A DNA stretch of 64,000 nucleotides from Antilocapra americana (Eukaryota > Chordata > Mammalia > Artiodactyla > Antilocapridae). The notes beneath the pieces are model-generated. The model had not been told where the DNA came from. It saw only the letters and a program-made list of their open reading frames with translations, and made no database searches. The stretch is taken from contig ML661885.1 of assembly GCA_007570785.1 (NCBI GenBank), positions 20,030,883 through 20,094,882 of the forward strand. Reading direction: 5' to 3'. How positions within the stretch are numbered: the first letter of the stretch is position 1; the number at the start of each line of letters is the position of its first letter. Positions 1 through 64,000 of this stretch are shown one piece after another. Both the position numbers and the translations under genes were made by a program.

Positions 1-735
1 TCAGGATAAACTTGAAGTCATCACAGTGCCTACAAGGCCCTACCTTGTCTTGTCCCCCTCGCCTCGCCCACCAGGGCTCCCTCGTGTGTGTGCTCTGGCC
101 AGGCTGGACTCCTTACTTGTGTTGACACCATTTTAGTACCTGCATTGGCTAACATTTCTACTTGGAATTTTCTTCTCTAGGATACTCACACCCTTCACTT
201 CTTCACATCTCAGAATCTTGCTCAAATGTTACCTTCTTAATGACACTTGCCGTGACAACTCTTTTTAAAACAATAACCAGCTTTCAACTGCAGCACTACC
301 CATCTCCGACACCACACTCATGTTTCACTGTACATTTTCATACAAAACACTTCTTGCCTCCAATGGATTTGTTTATAACTACTGTTTGTTGACTGCCTTG
401 TCTCACTATGCTTCATATGGGCAAATAATCAACTCCGTGGACTGTAGCCCACCAGACTGTGTCCATGGGATTTCCTAGGCACAAATGCTGAAGTGGGTTG
501 CCATTTCCTTCTCCAGGATATCTTCCTGACCCAGGCATCGAACCCAGGTCTCAAGCTCTGCAGGCAGATTCTTTACCATCTGAGCCACCAGGGTACATGG
601 ACTAACATTTGTCCCACTGTGCTTCATGTGGACAAATATCCTGGGCATTCTCTGTTTTTTGTTTTCGTTTTTATTATTAAAATATCACAAGTGCCTAAAA
701 GTACCTGGCATTGTAGGCCGATTTGTTGAATGAAT
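1..735 (+). mobile_element. L2 LINE 3' portion, split by a Bov-tA
   Basis: Old L2 retrotransposon relic in sense orientation. The start resembles the L2 3' region ('cctacaaggccctacc' near 30-45), the middle has the 'ctcaaatgttaccttct' stretch near 215-231, and the end near 700-735 carries the L2 tail ('acctggcatt', then 'tttgttgaatgaa'). The copy is interrupted by a Bov-tA near 428-597. It is highly diverged, has no usable reading frame, and dates from before the placental radiation. Assigned from remembered consensus features, so the subfamily is not given. Confidence 0.75.
428..597 (-). mobile_element. Bov-tA SINE inside L2
   Basis: Ruminant tRNA-derived SINE in reverse orientation. Diagnostic pieces are 'tggactgtagcccaccag', 'gtgggttgccatttcc' and, at its 5' end, 'ctgagccaccaggg'. 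Part of the 3' region is missing or diverged. It sits inside an L2 and is flanked by an unusually long near-duplicate of the target (398-426 and 609-637, 25 of 29 positions alike). Confidence 0.85.
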
Positions 736-804
736 ACTGTCAAGTAAAGATCAGGCAAATTTGAAAAAGAATCAACTTACCTTTCCAGGACCTAAAATTA
801 TAAT

Positions 805-2102
805 CTTGGCAAGAAAAATAAACGCAAAATGGATCAAAGATCTAATCATAAGACCAGAAACTATAAAACTCCTAGAAGATAACATAGGCAAAACACTCTC
901 CGACATAAACCAAAGCAGGATCCTCTATGACCCACCTCCCAGAATATCAGAAATAAAAGCACAAATAAACAAATGGGACCTAATTAAAATTAAAAGCTTC
1001 TGCTCAACAAAAGAAACTATAAGCAAGGTGAAAAGACAGCCTTCAGAATGGGAGAAAATAATAGCAAATGAAGCAACGGACAAACAATTAATCTCAAAGA
1101 TATACAAACAACTCCTGCAGCTCCATTCTAGGAAAATAAACGACACAATTAAAAAGTGGGCCAAAGAACTTAACAGACATTTCTCCAAAGAAGACATAAA
1201 AATGGCTAACAAACACATGAAAAGATGCTCAACATCACTCATTATCAGAGAAATGCAAATCAAAACCACAATGAGGTACCACTTTACACCAGTCAGAATG
1301 GCTGCCATCCAAAAATCTACAAGCAATAAATGCTGGAGAGGATGTGGAGAAAAGGGAACCCTCTTACACTGTTGGTGGGAATGCAGACTAGTACAGCCAC
1401 TATGGAAAACAGTGTGGAGGTTCCTTAAAAAACTGCAAATAGACCTGCCATATGACCCAGCAATCCCACTGCTGGGCATACACACCGAGGAAACCAGAAC
1501 TGAAAGAGACACGTGTACCCCAATGTTCACCACCGCATTGTTTACAATAGCCAGGACATGGAAGCAACCTAGATGCCCATCAACTGACGAATGGATAAGA
1601 AAGCTGTGGTACATATACACAATGGAATATTACTCAGCATTAAAAAAAAATTCATTTGAATCAGTTCTACTCAGGTGGACGGAACTGGAGCCTATTATCC
1701 AGAGTGAAGTAAGCCAGAAGGAAAAACAACAGTACAGTATACTAATTAGTATACTAATGCATATATATGGAATTTAGAAAGATGGTAACGAGAACCCTGC
1801 ATGCAAGAAAGCAAAAGGAACGCAGATGTATAGAACAGACTCATGGACTCTGTGGAAGAGGGCAAGGGTGGGATGATATGGGAGAATGGCATTGAAACAT
1901 GTTAATTATCATAAGTGAAATCAATCACCAGCCCAGGATTGATGCTCGGGGCTGGTGCACTGAGATGTCCCAGGGGGAGGGAATCAGGAGGGAGGAGGGA
2001 GGGGGGTTCTGGAGGGGGAGCATATGTAAACCCATGGCAGTTTCATGGCATTGTATGGCAAAACCAACACAATAAAGTAAAAAAAATTAAAAATAAAATA
2101 AA
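805..2102 (+). mobile_element. 5'-truncated ruminant L1, 3' end
   Basis: Sense-strand L1 retaining the end of ORF2, the G-rich 3' UTR (around 1970-2015) and an A-rich tail (2070-2102). The 5' truncation falls near 805-817, just before the ORF2 segment WIKDL. A possible target duplication is 'ggcaag' plus an A-rich stretch near 808-820 and again near 2101-2115, but it is weak. The 3' UTR matches, in opposite orientation, the L1 copies at 36.2, 49.9 and 63.5 kb, so all four belong to related ruminant L1 lineages. Confidence 0.9.
812..1777 (+). pseudogene. L1 ORF2 C-terminal fragment
   Basis: The frame is open from before the truncation point to the stop at 1775-1777. It encodes only the last third of the L1 ORF2 protein: the region after the reverse transcriptase, including the cysteine-rich motif C-x3-C-x7-H-x4-C (CWRGC...LLHCWWEC, about 1331-1386). 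The endonuclease and reverse transcriptase domains are absent, so it cannot work as a retrotransposase. The methionine near 761 lies in flanking DNA and is fortuitous. Near the end a 12-bp tandem duplication (about 1736-1759) adds a few residues compared with the copy at 50.2 kb. Known family, seen directly; no sign of host use. Confidence 0.85.
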
Positions 2103-2146
2103 GGCAAGTGAAATAGCAGATTTTATAAACTCACATCTTTTTAAGT

Positions 2147-2195
2147 CTCCTACATTGGCAGGCAGGTTCTTTATTGCTGGCATCGCCTGGAAAGC
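2147..2195 (-). mobile_element. Bov-tA fragment, ~50 bp
   Basis: Short piece of the SINE's tRNA-like 5' part in reverse ('attggcaggcaggttcttta', then a decayed 'gccacctgggaagc'). The rest of the SINE is missing. Confidence 0.55.
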
Positions 2196-2639
2196 AGTAA
2201 AGTAATATGGTACTTAGAAGTAAACACATTGCCTTGAATGCTTATATCAGGGGGGGAAAAAAAGAAACATGAATAATGTATCCAACTTAAATTTAAAAAA
2301 CGCAGCCACACTGATCTACAGTAGTAGAAGGAAAGACATGATAAAGACATGAGTAGAAATTACAGAAACATATTGAGGAAAAAAATTAATATAATTTAAT
2401 AAATAATAAAATGAAAACTTTTTATTTGCATAAATTAATAAGATACACAAAGTTTTGCCAGTTTGAGTAAAATTAATAAATTAAATAGATAAATAAATGT
2501 GATAATGGCCCTTCCCAAGCTGAAATATTAATAAAAACTAAGCAGTTATTTTAAAATAGTTTAAATATTAATAATTTTATGTCAAAACATTTGAAAACAG
2601 AGAATGTAGTGTCTTAGATAATAACATTTAAAAATTTTC
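2196..2639. other. AT-rich stretch, nothing assigned
   Basis: Very AT-rich DNA with many stops in all frames and A-rich runs. I see no gene, RNA or recognisable repeat boundary here. Confidence 0.4.
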
Positions 2640-4460
2640 AACAGGCATGCAAAAGATGATCAGCTGCCCCTGGAGAAAATCATACTCCCTCCCCTTTCCC
2701 AGAAGTCTCCTATTATAGGAAGGAAATGACTTAAGTTATTGGAGGAGGGGCAATATTGTATCTTCTGTCAAAGTCTGTATCTGCATTTTGTGTGAACATA
2801 AGGAAACTCCTTCCCACTCTCAAGCACCAAGGAAAGATCCACTGCTCCTAAGAAAGGGCAAAACTAAAATTGTGTGTCGCCAGAAGGAGGGGCAGGAAAC
2901 CTCTTGGGCTTAGGATCCTGACATTATAAATATATCACCAAGCAGAGACCTACTTGTGAAAGGGCAGAAATCTGTCTCACCCAAGATTTCCCATATATCA
3001 CAAAGACAGTACATGGTGTGGTCACCCCAAGGAATAAAAGAAATATAGAAATCTCAAAAAAGCCTGGGTACACTGGCACTGCCTCAGGTAGAGACTGGAC
3101 AAGATGCACTGAGAAGGCCTCCACCCCAGCCAGGATTATGGGACCCAGTTAAAAGGCTGATGGTTTACCTGCCAGTGAGAAGGGAGATCCTTCAGCAGGG
3201 TGGTCAGTCTCAGGGGACTAGAGAAAACAGAGGATTGAGGAGGAACACAGAGAATCCTCTGGCGATGAAGGACCCTCACTAAATGTAAGGTAGCAGAGGT
3301 CCACAGTTTAACTGAACAAGGAGGCCACTAGGCTGTTAACTCTAATGCCAAAGTGTCTTACCTGAGCAAACCAAATTCTAAATCCATAAATGCATCAAAG
3401 TTATTAAACTATAACTTAAGGACCACTAATCCCAAATAGCCAACTTGGCTTTCATCTACAGTCAATCAATAAGATCATCGCTTTGCTTCTGCCTTTTCCA
3501 TATCAAAGTCTCTTAGGAGATCCTGTAAGTGGTACGCTCACTCACTACTTCTGACTTGGCACTACCTGATTTTAACAGATTTTTCCTCAAAGAAACTCTT
3601 AAAATTTTTAAATGGTTCAGTTCATCCTTTAACACTACCACTGAAGGAAGTTAAAGCTTGTGGTGAACTCTGGGTGAAAACAGCAACAAACTCAAACAAT
3701 CTCAGCTACTGATTGAAATGTATTAAGGCACACAGAATCTAACAAAAACATGTTCATATCAAATCACATTTAGTTACATCTCCACAGTAATTCTACATAT
3801 AATGCAAACGTAAAATTTTTAAAAAGTCAGAAAATAATGACCCATTTTCTAGTGACAAAGCAATCACCAAAAGTAGACTTAGCAATGACACAGATGTTGG
3901 AATTATTAGACAAGGACATTAAAATACTTATTACTAAAAAAGTGTATGTCATAAATATATGTTAACACAATAACTTTTTCCAAACCTGAAAAAAGAAGCA
4001 ATTAAAATAACAACAATTAAAATTGAAAATACATTTTAGTAGAAAAGATAAACATCATGCATGAATGTATGATGTCAGCAGAGTTGAAAACTATAAAATA
4101 AAAGTTAAGTGGAAAGGCTAGAAATTTTAAAAATTCATCTAAATTTAGCTGACTCAGAGATAATGAATCCCTTTGGCAGATTTATGAGAAAATGATCACA
4201 GTTAAGTGAATACACATTGCTGCATGAAGATGCAACAATTTAAATTAACCAAAATAAAAAACAGATGAAAGAGAGAGAAATAGACCTGAAGAACTCGAGA
4301 CAAAAACAAATGATCTGACATACAAGAAATTAGAGTTCCAGGAGAACAGAGAGAAAAATGGGCCAGAAGAAATATTTGAAAAAATAACAACTATGAATTT
4401 TCCAAAACTAATAGAAGACATCAATGATCCAAAAACTTCAGAAAATCCAAAATGTAGAAT

Positions 4461-4500
<40 letters not shown>

Positions 4501-6705
4501 ATAATCAAATCAAAGATCATGAGGAAATCTTGAAAGAAGCCAGAAAAGAAAGAAATGTTATACAATTATGAATAAATGTAAAAACTAAGAATCCTTGTCA
4601 GAAACCATGCAAGTCAGAAGATAATAGAGTGATATTTAAAAGTGTTTAAAGAAAACAAAAATAATGCTTATGCCCAATTAGGAAAAACATCTTTTAAAAT
4701 TAGGATAGGATAAAATATTTTTGACAAGTAAAATCTGAGAGAATCGATTGCAAATAGTTGAAAGGTTTCTAGGCCAAAGAATGATGATATCAGTTGAAAT
4801 ATTTGAATAAACACAAATGAATAACACTGTAAATGATTTTTTTAAAGAATTGATTTCTTATCTTTAATAAGTTTAAAATAATTTGCTAAGTGCAGATAAA
4901 CTGCTGACCGTTCATTATGGGGTTTATAATATATTTAGAAGGAAAGTGCATGCCAAATTGATCCAATGGAATGAATGAAGGAAACACAACTATATTCATA
5001 CCATATACAATATCGAATAACATAGACAAAGACAGTACAATATAAAACATAACATAGTGCAATTTAAAAAAAAGAATAGGCATAGAAATTTGAAAGGAAA
5101 AAATAGAACTATCTTTATTTAAAGATGATATACTACCTATAGAAAAAAAAAGAAAGGTGAGAAGAGACAAGGTGAATACACAAAATGCAAAAGCATATCT
5201 ATATATTAGTTATGATCAATTTGTAGCTTAAATTTTAAAATGCCATTTATAGTAATGTCAAATAGCTGAAATAGTTAAGGATAACAAAATACATGCAAAA
5301 TTTTTCCACCAAAAACTGAAAAATCTTGATGAGAGAAATTAAAGAAGATTTAAGGAGATGAAGAGGGATATTATATTCATGGGTTGGAAGACATGTTTGC
5401 ATGTGAATTCTTCCTAAGTGTATCTATGGATTCAAAGGGGTATGAATCAAAATCCTGTGTAACTGTTTTTGAGGGAATACTTAAAATAGGTAAAATAGTT
5501 CTGAAAGAGAGTAAATTTTAAGCACACACACTAGTTGATCTCAAAACTAGACATGAAGTTACAACAATCAAGAAAATGCTATAGATTATATACATTGATT
5601 GATAGAAAAAAAATAGTTTCCAAGTAGACAAACTTGTATGGTCAGCTGATTTTGACAAAGATATCAAAATAATTCAATGGAGGAAGTGTAGTCTTTCCAA
5701 ACAAGCTGTGCTGAACAATTAGACCACCATGCAAAAAGAAAAATAAAATAACCATCAACCTTTATCTTTACCATATAAAAAAACTACTTGAAATGGACCA
5801 TATACTTTACTTATGAATGATAAAAGAAATATTTTGGTAAGTTGAACTTAATAAAATTTGAAACTTCTAATCCTCAAAAGATAACTGTTAAGAAAATTCA
5901 AGGATAGGACATTTAATAGGAAAAAAATAGTTTCAAAATATGTATCTACCTATTAAATAATTTTGATCTAAAATATATAAACAATTACCACAATAAGAAG
6001 TAAAGACACAACACAATTTTTAAAACAGGTAAAATATGTCAGCAGATATTTCACCAAAGAAAAAAATATTAATGGCTGATAACATGAAAAAATGCTTAAA
6101 ACGATTTTACTCATTAAGAAAATGCCCATTGAAACCACAATGATACCACTACACAACTTCTAAAATGGCTTAAAAAAAATAAGTGACACAAAAAGTTTAC
6201 AAAGATGCATTACAACTGGAACATGCATACATTTCTGGCAGGAATGCAAAATGCTGTAACACATTGGAGAAGAGTTTGGCAGATCCTTCTAAAGTTAAAC
6301 ATAAGATCTCTAAGTCTAAGTCCTAGATATTTACCGAGAAAACTAAAAAGGCATGTCCATGCAAAAACTTCTACACAAATGCTTATAGTAGATTTACTCA
6401 TAATACTCAAAATCTATAGAAAAGCGAAACATCCATCAACAAGTAAATATACAGATAAACAGTTCATGGCACATCCATGCAGTAAGATTCTCAGCAATGA
6501 GATAAATGAGCAATACACAGAACCAAACTACTGATTATGTAACAATATGGGTCAATCTTAAAAACAGTTTGGTGATAGATGTCAGATACAAAAATCTAAG
6601 TACTATAAGAGTCTACTTGTGTGACATTTTATAAAAGTCAAACCTACTGCATAGGGGTTGAAATCAGGTAAGTGGTTTCCAAGAGAAAAAAAAAAATAGA
6701 ATGAA
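2640..6705 (+). mobile_element. Old L1M element, internally deleted
   Basis: Long decayed sense-strand L1 of an old mammalian (L1M) lineage. About 2640-3870 looks like its 5' UTR (less sure). From about 3880 the ORF1-region signature appears ('gacacagatgttggaatta'), continuing through the ORF1 C-terminal region near 4500-4760. From about 5330 to 6600 the sequence matches the C-terminal half of ORF2 ('catgggttggaagac'; 'caccaaagaa'; 'ggcaggaatgcaaaatg'). The ORF2 endonuclease and most of the reverse transcriptase are missing between these parts, so there is a large internal deletion. All frames are broken. A CA microsatellite lies in it at 4463-4498. Confidence 0.75.
4463..4498. repeat. (AC)18 microsatellite
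   Basis: Uninterrupted AC dinucleotide run inside the L1M ORF1 region. Probably length-polymorphic. Confidence 0.95.
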
Positions 6706-6708
6706 AAA

Positions 6709-8422
6709 GACTAGAGATCTCTTCAAGAAAATTAGAGATACCAAGGGAACATTTTATGCAAAGATGGGCTCAATAAAGGACAGAAATGGTATGGACCTAA
6801 CAGAAGCAGAAGATATTAAGAAGAGGTGGCAAGCATACACAGAAACACTATAGAAAAAAGATCTTCGTGACCCAGATAATCACAATGGTGTGATCACTCA
6901 CCTAGAGCCAGACATCCTGGAATGTGAAGTAAAGTGGGCCTTAGGAAGGATCACTATGAACACAGCTAGTGGAGGTGATGGAGTTCCAGATGAGCTATTT
7001 CAAATCCTAAAGGATGATGCTGTGAAAGTGCTGCACTCAATATCCTAGCAAATGTGGAAAATTCAGCAGTGGCCACAGGCCTGTAAAGGTCAGTTTTCAT
7101 TCCAATCTCAAAGAAAGAAAATGCCAAAGAGTGAGACTACCACACAATTGCACTCATCTCACACGCTAGCAAAGTAATGCTCAAAATTTTCCAAATCAGG
7201 CTCCAACAGTAAGTGAACTGTGAACTTCTAGATATTCAAGCTGGATTTAGAAAAGGCAGAGGAGCCAGATATCAACTGCCAACATCCGTTGAATCATCGA
7301 AAAAACAAGAGAGTTGCAGAAAACATCTATTTCTGTTTTATTGACTATGCCAAAGCCTTTGATAGTGTGGATCACAATCAACTGTGGAAGATTCTTCAAG
7401 AGATGGGAATACCAGGCCACCTGACCTGCCTCCTGAGAAATCTGTATGCAGGTCAAGACACAATAGTGAGAACTGGATATGGAACAACAGACTGGTTTCA
7501 AATCAGGAAAGGAGTACATCAAGGTTGTATATCATCACCCTGCCTATTTAACTTATATACAGAGTACATCATGAGAAACGCTGGGCTGGATGAAGCACAG
7601 GTGGGAATCAAGATTGTGGGAGAAATATAAATAACTTCAGATATGCAGATGACAACACTTTTATGGCAGAAAGCAAAGAAGAACTAAAGAGCCGCTTGAT
7701 GAAAGTGAAAGAGGAGAGGGAAAAAGTTGGCTTAAAGCTCACCATTCAGAAAACTAAGATCACGGCATCTGGTCTCATCCCTTCATGGCAAATAGATGCA
7801 GAAACAATAGAAACAGTTACAGACTTTATTTTGGGGGGCTCCAAAATCACTGCAGATGGTGATTGCAGCCATGAAGTTAAAAGACGCTTACTCCTTGGAA
7901 GAAAAGCTATGACCAACCTAGATAGCAAATTAAAAAGCAGAAACGTTGCTTTTCCAGAAAAGGCCCATCTATTCAAAGCTCTGATTTTTCCAGTGGTCAT
8001 GTATGGATGTGAGAGTTGGACTATAAAGAAAGCTGAGCACCAAAGAATTGATGTTTTTTAACTGTGTGTTGGAGAAGACTCTTGAGAGTCCCTTGTACTT
8101 CAAGGAGATCCAATCAGTCCATCCTAAAGGAAATCAGTCCTGAATATTCTTTGGAAGGACTGATGCTGAAGGTGAAACTTCAGTACTTTGGCCACCTGAT
8201 GCAAAGAACTGACTCACTAGAAAAGACCCTGATGCTGGGAATGATTGAAGGTAGGAGGAGAAGGAGATGACAGAGCATGAGATGGTTGGATGGCATCACC
8301 GACTCCATGAGCATGGATTTGAGTAGGCTCCAGGAGTTGGTGATGGACAGGGTAGCCTGCCCTCCTGCAGTCCATGGAGTCACAAAGAGTCGACACAACT
8401 GAGTGACTGAACTGAACTGATG
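6709..8422 (+). mobile_element. BovB (RTE LINE), 5'-truncated, 1.7 kb
   Basis: Sense BovB beginning near 'agagatctcttcaag' and ending in the typical CTGAA tail. It covers the region just before the reverse transcriptase, the catalytic RT motifs and the C-terminal region. BovB is an RTE-clade LINE abundant in ruminants, and its 3' end is related to the 3' part of Bov-tA, which it is thought to mobilise. This copy sits directly after the old L1M at 2.6-6.7 kb. Confidence 0.93.
7289..8270 (+). pseudogene. BovB reverse transcriptase, frameshifted
   Basis: Broken RTE-type reverse transcriptase. The first open block (7289-7630) carries the segment YAKAFDSVDH and the motif QGCISSPCLFN. A frameshift near 7620-7636 then moves the catalytic YADD box (codons at 7642-7653) into the frame of the next block (7663-8061). 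That block holds the region after the palm and ends early at a stop at 8059-8061; a third piece (8064-8270) carries the end of the domain in the next frame. The endonuclease is absent (5' truncation). It therefore cannot make a working enzyme. Function is inferred from the known BovB family and the visible motifs. Confidence 0.85.
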
Positions 8423-8439
8423 AGCTGGAGCTGAAGGAG

Positions 8440-8640
8440 TCACTCAACTGTGCCTGTTTTTGAATTTTATATAAATGCAGTTATATAGCACATCTCTTTT
8501 TAGATCTGGCTTCTTTTGGTCAATATTACACTTGTGATCTTCATCCATTTTTTTGTATAGTGATATTATTTGCTCATTCTCATTTTTGTAGAATTATATG
8601 CATAACTATGTCCTGATTTACTTTTCAAAATTACTGCTAG
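8440..8640 (-). mobile_element. Possible L1M fragment
   Basis: The stretch around 'tctggcttcttttggtca' and 'cttcatccatttttttgta' resembles the reverse strand of an old L1 ORF2 or 3' region. It is short and diverged, so the assignment is weak. Confidence 0.4.
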
Positions 8641-10262
8641 TGTCACATTCATATTTCAAAATTACAACATAATGCCTAGTTAGCTATTTTTTTAAATTAG
8701 ATACTTACAATTCTTATTTTTAGAGTCTTATTTAAGTCTTAGTTAAGCCCTACAAAATCAAAATGAGATTTTCCTTACCAAGTCACCTCCTAAACAGACA
8801 TGAAAACTCAGCAGGCATCTATACCAAGTATTGACTTTTTTATTAAAAAATTCTCTTTATCATGTGTTCAGTTTGGGTTTACCCCCAAATATTATCACCT
8901 CTGATTCACCACTACCTACCCACTCCTAAGCTTCCGTCCAATAATGGAATTTCTTTTTTCTTAATGGAGTTTCTAATTTAGAGCTGAAGATACCATAATC
9001 CTTTCAATTTATAAATCAATAATTTCAGAACACTTTCTCTTAGATATGATAGTCTTGGCCCTTTCCCCAGGCATCATGAAGCTATACCCTGAAAGAAAAC
9101 CAAAAGGGAGTGTCGGCCCTCCTTTCACACACAATTTAGCTGGTAAGTGATTCTGTCTCAAACAATGACCCCAGTAAACCAGAGTACCTGAGATATAAGG
9201 CAAAACCTGTGATTGCATTACCTTCAATTACTGCAGTAGATGGAGTCACAGGTATGTGAGTTAATTTTAAATGAAGAAGTTCTGGCAGGAGTGTGCTTCT
9301 GAGTCTCAGAAACCTGCACACGTCAAGGTAACAAGGTTAGGTTTAAACTTGATTGAGTATTGAGTTTTTGCATTTTATTGTTGCAGTGAAAATCATGTCA
9401 TGAATACTCCATTTATGCCTCCATATAAGAATGTTCCTAATTAATCTGTTATTCAAAAGCCACCCGAATTATATTAGTAACTGCATTATTTCGTGACATT
9501 GACTAAAGCCCAGAAGCAGGTTCCTATGGCCTAATTAATTTTTTTAAAGCCTTTTACTCAGTGGGATGCTGCCTACCTGGATCTTTGAATGAAAGGATAT
9601 TAATGAAGCTGCAATGCAGATGATTATATTGAAAGTGATGAAGAATTTATTAGGAAGACAGCCATCACGGGCTGTGCAGTATATGAGGCATAAAACTGCT
9701 AAAAGTAATGACAGAGTGTAGTTTAGGCAAGTAATGGGCAGCAGAGCTACAAAAGGAGAGCTTGGAGATATATTATTTAGCAATAAAGTTCCCATAAAAA
9801 TTGAAATATGAGGTGGAAAGATTAACATGTTCATACAAGTCATCTTTAATGTTCGTAGCCAGTTCTGGCTTTTAGAAAGAGTAAACTAAATTTATGCCTG
9901 TGGCAACATGTAAGTCAAAACCCTTATTTATACATTTCATGCAAATGACTGCAGACCTTTGGTTTGCCATTACCAAAGTAATGTTTAGTAGCATTTAAAT
10001 TTATTACATTAACGTCGGATCAGGAACTGTATTTCTACCTGTCAAAAGATGAATGTTTGTAAGTCATATCATCAATAAATAGACTGCAGTTCACAGACCC
10101 TTGCACTGCTAGTTCCAAACCCATGAATGAAACTTTTATATTTTGTTTTTTCACTTTAAACTGAATATAGATGTGCTCTCATTTATCCCATAATGATATT
10201 CTAGCATTATTGAAACAAACCTTTTGCTCTGCTGGCATGTTTGCTTCCACATAGGGGACGCA
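8641..10262. other. Repeat-poor block, possible conserved non-coding DNA
   Basis: About 1.6 kb with no recognisable interspersed repeat and no coding signal. The section 9340-10100 is of mixed composition and free of simple repeats. Such blocks in a repeat-dense region are candidate conserved non-coding elements. That is inference; only comparison with other mammals can show it. Confidence 0.35.
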
Positions 10263-10264
10263 TA

Positions 10265-10510
10265 GTACTCTAATTAAGAGCAAGGACTTTTGATGGAAAT
10301 AGACCTAAATGAAAGCCCTGAGAGCCAATTACTAGATGGGTGACCTTAGTTAAATGATTTTATAACTCTGGTCTCATTTTTCTCATCTATAAGAGGGACA
10401 TAAAGATACCAATCTTGTGGAATTATTATAATAATTCAATAAAGTATGTAAAATGTATCTAGCCTATGGTAACTGACTGAATTATTATCATCATAATTAT
10501 CATTATCAAT
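10265..10510 (+). mobile_element. MIR SINE
   Basis: Ancient mammalian MIR in sense. The core reads 'gggtgaccttagttaaatga' followed by 'tctcatctataagaggga' and a region like 'aattattataataattc' before the tail. Diverged but in the right order. Confidence 0.8.
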
Positions 10511-11369
10511 ACATTTTCAGTGCTTCCATAATAGATAGTGGCATCAAAATTCTTGGAGGAGAGGCAAAGCACACCATATTCTTCAGATATTCTCATCTCA
10601 ACTTTACTTCTCAAGTTAAAGGTCTGAAGGTTAATTTGTATTTAATGAAGTATGTAATTAAATTGACAGCCAGTTGGATTTCACACAGATTTCTTATGAA
10701 AATTCTTGTCTTTTATGATTTCTTAGATGTAGGTATAAAATTGGGGCTCTAGAATAAAGCCAATTGGAATTTTAAGAGGAAAAAATCATAAATATTTACA
10801 AAACATTTTATTCTGAATCTGAAGCCTTTTATAGTTAATGTCATCATGTTAGAGAATGTCAATAAGATTTCCATTTTAAGCACAGTAGTAATAGACGCTT
10901 TAATAAGAAAACATCATCTGAGTAAAGGCCTGATAAAAGTGAATATATAAGCCATATGAAATTAAGAGGAAAGATTTTAGGTAAAGGGAATAGCCAATGA
11001 AATTCCCATAAAATGGAAGCAGAGCAAAGGAGGGCATGGTCAGTGGAAGTAAGTAGTTCATTATAGTTGTAGGTAATAAAGTGTGTACTGTTGATAGAAA
11101 ATCTTAAACCAGTAATGAAACTGATTATTTTTTTTATGATCACCATGAGCTGACAAGTGTAAATAATACCAGTGACAAAAAAAAGAAACTGTTAAAAAAA
11201 GTATTTATTGTTCTAATATCTAAATAACTGCTGTGATTTCTATTGAACTCAGTGGATTGCTGCCACTAGCCCATGTTTGAAAACATACCAAGGAAGAACA
11301 GCACAAGTCAAGAATGTCTGGATCAGACTGAATGGGAACAGGAGCTGTGGATGGCTCGGTCTAGCATGG
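10511..11369. other. No recognised feature
   Basis: AT-rich unique sequence with stops in all frames. No gene, RNA or repeat could be assigned. Confidence 0.4.
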
Positions 11370-12245
11370 CTGGAATATGTCAGGCTTTGTAAGCTCTGTT
11401 TGGACTTGAGTTTCTCCTCTACAAGATGGAAAGCCATTGTATGGGTTAGAGCATAGGATTTTCAAGATTTTACTCATGTTTTCAACACACTGATTGCAGA
11501 CTAAAAAGAGACTTCAAGCAGGTAACATGATAATTATGGAAAAGAAAACTAAACTAGATGGTTATTGTTCTCACTACCTTCTATTTATCCCATTGGTGAA
11601 GGATGAATTCCATACTCTAAATAATACAAATGGTTGAAGATACCACATTCAACCCTGGACAGATGAGATTGACAGCAGTTTATTAGTCAAATATATAATC
11701 TGGGAGAGCAGACCCCGCACACCACACATGGCTACCTAAGAGTCACACTTGGGAACAGAGTGAATCAACAGGGGCTGTAGGAGGCAGACTTTGTAGTACC
11801 AAGGGTGAAGTGTGCCCCCCACCATTCAAATCTTGACGATGTGATTGGTTTGTCTGAATAATTTTATAGGCTAGCAGAGGAACAAAATATATTATGTTCA
11901 GATCCAGTTGGGGTACAGCTGGTCTGGTTAATAGGGGAATTACCTGGGTGTGGTGTCTTCTCCACTGTCTTTGGGGCATACTAGCAAAAGCAGAGGGGCT
12001 CACAGCTAAGCCTTTGGACTTACCCTGTGAGACTCAAAGATGTTGAGTAATACAGTGATAGCTTGAGACAGAAGCATAAGCAGTGAAATTAGTGAGAAAA
12101 AAATTGATACTGACTATATTTTGGAGGTAAAACCAACAAGAATTGTGGAAGAATTGAATTTGGAATGTGAAAGAGTCAAATACAACCCGAAGGTGTTTGC
12201 TCTAGCAAATGAAAATATAGTTTCAATTAATGAGAAGAAAAACTA
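11370..12245 (-). mobile_element. L2 fragments around an unassigned insert
   Basis: Two pieces look like the reverse strand of L2: 11370-11540 ('agatggaaagccattgtatg') and about 12050-12245 ('tattttggaggtaaaacc', 'aaggtgtttgctctagcaaa'). The sequence between (about 11545-12045) does not fit L2 and may be a separate old insertion that I cannot name. Boundaries are approximate. Confidence 0.45.
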
Positions 12246-12314
12246 TAGGAGTAGCAGCTTATGGTATTATATTTCCATACAATTTGATACTATAAAAATG
12301 TAAAAACATAAACT

Positions 12315-12360
12315 TTCTATATGTGTGTGTGCATGCTAAGTCACTTCAGTCGACTCCACC
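12315..12360 (-). mobile_element. Bov-A2 stub
   Basis: About 40 bp of the A-element end ('gcatgctaagtcacttcag'), truncated after it. It abuts the LTR-like region that follows. Confidence 0.5.
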
Positions 12361-13169
12361 TTAGACTTCACTTTTGCTTTGGAAACATTTCTAGGTCAGT
12401 TAAAAGGAGAGCTTCTGGGGCCTTTCCCAGGCATGTACACAGCTTTTGAGTGCTCAGCCTGATTCATTGTGGGAGACAGGAAGAATAAAAGAAAAGCAGG
12501 CCCTGGCAAGGGCTGCAAAAGAAATTTATACTTATTGATAAACTGGATGCTATAAGGCATGAGACTCTTGAAACTAGTCCAGAGGGAATAGGTCATAGTC
12601 TTGAACACAAGATATGATCCTGGAGTAGGAAAACCAACCCCAGACTGTTTCTCAATGGGGTCTCAGAGTCACATGCTTTACATATCTGGTGGAAAACCTA
12701 TAGATAAGAATATTAGTCTTAGTTACTGATTTGTAATTGATCACTTTTTCCTAATTACTCAATGGTTAATGGTCATTTTGTTCTTTTGCCCTGAAGGCCA
12801 CATGAGTTGTAGTTTAACTTCTGCATATTCTTTCATTCATGGCTGAAAATATAATAAAGCTGGCTTGGACCCAGTTCAGCAACTTCACCTTGGAGCAGTG
12901 TTGGTCCCCTAATCCTCGCTTTTCTCTCAATTCTTGTCTCTCTTTTCTCATTCTCTCGCCATATCGTGCTCTCGGAAACCCTGCTTGTTGAGCTGGTCTC
13001 GATGATGTATTATCTTCTGATATTCCAGAAATAAGCTGAAGTTTTCCAAGGCCTCTAGCTATTAGGTGACTGTTGACCAAAACCACCCACTTTGGCCAGA
13101 CCCACTTGCCTATATTGTCTCATAATAGGAAGTCCCCGTAAGGAACATGGTGCAACCACTGAAAACTAA
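12361..13169 (+). mobile_element. Possible endogenous-retrovirus LTR-like region
   Basis: Less AT-rich than its surroundings. It contains an AATAAA signal near 12854 followed by a pyrimidine-rich stretch (12915-12965), as in the R/U5 part of a retroviral LTR. I see no reading frame for viral proteins and no confident LTR ends, so class and boundaries are uncertain. It could also be an unrelated old repeat. Confidence 0.35.
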
Positions 13170-13182
13170 CTTGGACAATTCC

Positions 13183-13572
13183 GCAGGGGCCAAAAGAGAC
13201 TTTGCCAACAAAGATCCATCTAGTCAAGACTATGGTTTTTCCAGTAGTCAAGCATGGACGTAAGAGTTGGATGGTGAAAAAAGCTGAGTGCCGAAGAATT
13301 GATGCTTTTGAAATGTGGTGTTGGAGAAGACCCTTGAGAGTCCCTTGGACTGCAAGGAGATCCATCCAGTCCATCCTAAAGGAGATCAGTCCTGGGTGTT
13401 CATTGGAAGGACTGATGTTGAAGCTGAAACTCCAATACTTTGGCCACCTGATGTGAAGAGCTGACTCATTGGAAAAGACCCTGATGCTGGGAAGGACTGG
13501 GGACAGGAGAAGGGGACGACAGAGAATGAGATGGCTGGATGGCATCACCAACTCAAAGGGCATGGACAATTC
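13183..13572 (+). mobile_element. BovB internal piece with target duplication
   Basis: Sense BovB from near 'tttgccaacaaagatcc' through 'ctgatgctgggaagg' to about 13569. It lacks both the 5' body and the last ~100 bp including the CTGAA tail. The 12-base string 'cttggacaattc' occurs on both sides (13170-13181 and 13573-13584), as expected for a target-site duplication. Loss of the 3' end is unusual for a LINE insertion. Confidence 0.85.
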
Positions 13573-13584
13573 CTTGGACAATTC

Positions 13585-14262
13585 ATTTCTAAATATTAGA
13601 CAAGATTCCATTCAGGCTCTGGAAGGGATTCCCCCTTCCAATAACATATTGACATCTTTTTCTCCAGTTTTTCTTATAAGTTTTTTGGTAAACTTATTAG
13701 TCCTAGCCAATAATGTTACTTCAGATAGATTAAGATTAAACAATCATCACTAATTATCCTTGAAAATTGCCTTGTGCAAATTGACTGCTCATACAAGGTA
13801 AGAACTCTGTCATATTAAATCAAGACAGGAGAACAGCTTTTCAGAGACCTGCCAGATAAATCAAATACAATAATCCATGTGTGGGCAGATTTTTGAATAC
13901 TGCAAACTTATTCTCCTCCCTCCAGTTGCTGTTAGATTGGTGACTTTCACAGCTATATTGTTGTGAGGCTGTTCTGCTCTTAAGACTACCATAGGGTTAA
14001 GGGAAGGCAAATGGAGTTAAGACAATTAAAACCCTACAAGCCTTGCTGTTGGTATCAAGATTCAACCACTTTTCTTGAATAACTTCCTAGATTGTTGCAA
14101 AACATTGGTTAATTTTCAGAATTCTGAAAATACTAATTTTGATAGTTTTTGCCAGTGTTCTCATTACTTCTGTGGAGGAGTAGATACTTGGAGGTCCTTA
14201 TTCTGTCATTCCAGAAGTTAAGTGCTACCTGCTTTATTTTTTAAAAGCAGTTATCTTTTCAG
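13585..14262. other. Unassigned sequence
   Basis: Mixed-composition DNA with no coding signal. It may continue the old element interrupted by the BovB piece, but I cannot identify it. Confidence 0.3.
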
Positions 14263-14477
14263 TGGGCTTCCTTGATGGCTCAGTGGCAAAGAAAACTCAC
14301 CTGAAATGCAGGATTCGCAAGAGACATAAATTGGATCTCTGAGTTGGAAAGATCCCCTAGTGGAGGAAACGGCAACTCACTCCAATATTCTTGCCCAGAA
14401 AATCCCATGGACAGAATAGTTTGACTGGCTATGGTTCATAGGATTGCAGAGTCAGATACAACTAAGTGACAGAGCAC
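14263..14477 (+). mobile_element. Bov-tA SINE
   Basis: Full-length sense copy from 'gggcttccttgatggctcag' to 'actaagtgacagagcaca'. The tRNA-like part and the BovB-like 3' part are both present, with moderate divergence. Confidence 0.93.
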
Positions 14478-15282
14478 ATCGAGTGTTTTTTCAAGTGAAG
14501 TGAAATTACTGATAATTTGTTTTTGTCAATAATCAACTTCCAGTTACAAGTGTCAACTTCCAATTAGAATTTAAGCTACAGGAAAAGGGGCACTGCCTTG
14601 TTTATTCTACTGTTATTAATTGTGAAATCTCTGAGATTTTGTCCTATCTGCTATTTAACAAGTTAACCTGTCACAGTTTTGTGGAGGGTTACAGAAGTTA
14701 CAGATTCAAAGACACTGACCTGGTTCAAAGACACTGATCTCTGTAACTCACTGCACAGCAAGAAGCATAAGCTCATCTTCATATCAATTCCACTTGCTTC
14801 TCAAATTCCACAGGAACAATGCAGTGTGGGCTAAGGAGATGATGTACGTATGGTAAATTTGCATCTCAGACGAGGAACTTCAAGATTAAAAGTTTAAGTC
14901 TTCTACAATAGGATGCCAGCAAATCTGCCCTTTGCCCCAGAGAGAAACTTTACTTTGATTGTACAACAAACCTTCCTTCTGTTTTGGAGGGAGGCACTAT
15001 CTATCTTCCAAGGCTATTTACTATACAAACATTCTTGAAGAGATAATCCAGAACAAAATCTCTCAGCCCCTCCACTGGTAAGACAAGCAAAAACACAAGA
15101 TTCATGGAAAATGATCTTCCAGTATCAACCCAGGTCTAAGTTAGTATCTAACATTATAGACATGTAATAACAAATTTCTACTTAAATCAATAGTATATTC
15201 TATTTGCACAGATACATATATATAAATCCATATATATTAATAATTAAAATCTTGTATATAAGGACAGTTTTGAATAAGAACT
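14478..15282. other. Unassigned sequence
   Basis: Mostly unique AT-rich DNA. A small imperfect duplication 'ttcaaagacactga' occurs twice near 14704-14740. No gene seen. Confidence 0.35.
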
Positions 15283-17850
15283 GCCTTAATTTGGGATACT
15301 ATAACAAAGTACCATAGATTGAGTGCTTCATAAAAAACAGAAATTTATTTCTCGCAGCTCTGGAGGCTGGAAGCCCAACACAAGTACGAGCATAATAGGA
15401 TCCCTGATAAGAAACCTTATCCAGTTTGCAGACAGCCAACTTCTCTCTGTGCCCTCACAAGGCAAAAATGTATTTAGCTAGCTTTCTGACCTTTGCTTAG
15501 TTCAGTTCAGTTCAGTTGCTCAGTTGTGTCTGCCTCTTTGTGAGCCCATGGACTGCAGCACGCCAGGCCTTCCTGTCCGTCACCAACTCCCGGAGATTAC
15601 TCAAACTCATGTCCATGGAGTCACTGATGCCATCCAACCATCTCATCCTCTGTCGTCCCCTTCTCCCCCCATCTTCAATCTTTCCCAGCATCAGGGTCTT
15701 TTCTAGTGAGTCAGTTCTTTGCATCAGCTTCAGCATCAGTCCTTCCAATGAATGTTCAGGACTGATTTCCTTTAGGATGAACAGGTTGGATCTCCTTGCA
15801 GTCCAAGGGACTCTCAAGAGTCTTCTCCAACACCACAGTTCAAAAACATCAATTCTTCTGTGCTCAGCTTTCTTTATAGTCCAACTCTCACATCCATACA
15901 TGACTACTAGAAAAATCATAGCTTTGAATAGATGGACCTTTGTTGGCAAAGTAATATCTCTGCTTTTTAATATGCTGTCTAGGTTGGTCATAGCTTTTTT
16001 TCCAAGGAGCAAGCGTCTTTTAACTTCATGGTTGCAATCACCATCTGCAGTAATTTTGGAGCCCCAAAAATAAAGTCTGTCACTGTTTCCATTGTTTCCA
16101 CATCTATTTGCCATGAAGAGATGGGACCAGATGCCGTGATGTTAGTTTTCTGAATGTTGAGCTTTACGCCAACTTTTTTCCTCTCCTCTTTCACTTTCAT
16201 CAAGAGGCTCTTTAGTTCTTTGCTTTCTGCCATAAGGGTGGTGTCATCTGCGTATCTGAGGTTATTGATATTTCTCCCACAATCTTGATTCCAGCTTGTG
16301 CTTCATCTAGCCCAGTGTTTCTCATGATGTACTCTGCATATCAGTTAAATAAGCAGGGTGACAACACACAGCCTTGACATAGTTCTTTCCCGATTTGAAG
16401 CCAGTCTATTGTTTCATGTCCAGTTCTAACTGTTGATTCTTGAGCTGCATACAGAGTTCTCAGGAGGCAGATCAGGTGGTCTGGTATTCCCGTCTCTTGA
16501 AGAATTTTTCACGGTTTGTTATGATCCACACAGTCAAAGGTTTTGGCTTAATCAGTGAAGCAGAAATAGATGTTTTTCTGGTAATCTCTTGCTTTTGAGA
16601 TGATCCAATGGATGTTTGCAATTTGATCTCTGGTTCCTCTGCCTTTTCTAAATCTAGCTTGAACATCTGGAAGTTCATGGTTCACGTATTGTTGAAGGCT
16701 GGCTTGGAATATTTTGAGCATTACTTTGATAGTGTGTGAGATGAGTGCAATTGTGTGGTAGTTTGAGCATTCTTTGGCATTGCCTTTCTTTGGGATTGGA
16801 ATGAAAACTGACCTTTTCCAGTCCTATGGCCACTGCTGAATTTTCCAAATTTGCTAGGATATTGATTTGCAGCACTTTCACAGCATCATCTTTTAGAATT
16901 AAACTAGCTCAACTGGAATTCCATCACCTCCACTAGTTTTGTTCATAGTGGTGCTTCCTAAGGCCCACTTAATTAGTCTGGCTCTAGTTGAGTGATTATC
17001 ACCATTGTGATTATCTGGGTCACGAAGATCTTTTTTCTATAGTTCTTCTGGGTATTCTTGCCACCTCTTCTTAATATCTTCTGCTTCTGTTATGTCCATC
17101 CATACCATTTCTGTCCTTTATTGAGCCCATCTTTGCATGAAATGTTCTCATGGTATCTCTGATTTCCTTGAAGAGATCTCTAATCTTTCCCATTCTATTG
17201 TTTTCCTCTATTTCTTTGCACTGATCACTGAGGAAGGCTTTCTTATCTCTCCTTGCTATTCTTTGGAAATTTGCATTCAAATGGGTATATCTTTCCTTTT
17301 CTCCTTTGCCTTTAGCTTTTCTTCTTTTCACAGTTGCAAGTCCTCCTCAGACAACCATTTTGTCTTTTTGCATTTCTTTTTCTTGGAGACAGTCTTGATA
17401 CTTGCCTCCTGTACAATGTCACGAACTTCCATCCATAGTTCTTCAGGCACTCTGTCTATCAGATGTAATCCCTTGAATCTATTTCTCATTTCCACTGTAT
17501 AATCATAAGTGTTTTGATTTAGGTCATACCTGAATGGTCTAGTGGTTTTCCCTACTTTCTTCAATTTAAGTCTGAATTTGGCAATAAGGTGTTCATGATC
17601 TGGGCCACAGTTCAGCTTCCGGTCTTCTTTTGCTGACTGTATAGAGCTTCTCCATCTTTGGCTGCAAAGATTTTAGTATTGACCATCTGATGATGTCCGT
17701 GTTTCTTTTAAAGGAACTAATTCCATTCATATGGGCTCCATCCCTGTGATCTAATTACCCCTCTCCAAAACCCCATCTCCAAATACATTGAGGATTAGAT
17801 TTCAGCATATGAATTTGGTGGGGTGGGTACACAAACCTTCAGTGTATAGA
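15283..17850 (-). mobile_element. MLT1-type LTR (ERVL-MaLR), split by BovB
   Basis: The left part (15283-15497: 'gaaatttatttctcgcag', 'ctctggaggctggaag') and the right part (about 17708-17850: 'aaggaactaattccattc', 'ttcagcatatgaatttg') together form one reverse-strand MaLR solo LTR. The BovB between them landed in it later. LTR only; no internal retroviral sequence is visible. Confidence 0.75.
15498..17707 (-). mobile_element. BovB LINE, 2.2 kb, reverse
   Basis: Longest BovB in the window. On the reverse strand it runs from a region upstream of the reverse transcriptase (near 17700) to the CTGAA tail at about 15500. Family signatures are easy to follow, for example 'ggttggatctccttgcag' and 'tcacatccatacatgac'. 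The coding frame is broken many times by stops and frameshifts; the largest remaining open block (15512-16114) covers the C-terminal part with segments such as WTIKKAEHRR. The catalytic region near 16230-16260 is also interrupted. Inactive. Confidence 0.93.
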
Positions 17851-19475
17851 AAAAGTCTAAGAATAAATATTTGTGGGTTTTTTTAAATTATTTTGGCTAT
17901 AATAGAAAAACAAATGTAAATTTGCAAAATTCTGTTGGCTTCTTCATTTGTAAACAGAATTAAGAAATTTACTTGTTGACCTCTTGAAGGAGTTCAGTCT
18001 TCTCTCCTATTCCTTTCTAGCCTTATTCTGTAAAGGAAGGACTGTTATGTTTAATCACAAGAATATTTAGTTAAATCATACAGCTAAGGTCTTAGTATGA
18101 CTGTCTTTTGCAGATCCCAACTCCTAGAAAAGTAGAGAAGGAAGGAAGTCTAGAATACACATTTTTGTGGGCAAATGGGTAAATATAAAAAACAACTTAC
18201 TTGCTGCCTCTTTCTCTCTTTCTGTCTCTCTCGGTTTCTCTTTGCCTTCATTACATCTCTATCTCTCCCTCTCTCATTTCTCCTACCCACATATACACAT
18301 ATACATAAAAATGCACATATTTCTCTTCCATTGTGCTTTTCTCATGTTTAGCCTATATACCAGTCCAGTCACATTCACCGGCATTCTTTCCTGGGACTTT
18401 GAGCCAAGCTCCTACATTAAGTGTAAAATCTCTCTTGGCCTTGCTTTGTCCTTTGAAAGGAATAGCTAATTAAGAACAGAATCTGATTTTCAGAAACTTC
18501 AGTTCTGTGCAATACCCAGCATGTACTAGATTTTTAAAGTATAACAACTACAGAAATTGCATTTCATTCTGCAGCAGTGATTATTTTTCTTGTCCTTCAT
18601 GATTTTTTAAACAAATAGAAAATGCTGTAAAAGTTATCTGCATAATTTAGTCACATACCAAGCATAGCAGTGTTCTTTTTCTGTCTACATAGTTTTATCT
18701 TTGAGAATATTGTGCCATTTTCAGTTACAAATTACTTTTTATATCTGTATTATACTGCCTTTCCTGGGTATGTGTAAAATTCACATAATTTCAGTTGATG
18801 TTTATTTTGTTCTATCATTGAAATGGATTCATTTTGTGATATTCTGAGAAATATACTTAATTTTTGTGGATCATTTATATGTCTCCAGTATAGTTAGCTA
18901 TTCTGATGCTTAAATAGTTTGTCTCACTTAGTATTTTTTTATCATAAATGTTTAAATTACTTTAATTCTTATTGGGATTGCTTGTTTTCTGTTTTGAATG
19001 GATTTCCCTGCTCAGTATTGCACTCCAGGACAGTTCTAACCTCATTGCTATTATTTCTTCACAACTGCACATAGTTTCCATATTTAACATAAGCCAGTTA
19101 TCTATCATATATATTCATATGTTTATAGTTAATTTTAAATTAGCTACTTCTTGTCTTAAAAGGGATAATTACTTTCAGTACTCAAGTTGTCAAAATAATC
19201 ATTGCATTATATCACAATATTTCTAATATTTCTTAGTTGTATTCCTGCCTTTGACCTTTCTTCCAACCATAAATATACTTCAAACTCCTTAACCAAATCT
19301 TAAATTATAAGAAAGTGTTAATGATAAAATAAATAATTAAAAACAAAGGGAAAAAAAGACATTTTGCACTGACTCTTCTCTTATGGATTTTTTTTTCTGT
19401 TCTTCTAAAGAAAATTAGAATATTCTAACTAGTCATGTTTGCCTTTACTTAGAAAAGCATTTTTTGCACATAATA
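17851..19475. other. Unassigned AT-rich sequence with a pyrimidine tract
   Basis: No gene seen. A pyrimidine-rich (CTCT/TCTC) tract lies at about 18205-18290. The rest is AT-rich with stops in all frames. Confidence 0.4.
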
Positions 19476-19488
19476 GAGGAATAGTATC

Positions 19489-19523
19489 TATTCTTTGCTT
19501 TTTGCTAAGATCAAGAATAGTAT
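19489..19523 (+). pseudogene. U2 snRNA 5' fragment fused to Bov-tA
   Basis: The bases ending at 19523 match U2 small nuclear RNA nt 14-39 at 23 of 26 positions, including 'gctaagatcaag' and the 'agtat' end. U2 nt 1-13 are decayed or partly deleted. The fragment joins directly to the 5' end of a Bov-tA at 19524. U2 is the spliceosomal RNA that pairs with the intron branch site; this fragment cannot serve that role. Confidence 0.7.
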
Positions 19524-19742
19524 GGGGGCTTCCCAGGTAGCACAGTGGTAAAGAATCTACCTACCAATGCAGAAGACACAAGAAATACAAGTTCAGTTCT
19601 TGGGTCAGGAAGATCCCCTGGAGTAGGCAATGGCAACCTTCTCCAGTATTCTTATCTGAAAAATTCCAGGGTCAGAGGGGCCTAGTAGGCTACAGTACAT
19701 GGAATCACAAAGAGCTGGACACAGTTGAGCGACTGAGCACAC
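19524..19742 (+). mobile_element. Bov-tA SINE with U2 leader
   Basis: Sense Bov-tA ('gggggcttcccaggtagcac' to 'gagcgactgagcacacac'). Its 5' end is fused to a U2 snRNA fragment. The whole U2-plus-SINE unit appears bounded by 'agaggaatagtat' (19476-19488) and a near copy at about 19915-19929, with a BovB piece inserted later beside the right copy. Confidence 0.88.
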
Positions 19743-19751
19743 ACACAGAGG

Positions 19752-19912
19752 AGTTGCTATTGCTGTTTAGTCACTCAATCTTGTCCAGCTCTTTGCAACC
19801 CCATGGACTACAGCATACCAGAATTCCCTGGCCTTCATCATCTCCCAGAGTTTGCTCAAACTCACGTCCATTGAGTCAGTGATGCCATTCAACCATCTCA
19901 TCCTCTGTTCGC
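19752..19912 (-). mobile_element. BovB 3' tail, short
   Basis: About 160 bp of the BovB 3' end in reverse ('gctgtttagtcactcaatc' to 'catctcatcctctgtt'). It is flanked by 'cacagagga' on both sides, consistent with its own target duplication next to the U2/Bov-tA unit. Confidence 0.8.
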
Positions 19913-20157
19913 ACAGAGGAATAATATTTGGTAATTCTGAATATAATTTCTGATTTCATTAATAATAACCCAATACCACCACAGTCAAAAAATTGATAGT
20001 CCTCAGAAAGTATAACTATTATATTAAATAATTATAAATAATACAGTAATAATTAACAATAGGCCTTAAAAATATTAAAGAGAAAACTGTTTTATTAGGC
20101 AAACCAGGTTTTGAACTGCATGTACTTTATAACATTTTCAGTAATTTCCCATAAATT

Positions 20158-20193
20158 CTACACTTGATCTTAGCCAAAAGGCCAAGAAGCAAT
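20158..20193 (-). pseudogene. U2 snRNA nt 1-36 retroinsertion
   Basis: These 36 bases, read in reverse, equal U2 snRNA nt 1-36 with only two differences, both C-to-T at CpG sites. A perfect 10-bp duplication 'cccataaatt' lies on each side (20148-20157 and 20194-20203). There is no A-tail and no other inserted sequence. This fits a tailless retropseudogene made from the 5' part of U2. Confidence 0.88.
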
Positions 20194-20203
20194 CCCATAA
20201 ATT

Positions 20204-20345
20204 TTATATGATAATTATTTCCATTTTTCAGGTGAAGAAATTGAGACTCAGACTACGACAGTTGTGGTAGCTAAACCAGAAATTAAACCCAAGTCTTTCA
20301 ATTTCCAGAGGATATGCTCTTTCAGTACACCATGCCACAAATTTC
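20204..20345 (-). mobile_element. MIR SINE
   Basis: Reverse-strand MIR: 'tttttcaggtgaagaaattg', then 'agactcag', 'gtagctaaaccagaaattaa' and 'cccaagtc'. The 36-nt U2 insertion lies at or just outside its edge. Confidence 0.78.
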
Positions 20346-21951
20346 AGTCTCAATTTGGGTCAAAGTCAAAAGAACACTTGAACAATTGCTTTTTGATATC
20401 AAAGTATGTTTCGATTTGTTGTGTGTTACGTTTTTTTAAAGTACATAGGCAGTTTTCCTTTCTGTTCAATTGCAGTTGTCTTTTACACTTTTAAAAGTTG
20501 CCAAAGATAGCAGAGGTGGAAAACACTGGGAAGGGAACATTGTTTTAAAGTCTCCTAGAGTAAAAGTATTATTTGTAGCTTGTGGATAATGTTTTTGGTG
20601 ACAGACACTGTGCCTTTTTATTATGCATGGAGTGCTGCTTTTTCTTTGTCTTACTTTCTTTTGCATTTCATCCATGCTTAAAAGTAGGATAAATTTGTGG
20701 CAGGGCCCACTCCCATGACTCTTTCTACCTTCACCCAAACCAGTAGATGCTGCAATTTCTTTTCAAAATGTGTTATCAGGTGAGAGATACAGTTTAACTT
20801 CCCAGATCAAAAGCATGCTAAAAAGAGGCAATCTTCGGGGTGTTTTTACTGAGCATCCAAACCCTTGGAGTTTTTCTGCCACATGCTTTGTGTCTTTCTC
20901 CACATTTCCTTGCATTTCAAATTTTCTTCCTAGATCTTTTATAGTTTCTAATCTGTCCCAGGAGCAGATTTAAACGACAGGTCTCATGGAATTTTTTTTT
21001 AAGATCTAAAGAGGAAAAGAAGGAATACTTTCCAAAGGAAAAAGGTATTTACTTGGAAAGAGAAATTCTCCAATGGACATGTCCTCCATGAGTCAGTCCA
21101 CTTTTTACTATACCTTCACCTCCACTGGGTAGGCTTACCAGCCACCTTAAGTGGTGAAGGGAGATTTCGGGAAAAAGCAAAGGAGCAGAGGAGGATGATC
21201 TTAAGTTAGAGAAGAAAAAGAAGAAACTTCATGAAAGCAGTGTGGCCTTCCTGTTAAGTATGCAGAGACCCTAACCCAGTAGGCAGAATACTGATGCTAA
21301 CATTGGGGACCTTAGGTGGAGCAGCCCGCAGGCACCAAAGTCTCTAGTAAGAAAAATACTCAAAAAGAAGAGAACCTTTTATTTTGAGAAAAGAAGGCTT
21401 CTTTTAAAAATGCACTCTCCCCAGAATAAAATATGATTGAAAACGTGATGATCTGATTAACCCTCTAAGTATGGTAGAAGTACGTAAAGTTTCCTAAAAT
21501 GCTGAGTTTATCCTCACGACCATCGAAGGTGAATCTGGCAGAGGAAAAGTGATGCTAGTTATAGTCACTTCATTAATTATATTCAGAATGCAAAAAGAAC
21601 CCAAGTCCCTCCAGAATCCTGAGACTATCTGTAGATAAAATAAAGTGAAGCAAAATACAAACATAGTTTTTAGAAAGTGCAGGGAAATAAAGTTTGACAT
21701 CAGATTTTCCAACTATAATTAAAAGTATAATTTTAGAGTAAGTAAAATGAGTCAAAACTATTGGTCTCAAAATTTTAGAATGTTCCTTAATTCTTGAAGT
21801 GATTTGTCTTAGAATGCCAATAAAAGTCCTTTCTCAGAATGCAAATTCCAAAGTGGAAATATGGAATCTTTGCTAAAAACACACACATATTAATAAAACA
21901 TATGATAATATGAATTTAAAAGTGTTCAAATAAACCTTAAGATCTTTCATT
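20346..21951. other. Unassigned sequence
   Basis: No recognisable repeat or gene. Short open frames lack start context, codon bias or known motifs. Confidence 0.35.
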
Positions 21952-21963
21952 ATACATATGCAT

Positions 21964-22093
21964 GCTGCTGCTGCTAAGTCGCTTCAGTCGTGTCCAACTC
22001 TGTGCAACCCCTTAGATAGCAGCCCACCAGGCTCCGCCATCCCTGGGATTCTCCAGGCAAGAGTACTGGAGTGGGTTGCCATTGCCTTCTCCA
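21964..22093 (-). mobile_element. Bov-A2 SINE (monomer)
   Basis: Begins with the TGC triplet repeat typical of the Bov-A2 end, then 'taagtcgcttcagtcgtgtc' and 'gagtgggttgccattgcc'. A perfect 12-bp duplication 'atacatatgcat' flanks it (21952-21963 and 22094-22105). Little divergence, so relatively young. Confidence 0.93.
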
Positions 22094-22414
22094 ATACATA
22101 TGCATAGTCCCCTTTATAACAAGAGCATTTTGCAGATGTTTTGCTATGGTTGTGAAAACAGTGTATTTCAGAGATAAGTCTTGTTGTTAGTTGTGATATT
22201 ACTTCCAAGAGAGGAAGATCATAGTACTTCACCCAGAAACTGTCCTCCATTCCTCCAGGTCTGTTTTACCAGGAAAAAAGCTTAAAGAAAATGTCCACTA
22301 TCAGAACCATTGTTTGGCTGACTTTTTTCACTTCTTCCTGACAGAATTCATGAAGTTGTGAATATCACAAGTATCATTATACTTCTGTTCAAGGTGTAAT
22401 CTCTGACTCAGAAT

Positions 22415-22632
22415 CATATGTGCATGCTTACTCGGTCATGTCCAACTCTGTGAAACCCCATGGACTATGAGCTCTCCAGGCTTCTCTGTCCATGGGACTT
22501 TTCCAGGAAAGAATGCTGGAGTGGGTTGTCATTTCCTCTTCCAAGGGATCTTTCCAACCCAGGGGTAGAACCTCTATCTCCTGCGTCTCCTGCAATGGCA
22601 GGCAGATTCCTTACCACCTGGGAAGCCATCAA
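22415..22632 (-). mobile_element. Bov-tA SINE
   Basis: Reverse full-length copy: 'ctcggtcatgtccaactctg' to 'accacctgggaagcc'. Confidence 0.92.
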
Positions 22633-22664
22633 TGTTTAGGTTCTATATACTGCAGTATACATAA

Positions 22665-23062
22665 AAGTCTGCGTTACTCCGGTTGGGCTGTTATAGTGAA
22701 ATACTATAGTCTGAACGTTTATTTTCTCACAGTTCTGGAGGATGGAAGTCCAAGGTCAGGGTATCATCAGGATTGGTTTCTGATGAGAACAATCTTCCTG
22801 GCTAGCTGATGGCAGTCTTCTTGCCATGTCCCCACACGGTCTTTCCTCTGTGAGCACAGGGAGAAAGATCTCTGGAGTTCTTCCCTCTCTTTATAAGGGT
22901 ACCATCCATCAGTGCCTGTTGGATTATTACCCCACCCACATGATTTCATCTAACTTCAATTACCTCCCTAAAAGACTTACCTTCTATCCCCTACAGTAAA
23001 ATTAAGAGTTAGGGCTTCAGCATACAATTTTGAAGGGGGGACACAAGTCAGTCTATAGCAAC
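22665..23062 (-). mobile_element. MLT1-type LTR (ERVL-MaLR)
   Basis: Nearly complete reverse solo LTR: 'attttctcacagttctgg', 'aggatggaagtccaagg', 'tttataagggtacc', 'gggcttcagcatacaatt' and 'ggggggacacaag'. Same repeat class as the LTR at 15.3-17.9 kb. No viral coding sequence. Confidence 0.82.
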
Positions 23063-23139
23063 ATCTTAAGACAACTTTCTCTGATTTTCAGTCTCTCTTT
23101 AATACTGTCCCCTTTCTCTAGGAATTATTCAAATTTCCT

Positions 23140-23720
23140 TAATTAATTTTTTTTAATATTCTTACATTATATTCTCCCTTTGCTCTCTTTACTTCTTAAT
23201 TGGCATTTCTTGGAAGAGAAGTCACCTTTTCTCATGTTGTATTGATTACTCTCCCTCCTATAACACAGCATCTTCTCCCTTGACTCTCCTGAAATGGTTC
23301 CATTTTTGTTGATGAAAGTTTAGTCATCAAATCAGATGGTTTCTTTCCAGTTCTCATAGACTTTTCCTTTGTGGAAGCAACAGACTCCATTAAATGATGC
23401 TTCTTTTAAAACTACTTTCCTTGATATCTTAGAGCAAGATTTCTCTTGGCATACCACCTAGCTTCTTTTTGATCACTCTTTTTTTTTCCACTTGTTTCTC
23501 TACTCATTCCTTGACTCTAGATAGTACATAAAAATAGTCTTTTTCTCATCTCCTAAACCCTCTCGCTCACTCCAGCAGCTTAGTTTGCTATTTAACATGT
23601 TATTTATTTTTTTCAACTGCCAGGCACCTTCCTTATGTTCCCAGCCTCTTTTGCTCTTTCTTTCATCATTTCAGCCTTCACTGTGCTCTGTGACCTCTCA
23701 CAAGAGATCTGTTTCACACA
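23140..23720 (+). mobile_element. Probable L2 fragment
   Basis: Pyrimidine-rich sequence resembling the sense strand of the L2 body ('ctcatagacttttcctttg', 'ccacttgtttctctactc'). Diverged, so probable only. Confidence 0.4.
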
Positions 23721-24249
23721 GGAATCTCAGTGGAAAATACTAGTAAGCTATTTCTCTGCTAAGTAAGCCTTTAGAGATCATGTGGTCCTAAATCTTCTTG
23801 CAGCCACGTCATCTGGAATATATGGTCTTCTTCAGCGTCACCACAGCAGAGCACCAACCAAAAGGGACACTGGCTCCTAATGATCTAAGCTCAGAAGTGA
23901 CACACTTTATTCTGCTAATTTGCCACTGGCCACAACTATTCAAGGAACAACAGTCTAACTACAAAGAAGGATGAAAAAATGTAGAGAAGCACGTAGGATA
24001 GTCGATAAACCCTATCTCGAGGGGACACCATCTCTTAGCAACCTCTTATTTCACAGAGAAAACACAGACCATAAAGCAAAAACACCCCTAACTTTTTCTC
24101 TTTGTGTACAAGGATGATTTTTCTGCATAGTTTATAAATACCTCTTTTCACTTTCTCAGTGTCTTCCACTTATTTTCCGATCTCATCAGTATCATTAAGG
24201 TTTTCCTCTTAAGCAACTTTAATTTGACATAACAATATGTGAAAACCGC
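23721..24249. other. Unassigned sequence
   Basis: No gene or clear repeat. It may be part of the flanking L2 remnants. Confidence 0.3.
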
Positions 24250-25120
24250 CACCCCTCCCCATTAAAAGAGTGCTCTTTCTTAATGCCTAATGATTCTCTA
24301 GCTACCTTTTCTCTCTCCCTAACTTCACCATACAATTTATCAAAAGTTGTCTTTATCCTCGTTGTATATATTTTCTTAGTTTTATGTACCTGGTGACTTG
24401 TGCGATTTGGCTATTTTCTTCTTACTTATCTCCATGGAGCTGCATTCACCAGTACTTATTCGTGATTAAATTGAATGAATATTGTTTGGTCTTTATGTCA
24501 ACTTTCTGCAATATTTGATTTTGTTAATCAAACTTGTCATCTCAAAAAATTATTCACTTTAACAACAGCAGTGTCTGTTACTTTTTCCCTCCTCTCTCTG
24601 GACCTTCTGTCTTCTACTGGGCACTCTCACTTTGCCCTTTACCAAGAGATATGTGTATCTCAAAAGCTCTCTTCTGCCCTTAATATATGGTCTCATCTGC
24701 TCTTGTGGTTCCAGCCACCATCTATATCACAAATCTTGATCTAAGCCTTACATATCTCTCTCCTGAGTCCCTAATACACCTACATGCTTACTGAAAATCT
24801 CTGCCCAACTATACTATGAATACTTAAAATGAATTATGTGATATTACTGAAGATAAATTTTACCCTCAAAATTGACTTCTTCTATTCATCTCTGTATGTC
24901 ATCTATACCACTACCATTTGTACAGTTGTCCAAGCGGGAGACTGGGGAGATGCTGAAGACTCTGAGCACTATATAATCATCACTCACTCTCACAATCAAA
25001 TCAGTAGCCAAGTGCTGTCTAACCTAAATTCCTAGTATCTCTCAATATTGTCCAGTTTGACAACCTTATTATGACTACTTGGTTCTGTCTCTACATTTCC
25101 TCTTATTTATGGAACATAAT
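24250..25120 (+). mobile_element. L2 LINE body fragment
   Basis: Sense L2: 'tctctctcctgagtccctaa' near 24755 and 'caaatcagtagccaagtgct' near 24997 are L2 landmarks in the correct order. Frames are destroyed. A BovB is inserted at its right side. Confidence 0.55.
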
Positions 25121-25127
25121 CAATTCT

Positions 25128-25304
25128 GTCTAGTCAAAGGTATGGTTTTCTCAGTACTCGTGTATGGATGTGAAATCTGGACCATAAAGAAGGCTGAATG
25201 CCCAAGAATTGATGCTTTTGAACTGTGGTGTTGGAGAAGATTCTTGAGAGTCCCTTGGACTGCAAGGAGATCAAACCAGTCAATCCTAAAGGAAATCAGC
25301 CTGG
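25128..25304 (+). mobile_element. BovB fragment, left arm of inverted junction
   Basis: Sense BovB, C-terminal region of the ORF (segments YGCE, WTIKKAE, LWCWRRFLRVPW). It stops abruptly at 'aaatcagcctgg' where the sequence turns into BovB of the opposite strand. Confidence 0.9.
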
Positions 25305-25915
25305 TATTCCCATCTCTTCAAGAGCTTTCCACAGTTTATTATGATCCACATAGTCAAAGGCTTTGGCACAGTTGATGAAACAGAGGTAGATATTTTTCTG
25401 GAATCCCCTAGCTTTCTCTATGACCCAGCAAATGTTGGCAATTTGATCTCCAGTTCCACTTCCTTTTCTAAACCCAGCTTGGACATCTGGAAGTTCTTGT
25501 TTCACATAAAGCTGAAGCCTAGCATGCAAGATTTTAAGCATCACCTTACTTGCATGGAAGATGAGTGACATTGCCCCATGGTTAGGACATTCTTGGGTAC
25601 TACCCTTCTTGGGAATTGGGATGAGGACCTTTTCTGATCCTGTGGCTACTGCTGGGTCTTCCAGATTTGCTGACATATTGAATGCAACACCTTGATGGCA
25701 TCATCCCTTAGAGTTTTTAATAGTTCTACTGGTATTCATTCCCACCCACTAGGTTTATTAACAGCAGTGCTTCCTAAGGCCCACTTGACTTTGCTCTCCA
25801 GAATGTCTGGTTCTGGGTGGTTGACCACACCATCATAGGAATCCAGTTCATTAAAATCTTTTTTGTACAGTTCTTCTGTGTATTATTTCCATCTCTTCTT
25901 GATCTCTTCAGTGTC
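25300..25915 (-). mobile_element. BovB fragment, right arm of inverted junction
   Basis: Reverse-strand BovB covering the region upstream of and within the early reverse transcriptase; the reverse frame shows CFINCAKAFDYVDHNKLW. It joins the left arm tail to tail, sharing the 5 bases 'cctgg' (25300-25304). The BovB tail is missing from both arms. Confidence 0.9.
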
Positions 25916-26264
25916 ATTTCAGAAACTTAGTCTTCAGTCTAGGTTTCTACTGTTTCTTAGCACATATGTACTTATAGTATAATTATGACAAGTCTTGGGG
26001 ATTGTTCCACTCAGAGTTCAGGGAAAGGAGAAGAGTAAAGAGTGACTCTCAGGTTCTTGCTTGGTCAACTGGGGTTAAAATTGTTTGCAACAAAAAAGAA
26101 TCAGCTTAAGTCATTTAATTATTGTAAGTGTATTCTGCATCCTATAAAAATAAGTTTGAAGGATTAAGAAAATTGTGTCTCCTTAGGTTTTGCATATCTT
26201 TTGTTATGTCATGTAAATTCCCTTCTTTTTTTGTATAAAAGTAGTATCAACATATATACACTAT
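25916..26264. other. Unassigned sequence
   Basis: AT-rich, no gene seen. It may include the remains of an older repeat. Confidence 0.3.
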
Positions 26265-26470
26265 CTTGTGTAAAAGGATAGTTGGTGAGAAGTGGCTGTA
26301 TAACAGAGGGAGCCCAGCCTGCTGTTCTGTGATGACCTAGAGAAGGAATGGGAGAAAAGGAGGGAAGCTCAAGATGGAGGTGATATAATTATGGCTGATT
26401 CATATCATTGTATGGCAGAAACCAAACAACATTGCAAAAATTAAAAAGCAAAAAAAAAAAATTTAAAGAA
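26265..26470 (+). mobile_element. Artiodactyl L1 3' end
   Basis: The 3' UTR signature of ruminant L1: 'atggctgattcatatcattg', 'tatggcagaaaccaaacaac', then an A-rich tail. It is a short 5'-truncated copy. Confidence 0.7.
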
Positions 26471-27188
26471 AGGTTATGAAAAAACAAGAAAGAGAGAAAA
26501 TAAGATCTTATGAAAAGTTGTGAATAATCTTTATCTGTTTTTGTGCTTACTACAAATTCCTGTTGTTTATCTCTTTATATGTTGATACATATTCTGAAAT
26601 ATCTTCTCATTCCAGCTGAGTCAACCTGTGAGGATTAAGTTTAACTAATAACTCAGACAAGCCTAAAATGGGTTCATCTACAGGAATGACCACCATATTA
26701 GAACATTCATTTTAGTCTCAAACTTAGAGAAAACTTCCTAGTTATTCCCATTATGTCAAAATATCAGTGACGCTTTAAAATCCATCATATGGTGTTTTAA
26801 TATTTGAAGTACCTGCTCATACTATTTAAGACACTTTAAATAGGAAAAATAAATAGAAGAAAAGTTAAGACAAAACTTCCCCAGGAGTAAAATGGATCAC
26901 ATATTTTTTACCATATGCCTTCACTTAGGAAAAACACATGTTAAAGAATTTTAACAGCATCCAACTTTGGAAATAAAATGCAAAAATTTTCACCAGTAAA
27001 TCCATGCTCGGTACAGCTCTGATTTAGTATTTTTTCAAGCCTTACACAATAATCTCTATTTTAAAATATTTATAAGTAACTCATTTTGTAAGAAAATACC
27101 TATCTTTTGTCATAAGAAATATGACACTTTATATTTTTATTCCAACCTAGCTTTCATATGTTATTTTTTCTACCATTCGATAATTTAT
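26471..27188. other. Unassigned AT-rich sequence
   Basis: No recognisable repeat or gene. Confidence 0.35.
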
Positions 27189-27200
27189 ATCCTACGTTCT

Positions 27201-27293
27201 ATGGCAACCTACTCCTGTATTCTTGCCTGGAGAATCTCATGCACAGAGGAATCTGGCTGGCCATGGTCCTTGGGGTCACAAAGTTACACACAC
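27201..27293 (+). mobile_element. Bov-tA 3' fragment
   Basis: 5'-truncated sense Bov-tA ('atggcaacctactcctgtat' onward). It is flanked by 'atcctacgttct' and 'atcctatgttct' (27189-27200 and 27294-27305), 11 of 12 alike. Confidence 0.88.
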
Positions 27294-27305
27294 ATCCTAT
27301 GTTCT

Positions 27306-27530
27306 TGGGCTTCCTGGGGGAGTTAGTGATAAAGAGCCCGCCTGCCAATTCAGGAGACATAAATTACACAGGCTTGATCCTTGGGTGAAGAAGATCCCCG
27401 GGAGAAGGAAATGGCAACTCACTCCAGTATTCTTGCCTGGGAAATCCCATGGACAGAGGAGCTTGACTGGCCTGCAGTCCATGGAATCGCAAAAGAGTCA
27501 GACATAACTTAGCAACCGAACAACAAACCC
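27306..27530 (+). mobile_element. Bov-tA SINE
   Basis: Full-length sense copy immediately after the truncated one, from 'tgggcttcctgggggagtta' to 'cttagcaaccgaacaacaaa'. Confidence 0.93.
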
Positions 27531-27584
27531 CGTGCTCTAGTCAAGGAAAACTCACCCACAACCCTTTAAATAATCTGTGTTTGT

Positions 27585-27930
27585 TTGTTTGTCCAGGATG
27601 TTCCTTCTGCTTGGTATGTCCCTGACCACCTTTCTACCTGGATAATTCCTCCTCACATTCAAAACCTAATTCCAAGACCTCCTCATTCCTGATATTCTTG
27701 TCAGTATCTCCAAGCAGGGTTATTTACTCCAAGTTCTGTTTTACTTTTTTTATGATCTACTTATTTAATAGCCTTTTCCTATTCAATTTTAAAGAGTTGT
27801 TTATGAATCTCTCACACTCTTTTTTGAGTTCCTCTGGACTTTATTTTTTCTTTTATCTCTGGACATAATCACAGTGCCTGATCCATTATAGGTATTCGAC
27901 AAGTGTTGGCTGAGTGAATAAAGACAACTT
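27585..27930 (+). mobile_element. L2 3' end
   Basis: Sense L2: 'ccttctgcttggtatgtccc', an AT-rich middle, then 'cacagtgcctgatccattat' and 'gttggctgagtgaataa'. Good order, diverged. Confidence 0.75.
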
Positions 27931-28049
27931 TTAGCTCCAATATTTTATGAAATTTCATTTAAAATGACATCAAATTACCTTTTCTTTCCTAACTTAATTT
28001 CTAGTACTATACAGTACTAGAAACTCCAAAACATCATCAGTGGCACACA

Positions 28050-28290
28050 GAATCCATGTTCTCACTAGACTTCATGCACATCATCAACTCCCTTATAATT
28101 TTATCTAGCATATGACTGCCAGACATGTTTTTTAAAAAAAGGAAAGAAAATTAAGATGTATCAACTCCTCACCTATTGAAAAACTTCCAGATTTCCATTC
28201 CTATTGTATCAGGTTTAATCTATTGTACTTATTTTCCAAATACCCTCTCTCTTAATCTGTTCAGAATTGCTTTTCCACCTTTGACCTTTA
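28050..28290 (+). mobile_element. Possible L2 fragment
   Basis: 'aaaaacttccagatttccat' and its surroundings resemble the L2 part just upstream of the 3' end. Weak. Confidence 0.4.
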
Positions 28291-29902
28291 TTTGCAATTG
28301 CATTCATAGTTATCTGCATTAACTCATAGAACCTAAGCATATTTCAGTTTCTTAGGCTAGTTTTCCCCTCTTAGAAGTCAAAAAAGCAAAGAATATTGTG
28401 ATAAAAATATTTTTAAAAAATAGAAAGATGTTAGGACTTATTTCTGTTGGTCTGGGGAAATTGCTACCTGAATTGAAATAATTCTGGCAACTGAAGGGCT
28501 CAGACTGGTCAGCTTTGTTTACTTCAGACTCAAATCAATGTATTGTCTTTACCTGAGCGCTGGTTACATTTAGAGAAAAGTCCCATAAATACAGTGAATG
28601 AGCAAGGCCACTATCTGAGATGTGTCTGAGTCCTTAGTACAGCACCTGGGGGAATGGTGAGCATTGGTTAATATTTCCTGATTGATGACTCAATAGCTCT
28701 GGTTAAGCCTCATCATCAGAAGTCAAGATTTTTTAACAAGCTTCTCAGAGTTTTCATCTCAAAGAAACTAAAGAAAACCAGATTGCAGGAATTTCAAATT
28801 GTAAAATGTTCTGGTTGTCAAATTTAAACAGGGAGATCCTGTGCAATGAGAGGCCGGCTGGTGCCAATTTCACATTTTGTTCTCTGATTTCTGGGTGAAG
28901 CTGCTCTGCCAGGAAACTGACAGGTCGAGAGCACTCCGGCTTCCACAGACACACCAGAACATTCTATGTTCATACTGTTCCTGCCTTACCTAGGGAGGGA
29001 CTATATTCACAATGAAAAGAATTATGATTAATCACCAGTAGAGATTCTTTGACTTTCTGGGTGCCCATGTTAGAACCTGGCTGAGTTAAAACTCTCCTAG
29101 CAAAGATCATGTAGCAAAATGAGAAGACTATCACCTAATCTGGCCAAAGAAGATTAAGGTTGTTGGGCCCAACTGACTCCAGGAGACACCTATAATTCAG
29201 ACTGTGATCAAGGAGCTTTACAGCACATAAGGAATTCAAAAAGCATATTAATCACCTCTAGCAATACTGCCAATTTAAAATAATGATTAACCTTCTCTCC
29301 CACTTGATTCAACCTGGCATATGTATTACACCACTCCAAATGGTAGCAGAGTCTACGCTTACGGCTCCCATTATGGAGTAGAGCACTTAGTGTCCATGAA
29401 AACTTTCTTTAAGAAGTAATTACTTTTGAGACCTTAAACATTTCACATGGGAAAGGAAGAAAAGAAAGAAGGTACAAGTAAAGGGAACTAGGAAAAATTA
29501 GAAAATACCCTCAAGTAGAAGCATGTTGATTCCAAAAAGAATTTAAAGGTGATTTAATGATACTAGATGAGCATTTGCTGTTTCTGCTTTAAATAAAAAG
29601 CATCCTGTTGTATTCAGTAGGTGTTGTACTTGTTTATTATCTAATGTCTGTTAAAAACCTCTTGAAGAGATATATTCATTCTGATATTCTAAACATCTCG
29701 CTGGATGCACAGCACAAGCCGGTCGGAGTCATGGGTGTAATGGATGTTGCAAAGGTTCTTGAATTCATCTCTTACTTCTGGTCTCCGAGACTCATCCAGT
29801 CTTCAACTCCATGTAGTATTCATAAAACTTAGTAGACATAGAACACTAGGGACACAGAAGGTACTCAAGACTGTAGATTCTTGCAAAGCTGGTATTTACT
29901 TT
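28291..29902. other. Repeat-poor block
   Basis: About 1.6 kb with no confident repeat and no coding signal. Candidate region for conserved non-coding DNA. Confidence 0.35.
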
Positions 29903-30125
29903 GTGTTGTTCAGTCGCTCAGTTGGGTCTGACTCTTTTATGACCCCATGGACTGTAGCCAGCCAGGATCCTCTGTCCATGCGGTTTCCCAGGCAAGAATA
30001 CTGGAGTGGGTTGCCGTTTTCTTCTCCAGGGAATCTTCCCAACTCAGGGATGGAATTCACATCTCTTTATGTCCCCTGCATTGGCAATTGGATTCTTTAC
30101 CATTGTACCACCTGGGAAGCCCAGA
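29903..30125 (-). mobile_element. Bov-tA SINE
   Basis: Reverse full-length copy: 'gttcagtcgctcagttgggt' to 'accacctgggaagccc'. Weak flanking repeat 'tatttact'/'catttact'. Confidence 0.93.
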
Positions 30126-30725
30126 CATTTACTGCTAGTATGCAAATATCTTCTGTTAGGAAAACAAATATATTTTATTTGTGATGACACTTTCTTATAA
30201 ATTCTGTACTTCTAAAGAAGAATATGTAGTGAACAAGTTATGTTGTTTGCCTCTCTGTGTTACTTTATCGACAATATTCATGTAGGGGCGCTTTTATCTC
30301 AAGCAGTTACCTCCACGTGATTTGCATTTCAGACCTTCTTAAAAGTATGTTTTCATTCTCTTCTCTTCCACTCCATCCCTATTCTACTTAAAATGTTTTG
30401 ATCCTTTGTTAAAATGCAAAGAACCCTGGAAAAATAAGAAGAAGCAAGAAGTTTTTCATTGCCAGCTCTGGTAGGAATGTATCAGAAGCTAAATTATAAC
30501 TAATGAAGCCAGAACTGGAATCCATATCGGTCTGACTTCAGAAATCAGAAGTGTAGTGGCTACAATCTGATGAATTAGAACTCAGATAGAAGCCTAGAGT
30601 TGAAAAGAGTGTTCTGATCGAAAGAGGAAACAAAAGGCAGCATTTAACTGTATAATAATAAGTAAGTAAATGATGATGGTATTTTTACAGAACAGAAGAT
30701 AAGATAGTGTTCAAATAAAACAGTT
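30126..30725. other. Unassigned sequence
   Basis: No gene or repeat recognised. Confidence 0.3.
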
Positions 30726-30737
30726 CAGAAATGAAAG

Positions 30738-30928
30738 ACGCTCAGTCGTGTTCGACTCTTTGCGACCACATGGACTGTAGCCCACCAGGCTCCTCTGTCC
30801 ATGGAATTCTCCAGGCCAGCATACTGGAGTGGGTAGCCATTCCTTTCTCCAGTGACTCTTCCCAAGCCAGGGACTGAGCCCAGGCATTCCACATCGCAGG
30901 TGGATTCTCTACTAAAATCTGAGCCACC
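30738..30928 (-). mobile_element. Bov-tA SINE
   Basis: Reverse copy 'gacgctcagtcgtgttcgac' to 'aatctgagccacc', with 'cagttca' on each side as a possible target duplication. Slightly shortened. Confidence 0.92.
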
Positions 30929-30935
30929 AGTTCAA

Positions 30936-32422
30936 AGTGACACAGAAATATAATTCAATCCACTTGAGCTACAACCCATCCTAAACCACACCATAACATA
31001 CTGATTTACATTACACTGACATTAGAAGATCTGGTTTGAATGAAGTTTTATTTCAAGGATTGAAGTTTCCCCAAAGAAGGAGCAAGCACTTATCTCAAGA
31101 AATACCAAGTGATCAAGAAGCCAGGGATAATGGTGTTAATTGATCTAAGTACAGGGATTTGTTTGGCAAAAGAGAAGCACCAATCAGAAAGAGAAGTGAC
31201 CATAAATTACTTAACAAAACAGCTTCAGAAGTAGATTTCTAAATCTGCTTTTAGATTAATTAATTGCTGGAAAAATCTTATTAAGTTTATTCAGAATATT
31301 GTGCAAGCCTCTGAAACCAAGAGGTTTTTAACACAAATGATAAGGTCTTTTGACACTTATTCAAGAGTTAGTACTTCCTCAAATGGCTACCACGTAGTCA
31401 TTTCTGACTAATATACTACAAAGAAGTAACAATGTGTCTTTAGGAAACTAGTATGAAGGAAAAACATCTTACAATGAAAATTTTTGCTGGTGATTCTTTG
31501 ATCTCATAAGTGTGTTAATTTCTCAAAGTTGGGACTGGATCCTACCCTAGGAATTGCTCCTTGAAATGTTACATTGAAAATCTCCTCTTTTATTGCTTAT
31601 TATAAACACTGTATGTGTTATTAGAATGTCAATAAGAAGCATGGTCCATGAAATTATTTTTCTAGTCGTGAAATTGGGAGAATAAAACTGGCATTTGTAT
31701 TGTATTTCTGCAAAGAGAGGAAGTCCTTTTCCACAAAGACTTCCCTCAGTGTTAGCTCTGGAGAGAAGTATTTGTAGTTGTCTCAAGGCTTAGTGGTAAC
31801 AGACTTTCACTTTTCCAACTGTTTGTATTGTGGAAAACAGGGCACGCTTTGGACAGAGAATTTGTGCAGTGGTAGGGGAAAAAAAGAAAGAAAGGAAAAG
31901 TACCCTCATTAACACTGTCCTTTAATAAGCTCAGCTAATGGGCTTCAGGCATTCTAAACAGCAGCAATTTAAAAATAACTTTAAATTTCATACATTTCTT
32001 TCAGTCAGATGAAAAGCTAAGATATGTGAACCTTAATTTTATGGTTTGGGCGGATATAGAGTTAGATTACTCCCTGTCAAAGCAGAAATCAACCTCTTAC
32101 AGGGAATAAGTGCTAATTAAGGAGAACAGAGTATCACATTAAAAAGATCTGTTTCTTTCCTGTGCACTCTGGGTGCACAAGCTCTCACCACAGTCTCCAG
32201 AGTGACCCTCAGTGTTCCCTAATGATGCCAATGTGGGATTCTGTCCAATTAGTGTGCTACTAAGAATGGTGAAGCTTTCCACAAAGGAGGAGGGCTAGCG
32301 AGGCAAATACAATCAGGGAATATTATCTCTCTCTTGCGTGTCTGTTACAAAACAGTATCCTCTCATGAGGCTTCTATCCCTTTGTTTTCTGTGCATATGT
32401 ATAAGCTTGTATGTGTAAGTTT
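30936..32422. other. Repeat-poor block with homeodomain-like sites
   Basis: About 1.5 kb free of recognised repeats. It contains 'attaattaattgc' near 31254 and 'ctaattaagg' near 32113, palindromic TAAT-type cores such as homeodomain proteins bind. Such cores are common in AT-rich DNA, so a regulatory role is only inference. No coding signal. Confidence 0.35.
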
Positions 32423-32424
32423 TT

Positions 32425-32640
32425 CAGGGCTTCCCTACTGGCTCAGTGGTAAAGAGTCCACCTGCAATGCAAGAGATGAGGGTTCAGTCCCTGGGCTGGG
32501 AAGAACTGCCAGAGAAGGAAATGGCTAACCACTTCAGTATTCTTGCCTGGGAAATCCCATGGACAGAGAAGCCTGGCGGGCTACAGTCCATGCGGTCCCA
32601 AAAGAGTCAGACACAACTTAGTGACTAAACAACAACAACA
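32425..32640 (+). mobile_element. Bov-tA SINE with CAA tail
   Basis: Full-length sense copy with visible polymerase III A-box ('tggctcagtgg') and B-box-like ('ggttcagtcc') sequences in its tRNA-like part. It ends in (CAA)n. Relatively well preserved. Confidence 0.94.
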
Positions 32641-32928
32641 AGTTTTACAAGCATCTAATAAGAGAAAACTGAAAATGCCCCAGGGAAAAAAAACTGCTTC
32701 AACAGAGAAAGGTCTCTCTTTTCCAGGTGAAGGGATGTAGACTTAATACCAGGGAATATCCATCCATCGAAATAACTGAAAATGCTTCCAAAATTTACTT
32801 GCGGTCCCACTGATCAGGCTATAAGTAATTTTAATTAGTATTTCTTAAGATTATAGCAGATAAAAAGGTCTCAGGAGGATGCTAAACAGCTTTAACACTT
32901 GCTTACATTTGGTGCATGTTTTCCTCCT

Positions 32929-33131
32929 CCCAGGTGGTGCTAGTGTTAAAGAGTCCATTTGCCAATGCAGGACATGTAAGAGATGCAGGTTCTACCCCTA
33001 GGTCAGAAAGATACCCTGGAGGAGGGCATGGCAACCCACTCGAGTAGTCTTACCTGGAGAATCCCATGGACTGAGGAGCCTGGTGGGCTACAGTTCATGG
33101 GGTTGCAAAGACTGAAGTGATGGAAGTGACT
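32929..33131 (+). mobile_element. Bov-tA SINE
   Basis: Sense copy from 'tcccaggtggtgctagtgtt' to 'gactgaagtgatggaagtga'. Moderately diverged. Confidence 0.9.
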
Positions 33132-34289
33132 TACCATGTGCTCACATTCTTCCTGGCTCCAACCAACAGTAGCAGTAGCAGATATCCAGATCTAAAGAGG
33201 ATAGAACTATAATGGCACATTGAGTATGGAAAGGGAGAACCAGCAATGGTTACTATATATGTATAAACTCGTAAAGCAAATCAGCATCAAACTAAGGAAT
33301 AAGCTTCCCCCCAAATAAGTGGATAACAAATACTTGCTCCTGTTAGTGAACTCTAGAAACAGCTTTGAAATTATCAGTAACCACTACTTCTGAAGAAACC
33401 AATATTTCATAACTATTAGTTTACTTAGATTAATTTATATTAGAGTATATTTAATGCAGTTGCTCACAAATTTTACACAACTTTGTAGTGTTCTGTGTCT
33501 GTTTAAATGCCGTGCTTTCCTAAGTTCAATATCAGTGTTTTTATATTGTGCAAACTAAGAAATTACTAGGGGATATCTGGTAAACTTGATAGGAAACCCG
33601 AGATGTCAGCAATTTGCTGGTTAGGATTTCAAGTGGCTCACACCATTAACCTTCACAGGAACAATATTGGTGGGCAGAGCCACAGGGAATGCCCATCCAT
33701 CACATTCACCCAGGATAATGTGAGTGAGAATCAAACGGCAGTGGGACAGGGACATCTATGCTCAGATTCCGCTACCAAGAAATGGCTTCAGTCAGGCCTT
33801 GTCACAGAAGAAAATAACCCTATAGGAATCAGATGGAATTCTATTTTCAGTTTTAGAGGAGGGAGGATACTATTAATATTTAAACGCTGATGAAATGTGA
33901 TTCTTAACACTTCTTGGTTACTGGGTTTATATATAGGGTTTCACTTGGTAAACAATTCAACAGATTTTACAGAGTAAATGTTATTCAATGGCAATTTTGT
34001 GGCACAGTAGATAGAAATGAAGTCAATATTTCTTTTGAAAAAATAAACTAAAAAAATTCTAGAAAGCCATGATTCATTCTAAAAATATGCTGAGTCAAAG
34101 GAACATGAAAACTGACGGGATAGAAAAAGAGGGCTAGACTTCCCTGATGCTCAATTGGAAATGTCTTCTGGTGTCAGAACATGGCTATGTAACAACTTTA
34201 ATCCCAGTGGATTTTCAAAAATACAAGAATCTTCAGATTTTAGCAGCCCCTGATTACTGCCTTTGCCCCCATGCTAAGTGCCCTCCTCC
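33132..34289. other. Unassigned sequence
   Basis: No known repeat recognised. One open block (33603-33890) has no recognisable domain and is not supported as a gene. Confidence 0.3.
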
Positions 34290-34785
34290 ACACTTTTTTT
34301 TTTTTACAATTTTCCTCAGAAGTATTTTCCTTTACAGTTTGTTGGTCTATTGGCCACCAATGCAAATATTCCCCCGTTTGCTCACCCTGGGTAGATCCCT
34401 TCCACACTGACCTGGGCTGGGTCATATGACTTGCTTTCACCCAGAGGCATTTCAAGTGCTGAAACTTGAACAGTACTTGTGCATTACAGTTTGTCCTCTG
34501 GGAAATCTGCCATGTTAGGAAGCCTGTCTAGTCTGGTGAAGACACCTGGCCCAGCTCACAACCAGCACAAAATGGCCAGACACAGGAAAAAACAGCCTCG
34601 GTCCAGTAGCCAGATGACAACAGCCTCAGTAGTCACCTCAGGTAAAAGTAACAGAGGTCCACCCAGCAGGTCCCAACCCAATCTGCTGATTCCCAAATTT
34701 TGTGGAGATAAACTACCTCCTGTTGTAAACCACCAAGTTTAGGAGTGGTTCACCACACAGGAATAGATACAGCTAACTTCACTGT
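34290..34785 (+). mobile_element. Possible old ERVL-type LTR
   Basis: The end ('tgttgtaaaccaccaagttt', 'ggtggttc'-like and 'caggaatagata') resembles the 3' end shared by several ERVL/MaLR LTRs. The upstream part ('gggtcatatgacttgcttt') also fits. A T12 run lies at 34294-34305. Family not determined. Confidence 0.45.
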
Positions 34786-34809
34786 TAGATTATCTTCCCA
34801 TTTTATATC

Positions 34810-35000
34810 ATGCGCATGTGTGATCAGTCGCTGAGTCATGTCCAACTCTGACCCCATGGACTGTAGCCCGCCACGCTCCTCTGTCCACGGGCTTCTCCAG
34901 GCAAGAATACTGGAGTGCATTGCCATTTCCTTCTCCAGGGGATCTTTGTGACTCAGGGATTGACAGGTGGATTCTTTCCCTGAGCCACTTGGGAATCCCC
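34810..35000 (-). mobile_element. Bov-tA SINE
   Basis: Reverse copy 'tgatcagtcgctgagtcatg' to 'gccacttgggaatcccc', with 'cccatttt' plus 'tata' flanking both sides. Confidence 0.92.
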
Positions 35001-35010
35001 ATTTTTATAC

Positions 35011-36247
35011 CACATTCCCCTTCCAATAAGTGTTCCTTCATCTAAGATTCTAGAAAAGAAACAACAACTGATAAGGCTGACAGAGCCTTATCATTTTTTA
35101 AGTTTTATAAACTTTTCAAATATATTAATAAAATCCATATTTATTTTTATCACAAAATTATTTTCTTCAGTCAGCTTGAGAATTAATTCACAATTGCAGT
35201 AAATTTATAAATTTGGAGGCTCTAAAAATATGTTACTCCTTGGATTCAGTCCTAGTATACTTATGTGGCATTCACTTTTGCAAAATGATTCCAGCATAGT
35301 TTTTCAATATTCATTTTAAAACTTTGGCCTAAAGACATTTTTAACTGAAAAAAATCATACATAATTCCACTTTCAGCTATTAAGCCACAGTTTCCTTATT
35401 TTCTAAATTTGCCTATCTGTAATGAAGACTGTCATAACTAGGAGGAAGGTAGTACAGAAAGGCATTGCCCAACCTTATACTAAAGTGGGGAGTCATGGAC
35501 ACCTTGAAGACTGGAAAAGGAGACTGATACAATGTAATGATTATTGTAAGGATGAGGATAATGGTGCCTACCATTTTGTTTTAAATATGAATGGCGGAAC
35601 ATTCTGGGGAAATGATGCTGGCTACAGAGAAGATTTTTATCTCTGAATATCCCACCCCTCCAATAAATAGGCACAACCCCCCCCCCAAAGAAAGGAAAGA
35701 AAAGCATCTAGGATAGCAAGATCAAAAATCCACAGATAACATCTACAACAAGGTGTCCATATGAACTGCAACATACAACCACAGAGGAACAAATCAACAG
35801 GAAAAAGACCTCTAAGTGTGTATCACAAAGTGTGGGAGAAAGTCGAGGGAAGGAAAGGTGATTTCATCTTTCAGGAGAGCAAGAGAGTCCTGTGATTCAA
35901 GAACTCAAAGATTTAAAAACTCACTGAGAACAGCAGCAGAAGCTCTGAAACCGGGAGTGAGCACTGCAGGCGCCACTTTCAAGCACTTCGAAATATTCTG
36001 AGAGTGCTTGCGCTCTGGGGTCAAAGAAACACTGACACCTATCAAAGCGAAAAACCCTTCCGGAAAGAGTCCCCATACTCAACAAGGACAGGAAAGAGGA
36101 GGCCTGGATAAAAGGGAGGGCAGAGGAGGAAGATTTTAGAAATTATTAGGGTCCCTTTTTAAAGTATGTCATGAAAACAACAGAAGATATTGAACCCTGG
36201 AGTGTTAAAGCTAAAAATTATATTCTGATCTATGCCTCCTTCCTAAA
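35011..36247. other. Unassigned, includes a CpG-richer patch
   Basis: Mostly AT-rich. 35940-36070 is richer in CpG than the surroundings and contains the inverted repeat AAGCACT...AGTGCTT (35981-35987 and 36003-36009). A C9-type run lies near 35680. No gene identified. Confidence 0.35.
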
Positions 36248-36249
36248 GT

Positions 36250-36467
36250 GGAAAATTTTTTTTTATTTATTTATTTATTTTTTTATTGTTTTTGCCATAC
36301 ATTGTCATGATATCACCATGGGTTTACATATGCTTCCCCTCCGGAACCTCCCTCCCCGCTCCCTCCCCCCCGGGAAATCTCGCTGCACCAGTCCCGAGCA
36401 TCAATCCTGGGCTGGCGATTGATTAGACACATGACAATTAACATGCTTCAATGCCCTTCTCCCATTA
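36250..36467 (-). mobile_element. L1 3' UTR fragment
   Basis: Reverse, very short L1: poly-T, then 'ttttgccatacattgtcatg', 'ccatgggtttacatatgctt' and 'ggctggcgattgattagac'. 5'-truncated within the 3' UTR. Low divergence, so relatively young. Confidence 0.92.
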
Positions 36468-37547
36468 TTTAGAAATCAGCAACAGAAGAGTATTCCATTC
36501 ATTTCACATAGAAAATCAGTAAGGAAAAAAAAGAAAAATGAGAAGAAAGTTCCAGCAAATCCTGAAAGCATGACAAAAAGACATGTCCACAGAACAAACA
36601 AAATCTTCTGCTTGATATTTAAAAAGAAAATACATAAAAGACAGAAAAACTAAGAAATGAAGTGATTGGAAAATAGGAAGATTTGAAAAGGTGAAAGAAT
36701 TCAGTGAGTAAATTCTTTAAAAAAAAAAAAGTCTTGACTTGAAAGAAGGTTAAACTAGAAGGAACGCAAGTCTGAATAAACACAGTGAATAGTCTCATTG
36801 GAGAAATGTTGATTTCAAGTCCAGCAGTTGGAATGAACAAGATGTTCCTGTTATATCTTGTCATACAAGAGAGCTGGGAAAATTATCAAAGACTACTGTG
36901 GATGTGTTGGAAGGACTCAAGAGCCAACTTGAACAGGATCCATGGACCTAAGAGGGGACAATCTGTGCATTGATATTTATAACAACCTCACTGAAAACAA
37001 GGGAAAAAATGCCTAATTGGTCCTCCTTGGAAGCTTCTCTGGACTCAATCTCTCTTTTTCCTTTTTTTTCAAAAAACTTCTTCATAAAATAAAAGAATTT
37101 ATTCTGTCTTTCCTAATTAAACTGTAACTCAGGGCAACCAAATAGTTGATGAAATAATATTTTATCTAGTAAATGAATGCTAATAATCTAATTAGTAGAA
37201 TATCACCATTGGGTACTGTAATAAATTAATGGATCTATGCATTGGTCATTAATGGTTGCAACATCACAGTAAGACAAACACTTTTTAATTCCTTTTGGAA
37301 TTAATCAATATTATCTACAAAGTAAAATTCCCAAAAGTTCAAACCTGAATTTGTCAGTGCTCTAGATCTACCTACCAACTGTCAGTAAATAACATGGGCC
37401 AAAAGAGCATCATGGATACATAAGCATGAAGGAGATGCAATCGGCATAAGCCACAAAGTTGGAGATCTTACTGAATTAATTCTTCGAATTCAATAACAAG
37501 TACTTGCAAGAAATATGAGCAAATTGAGTTCTTTTAAACCTATAGTT
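36468..37547. other. Unassigned AT-rich sequence
   Basis: Purine-rich at 36480-36740, AT-rich afterwards. No gene or named repeat. Confidence 0.3.
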
Positions 37548-37740
37548 GGGCTTACCTGGTGACTCAGTGGTAAAGAATTTGCCTGCTAATGCTGGCGAGC
37601 AAGAGATGCCTGTTTGATCCCTGGGTCAGAAAGATCCACTGGAGGAGGGAATGGCAACTCACTCCCATGTTCTTGCCTGGAGAATTCCATGATCAGAGGA
37701 GCCTGGAAAACTAAGAGTCAGACACAACTAAGCGACTAAC
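37548..37740 (+). mobile_element. Bov-tA SINE
   Basis: Sense copy 'gggcttacctggtgactcag' to 'acacaactaagcgactaac', with a small deletion in the 3' part. Confidence 0.92.
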
Positions 37741-37877
37741 ATTTTTACTTTCAGGTTATTATATATGTAATTATATATGTAGGACACAAACTCCTTTAAG
37801 GGCAGCGACTAGTTTCATCAACATCAAACTGACCCCAATACCAGTGCTTTCAAAATGTGTGGTGCCTAGAATATTCA

Positions 37878-38266
37878 GTGAAGTTCAGTCGCTCAGTCGT
37901 GTCCGACTCTTTGTGACCCCATGAACCACAGCACACCAGGCTTCCCTGTCCATCACCAACTCCCGGAGTCCACCCAAACCCATGGCCATCGAATCGATGA
38001 TGCCATCCAGCCATCTCATCCTCTGTTGTCCCCTTCTTCTCCTGTCCTCAGTCTTTCCAGCATCAGGGTGTTTTCAAATGAGTCAGCTCTTCGTATCAGG
38101 TGGCCAAAGTATTGGAGTTTCAGCTTCAACATCAGTCCTTCCAATGAACACCCAGGACTGATATCCTTTAGGATGAACAGGTTGGATCTCCTTGCATTCC
38201 AAGGGACTCTCAAGAGTCTTCTCCAACACCACATTTCAAAAGCATCAGTTCTTCGGTGCTCAGAAT
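37878..38266 (-). mobile_element. BovB 3' end, 5'-truncated
   Basis: Reverse BovB from the tail ('gttcagtcgctcagtcgtgt') to the C-terminal coding part ('catcagttcttcggtgctca'). Flanked by 'agaatatt'/'agaatatg'. The partial open frame is the end of the BovB ORF and has no independent function. Confidence 0.93.
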
Positions 38267-38323
38267 ATGTTTGACAGTAAAAAGTTATACACAACTCTAT
38301 TCTAACTAAATAATATTTTGAAA

Positions 38324-38527
38324 GTGTTAGTTATTCAGTCGTTTCCAATTCTTTGCAACCCCATGTACTATAGCCAGCCAGGCTTCTCTGTCCATGGGAT
38401 TCTCTAAGAAAGAGTACTGGAGTGGTTTGCCATTCCCTCCTCTGGGGGTCTTCCTGACCCAGGGATTAAACCTCAGTCTCACCAATTGCAGGCAAGCTTT
38501 TTACTGTCTGAGCCACAAGGGAAACCC
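38324..38527 (-). mobile_element. Bov-tA SINE
   Basis: Reverse copy 'gttattcagtcgtttccaat' to 'ctgagccacaagggaaaccc'. A small ACT/AAT simple repeat follows at 38545-38570. Confidence 0.92.
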
Positions 38528-38570
38528 CCAGATAATAATGGTATTACTACTACTACTAATAATAATAATA

Positions 38571-39299
38571 TGAAATAGAGTATAAGTGGGAGAATAAATA
38601 TGACACTGGAAATCTCAAACTATAAAATAAATTATCTCAAAGTTACTGGCCAATCCATTGACTGAATAGTTGCTTATGAATTGCTCACCGTTTAAATGCA
38701 TAATTGAGAGAAGTGTTAAAACAAATTTTATCAAAACATACCATTTTTATACCAATAATTTTTGAGATAAACTAACCTGTAAAGTAAAAGTATATGTGAT
38801 ATGAAGTATTCATTCAGGTACCTAAATGATCCATTACCTGTGAAACAATCAATTATAACTATAATAATCTGTCAAGTATTCACCAGTCTCTCCTTCCTTT
38901 ATTTTCCAAGGTTTGGTATCACTACGAAGTCAAGCCCTTTTGCAGAATATAGCAATTTCAAAACCCTTCATCAATGTTATTCGCTAGGATAAAATAATAA
39001 GAAACTTAGAAAACCACTGGTTATATGCTAAGAAATGATCCTTCAGTGATTCACTCAAAGTGGGCCAGCATTCAGACTATACCTGAGTTACAATTTGAAT
39101 TCCAGAGTGGACCATTAAACCACAGCTCATCTTCTCTTTTTAAAGCTATTAGAAGTAAACCTGTTGCCTGACCTTTATGATTCTGCAAAGCGATCATATT
39201 TATATTTTTTGTGTGTCTCTTTTAACTTCCCTAGCCCCTTTCTCTACTTTCAGAATAGTGATTCCCAGATAAGTACAGTGAGCTCAACAGATGTTAGCC
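38571..39299. other. Unassigned sequence
   Basis: AT-rich, no gene or repeat assigned. Confidence 0.3.
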
Positions 39300-39755
39300 A
39301 ATGGGTACAAACTTTCTAGTTAAAATATGAATAAATCCTGGGAATCTAATGTACAGCGTGATGACTATAGTTAACAGCATTCTATTGTGTACTTGAAAGT
39401 TTCTGAGAGACTGGATCTTACATATTCTCACCAAGCACACACAAAAATGGTAATTAATTGTGTGAGGTGATGGATGTGTTAACTAACCTTATTGTAGTAA
39501 TCATTATGCAATATACACTTGTATCAAATTATAATGTTGTATCCCCTGGAAAAGGAATGGTTACTCACTCAAGTATTCTTGCCTGGAGAACATTATGGAC
39601 AGAGGAGCCTGGTGGACTACAGCCCATAAGATCTCAGAGAGTCAGATATGACAAAGAGTTGGACACAGCTGAGCAACTAATATTACTGCTGCCACTACAC
39701 CTTAAACTTACACAGTATTACAGGTCAGTTACATCTCAATAAAGCTAAAAAGGGA
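39300..39755 (+). mobile_element. L1M 3' end, split by Bov-tA
   Basis: Old L1 3' UTR in sense: 'aatgtacagcgtgatgacta', 'gtgtgaggtgatggatgtg' and, after the SINE, 'tacatctcaataaagctaaa'. Confidence 0.8.
39543..39690 (+). mobile_element. Bov-tA, 5'-truncated
   Basis: The 3' two-thirds of a sense Bov-tA inserted in the L1M 3' UTR ('cctggaaaaggaatggttac' onward). Confidence 0.85.
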
Positions 39756-40826
39756 AACAAGGACTCACATGGAGCAGGGCGAGGCTGGTGGGGGCAATCC
39801 GCTGCCTTGAGCAGCACTGAGGTGAGTCATGGGCCTGTATCAGCACTGCTGGGTCAGAGCTGTTCCCACGGGAGAGGAGGGGCGGGGACAGCACAGCTGC
39901 GATTCTTATTGCAAATCCTAGATAGCCCTAGGCAACTTTTCAAAGTTAGAGGATGAAAACCAATAAATAGATTATATGAACAAATTACATAAATGCCTGT
40001 ATTCTACTTAGAGTGTTTTCGGCAACTTCTTCCATCTAAATTCTGCTCCCTGTGGTTCTCAAATCAGGAACTTTAATATGCATCAGAAGTTTCCAAAGTT
40101 TTCATCATCAACCCCAACACCAAAAGAAAAGTTGAAATTTTATGACCCCTAGTAAATGAAGTATCTTTTGTATTTTTAGTATTTACCAAGAGAATACTTG
40201 GAGAAAAGTGCCAGGAGGAAAGGAAAATAGGACACAGATTTTAAATATAGACTGTGTTCCAATGTTATTCTTCCTTTTGACTTCAGTATAAAAGCTATTG
40301 GGCTATTTGGTGTCCCTGTGAGGGGATAAGCAAATGCTTACAGAGGGGATAAGCAATCCTAGAGTTGCTCAATCAACTTTGTATTTTGATTTAAGGGAAA
40401 ACTAAAAGACCTTCCTGTCCCAAAGTATCTCTGCTCTGTGGAGACTGGAGGTGCCCTGCAATTGACTCAAGATACTGTTTGTTTGTTTAAACAGTTAAAT
40501 AAGTAGTTTCTATTTAATAGGTGAGCACAGATCTTCACAACAGTACCTACTCCATGACAGAGCTAAGAGAAAAACTCTTAGGGAAAGAAAAACAATATGG
40601 GCAAAATGTCAAGGTTCCATGGGATATTGGTGGGATTGTAAAACTTACAGACGTATCTAGAAACCATGGATATTTAGTAATAATATCAACAAAGGATAAT
40701 GGAAAATAAGATAATACTCAGGTCAGAGGATGAATTAAGTAGGTAAAGTGGTCCTTTATATTCTTTTCCCTTCTCATATACCTCTGCTTTTTCCTGTCCA
40801 GAATCTCTTCTGTATCCTCAGTAAGC

Positions 40827-40871
<45 letters not shown>

Positions 40872-41739
40872 CATGAATTCATGTACACCTATATAAAGTC
40901 TGCTCAATTAAAGCTTAGCTTTTAATAATAAAGAAAATGTATAATGCCCTATATTTTATAGATTTTTTAAATGCTTATACTTTAATAGAAAACACCTCAT
41001 GTCTAAGTATAAGAAGTCATTTCTGACACTGGACGTTGATAGTTTCACAGAGAAAACTTGGGGAGCACAAAGACAAACCTAACCTCTTCCCCTCCCACCA
41101 TCCTCCACAGCCTTGGGGAAAAGTCATCAACACAGACTCAATCCCTCTGCTAAGTCAAAATCAAGTTTACCAACGTCCCAATGTCAAAGAGAATTCTCTA
41201 CCTCATGTTAGGCATTCACATGTATTTTATTTGTTGAAGAGAGACAATACAAAGGAGAAAATCATCTGAAATTATAAAATATGGCATTTAATCAACAGAT
41301 ATTTAAATTTAAGGTAAAATTAAATCCTAATCTGATATTACATGTGGAATTTTGTTTTCTAAAGGATATTTTGAAAATCTAAAATCCTATTTTAACTTAT
41401 ATTTTCAGAGAATATACTTGGTATAAAAGAAGAATGCCTTCCATTATTGTGCTTTTATTACAAGCAAACAAGGATTTATATTCCTTTTCAAGAAATGACT
41501 GTTTGAAAATAGAAGAATAAATACTTTATATTTTTAGAAACAACAAGCAAGCTACTGATATCTTTGATTAGCTTCAATAAGTTTGAATGCTTCCTATCAT
41601 CCACTCTTTAACTTGTACCTGACCTGCTTAGTTCCTGGAAATCATTCAGTCCAGACTTCTAAATATGCAGTTCACAGAACCCACCACCAGAGGGCAATAA
41701 AGAAGTTAAAAATCTTGAAGCCATACAGTGAACACGCGA
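39756..41739. other. Unassigned; GC-rich patch and CA repeat
   Basis: 39763-39902 is GC-rich compared with its AT-rich surroundings, with several CpGs. The rest is AT-rich. The (AC)n run at 40829-40867 is listed separately. No gene seen. Confidence 0.35.
40829..40867. repeat. (AC)n microsatellite
   Basis: Uninterrupted AC run of about 39 bp. Likely length-polymorphic. Confidence 0.95.
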
Positions 41740-41944
41740 GCCATGCCGGTCATTTCAGTCTATCCGACTCCACTGGACTGAAGCCCACTAGGCTCTTCTG
41801 TCCATGGGGATTCCCCAGGCAAGAATACTGTAGTGGGTTGCTGTGGCCTCCTCTAGGGGATCTTCCCAACCCAGGGATCAAAGCCACATCTCTGAGACCT
41901 AACCTGCTTTGACAGGCGGGTTCTTTACCATTAGTGCCACCAAA
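41740..41944 (-). mobile_element. Bov-tA SINE
   Basis: Reverse copy 'tgaagcccactaggctcttc' to 'ttaccattagtgccacc'. Diverged at its 3' end. Confidence 0.9.
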
Positions 41945-42360
41945 TAGTGGGAATTTAAATAAAAGCAAATCTAAGAGAAAGGATAAACTCTAAGAGACAT
42001 GTGAAAATGAGTAAATCTTCAAATGGGAAATGTATAAGATCTATAAGGAACAATTTTCACTGTACTAGTATGGATGTATACATAAGTAGTCTCTAAGAAA
42101 CAAAAACCACTTCCAGAAAGTAATTTGAGATAGAAGGGAATTGACATGGATGAGAAAGAAAGGAAAGTTAGTTTTTAAAATAGTTACATTTATTTAGGTT
42201 TTTTAATTTGTTTTACTTATTGGGTCTTTGCAGTATAAGGAAACAGTGGTTTTCAGGCCGTTGTCTCAAAGGAATAAAGGGAATGAGGACTACACTGGAG
42301 CCCAGCTAATGTCTGATTACCTTGTAATAACACTGTAATAATAATAGTTTGATTATCTTA
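41945..42360. other. Unassigned AT-rich sequence
   Basis: No gene or repeat recognised. Confidence 0.3.
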
Positions 42361-42369
42361 TAGTAGGTG

Positions 42370-42499
42370 CATGTATGCATGCTCAGTCCCTCAGTCATGT
42401 TCAACTCTTTGAGACCCCATGGATTGTACACACCAGGATCCTCTGGCCATGGAACTTTCCAGGCAAGAATACTGGAATGGATTGCCAGTTTCTTCTCCA
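42370..42499 (-). mobile_element. Bov-A2/Bov-tA 3' unit
   Basis: Reverse unit 'gcatgctcagtccctcagtc' to 'gattgccagtttcttctcc', flanked by 'tatagtaggtg' and 'tataatagatg' (9 of 11 alike). Confidence 0.88.
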
Positions 42500-42790
42500 T
42501 ATAATAGATGAAATGGTAGCCAAATCATTTGAACTATAAGCATCCTCTCTGAAAATAGTCTTAAGCCATCAATCTTAATTTATATATTAAAGAAAGTAGA
42601 GTTAGAATAATGTTTTCTTTGGAAAGAAAAATAAGATTCTGGATCAAATCAATAATGTCAGCAAACCTCAGTGGTATAAAATACTTCTGATTCCTGTCAT
42701 GTCTCTAGAAGAGGGAAAGCTGAGTGATAATTTCCCCAGATTTTATATTCAATGCAAACATTTTAGATAAGAGGCATCTCTAGTTAAAAA

Positions 42791-42998
42791 CAGGGCTTCC
42801 CACATGGCACTAGTGGTAAAGAATCTGCCTACCAGTGCAGGAGATATGGGTTGGATCTCTGGGTTGGGAAGATCCCTTGGAGGAGAGCATGGCAACCCAC
42901 TCCAGTATTCTTACCTGGAGAATGCCCATGGATAAAGGAGCCTGGAGGACTACAGTCCATGGGGTTTCAAAGAGTTGGAGACAACTGAGTGACTTTCA
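42791..42998 (+). mobile_element. Bov-tA SINE
   Basis: Sense full-length copy 'cagggcttcccacatggcac' to 'acaactgagtgactttca'. Confidence 0.93.
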
Positions 42999-42999
42999 T

Positions 43000-44061
43000 T
43001 TTACTAATAAAAAGTGTTATGGATTTTTTCTTGAGTAGTCTTCAATATGATAGCTGACCGGAGTTCCTCTTTCCTTCCTAAATACATATGGGGATATGGA
43101 TGTGGGTACAAGTCAGAAGAGCTATCTAAATAAAGCATAGTAATCAATAGTTTGATTTTTTTGAAAAAGGAGGTTTCTATATAAATTGTTTCCATAGGAT
43201 AATATTTAATATCAGTTCTTGAAACTAGGAATGACAAATATTTTAAAATTTGTACAATTCATCATGATTGGCTAGAAATTATGTTCCTTTCTACAAAAAT
43301 TGGATTGATATAATATTATATGAACACAATTTCAACTATGAATTGCAGTTCTGTGGGGTCAATAAGTGTGTATTATTTATCATTCTATTTCCTACAAAAA
43401 TGCGTAGAGTATACTTAATAGGAATTCAGTAACACTTGATTGGATATATCATTGACTAAAAGAATATATACAAGAGATAAAAGACAATTCTAAATTATAC
43501 TAAATCAGAATAGTTTTAACAAATACAGATTCCTTAATTTATATTGTGATTAAGTCATGATAATTTTATGGCTTAAATTTCTACTACATTTTGTAATGAG
43601 GAAACCTTTTCAGAATTTTCCTACCTCTTGCTGCTTTCTTCCTTTACATGGCCCTTACTTCCTCCCTTGGTGGGGGATGAGTAGCAATTCAGCTAGCCAA
43701 GTCCTGCTCACACAGTCATGATACAAATCAGATAGATCCTTGCTGCCCTCTCCTTAATCGGCATCACAGGGTATATATATATATTCAGACATTTATCTGG
43801 GGATGGATCTTTAAAAATGTGGCCCACCAGTCCTTTTAAACTATATTGGTAAGATCAATCATACACACACAGAGAAACACAGTTCAAATGTATCACTTGT
43901 AAAGATTCATTCAACTATTTTTTAATTAGGTGGTCTAATTTTGCTTAGGTTGCAAACAGCAGAGGCAAAAAGGACAAATTCTAATTGTCACACGGCAGCT
44001 GTTTGGTGGTCTTTGACTCCTAAGAGCTGCTGAATCTAAGGACTCAAACAAATGCCACGAT
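43000..44061. other. Unassigned AT-rich sequence
   Basis: No gene seen. A short TA repeat lies near 43772-43785. Confidence 0.3.
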
Positions 44062-44497
44062 GCATTGCTATGAGTTGAATTGCATCCCCCTAAAATCTAA
44101 CCCATAGTACTCTAGAATGTGAACAGATTTGGAAATAAGGGTCTTTGCAGATGTAATTATTTGAGATAAATAGGATGGACCTTCAATCCAGTATGACTGG
44201 TATCCTCACAAGAAGAAGAAACGCAGAGACAGACACACAGAGACAACTCAAGTGGACAACAGAGGAAGAGACTGGAGTGATACAGCTGCACTGATTTGCT
44301 AACAATGCCAACATCTTTCCATGTGCCTCTTGAAAGTGAAGCGAGAATAGGTTGAGATCGTTTTGGCCCCAAGACCTCTAATCATTCCCTTTACCGGATA
44401 AAACTGCATGGGTTCATCTGCGAGTGTGCCAGCTATCCTGAGGGAAACTTCAGAGAGAACCAGCTACTAGATGGTTCAATCAGTCTTTCACTCCTTT

Positions 44498-44690
44498 CGT
44501 CTTTTGTCCTTCAGTCGTGTCTGACTCTCTGTGACCGCATGGACTGTAGTCCATGGAATTCTCCAGGCCAGAATACTGGAGTGTGTAGCCTTTCCCTTCT
44601 CCAGGGGATCTTCCCAACCCAGGGATCAAACCTACGTCTCCTGCACTGCAGGCAGATTCTTTACCAGCTGAGCCACAAGGGAAGCCCCAT
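44498..44690 (-). mobile_element. Bov-tA SINE nested in MLT1
   Basis: Reverse copy 'tcagtcgtgtctgactctct' to 'gagccacaagggaagccc'. Confidence 0.92.
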
Positions 44691-44754
44691 GGCCATCGCT
44701 AATCAAATTTACAAAGAGGTATCTCCTCACATGGTCAGAACGGCCATCATCCTC

Positions 44755-45500
44755 AAAAAATTTACAAATAAATGCTAAAAAATGTGTGAAGGAAAGGGAA
44801 CCCTCCTGCACTGTTAGTAGGAATGTAAATTAGTACGATCACTGTGGAGAACAGCATGGAGGTTCCTTAAAAAGCTAAAAATAAAGCAATTACATGACCC
44901 AGAAATCCCACTCCTGGGCATTTATCTGGAGAAAACCATCATTCCAAAAGATACATGGACCCCAGTTTTCATTGCAGCACTATCTACAATAGCCAGGACA
45001 TGGAATCACCCTCAACGTCCATTGGTAAAGGAATGGATAAAGAAGATGTGGCACATATATACAATAGAATATTACTCAGCCATTAAAAGGAAAGAAATTT
45101 TGCCATTTGCAGAAACATGGATAGACCTAGAGACAGAGAGAAGTCAGGGAGAGAAAAGAAAATACCACATGATACTGCTTTACATGTGGAATCTAGAAGA
45201 ATGGTACAGACAAACTTATTTGCAAACCAAAAATCCAGACACAGATGTAGAGAATTTATGGGGAGGGGGATGAGTTGGAAGATTGGTACTGCCATATATA
45301 CAGTACTATGTATAAAATACATAACTAATGAAAACCTATAGCACAGGGAACTCTATTTAATGCTCCATGGCGACCTAAACGGGAAGCAGATCCAGAAAAG
45401 AGAGGATATGTGTGTATGTATCGCTGATTTGCTTTGAACACAAAATTGTAACGCAACTATGCGACTACACTCCAACAAAAATTTAAGATAAATAAATACT
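44755..45500 (+). mobile_element. Artiodactyl L1 3' end nested in MLT1
   Basis: Sense L1 with the C-terminal end of ORF2 and the 3' UTR ('gcacagggaactctatttaa', 'actacactccaacaaaaatt'). Older than the L1 copies at 0.8 and 50 kb. The ORF2 remnant (frame around 45022-45270: KKMWHIYTIEYYSAIKRKE) is broken upstream; 5'-truncated in the region of the C-terminal cysteine motif. Confidence 0.88.
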
Positions 45501-45725
45501 CCTCCAAAAGAGAAATACCAACACCAATGATTGATGACCACCACCACAAGTTTGTTAAGACAAAGAGGGAGCTTCCCCTTGAGGCTTCTGGAAGAACAGG
45601 GCCTTCTCAATGCTTTGAGTTTGAACTTCTGGCCTCAAGATGTATGATCAAATAAATTTCTGTTCTTTTAAGGTAACAAGTTTTTGGTATCTTGTTATGG
45701 AAGTCCTAGAGCTGGCAGTATTTGA

Positions 45726-46670
45726 GACCTAAGATGGCAACTGTATTTTGACTATGTAATGACTATTCCAGCATGATCAACAGATGCTAAGATAAAAGCA
45801 CAACTGAGACTAAACCCAGTTCTTTTTATTCCCAGACTAATAAATTATTTTAAAAGTTAATTATTAATTATCAGATTAGTAGCTGTACTTTGTTTAAAGG
45901 GACATTTTTTAATAGAAAGGTTATAATTATTAGAAACAACAAAAAAACAGCAATCTTCTACCATACTCCTCTCAACCCCCAGTCTTTCTGGCCACAAAGA
46001 TAATTTTTAGGAAAATTAATTTCCTAAAATTAATTTTTTAAATTACATGCTCACACTGCTAATCTTTATTTCATTTTTCACTTTAAACATTATCCATTAA
46101 CTTTTAATAAGATTTATATGTAGCTGTATTACTAGTTCTCTCTCACTCTCTCCTCTTCCCAATATAGATACAACAAAAATCATTATTAAATCAATATTCA
46201 GTGTTTGTGTTATTTTAGTCATGCAATATTTTTTGTCACTGAATGACATGGCAAAATATAACTACATTTTCATACAAACTTTTGTTTTGCCTAGATTTGG
46301 TAATTTCCATATCTTTGTTGTTTTTTGGCTTGCTTAACTGTTTGTGTATTTATAATTAAATTATTCTCAGACTTTCTAACAGAACTGTAAAACTTTCAAT
46401 GTGATCAAAGAGACCAAGAAGTAAAGCTTTGTGAAATATTTGAAACATTTCAAATGTCTCAAGTCCACATTCATACACAAGTGGTTGTTTGGCTAGATAT
46501 TCAACTTTATATGAGAAATTATTTTTCTTCAGAAATTTGAACAAATTGTTTACTTCTGGTTTCCAGTAGTGCTACTGAGACATCCAATATCATTCCCACA
46601 ATTAATTCTTTTATATATAAAACTGTCTTCCTCCCTCCCCTCCAACAGTTGAGAATCTTTTAAGATCTTC
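45726..46670. other. Unassigned AT-rich sequence
   Basis: No gene or repeat recognised. A pyrimidine tract ending in AG near 46135-46166 resembles a splice acceptor, but no exon follows. Confidence 0.3.
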
Positions 46671-46671
46671 T

Positions 46672-47456
46672 ATTAAAAGACGCTTACTCCTTGGAAGGAA
46701 AGTTATGACCAAACTAGATTAAAAAGGAGAGACATTGCTTTGCCAACAAAAGTCCATCTAGTCAAGGCTATTGGAGAAAGCAATGGCGATGGAGGAGCCT
46801 GGTGGGCTGCAGTCCATGGGGTCACTAAGAGTTGGACACGACTGAGCGACTTCACTTTCACTTTTCACTTTCATGCACTGGAGAAGGAAATTGCAACCCA
46901 CTCCAGTGTTCTTGCCTGGAGAATCCCAGGGATGGGGGAGCCTGGTGGGCTGCCATCTATGAGGTCGCACAGAGTCGGACATGACTGAAGCAGCTTAGCA
47001 GCAGCAGTCAAGGCTATAGTTTTTCCCGTAGTCATGTATGGATGTGAGAGTTGGACTGTGAAGAAAGCTGGGTGCCGAAGAATTGATGCTTTTGAACTGT
47101 GGTGTTGGAGAAGACTCTTGAGAGTCCCTTGGACTGCAAGGAGATCCATCCAGTCCATCCTAAAGGAGATCCGTCCTGGGTGTTCATTGGAAGGACTGAT
47201 GTTGAAGCTGAAACTCCAATATTTTGGCCACCTCATGCGAAGAGCTGACTCACTGGAAAAGACCCTGATGCTGGGAAGGATTGGGGGCAGGAGGAGAACG
47301 AGACGACAGAGGATGAGATGGCTGGATGGCATCACCGACTCGATGGACATGAGTTTGGGTACACTTCAGGAGTTGGTGATGGACAGTGAGGCCTGGTGTG
47401 CTGCGATTCATGGGGTCGCAAAGAATCAGACACGGCTGAGCAACTGAACTGAACTG
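46672..47456 (+). mobile_element. BovB 3' end, split by Bov-A2 dimer
   Basis: Sense BovB from 'taaaagacgcttactccttg' to the CTGAA tail. Removing the nested SINE restores continuity across 'gtcaaggctat'. The ORF fragment after it (47034-47447) is the C-terminal end of the BovB protein and stays open to the tail, which suggests a fairly young copy. It lacks the endonuclease and the catalytic reverse-transcriptase motifs. Confidence 0.93.
46772..47005 (+). mobile_element. Bov-A2 dimer nested in BovB
   Basis: Two A-units in tandem, joined by the TTCACTTTCA-type linker (about 46850-46872), ending in the AGC triplet repeat. A perfect 12-bp duplication 'agtcaaggctat' flanks it (46760-46771 and 47006-47017). 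Confidence 0.95.
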
Positions 47457-47458
47457 AT

Positions 47459-48534
47459 TTATCTTCAAAGTTCTGACACTCCATAATAATGTAAAATGAT
47501 ATGAAATTCTTAATTCATTTTACCTGGCTCTCATTGTATCCTTTATATCTAGAAATCCATGCACTTTTCTTCCACAATATTGTCTTACATTATTGCTTTG
47601 GTAATTTCTCCCTAGCCTTTTCCTGTTTTCCTTCTTTGGAACTGATATCAGCTGGATGCTGTACCTCTGAGACTGGTGTTCTAATTTACCATTTTTCCTT
47701 CTTCTATTTCCATCTCTCTTTTGCAATAGTTGTTCTATTTTTCTGGGAGATTTCCTATATTATTGAAGTCTTTTAATTATGTTTTATTTAACCTATCATA
47801 TCATGACTTTTTAAAAGATATCTTTCTTGTTATTTTGAAACACACCTGTATTAGACTCACAGATATGTTAAAATTAATTTAGTATTTTTCATTTGTGTCT
47901 TCACTATGCCTTACCTATTTTTATTTTGTTTTCTCTTTCACTGTGGTTTGCTTTGGTTGGTCTGTTTATCTATTACATTAAGTGATTTCTACAAATGTCT
48001 TAATTATCTATTAATTTTAAGAATAAAGTATTGAAACACTAACTGGCAAATCCAGTGAACATGAAAGGCTTTTCTCTTGCTTATAAATAGCTGAGCTGTG
48101 GAGTTATGACCAGGTTGAACCTGAGGCATTTCACTGTGCTTATCAGTGAGACCTTTAACTATGGATAGTGAATTTCCCCATAGATGAATTGTCAATTTAC
48201 CAATATAAAGATCATAAACTTGGCAATCTACATTTAGGAGAATAAACAGTAGGTTCATTATGCCAACATTTATTCAAACTCTCTGTTTTTAATAAATTAA
48301 ATCACTCCCACTTTCAGCCCACCATAGGATCCCAGAATCCAAAATCTGATTGAACCTCTCTGTAGAAACCTCCATACTTCTGCAAGAAGAGCAGAGCGGG
48401 GTGGGGGGTGTCACTTTGTTGTTTGTTTTGGATTGGAAAAGTTGGTAGTGGGTATGTGGGACCAATAATGCTATTCTATTAATAGCATTTAAAAGAGCAT
48501 GTAAGACCAGTCAAGTATCAACATGTTATACTTT
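47459..48534. other. Unassigned AT-rich sequence
   Basis: No gene seen. Parts (47640-47770) may be an old repeat that I cannot name. Confidence 0.3.
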
Positions 48535-49886
48535 CATTTTAATTCATCTCAAAGTATTTCTAATTCCCTTTATGAGTTCTTACTTGATCCCTGAATTATT
48601 TAGAAACATATTATTTAATTTCCATTTGTGATGTTCACAAATTTCTTCCTGCTAATGATTTCTTATTCTGCTATCAACTGAGAGCATTCTTTTATTGTTT
48701 ATATCCTTTAAAGTGTACTGAAATCTGTTTTATTGTCTAGCATATAGTATACCCATGTGCATTTTAAAAGAATGCATATTCTGATGCTCTTAGGGGGGAT
48801 GTTTTAAGATGGCTGTTAGATCTAGTTGATTGATAATGTTGTTCAAGGCTTCTTTTTTTTTCTTGTTGAAGTTATGTATGTTCTGTTATTGAAAGAAGGA
48901 TATTCAACTATTATCATAGAACTGTCTGTTTTGCTTTCAATTATGATCAATTTTGTTTCATTAGATTTTGAAGTTCTGCTGTTAGGTACATATATTTATT
49001 ATACATTCTTAATGGAATAACCATTTTACCAATATGAAATGTCTTCATTTGTCTCTAGTAAAATTTTGTCCTTAAAATATATTTTTTCTGATGTTAGTTA
49101 GCCACTCCAGGTTTCTTGTTATTGCTATTGTTTTGTTTTATTGTTACCATTATGGTTTATCTACTTCACCTCTTTTACACTCATGTTCTTGAGTTTAAAT
49201 GGGTCATTTGTACAACCCATTTTGTATATTTGGATCATACTTTTTATTTTTCATCCATTCTGAAATTCCTGTCTTTAGATGAAATGTTTAATCTTTTTAT
49301 ACTAAATGTAATAATAATTTTATAATTTTTAGATAGAATGTAATTCATGTAGGATTTATGTCCAATATTTGTGATTTACTTTCCAAATGTCACATTTTTT
49401 TAAATCTAATCCCTCTTCCTCAATACTGGCCCATTTTTTTATTGTTGTTGCTGATATTGTTAAAGAGATATTTTCTAGTGTGCAATTTAAATTCTTTTAT
49501 CTTTTACTTTATTTTTGAGTTATATTCTTAATGCTTGCTCTAAAGATTACAAATAACATCTTAAGTTATAAGTATCTAGTTTTGATTAATACTAACTTAA
49601 TTTCAATAGTATAAAAAACTCTGCTCTTATTAGCTCCATTACATTGCTCTCCTTTGATCTGTTACTGATAGAAAAATTATATTTTTATATATTACATGCC
49701 TATACACAGTTATAATTAATACTTTATGTAATTGTCTTTTAAATCAGATAGAAAAAAATATTATAATAAAATACATTTATACTATTTTTTATATTTACCT
49801 CTGCAATTACTCATATTTATGTTCCTCATTTCTTAAGATGGATTCAAATTATGGGCTTGTCCTTTTCATCTGAAGGGCTCACTTTA

Positions 49887-51099
49887 TTTATTTATTTTTT
49901 TATTGTTTTTGCCATATATTGTCATGATATCACCATGGGTTTACATATGCTTCCCCTCCGGAACCCCCCTCCCTCCTCCCTCCCCCCCGGGAAATCTCGC
50001 TGCACCAGCCCCGAGCATCAATCCTGGGCTGGCGATTGATTAGACACATGACAATTAACATGCTTCAATGCCCTTCTCCCATATCATCCCACCCTTACCC
50101 TCATCCACAAAGTCCACGAGTCTGTTCTATACATCTGCGTTCCTTTTGTTGTCTCGAATGTTGGGTTCTCGTTACCGTCTTTCTAAATTCCATATATATG
50201 CGTTAATATACTGTATTGTTGTTTTTGCTTCTGGCTTACTTCACTCTGGATAATGGGCTCCAGTTTCGTCCATCTGAGTAGAACTGCTTCAAATGAATTT
50301 TTCCTTAATGCTGAGTAATATTCCATTGTGTATATGTACCACAGCTTTCTTATCCATTCGTCAGTTGATGGGCATCTAGGTTGCTTCCATGTCCTGGCTA
50401 TTGTAAACAATGCGGCGATGAACATTGGGGTACACGTGGTTCTTTCAATTCTGGTTTCCTCGGTGTATATGCCCAGCAGTGGGATTGCTGGGTCATATGG
50501 CAGGTCTATTTGCAGTTTTTTAAGGAACCTCCACACTGTTTTCCATAGTGGCTGTACTAGTTTGCATTCCCACCAACAGTGTAAGAGGGTTCCCTTTTCT
50601 CCACATCCTCTCCAGCATTTATTGCTTGTAGACTTTTGGATGGCAGCCATTCTGACTGGTGTAAAGTGGTACCTCATTGTGGTTTTGATTTGCATTTCTC
50701 TGATAATAAGTGATGTGGAGCATCTTTTCATGTGTTTGTTAGCCATTTTTATATCTTCTTTGGAGAAATGTCTGTTAAGTTCTTTGGCCCACTTTTTAAT
50801 TGGGTCGTTTATTTTTCTAGAATGGAGCTGCAGGAGTTGTTTGTATATTTTTGAGATTAATTGTTTGTCTGTTGCTTCATTGGCTATTATTTTCTCCCAT
50901 TCTGAAGGCTGTCTTTTCACCTTGCTTATAGTTTCCTTTGTTGTGCAAAAGCTTTAAATTTTAATTAGGTCCCATTTGTTTATTCGTGTTTTTATTTCCA
51001 GTATTCTGGGAGGTGGGTCATGGAGTATCCCGCTTTGGGTTATGGCAGAGAGTGTTTTGCCTATGTCATCCTCTAGGAGTTTTATAGTTTCTGGTCTTA
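49887..51099 (-). mobile_element. Young L1 insertion, 5'-truncated, 1.2 kb
   Basis: Reverse L1 with poly-T at 49887, an intact-looking 3' UTR and the ORF2 C-terminus. A perfect 16-bp duplication 'tgaagggctcacttta' flanks it (49871-49886 and 51100-51115). Sequence quality and the perfect duplication point to a recent event. Confidence 0.96.
50183..50956 (-). pseudogene. L1 ORF2 C-terminal fragment, one stop
   Basis: Reading on the reverse strand from 50920 to 50183 the frame is open for 245 codons and carries the C-x3-C-x7-H-x4-C motif of L1 ORF2. The same frame upstream is stopped by TAA at 50956-50954, where the related copy at 0.8-1.8 kb has a lysine codon. No endonuclease or reverse transcriptase. 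A recent but non-functional remnant. Confidence 0.85.
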
Positions 51100-51165
51100 T
51101 GAAGGGCTCACTTTAATAGTTCTTGCAGCACAAGTCTGCTAGAAAAAAATTCTCAAGTTTTTTTA

Positions 51166-51269
51166 CAAAAGCATTGAAAGATTCATGAATTTTCATGTCA
51201 TCCTTTTGTAACAGCCACGGTAATCTCTGTATCATTCCAATTTTAGTATGTGTGTGCTAAAGTGAGCAT
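51166..51269 (-). pseudogene. U6 snRNA copy, full length, joined to L1M
   Basis: Read in reverse this is U6 small nuclear RNA from its 5' end (near 51269) through the conserved middle ('actaaaattgg', 'gatacagag') and 'ggatgacatgaaaattcatg' to its T-run (near 51166). It has several substitutions and small deletions. Its 3' end abuts L1M sequence directly. U6 is the catalytic spliceosomal RNA; here decay and absence of the known upstream promoter layout argue for a retropseudogene. Confidence 0.85.
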
Positions 51270-51989
51270 TTAGTATCTACTCTTATATGGTACAAAATAT
51301 TTAATGTTATAGATTATGAAGTTATAGATATAGGAAATTTGTTTAGGAACCATTTCAGGAATATATTTGGGTAACGCTATTATTGACATTGGAAATTCAG
51401 TGTTACCATGTAGCAAGATAAAACAGATAAACTTCAAATATGATGTTTTTTCCTGGCAAATAATGTTAATTATCAATTGTCACATTTCTTCCAGTATTTT
51501 TTAATTAGCTTTTAACTTAGTGTTAGTGGCACAAAAAGATGGTAAGATGTGCATTAATTCCTGACCCAAAACACAGAACTTTTGAAGATGAAAACCCATT
51601 AACAGAGCTCTGTATTTCTGGTGAAAAAATAAATGTCTTATCCCTGAAAAATTATAAATATTTTACAAATTATATGTTCATGAAGCTATCCAGAATTTTT
51701 AATGGTTTCATTGCACACATAATTTTCTTTACCCCATTTTTCTCAATTAAATAGGTTAGTGGGTTTGTGTATTTTTGGTCCCTTATTATATTTAGTTATA
51801 TTTAGGCCTTCTCTTCTAAACTCATTTCCTAGTAACAAAGTAAGGTACAGACACCGATCCTGACTCCTGGGGAAGTTTAGGCCCTGGTATGCTGGTCTAG
51901 GAAGGGCCTAGCATCATTTTGTTTATGTGGAATCTTATGTGGAACTGGTGAACTTCTAAACATCTCAGAGACATTTAAAAATATTGTCA
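51270..51989. other. Unassigned AT-rich sequence
   Basis: No gene or repeat recognised. Confidence 0.3.
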
Positions 51990-52228
51990 TCATCAAACAA
52001 ACTGTGGTTGCCCGGCGGAAAGGATAGTTAGGGAATTTGAGAAGATTATGTACACACTGCTATATGTAAAATGGATAACCAACAAACTCCCACTGTATAG
52101 GCACTAAGAACTCTGCTCAGTGTTGTGTATCAGCAGGATGGTAGGAGGGTTTGGGGGAGAATGGATACATGTATATGTATGGCTGAGTCCCTTCGCTGTT
52201 CACCTCAAACTACCACATTGTTAACTGG
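51990..52228 (+). mobile_element. Artiodactyl L1 3' end
   Basis: Sense L1 3' UTR: 'aaaatggataaccaacaaac', 'gaactctgctcagtgttgtg', 'cttcgctgttcacctcaaac'. 5'-truncated. Confidence 0.75.
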
Positions 52229-52548
52229 TTCTTGTTGCTGTTTAGTCACCCAGTCTGACTCTTTGTGACCCCATGGACTGCAGCAGGCCAAGCCTCTTTG
52301 TCCATCATCTCCCAAAGTTTGCCCAAGTTCGTGTCCATTGCATCGGTTATGCCATGCAGCCATCTCATCCTCTGATGCCCTCTTCTCCTGTCCTCAATCT
52401 TTCCCAGCATCAAGGACTTTTCTAATGAGTCAGCTGTTCACCTAAGATGACCAAAATACTGGAGTTTCAGCTCAAGCATCAGTCCTTCCAATGAGTATTC
52501 AGGGTTGATTTCCCTTAAGACTGACTGGCTTTATCTTGCTGTTCAAAG
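52229..52548 (-). mobile_element. BovB 3' end, truncated
   Basis: Reverse BovB tail region 'gctgtttagtcacccagtct' to 'gatttcccttaagactgac'. Diverged, older than most BovB here. A Bov-tA follows immediately. Confidence 0.9.
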
Positions 52549-52768
52549 GACAGCTTCCGTAGTGGCTCAGCAGTAAAGAATCTGCCTGGAATGGAGGAGA
52601 TGTAGGAGATACAGGTTTGATCCCTGGGTCAGGGCGATCCCACAGAGGAGAACATACAACCCACTACAGTATTCTTGCCTGGAGAAAGAATCCCACGGAC
52701 AGAGAAGCTTGGCAACAGTCCATAGAGCCACAAAGAGTAGGACACGACTGAAGCAACTAAGCATGCAC
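52549..52768 (+). mobile_element. Bov-tA SINE
   Basis: Sense copy 'cagcttccgtagtggctcag' to 'cgactgaagcaactaagcat'. Confidence 0.92.
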
Positions 52769-53915
52769 GCAAAGAATGATTTAAGATGAGGGAAAAAAAT
52801 AAGCTTTTAGCACTTGAAATCCACTAAAAATCTCCAAATTTATAATATTTTGCTAGATATTAGCTATTTACTTTTATTAGATAAACCAGAGAAAGCAGCA
52901 GTACTGCAACTGGTAAACTGAGTTCTTTGAATACATTTCAAAATAATTTCTATATCATGTGTTATGCAGATATCCAGCCATCCACACTGGCTCATTAAAG
53001 TGTAAAATAGTTATATACAATTCTATTCATTAAGCAGGGTTCACACAAAGAATTTTCCTGTGATGTGAAACAGTGCAAAAGATTTATGTTTCTTGATACT
53101 GATTAAAGGAAAGCCATCAGGCTTTGTCTTACAGTAATTTCATATTTGTTTAAAGTTTAAAAGTGAGTCTTCCAAATTCTAGACATCTATACCTTTAAGT
53201 CAGTTGGGCAACAACCAGATATTTTAAAACCTTAGATTCCATTTGCAATCCACTTCTTTAAAAAGCATGCTTTTCATTCCTTTTTTAAAATAAAAGCAGC
53301 CGCATTGTCTGTACTGATTCAATCATCACCATTGAAAATGTTAAAAGAAGAGTACAAATGAGAAACACTGATACATCTTCTGACATTATTCATTTAGAAG
53401 CTAGTTCTCAAGTTGTCATTACATTTACCACATAAAAATTAGAAATGATTTGTTTGGAGAACTACAGCTATTTCTAGATTCAAGATGTTTGGACAGCTGT
53501 AGATAAAGTTTCATTATCAGACTGAACTAAATATGCTGTAATTATATATAAAGCAGGATGAGTTTTGCTCCATGAACTTTTGCTATTAATGCACTCAGGC
53601 TAAGCATCCAAGATATCATCCTTCTTTAAGATTATACAAGGGCATTTCTCAGTCACGAATGTAAAAAATAAAGTTTGAAAATCAAGGTGAAGGATTGGTT
53701 GGACAATGCTTATGTTTCTATCATCAGATTGTTTCCATCTTTGTTCTGTTCTGTAAAATCCACACTAAGCTTGTACTTCCACAAAGTCTGTGTTTCCTCA
53801 TTTGTTAGCACTCATCACACTTGAAGTTATTAGTTAAATATCTATTTTCTCCAATAAACAACAGGCTCAATAGGCCAGGGACTTCTGCTGTCTTATTTTC
53901 CTCTGCATGCTAAAC
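52769..53915. other. Repeat-poor block
   Basis: More than 1 kb with no recognised repeat and no coding signal. Candidate conserved non-coding DNA (inference). Confidence 0.35.
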
Positions 53916-53917
53916 TA

Positions 53918-54146
53918 TGCTGTTCTGTGCTCAGTCACTTCAGTCATGTTCAACTCTTTGAGACCCTATTGACTGTAGCCCACCAGGCTCCTCTGTCCAT
54001 GGGATCCTTCAGGCAAGAATACTGGAGTGAGTCGCCATGCTCTCCTCCAGGGGATCTTCCTGACCCAGGAATCAAACCCATATCGCTCGCATCTCCTGCA
54101 TTGCAGACAGGTTCTTTACCCACTGAGCCACCTGGGAAGGCCCTAA
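53918..54146 (-). mobile_element. Bov-tA SINE
   Basis: Reverse full-length copy 'tgctcagtcacttcagtcat' to 'gccacctgggaaggccc'. Confidence 0.93.
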
Positions 54147-55205
54147 AATGTCATATGGGATACCAAAGAGGATTTGTTGAATGAATAAATGAATGACAAA
54201 TGAATGAAGATATCTAAATTATCAGGTTGATAATTAAATTAGAGATTAGAATCTGGAACTTTTGAATTGAATTTTCACAATTTTTATATAGTGATAATTT
54301 GTTTAAAATTTGGCATGCAAAATATAATATACAATAGAGTGAACAGATAGTAAAGAAAAATGATGGCCAAGGAAGTGGAAGATTTAGATTTCAAGTTACC
54401 TGAGTCCTAGGAAAAGTGAGACCCAAAAGAAATTTATATTCTCTATTTAAGTATTTCAGAAATAGAAATTAAGAAGTCATCAGTATACTAAATTATTATG
54501 ATTTTTAGACTAATCATAATTCGTTCAAATGACATATGAGATACAGGTCTCTCAGAATATTTACCATGTTAATCAAATGAATAATTATACTGAAACTTGA
54601 GTTTATTTCTCTGGTATATCAAAATGTTGTACTTATGTAGATGAGATGGACATTTTGGAGAACTGTCTTCTTAGTACAGAAAATTTTTGTTAATTCTGCA
54701 TTTTGTGTTCTTAAAGTGATTTTCTAAAGTTTCCTTTTTATATTCTAAGATATCTTGTTTATAAAAAATATGTACTGTTTCCCTGTAGGCATGACAAACA
54801 TAACTAGAATGCTTCATTGCAGTGCTTTAGATATAATCTAAAAATTGTTCTTACATGCAACAGCAGTGACCAATGATTCATGAAATTGCTCAGTGCTGGG
54901 CATGGTCCTTCTTGTAGAACTACTAGTTTATATGAGACATTTTTCTTCAAACTTTGAGATCAAAATGTAAACTCTACTCAGTATGTCAGCATTTACATTA
55001 AAATGAATTTTTTACTCATGGGGAAAGCTTTAAATGCTTTAAGTGCATTTAAAAGTTTGGAAATCAACAGGACTTGTTTGTGAACAATTTAAATGTTTCT
55101 CTCCCTACTTGGTTTGGAATAAAATAGGAAACGGGGACGGGGGGGGGGGGGGGAAGTATTCAACCCAGGAGAGAGGTCCTTCTTCTGCCTATCAAAAGAG
55201 CTATT
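54147..55205. other. Unassigned AT-rich sequence
   Basis: No gene or repeat recognised. The poly-G run near its end is listed separately. Confidence 0.3.
55139..55153. repeat. Poly-G run of 15
   Basis: Fifteen G in a row in AT-rich DNA. May be length-variable or an assembly weak spot. Confidence 0.9.
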
Positions 55206-55207
55206 AA

Positions 55208-55436
55208 ATATGGGGACTTCCCAGGTAGCACTAGGGATAATGAACCGACCTGCCAATGCAGGAGACATAAGTGATGCAGGTTGGATTCCTGGGTCAGAAA
55301 GATTCCCCTGGAGGAGGAAATGGCAAGCTACTCCAGTATTCTTGCCTGAAGAATCCCCATGGACAGAGGAGACTGCCAGGTTACAGTCCATAGTGTTGCA
55401 AAGAGTCGGACATGACTGAAGCAACTTAGCCTGCAT
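55208..55436 (+). mobile_element. Bov-tA SINE
   Basis: Sense full-length copy 'ggggacttcccaggtagcac' to 'catgactgaagcaacttagc'. Confidence 0.93.
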
Positions 55437-55438
55437 GC

Positions 55439-56389
55439 ATATACCAGTATAGTCAGTTTCCCTCCTCTGAAATAGAAGAAATGTCCATTTCCTACCAAAT
55501 GTTGTTGCTTTCTTTGTACTCAAGATTCCATCCCATTTCACTATTCAAGATTCCACTTTTAAAACCAGTTCTTTTTATCCTGCGTCGTTAATTTCTCCCT
55601 TTATGCTTGGTTATTCTCCAAAATATATAAGTATCTCCTAATAGCTCTCATTTTATTTATTTTTAAAGCATATATTAGAAACTTTCATTCTGCTAGGGAA
55701 GTTTCCTTCCTTTAAAATCTCTGTCATTAAAATCTGTCCATGTCGCTTCTAACACTCATATGTTAGAAGATATATGAAAGATATATAGCAAGATATATGA
55801 AAGCGATTTCATATCTCCTTAGATGAGGTTTTTCCTTGAATACCTAAGGTAAGAACCTGCCATTGCTTTCTATTGTGTCTCCTGGTGAAATTTCTTTATG
55901 TTACCAATCAAAATCTGAACATACTGTAGTCATTTTTTAACTTGATATGCATAGTTTAAACTTTTCTCTTTGAGAAAGTAGCATGTAGAGTCTTTGAGGC
56001 AGATCCTTTAACTCTCATTCATCCCTGTATTTTAAACTCCCTGTATTTTAACAGAACTCAGAACAAAGTACTTACTTAACATGTGTTTACAGAATGAATG
56101 CAAGAACTATACCAGTTCCTATGGAAAAATTAAGTCAACCCTAAGTAATTGTGCAAAGGAGCAAAATGTCTTGTTGCCACTTGCATTTTTCTATTCTTCC
56201 TCCATTCTTTCTTCTAAATGCCTTGTACCTTTTTGCTCTTTCACTGTAATATTCTAACCAATATCTTTCCCTTTAGACAGATTTTATTCTCCAAATTAAT
56301 CACTTACTTCAATAATTATTCAATTCAACTAGTCCATGCATGTTTTGGAGAATGTTGTTGAATTCATAATAAGGCAACAATTAATATTT
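55439..56389. other. Mostly unassigned, small tandem duplication
   Basis: AT-rich. 'agatatatgaaag' occurs twice near 55766-55803. 55998-56100 may be a small L2 3' end ('acagaatgaatg'). No gene seen. Confidence 0.3.
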
Positions 56390-57030
56390 TGTATTTTCCT
56401 CCTTGACTCTTTTCCAAGTACGCCTTAAGTTTTTCAAAGGAAAAACTTGTGGAAGCCAGGAAATCAGGCTCTGATTCTCCAAACATCTTCACTAATTTCC
56501 AGAGATCTGTGTCACTGCTCCCAAAACAACTTTTACCACTTCTTTCATTACCATGTCATGTCAGTTTTGAGTACTGATGTTAAATTTTCTTAAATCTTTT
56601 CATCATCTTTACCTTTCGAAACCTTCTTCTTCTTCTCCTGTTTTTCTCATCTTTTATTAATGGGGCCATCATCTATCTGTATCATAAAAGACCACCACCA
56701 TCACATGACTTTATTGCTCATGGGACAAAAGGGCTATCCACTTCTTGTACCTCTACATATTTAGTCACCAAATGTCAATCCTACCTGCAAAATAACATGA
56801 AGTCTATCCATATTTTAAAATTTACATTTCCACTTGTTTTATCTTGAGAACCTTCAACTTCCCTCCTCCATACAATTCCTTCTCCAAACAGCTAATACGA
56901 TCCTACTAAAATGCCAATATTCAGGCTATTCCCACTTATAAGAAGAAAATAATCTCCTAAGGATCTAACTTTTGCCTTTCTTCTCAAAGTAAACTCTCAA
57001 CTTTGCAGTATAAAGACTATGATCATTATA
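56390..57030 (+). mobile_element. Probable L2 body fragment
   Basis: Sense L2 landmarks 'aatggggccatcatc' near 56660 and 'tagtcaccaaatgtcaatcc' near 56762. Diverged. Confidence 0.5.
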
Positions 57031-57033
57031 ACT

Positions 57034-57245
57034 AAAAAAAAAAAAAAACAGCTTTATTGAGCATTTACTCCACTCCACGTGGCATTCTATCTGAAAAAGG
57101 TTATTTATTTCTTATAATAACACACTAAGGAAAAAGTACTATCATTAAAATAAATTTAAAAGTATAGACTAGTAAATTTTCCCATACTTTATGGTAAAGG
57201 GAGCCAAGATTCAAATAGAGGCTAGTCTGCCTCCAGAGCTCATAT
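57034..57245 (-). mobile_element. MIR SINE
   Basis: Starts after an A15 run (57034-57048). Reverse MIR: 'attgagcatttactcca', 'aggaaaaagtactatcatt', then 'gccaagattcaaatagagg' and 'ctgcctccagagctcat'. Confidence 0.78.
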
Positions 57246-57249
57246 TCTG

Positions 57250-57715
57250 GTTAAAAAGGATTTTGGGGTGAAATATATTTGACATATAACATTGTGTAAT
57301 TTCAAGGTGTAAAACTTATTGATTGGATACATGTTTATACTGCAGTATGATTCCCACTGTAGCTTTAGCTATCACCCCTATGATATCACCAAGGGCTTCC
57401 TTGGTGGCACAGGGGTAAAGAATCTGCCTGCCAATGCAGGAGACAAAGGGGATGTGTGTTCAATCCCTGGATTGGGAAGACCCCCTAGAGAAAAAAAATG
57501 GCCACCCACTCTAGTATTCTTGCCTGGAAAAATCCCATGGACTGAGGCGCCTAGTGGCCTACAGTCCATGGGGTCACAAGAGTAACACAACGTAGCGACT
57601 AAACAACCACCACTACCAATGACATCACATAGTTCTCATTTCTTAGCAACCAAACTCTACAATGTCTTGCTATTTCCATGTTAAACAAACAAAAAAGACA
57701 GTGTTGGCTCTTGTC
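57250..57715 (-). mobile_element. L1M fragment, split by Bov-tA
   Basis: Reverse old L1 3' UTR ('tttcaaggtgtaaaacttat', 'ggatacatgtttatactg'), interrupted by a Bov-tA. The part right of the SINE (57629-57715) is less certain. Confidence 0.55.
57391..57612 (+). mobile_element. Bov-tA SINE
   Basis: Sense full-length copy flanked by 'atgatatcac' and 'atgacatcac' (about 57380-57389 and 57619-57628), 9 of 10 alike. Confidence 0.93.
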
Positions 57716-57845
57716 CATTTCATCATTGAGGTGCAAAAAATCTGAGGCTTAAAGAGAGTATAAATCTCTCAAGTTTGCAAGTCTAGTTAAATTATAAGGT
57801 GGCCCTGAACCCAGGCTACTCTGCATCCATCTTGCACGCCTCTTC
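57716..57845 (-). mobile_element. MIR SINE
   Basis: Reverse MIR: 'tgaggcttaaagagagtata', 'caagtttgcaagtctagtta', 'tggccctgaacccaggct'. Confidence 0.75.
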
Positions 57846-58748
57846 TGCCCTGGGACTGTCTGGTTCCTAAGATGAGATGGACAGACCCACAAACACTCCA
57901 TCTTCCAGCATTTTCTTGATCACAGACTGCAATTAGAGGACTTTGTTAAATGCCTTGGGCTATACATGACGAAGTTCAAGAAAGGAATGATGCTAAGGAA
58001 GAATGCTGGCTACTTCCTTCTGTCCAAATACCATCGCTACCAGCAGTTTAAAGTCAATCTGGGAGAAGATCAAATCTAGCCAATTTTCTTTTGAACTATG
58101 AAGAGAAAACATTAATTTGTATGAACTAAAGTATGTGATTAAAGCATGAAATTCTTTCCAGTTGTGATTATGAAAAAGGTTTGAAATGAATTAGTCTCCA
58201 TACCACATTAATGTAGTCATCCCAAGGGCTGATAACTGGAAACACTTCAATGGCTCAAGTGCACCCATGAGTAGTTACATAGACTGCATGTAGATTCGGA
58301 AACAGCTTTTATTTCGACTGGAGATCAAGAGGTGCTGAAATTTGATAGGACATTGTCATTCTAAGTCAGATGGCAAATGCTTTAATACTTAACACAATCT
58401 ACAACTCTAAAATTCTTTTACTTTCTTCCTCGAAGGCATAGAGTGTCAGAAAACATTTTAGACATTCCTTACACTGAAAAAGAAGTAAACTCAGCTGAAC
58501 GTATCTTTGGGCTAAAAAATTAACATGCACATTTTTTTGCTGTTGTTGATCACATACCGTATCATTTCAAATAAACAATACTAAAACAGTATGCAGTAGT
58601 TCTAACCCAGGGTGACGTGAATAATCAGTTAATTCTGAAAATATGCTTATTACAAGTAGCTATGAATCTTGAAAATCTTTTGGAACAATGGATAAAAATA
58701 CATACATTTATAATACCTAAACATCCTCTATCTTGGTAGAAAAACGGT
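57846..58748. other. Repeat-poor block
   Basis: About 0.9 kb without recognised repeats or coding signal. Candidate conserved non-coding DNA (inference). Confidence 0.35.
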
Positions 58749-58762
58749 AGAAAAACAAGCTC

Positions 58763-58971
58763 TTGTGCTGAGTCCTGGCCAACTCTTTATGACCCCATGG
58801 ACTGTAGCCCTCCAGTCTCCCCTGTCCATGGGATATCCCAGGGAAGAATACTAGAGCGGGTTGCCATTTCCTCCTCCAGGGGATCTCTCTGACCCAGGAA
58901 TTGAACCTGGGTCCCCTATATCTCCTGGATTGCCAGGATGATTCTTTACCACTGAACCACTGGGGAAGCCC
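58763..58971 (-). mobile_element. Bov-tA SINE
   Basis: Reverse full-length copy flanked by 'agaaaaacaagctc' (58749-58762) and 'agaaagacaagctt' (58972-58985), 12 of 14 alike. Confidence 0.93.
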
Positions 58972-58985
58972 AGAAAGACAAGCTT

Positions 58986-59895
58986 AGCTATTATAATTGG
59001 CATAGACAGATATTCATTCTATAAATATTTAGACTCTGACAGTCAATGCATGTAACTGAGAAGAGAAAAGCCCGGTCCAGATAATGAACTGAATAAACTA
59101 GAAAGACATAAACATAAGCAAGGCAGTTTCTTTATTGCATTATGTTTTATTTACTTTTAGATACTATGCATCAATAAAGCCACAGGTGTCCATCTCCCAC
59201 TAGGCTGTCACTGGAGAGTTTATCTTTCTAGCTCTTCAATTTCTACAATAAAATTATTCAAATGATAAACTCATTTCACTTTTATTAACTAGGAAGTAAT
59301 TTAATATGGACAATTTGAATAATTCTTTCTGAAAATATATCTTTTATGACAGATCTGTTGCTTGGAGTGTTAGGGTCTGATAAATGACAATCTAAACTGT
59401 TATTACTCATTTCAAAATGGTCAAAGGCAAGCTTTAGCTCTATCAAGCTGAAATCTTCCTTACTTTAATAATTTCCCCCTTAAGACCCAAACATAATCAT
59501 GCCAATTCCACAGGCAGAACATATGAACAGAGCAATCTGTTTAAAATGGTACTCCTGCTGGGAAAACACAAGAAGATTAGGGGAAAAAAACTTCTACTTT
59601 CTACTGTAATGAAAAGGCAAATAGCAAAAATAATGAGCTTTAAAGTTAGAGACAGAAAAATTCTCCAAAGATAATATAGACAACTATGTATGTACAGCTT
59701 TTGGTGAAAAAGAATTCAGAATAAACTCTCAAGAAAAATCATAATTACACAATTGTTGTTAATGGTAATAAAAAAAACTTTTAAAAATAAAATCTTGGAA
59801 CATACATTTACTAATATGGATGGCATGTTGAATTTCACTATTTTTCCTTTGTTATAAGTGCTATTAAAGTAATGTGATCAAAAAACTGCTATTGC
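58986..59895. other. Unassigned AT-rich sequence
   Basis: No gene or repeat recognised. Confidence 0.3.
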
Positions 59896-60750
59896 ATTCA
59901 GTCATTCAGTCACGTGACCAACCAGTCACCAACCCTTTGTCACCCCATGGACTGCAGCATGTCAGGCTTCCCTGTTCTTCACCATCTCCCAGAGTTTGCT
60001 CAAACTCCTGTTCATTGAATCAGTGATACCATACAAGCATCTGAACCTCTGTCAACCCCTACTCCACCAGCCCTCAATCTTTCCCAGCATCAGGATCTTT
60101 ACCAATGAGTTGGCTTTTTGCATCAGGTGACCAAAGCATTGGAGCTTCAGCTTCAGCATCAGTCCTTCTAATGAATATTCAGGGCTGATTTTTTTAGGAT
60201 TGACTGATTTGATCTTCTTATTGTCCAGTGGACTCTCAAGAGTCTTCTCCTGCTCTGTATTTTGAAAGCATCAAATCTTTGGTCTTCAGCCTTCTTTATG
60301 GTCCAGCTCTCAAATCCATATATGACAACTGGAAAGACCATAGACTTGAATATATGGACTTTGTCAGCAAAATGTTGTCTTTGCTTTTTAACTCACAGTC
60401 TAGGTTTGTCATAGTTGTCCATCCAAGAAGCAATCGTCTTCTGATTTCATGGCTGCAGTCACCATCTGCAGAAATTTAAGAGATCTAGAGTATATCTGTC
60501 CCGGGTGGACTCCAGGAGTTGGTGATGGACAGGGAGGCCTGGCATGCTGCGGTTGTTGGAGTCACAAAGAGTCGGACATGACTGAGTGACTGAGCTGAAC
60601 TGAACTGATCTGTATATCTGAGGTGGTTGTTGGCATTTCTCCTGGCAATCTTGATTCCAGCTTGTAGTTCATCCAGCCTAGCGTTTCACATAATGTGCTC
60701 TGCATATAAGTTAAATAAACAAGGTGACAATAAACAGCTTTGTCATACCT
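59896..60750 (-). mobile_element. BovB, older copy with deletion and nested BovB
   Basis: Reverse BovB from its tail (59896) to about 60475, then resuming at about 60612 ('gtatatctgaggtggttg') to 60750. A short sense BovB sits between. The two sides are about 190 bp apart in the BovB order, so part of the ORF is also deleted. More diverged than the copy at 60.9 kb. Confidence 0.88.
60499..60611 (+). mobile_element. BovB 3' tail nested in opposite-strand BovB
   Basis: 113 bp of BovB 3' end in sense ('ctccaggagttggtgatgga' to the CTGAA tail), flanked by 'gtatatctg' (60490-60498 and 60612-60620). Confidence 0.9.
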
Positions 60751-60885
60751 CTTTCTCCTTAATAAACTTTTATTCCAATTTTCTGCTCAAATGAAAATCT
60801 CTATAACAACAGTGACAGCACTGTTACTAGGTTACAAAATGTTTTAATATCATTATATTAACATGATATCATACTTTTGTGTTAT

Positions 60886-61659
60886 TCAGTTCAGTTCAGT
60901 TCAGTTCAGTTCAGTCAGTCAGTCATATCTGACTCTTTGTCAGGCCTCCCTGTCATTCACCAACTCCTGGAGATTACTCAAACTCATGTTCATTGGGTCG
61001 GTAATGCCATCCAACCATTTTATCCTCTGTTGTCCCCTTCTCCTCCTGCCTTCAATCTTTCCCAGCATCAGGGTCTTTTCAAATGAGTCAGTTCTTTGTA
61101 TCATGTGGCCAAAGTATTGAAATTTCAGCTTCAGCATCAGTCCTTCCAGTGAATGTTCAGGACTGATTTCCTTTAGGATGGACAGGTTGGATTTCCTTTC
61201 AGTCCAAGGGACTCTCAAGAGTCTTCTCCAACACCACTGTTCAAAAGCATCAATTCTTCAGAGCTCAGCTTTCTTTATAGTCCAACTCTCACATCCATAC
61301 ATGACTACTGGAAAAACCATAGCCTCAACTATACAGACCCTTGTTGGCAAAGTAATGTCTCTGCTTTTTAATAAACTCTCTGGTCTTGTCATATATTTTC
61401 TTCCAAGGAGTAAGTGTCTTTTAATTTCATGGCTGCAGTCATGATCTTCAGTGATTCTTGAGCCTCCAAAAATAAAGTCTGTCACTGTTTCCACTGTTTC
61501 CCCATCTATTTGTGATGAAGTAATAGGACCAGATGCCATAATCTTAGTTTTCTGAATGTTGAGTTTTAAGCCAATTTTTTCACTCTCCTCTTTCACTTTT
61601 GTCAAGAGGCTCTTTAGCTCTTCTTTGCTTTCTGCCATAAGGGTGGTGTCATCTGAAGG
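60886..61659 (-). mobile_element. BovB 3' half with target duplication
   Basis: Reverse BovB beginning with (TTCAG)5 at about 60887 and running to 'agggtggtgtcatctgaagg'. A perfect 11-bp 'ttttgtgttat' flanks it (60875-60885 and 61660-61670). The reverse frame keeps the region after the catalytic box (MAESKEELKSLL near 61638). Truncated before the YADD box, so inactive. Confidence 0.94.
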
Positions 61660-61705
61660 TTTTGTGTTATCTTAACACGAAAGATATTTTGTGTTATTAT
61701 CAAGC

Positions 61706-61830
61706 AAGTGCTATCTCCTGGAGGAGGAAATGGCAACCCAGTCCGTATTGCCTGGAGAATCCCATGGACAGAGGTGCCTGGTGGGCTACAGTCCATGGAG
61801 TCACAAAGTGTTGTACTTGACCAAGCACAC
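61706..61830 (+). mobile_element. Bov-tA, 5'-truncated
   Basis: Sense 3' part from 'ctcctggaggaggaaatggc' to 'cttgaccaagcacacacata'. Confidence 0.88.
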
Positions 61831-61884
61831 ACATACACACATGCATACAGTAGAACTTTTAATACAATATTGGAGAGGTAGATA

Positions 61885-62005
61885 TAATTCTTTTTCTTTT
61901 ACAAATGGAGAAATGAGGCATGTGTATTTCAAGATATATGTGAATGGCCCACAGCTAGCAGGTGGCAAAATTAAAATTCTAACTGATGTTGGAAAAGTTC
62001 AAATA
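61885..62005 (-). mobile_element. MIR SINE fragment
   Basis: Reverse MIR: 'acaaatggagaaatgaggca', 'gcccacagctagcaggtggc'. Confidence 0.75.
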
Positions 62006-62257
62006 TCAAGTCAAAAGAAGTTTTATAAATGAAGATTTGTAAAGCTGTGCTTTACAAAGATTTTAGAAACCAAGATTCTGCTCTAACATACCTGGGCAGT
62101 GTCTTTTATCCTCAGATTCTAAGGCAATACCTCTATTCCAGGGAGCAAGATGGAAGAAAAATAAAAAAGACAAGGAATATCTGTCAGCCATGTTTTAAGG
62201 AAGACTCCTGGAAACTGACACATTTTTATATCTCACTGATGAGAAAGTAGTCACTAT

Positions 62258-62340
62258 TTCAGGTTGGATTGTGTTCCTCAAAATTCATATGTTGTCCTCA
62301 GCCTTGTTACCTCAGAATATGACTTCATTTAAAAATAGAG
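62258..62340 (+). mobile_element. MLT1-type LTR 5' part
   Basis: Sense MaLR LTR start: 'ggattgtgttcctcaaaatt', 'catatgttgtcctcagcc', 'acctcagaatatgacttcat'. The U2/Bov-tA composite is inserted in it at 62341. Confidence 0.65.
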
Positions 62341-62349
62341 CTATTCGTC

Positions 62350-62388
62350 ATTGCTTCTCAGTCTTTTGGCTAAGATCAAGCGTGGTAT
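62350..62388 (+). pseudogene. U2 snRNA nt 1-39 fused to Bov-tA
   Basis: Thirty-nine bases matching U2 snRNA nt 1-39 at 34 positions, starting at the exact U2 5' end and stopping at the same U2 base as the copy at 19.5 kb. The next base (62389) is the start of a Bov-tA. Confidence 0.85.
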
Positions 62389-62507
62389 GGCTTTCCTCAT
62401 AGCTCAGTGGGTAAAGAATCTGCCTGCAGTGCAGGAGACCCCTATTGGATTCTTGGGCCAGGAAGATCCACCAGAGAAGGGACAGGTGACCCACTCCAGT
62501 ATTCTTG
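62389..62507 (+). mobile_element. Bov-tA unit 1 of U2 composite
   Basis: Sense 5' two-thirds of a Bov-tA, from 'ggctttcctcatagctcag' to 'ccagtattcttg', where a second Bov-tA begins without a gap. Confidence 0.9.
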
Positions 62508-62700
62508 GGCTTCCCTTGTGGCTCAGCTGGTAAAGAATCTGCCTGCAATGTGGGAGACCTGGATTCAATCCCTGGGTTGGGAAGAACCCCTGGAGAAGGG
62601 AAAGGCCACCCACTCCAGTATTCGGGCCTGGAGAATTCCACGAACCATCTAGTCCATGGGGTTGCAAAGAGTTGGACACGACTGAGCAAATTTCACTTCA
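62508..62700 (+). mobile_element. Bov-tA unit 2 of U2 composite
   Basis: Sense Bov-tA with a visible A-box ('tggctcagctgg') and B-box-like 'gattcaatcc'. A short deletion lies near 62640. It ends 'gactgagcaaatttcactt'. 'ctattcgtca' (62341-62350) and 'ctattcatca' (62701-62710) bound the whole U2-Bov-tA-Bov-tA unit. Confidence 0.92.
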
Positions 62701-62734
62701 CTATTCATCACCTATTCAATGAATTTGAGGAGAC

Positions 62735-62806
62735 TCTGGGAAACCTGGTGTGCTGCAGTCCATGGGGTCGCAAAGAGTTGGACACGATTTAGAGAATGAA
62801 CAACAA
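62735..62806 (+). mobile_element. Bov-tA 3' fragment
   Basis: Short sense piece: 'ctggtgtgctgcagtccatg' to 'aatgaacaacaaa'. Confidence 0.75.
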
Positions 62807-62833
62807 ATGCTAATTTTAGAGTTTTGTAACAAG

Positions 62834-63393
62834 GATGGTGATTGCAGCCATGAAATTTACTCCTTGGGAGGAAAGTTATGACCAACCTAGATAGCATATT
62901 TAAAAGCAGAGACATTACTCTGCCAACAAAGGTCCATCTAGTCAAGGCTAGGGTTTTTCCAATAGTCATGTATGGATGTGAGAGCAGGATGGAAAGAAAG
63001 CTGAGCACCAAAAAAAGTGATACTTTTGAACTGTGTTGTTGGAGAAGACTCTTGAGAGTCCCTTGGACTGCAAGGAGATCCAAGTAGTCCATTCTAAAGG
63101 AGATCAGTCCTAGGTGTTCATTGGAAGCACTGATGTTGAAGCTGAAACTCCAATACTTTGGCCACCTCATGTGAAGAGTTCACTCATTTGAAAAGACCCT
63201 GATGCTGGGAAGGATTGGGGGCAGGAGGAAAAGGGGAAGACAGATGATGAAATGGCTAGATGGCATCACCAACTCGATGGACATGGGTTTGGGTAAACTT
63301 CAGGAGTTGGTGATGGACAGTGAGGCCTGGTGTGCTGCGATTCATGGGGTTGCAAACAGTCAGACATGATTGAGCAACTGAATTGAATTGAAC
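62834..63393 (+). mobile_element. BovB 3' end, 5'-truncated
   Basis: Sense BovB from 'gatggtgattgcagccatg' to the TTGAA/CTGAA tail, with the C-terminal ORF region broken by a frameshift or stop near 63087. 'aacaaggatg' and 'aacaatgatg' near the ends may be the target duplication. Confidence 0.93.
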
Positions 63394-63543
63394 AATGATG
63401 AAATATATAAGTAGTATTTGAAAATTGCACTACAAATTCTGTTAGTTATATATTTGATTTCTATCCGAGCAGCTGTCTGTGCATTAATGGCACTTTGGGA
63501 TTTTTGGTTTTATTTATTTATTTTTTTTTGAGTTTATGGTAAC

Positions 63544-64000
63544 TTTTATTTTATTTATTTTTTTATTAGTTTTGCCATACAATGACATGATATTACCATG
63601 GGTTTACATATGCTCCCCCTCCAGGACCCCCCTCCCTCCTCCTTCCCCCCCGGGAAATCTCGTTGCACCAGCCCCGAGCATCAATCCTGGGCTGGCGATT
63701 GATTAGACATATGATAATTAACATGTTTCAAAGCTATTCTCCCATATCATCCTACCCTTGCCCTCTTCCACAGAGTCCACAAGTCTGTTCTATACATCTG
63801 CATTCCTTTTGCTGTCTCGCATGCTGGGTTCTAGTTACCGTCTTTCTAAATTCCATATATATGCATTAGTATACTGTATTGTTGTTTTTCCTTTTGGCTT
63901 ACTTCACTCTGGATAATGGGCTCCAGTTTCGTCCATCTGAGTAGAACTGATTCAAATGAATTTTTTTTAATGCTGAGTAATATTCCATTGTGTATATGTA
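63544..64000 (-). mobile_element. L1 3' end, runs off the window
   Basis: Reverse ruminant L1: poly-T, then 'ccatgggtttacatatgctc' and 'ggctggcgattgattagac', and the start of the ORF2 C-terminus near the window end. A second poly-T lies outside it at about 63510-63529, separated by 14 bases. Confidence 0.93.

Follow-up and report, generated by a model that had tools for sequence, protein, structure and literature searches.

A U2 snRNA 5' fragment, joined without a gap to a dimeric Bov-tA SINE, was found at 62350-62700 of the window (the whole 64,000-nt stretch of DNA analyzed here). This unit was probably produced as a chimera by a single template-switch event, and a separate low-copy group of U2-headed copies in the same genome most likely originated from one fusion. 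The observed base of this view consists of the gap-free join, the exact 5' end of U2, the ordinary structure of the dimer, and the finding of no second junction of this type at up to three mismatches. The presence of Bov-tA and BovB indicates that the genome is that of a ruminant.

Structure of the unit at 62350-62700

The unit is composed of U2 snRNA nt 1-39 (62350-62388; 34/39 identical by alignment), a left Bov-tA of 119 nt without the BovB-like tail, corresponding to the first monomer of an ordinary dimer (62389-62507), and a right Bov-tA with the tail (62508-62700), all on the plus strand. The two Bov-tA parts (62389-62700) shared 78% identity over 116 nt. The U2 match and both gap-free joins (62388/62389 and 62507/62508), which had been proposed in the initial annotation, were confirmed. 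The Rfam U2 model gave 29.8 bits at 62350-62388, below the gathering score of 46 (E-values of 0.0025 and 0.04 in searches of 4 kb and of the window, respectively). When the window was scanned locally with U2 nt 1-39, this copy scored 29, and the best scores in six simulated 64-kb windows were 12-15. The same scan gave 33 at 20193-20158 (minus strand) and 22 at 19486, followed by 14.

The 10-bp direct repeats described in the initial annotation as bounding the unit were present as possible left and right target duplications, CTATTCGTCA (62341-62350, plus strand; the last base is common to U2 nt 1) and CTATTCATCA (62701-62710, plus strand). Although 9/10 positions agreed, the duplication around this gap-free bipartite structure was statistically weak: a permissive null equaled the score in 9% of shuffles (p ~0.09), and the flanks of 2/28 other loci scored as well. 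The left flank resembles MLT1, and the MLT1 setting given in the initial annotation is a possible one. A BovB-like 3' piece lies to the right (62738-62807, plus strand; by eye it may start near 62706), and was assigned by its resemblance to other BovB-like 3' ends of the window. The repeat search at the unit revealed no duplication around the SINE alone, and no repeat of the left flank was seen by eye directly after U2 nt 39 at 62388. Unlike in a tailless U2 retropseudogene, it is the SINE, and not a target duplication, that directly follows the truncated U2.

The two-part Bov-tA is an ordinary dimer; its body, dimer join, and tail were as in other genomic Bov-tA dimers. A genome search with the whole unit, in which 40 of 7150 candidates were scored, gave 41 matches: one was the window, 39 were dimers at other places, and the last was a short additional piece. 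The 39 places listed (86-90% identity) began at positions 45-60 of the query, at most four bases before the SINE start, and thus none of these 39, from the 40 of 7150 candidates scored, bears a U2 head. A loose pattern for the dimer join was found in 105 of 120 listed Bov-tA-frame proteins. In the phylogenetic tree, the SINE at 62350 was placed in the dimer clade (support of 100/98) together with eight rows without U2, several rows of this clade having been fetched by similarity to the 62350 unit.

A junction search, proposed in the initial annotation for cattle, sheep, goat, and deer, was run in the genome of the window (2.44 Gb). A pattern of the two-G U2/dimer junction located only one place, 62350, at up to three mismatches; the 62350 junction itself differs from the pattern at three positions, and more decayed sisters would escape. 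The three-G form was found only at L015 and L016. The former was rejected as a U2 fusion, with a Bov-tA in its flank and without U2. The 62350 copy has the same U2 end (nt 39) as the group described below, lacks the three-base spacer before GGCTTCC that is present in the copy at 19486, and carries a dimer, not the single Bov-tA of the insert-bearing subfamily.

The group of U2-headed Bov-tA copies

The second U2 nt 1-39 copy in the window (19486-19523, plus strand; 31/39 identical with a 1-nt gap) is joined at nt 39 to a single Bov-tA (19524-19747, plus strand) with a GGGGGCTTCC start, a CA-rich tail, and a junction of the group type; it is a member of the group consisting of U2, extra Gs, and a single Bov-tA. 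Its left target duplication, AGAGGAATAGTAT (19475-19487, plus strand; the last two bases are common to U2), agreed with the right one, AGAGGAATAATAT (19915-19927, plus strand), at 12/13 positions (p 0.002, with two right flanks tried), while the nearer right flank did not match the left duplication (19475-19487). A BovB-like 3' piece (19760-19908, minus strand), bounded by CACAGAGGA at 19744-19752 and 19912-19920 (by eye), splits the right target duplication. The facing Bov-tA and BovB-like tails at 19696-19807 form a hairpin with weak matches to the miRNA families MIR533 and mir-1781, neither of which reached its gathering score. The copy at 20158-20193 (minus strand) contains U2 nt 1-36 alone, without a SINE or tail, is flanked by perfect 10-bp duplications (20194-20203 and 20148-20157; 10/10, p 0.004), and is a tailless U2 retropseudogene.

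Two of the 16 Bov-tA starts listed in the window had a U2 head. At the other 14, no U2 head beat the best of 500 shuffles, and the score of the closest (42794) was equaled by 23/500 shuffles. Three more Bov-tA starts found later in the window (30121, 32924, and 55215) were also without U2; the one at 55215 (plus strand) is preceded by TATGGG and could be a group member cut down to the last bases of U2. A Bov-tA at 44686-44511 (minus strand) is followed on the same strand, after a few dozen bases, by a 28S rRNA fragment (44278-44447; 49.7 bits in Rfam, just under the gathering score of 50).

A 25-nt core (U2 nt 15-39) was found at 209 genome places with up to two mismatches, and the reversed control at none. 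Among these, 100 were listed: 91 with 0-1 mismatch, of which one was the lone U2 of the window and the other 90 were fetched, and nine of the 118 with two mismatches. U2-Bov-tA fusions at nt 39 accounted for 28 of the 91 loci with 0-1 mismatch (the other 62 fetched were not fusions by reading) and for three of the nine with two mismatches; L016 is a further fusion of this type. Most nt-39 fusions bear extra Gs at the join. The automatic set contained 27 copies whose SINE start was intact (both window copies and L016 among them), or 26 without the 62350 copy; L029, L041, L044, and L081 were excluded from signature counts because their SINE start was damaged. Exactly 3 nt separated U2 nt 39 from GGCTTCC in 23/26 group copies. 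GGG directly preceded GGCTTCC in 17/26, compared with 4/41 controls and 2/14 controls of the same subfamily, and 24/26 belonged to the insert-bearing subfamily, compared with 14/41 controls (Fisher 2.4e-6); the controls had been reduced from 59 to 41 by removing loci L007-L014, fetched with the dimer. In an alignment of 30 copies, each of the five G columns after nt 39 was conserved in 24-27 copies, and the group SINE was ~15% off its consensus.

These fusions probably represent a low-copy U2-headed SINE group of one founding. Since no diagnostic SINE positions were found between the 26 group copies and the 14 same-subfamily control copies, the argument for one founding comes from the nt-39 end and the extra Gs. 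We infer by rough arithmetic (from 31 fusions among the 100 loci listed, the total of 209 places, and 12-15% divergence) that roughly 150-300 group copies keep U2 nt 15-39; shorter copies escape the core search. The U2 label was clustered on the tree (17 changes against a shuffled mean of 23.2; 1/500 shuffles as low), which was mostly unresolved and whose rows include dimers fetched with the 62350 unit. At least two changes of this label are required by the starred branches; both may be gains, or one may be a loss. The mobility of a U2/Bov-tA chimera, as envisaged in the initial annotation, was borne out insofar as a multi-copy group exists, but its recurring form is U2 (nt 1-39) with extra Gs and a single Bov-tA, and not U2 with a dimer.

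Target duplications surrounded U2 and the SINE together at L095 (11/11), L088 (10/10; U2 beginning only at about nt 11-15), and L112 (9/9; U2 from nt 1, by eye, among eight loci viewed). Own flanks beat those of all other loci at 4/29 loci (~1 expected) and were in the best tenth at 7/29, the 62350 copy included (2.9 expected), and the duplication signal across the 29 loci is real but partial. An ungapped estimate of 5' truncation in U2 was set aside because it was biased by decayed CpG sites. Mobilization of U2 and the SINE as one unit therefore gained support from the duplications at L095, L088, L112, and 19486, but the 62350 copy's own duplication is weak.

Origin of the fusions

Other breakpoints were also detected. 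L084 has U2 to about nt 82 followed by Bov-tA, and P0302, a 55-residue metagenome protein, reads U2 from near its start up to about nt 63, where a dimer-type Bov-tA takes over. P0302 was the one U2 head among the 347 proteins listed, out of many more matches, in Bov-tA-frame protein searches; none of these 347 had the nt-39 U2/Bov-tA join, and the other small-RNA translations searched gave scattered short word matches only. L091, with U2 to about nt 66 followed by a BovB 3' end, is a U2/BovB chimera. These sequences suggest that U2 was captured repeatedly by BovB-group elements. In the fetched U2 loci that are not nt-39 fusions, the 3' end most often fell at nt 36-41 (32/62), with shorter ends under-sampled by a search core that ends at nt 39. 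In the viral_contigs collection, there was no U2/SINE junction or canonical Bov-tA start, and plasmids gave no match; neither says anything of ruminants. Searches of genome_contigs gave 0 and then 6 matches, in records with bacterial titles, against a rough chance expectation of 5.

At 62350, target-primed reverse transcription driven by BovB would have copied an ordinary dimeric Bov-tA RNA, the enzyme presumably running off the 5' end of the SINE onto U2 RNA at nt 39; copying would then have continued to U2 nt 1. For the group, one fusion most likely gave rise to an RNA with U2 nt 1 at its 5' end, in which the Bov-tA tail recognized by BovB was retained. The two mechanisms offered in the initial annotation thus apply to different elements: a template jump fits the 62350 copy, and a mobile chimeric RNA fits the separate group with a single monomer. 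The constant spacer and breakpoint favor one fusion inherited by the group copies. The exact nt-39 end shared by the 62350 copy and the group counts against an independent event at 62350, although ends at nt 36-41 also predominate among the other fetched U2 loci; our confidence was slightly lowered because of the three-mismatch detection limit and the weak duplication at this unit.

Because no diagnostic SINE positions were found, the group may also be no family at all, each nt-39 fusion being an independent, mechanistically fixed switch with a fixed U2-fragment end and Gs added regularly by the enzyme. We regard this as a possible but unfavored explanation: the predominance of nt 36-41 among other U2 3' ends (32/62), the match of the group SINE bodies to same-subfamily controls, the other breakpoints, which point to independent switches, and the failure to find a U2 promoter upstream of the fusions tested all agree with it, whereas the extra GG is missing from 62350, L084, and (as far as a protein tells) P0302, and both the five Gs (24-27/30 copies per column) and the spacing (23/26) were conserved in the group.

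The shared nt-39 end would also be accounted for if 62350 were a derived group member, with U2 from the group RNA, the dimer obtained by a second switch or gene conversion, and three Gs lost. This appears unlikely, since the copy has no extra Gs, its SINE falls in the dimer clade, and no other U2-dimer junction was found at up to three mismatches.

An internal tRNA-type promoter should start transcripts near the SINE start, and a U2-headed RNA therefore needs another start. The external snRNA promoter may have been borrowed by a Bov-tA that inserted into a U2 gene, or became joined to one, downstream of nt 39, and BovB may have mobilized the resulting RNA into a U2-headed family; we consider this rather doubtful. 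No fusion among L016-L106 (150 nt upstream) or the two window copies (longer flanks) had U2 promoter sequence upstream, and the source locus was accordingly not found. In the search with the upstream region, the U2 genes L035 and L039 matched, and beyond them only L097 matched well. At L097 (G000:C2202:12414400-12415150), the U2-gene upstream region is 83% identical over 117 nt, and U2 breaks off at about nt 43, where unrelated sequence and BovB-like DNA in antisense take its place; this locus is a broken U2 gene. L051 was rejected as a source, its 15-nt upstream match being taken as chance.

The fusion could also have formed at the RNA level, a cleaved 5' fragment of U2 being ligated to Bov-tA RNA that was then reverse-transcribed; RNA ligation is one of two mechanisms named for U6/L1 in PMC13174262. 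The discrete U2 3' end and the gap-free join agree with it, but U2 ends internally here, and the U6 of U6/L1 is full-length according to PMC13174262; we judge ligation improbable. Successive insertion of a tailless U2 pseudogene and then a Bov-tA dimer at its 3' edge is highly improbable because, although lone U2 copies ending near nt 39 are common (one lies 42 kb away in the window), there is no left-flank repeat after nt 39 by eye and none around the SINE alone, and exact abutment at nt 39 was seen at many sites.

Relation to known chimeras and significance

SINEU elements carry a U1- or U2-derived head on a multi-copy SINE. Kojima reportedly described in 2015 that U2-derived sequence occurs recurrently at the 5' end of multi-copy SINEs in crocodilians, the only group from which, to our knowledge, snRNA-headed SINEs have been described. 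SINEU is the nearest known kind, and the likeness lies in the U2 head of the group on a multi-copy SINE, while the 62350 junction itself was found once (at up to three mismatches); the elements here differ in their ruminant-type Bov-tA body, BovB-like tail, restriction to U2 nt 1-39, and low copy number. PMC13174262 and PMC5753468 cite Kojima 2015 for SINEU.

Chimeras of U6 and other snRNAs with L1 are established according to PMC4476161 and PMC13174262, and likewise place a sense snRNA 5' of a retroelement in one insertion event. Those described here differ from U6/L1 in that a BovB-group SINE replaces L1, U2 is 3'-truncated in place of a full-length U6, and one type is multi-copy. PMC4476161 also describes fusions of U6 to RTE-like LINEs and to SINEs, from lizard, platypus, and opossum (the last marked as uncertain). 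These likewise involve template switching in which the LINEs, and the SINEs that depend on them, are not of the L1 type; they contain U6, not U2, and section 10 of that paper describes no amplified family. Its table gives repeat-associated U6 as 54/122 in cow and 100/149 in sheep, if the columns follow the group order of the paper. Tailless U2 retropseudogenes are attributed to L1 in PMC5322556; they start at U2 nt 1 and stop at an internal position; the copy at 20193-20158 fits this description, and the 62350 unit differs in having a SINE attached. No U2/Bov-tA family was found in the literature searched, most subscription papers lying outside the search. The window also contains a U6 pseudogene at 51167-51269 (minus strand; 51.8 bits in Rfam, above the gathering score). 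About 60 nt after it, on the same strand, is what looks like an L1 3' piece, and 51167-51269 is a possible U6/L1 chimera.

A U2 end near nt 39 is common to the fusions and to many lone U2 copies, a kind credited to L1. If free of search bias, this end suggests that a real 5' fragment of U2 served as the template, and that priming inside U2 is not the only explanation. If the snRNA promoter origin were true, the group would correspond in mammals to SINEU, with SINE transcription driven by an snRNA promoter in place of the internal tRNA-type one. Together with the other U2/Bov-tA and U2/BovB fusions, the ruminant-type group, whose U2 breakpoint is fixed, provides a countable record of template switching by an RTE-type LINE, and the U2-headed group is a natural test of the transcription of a SINE with a foreign head.
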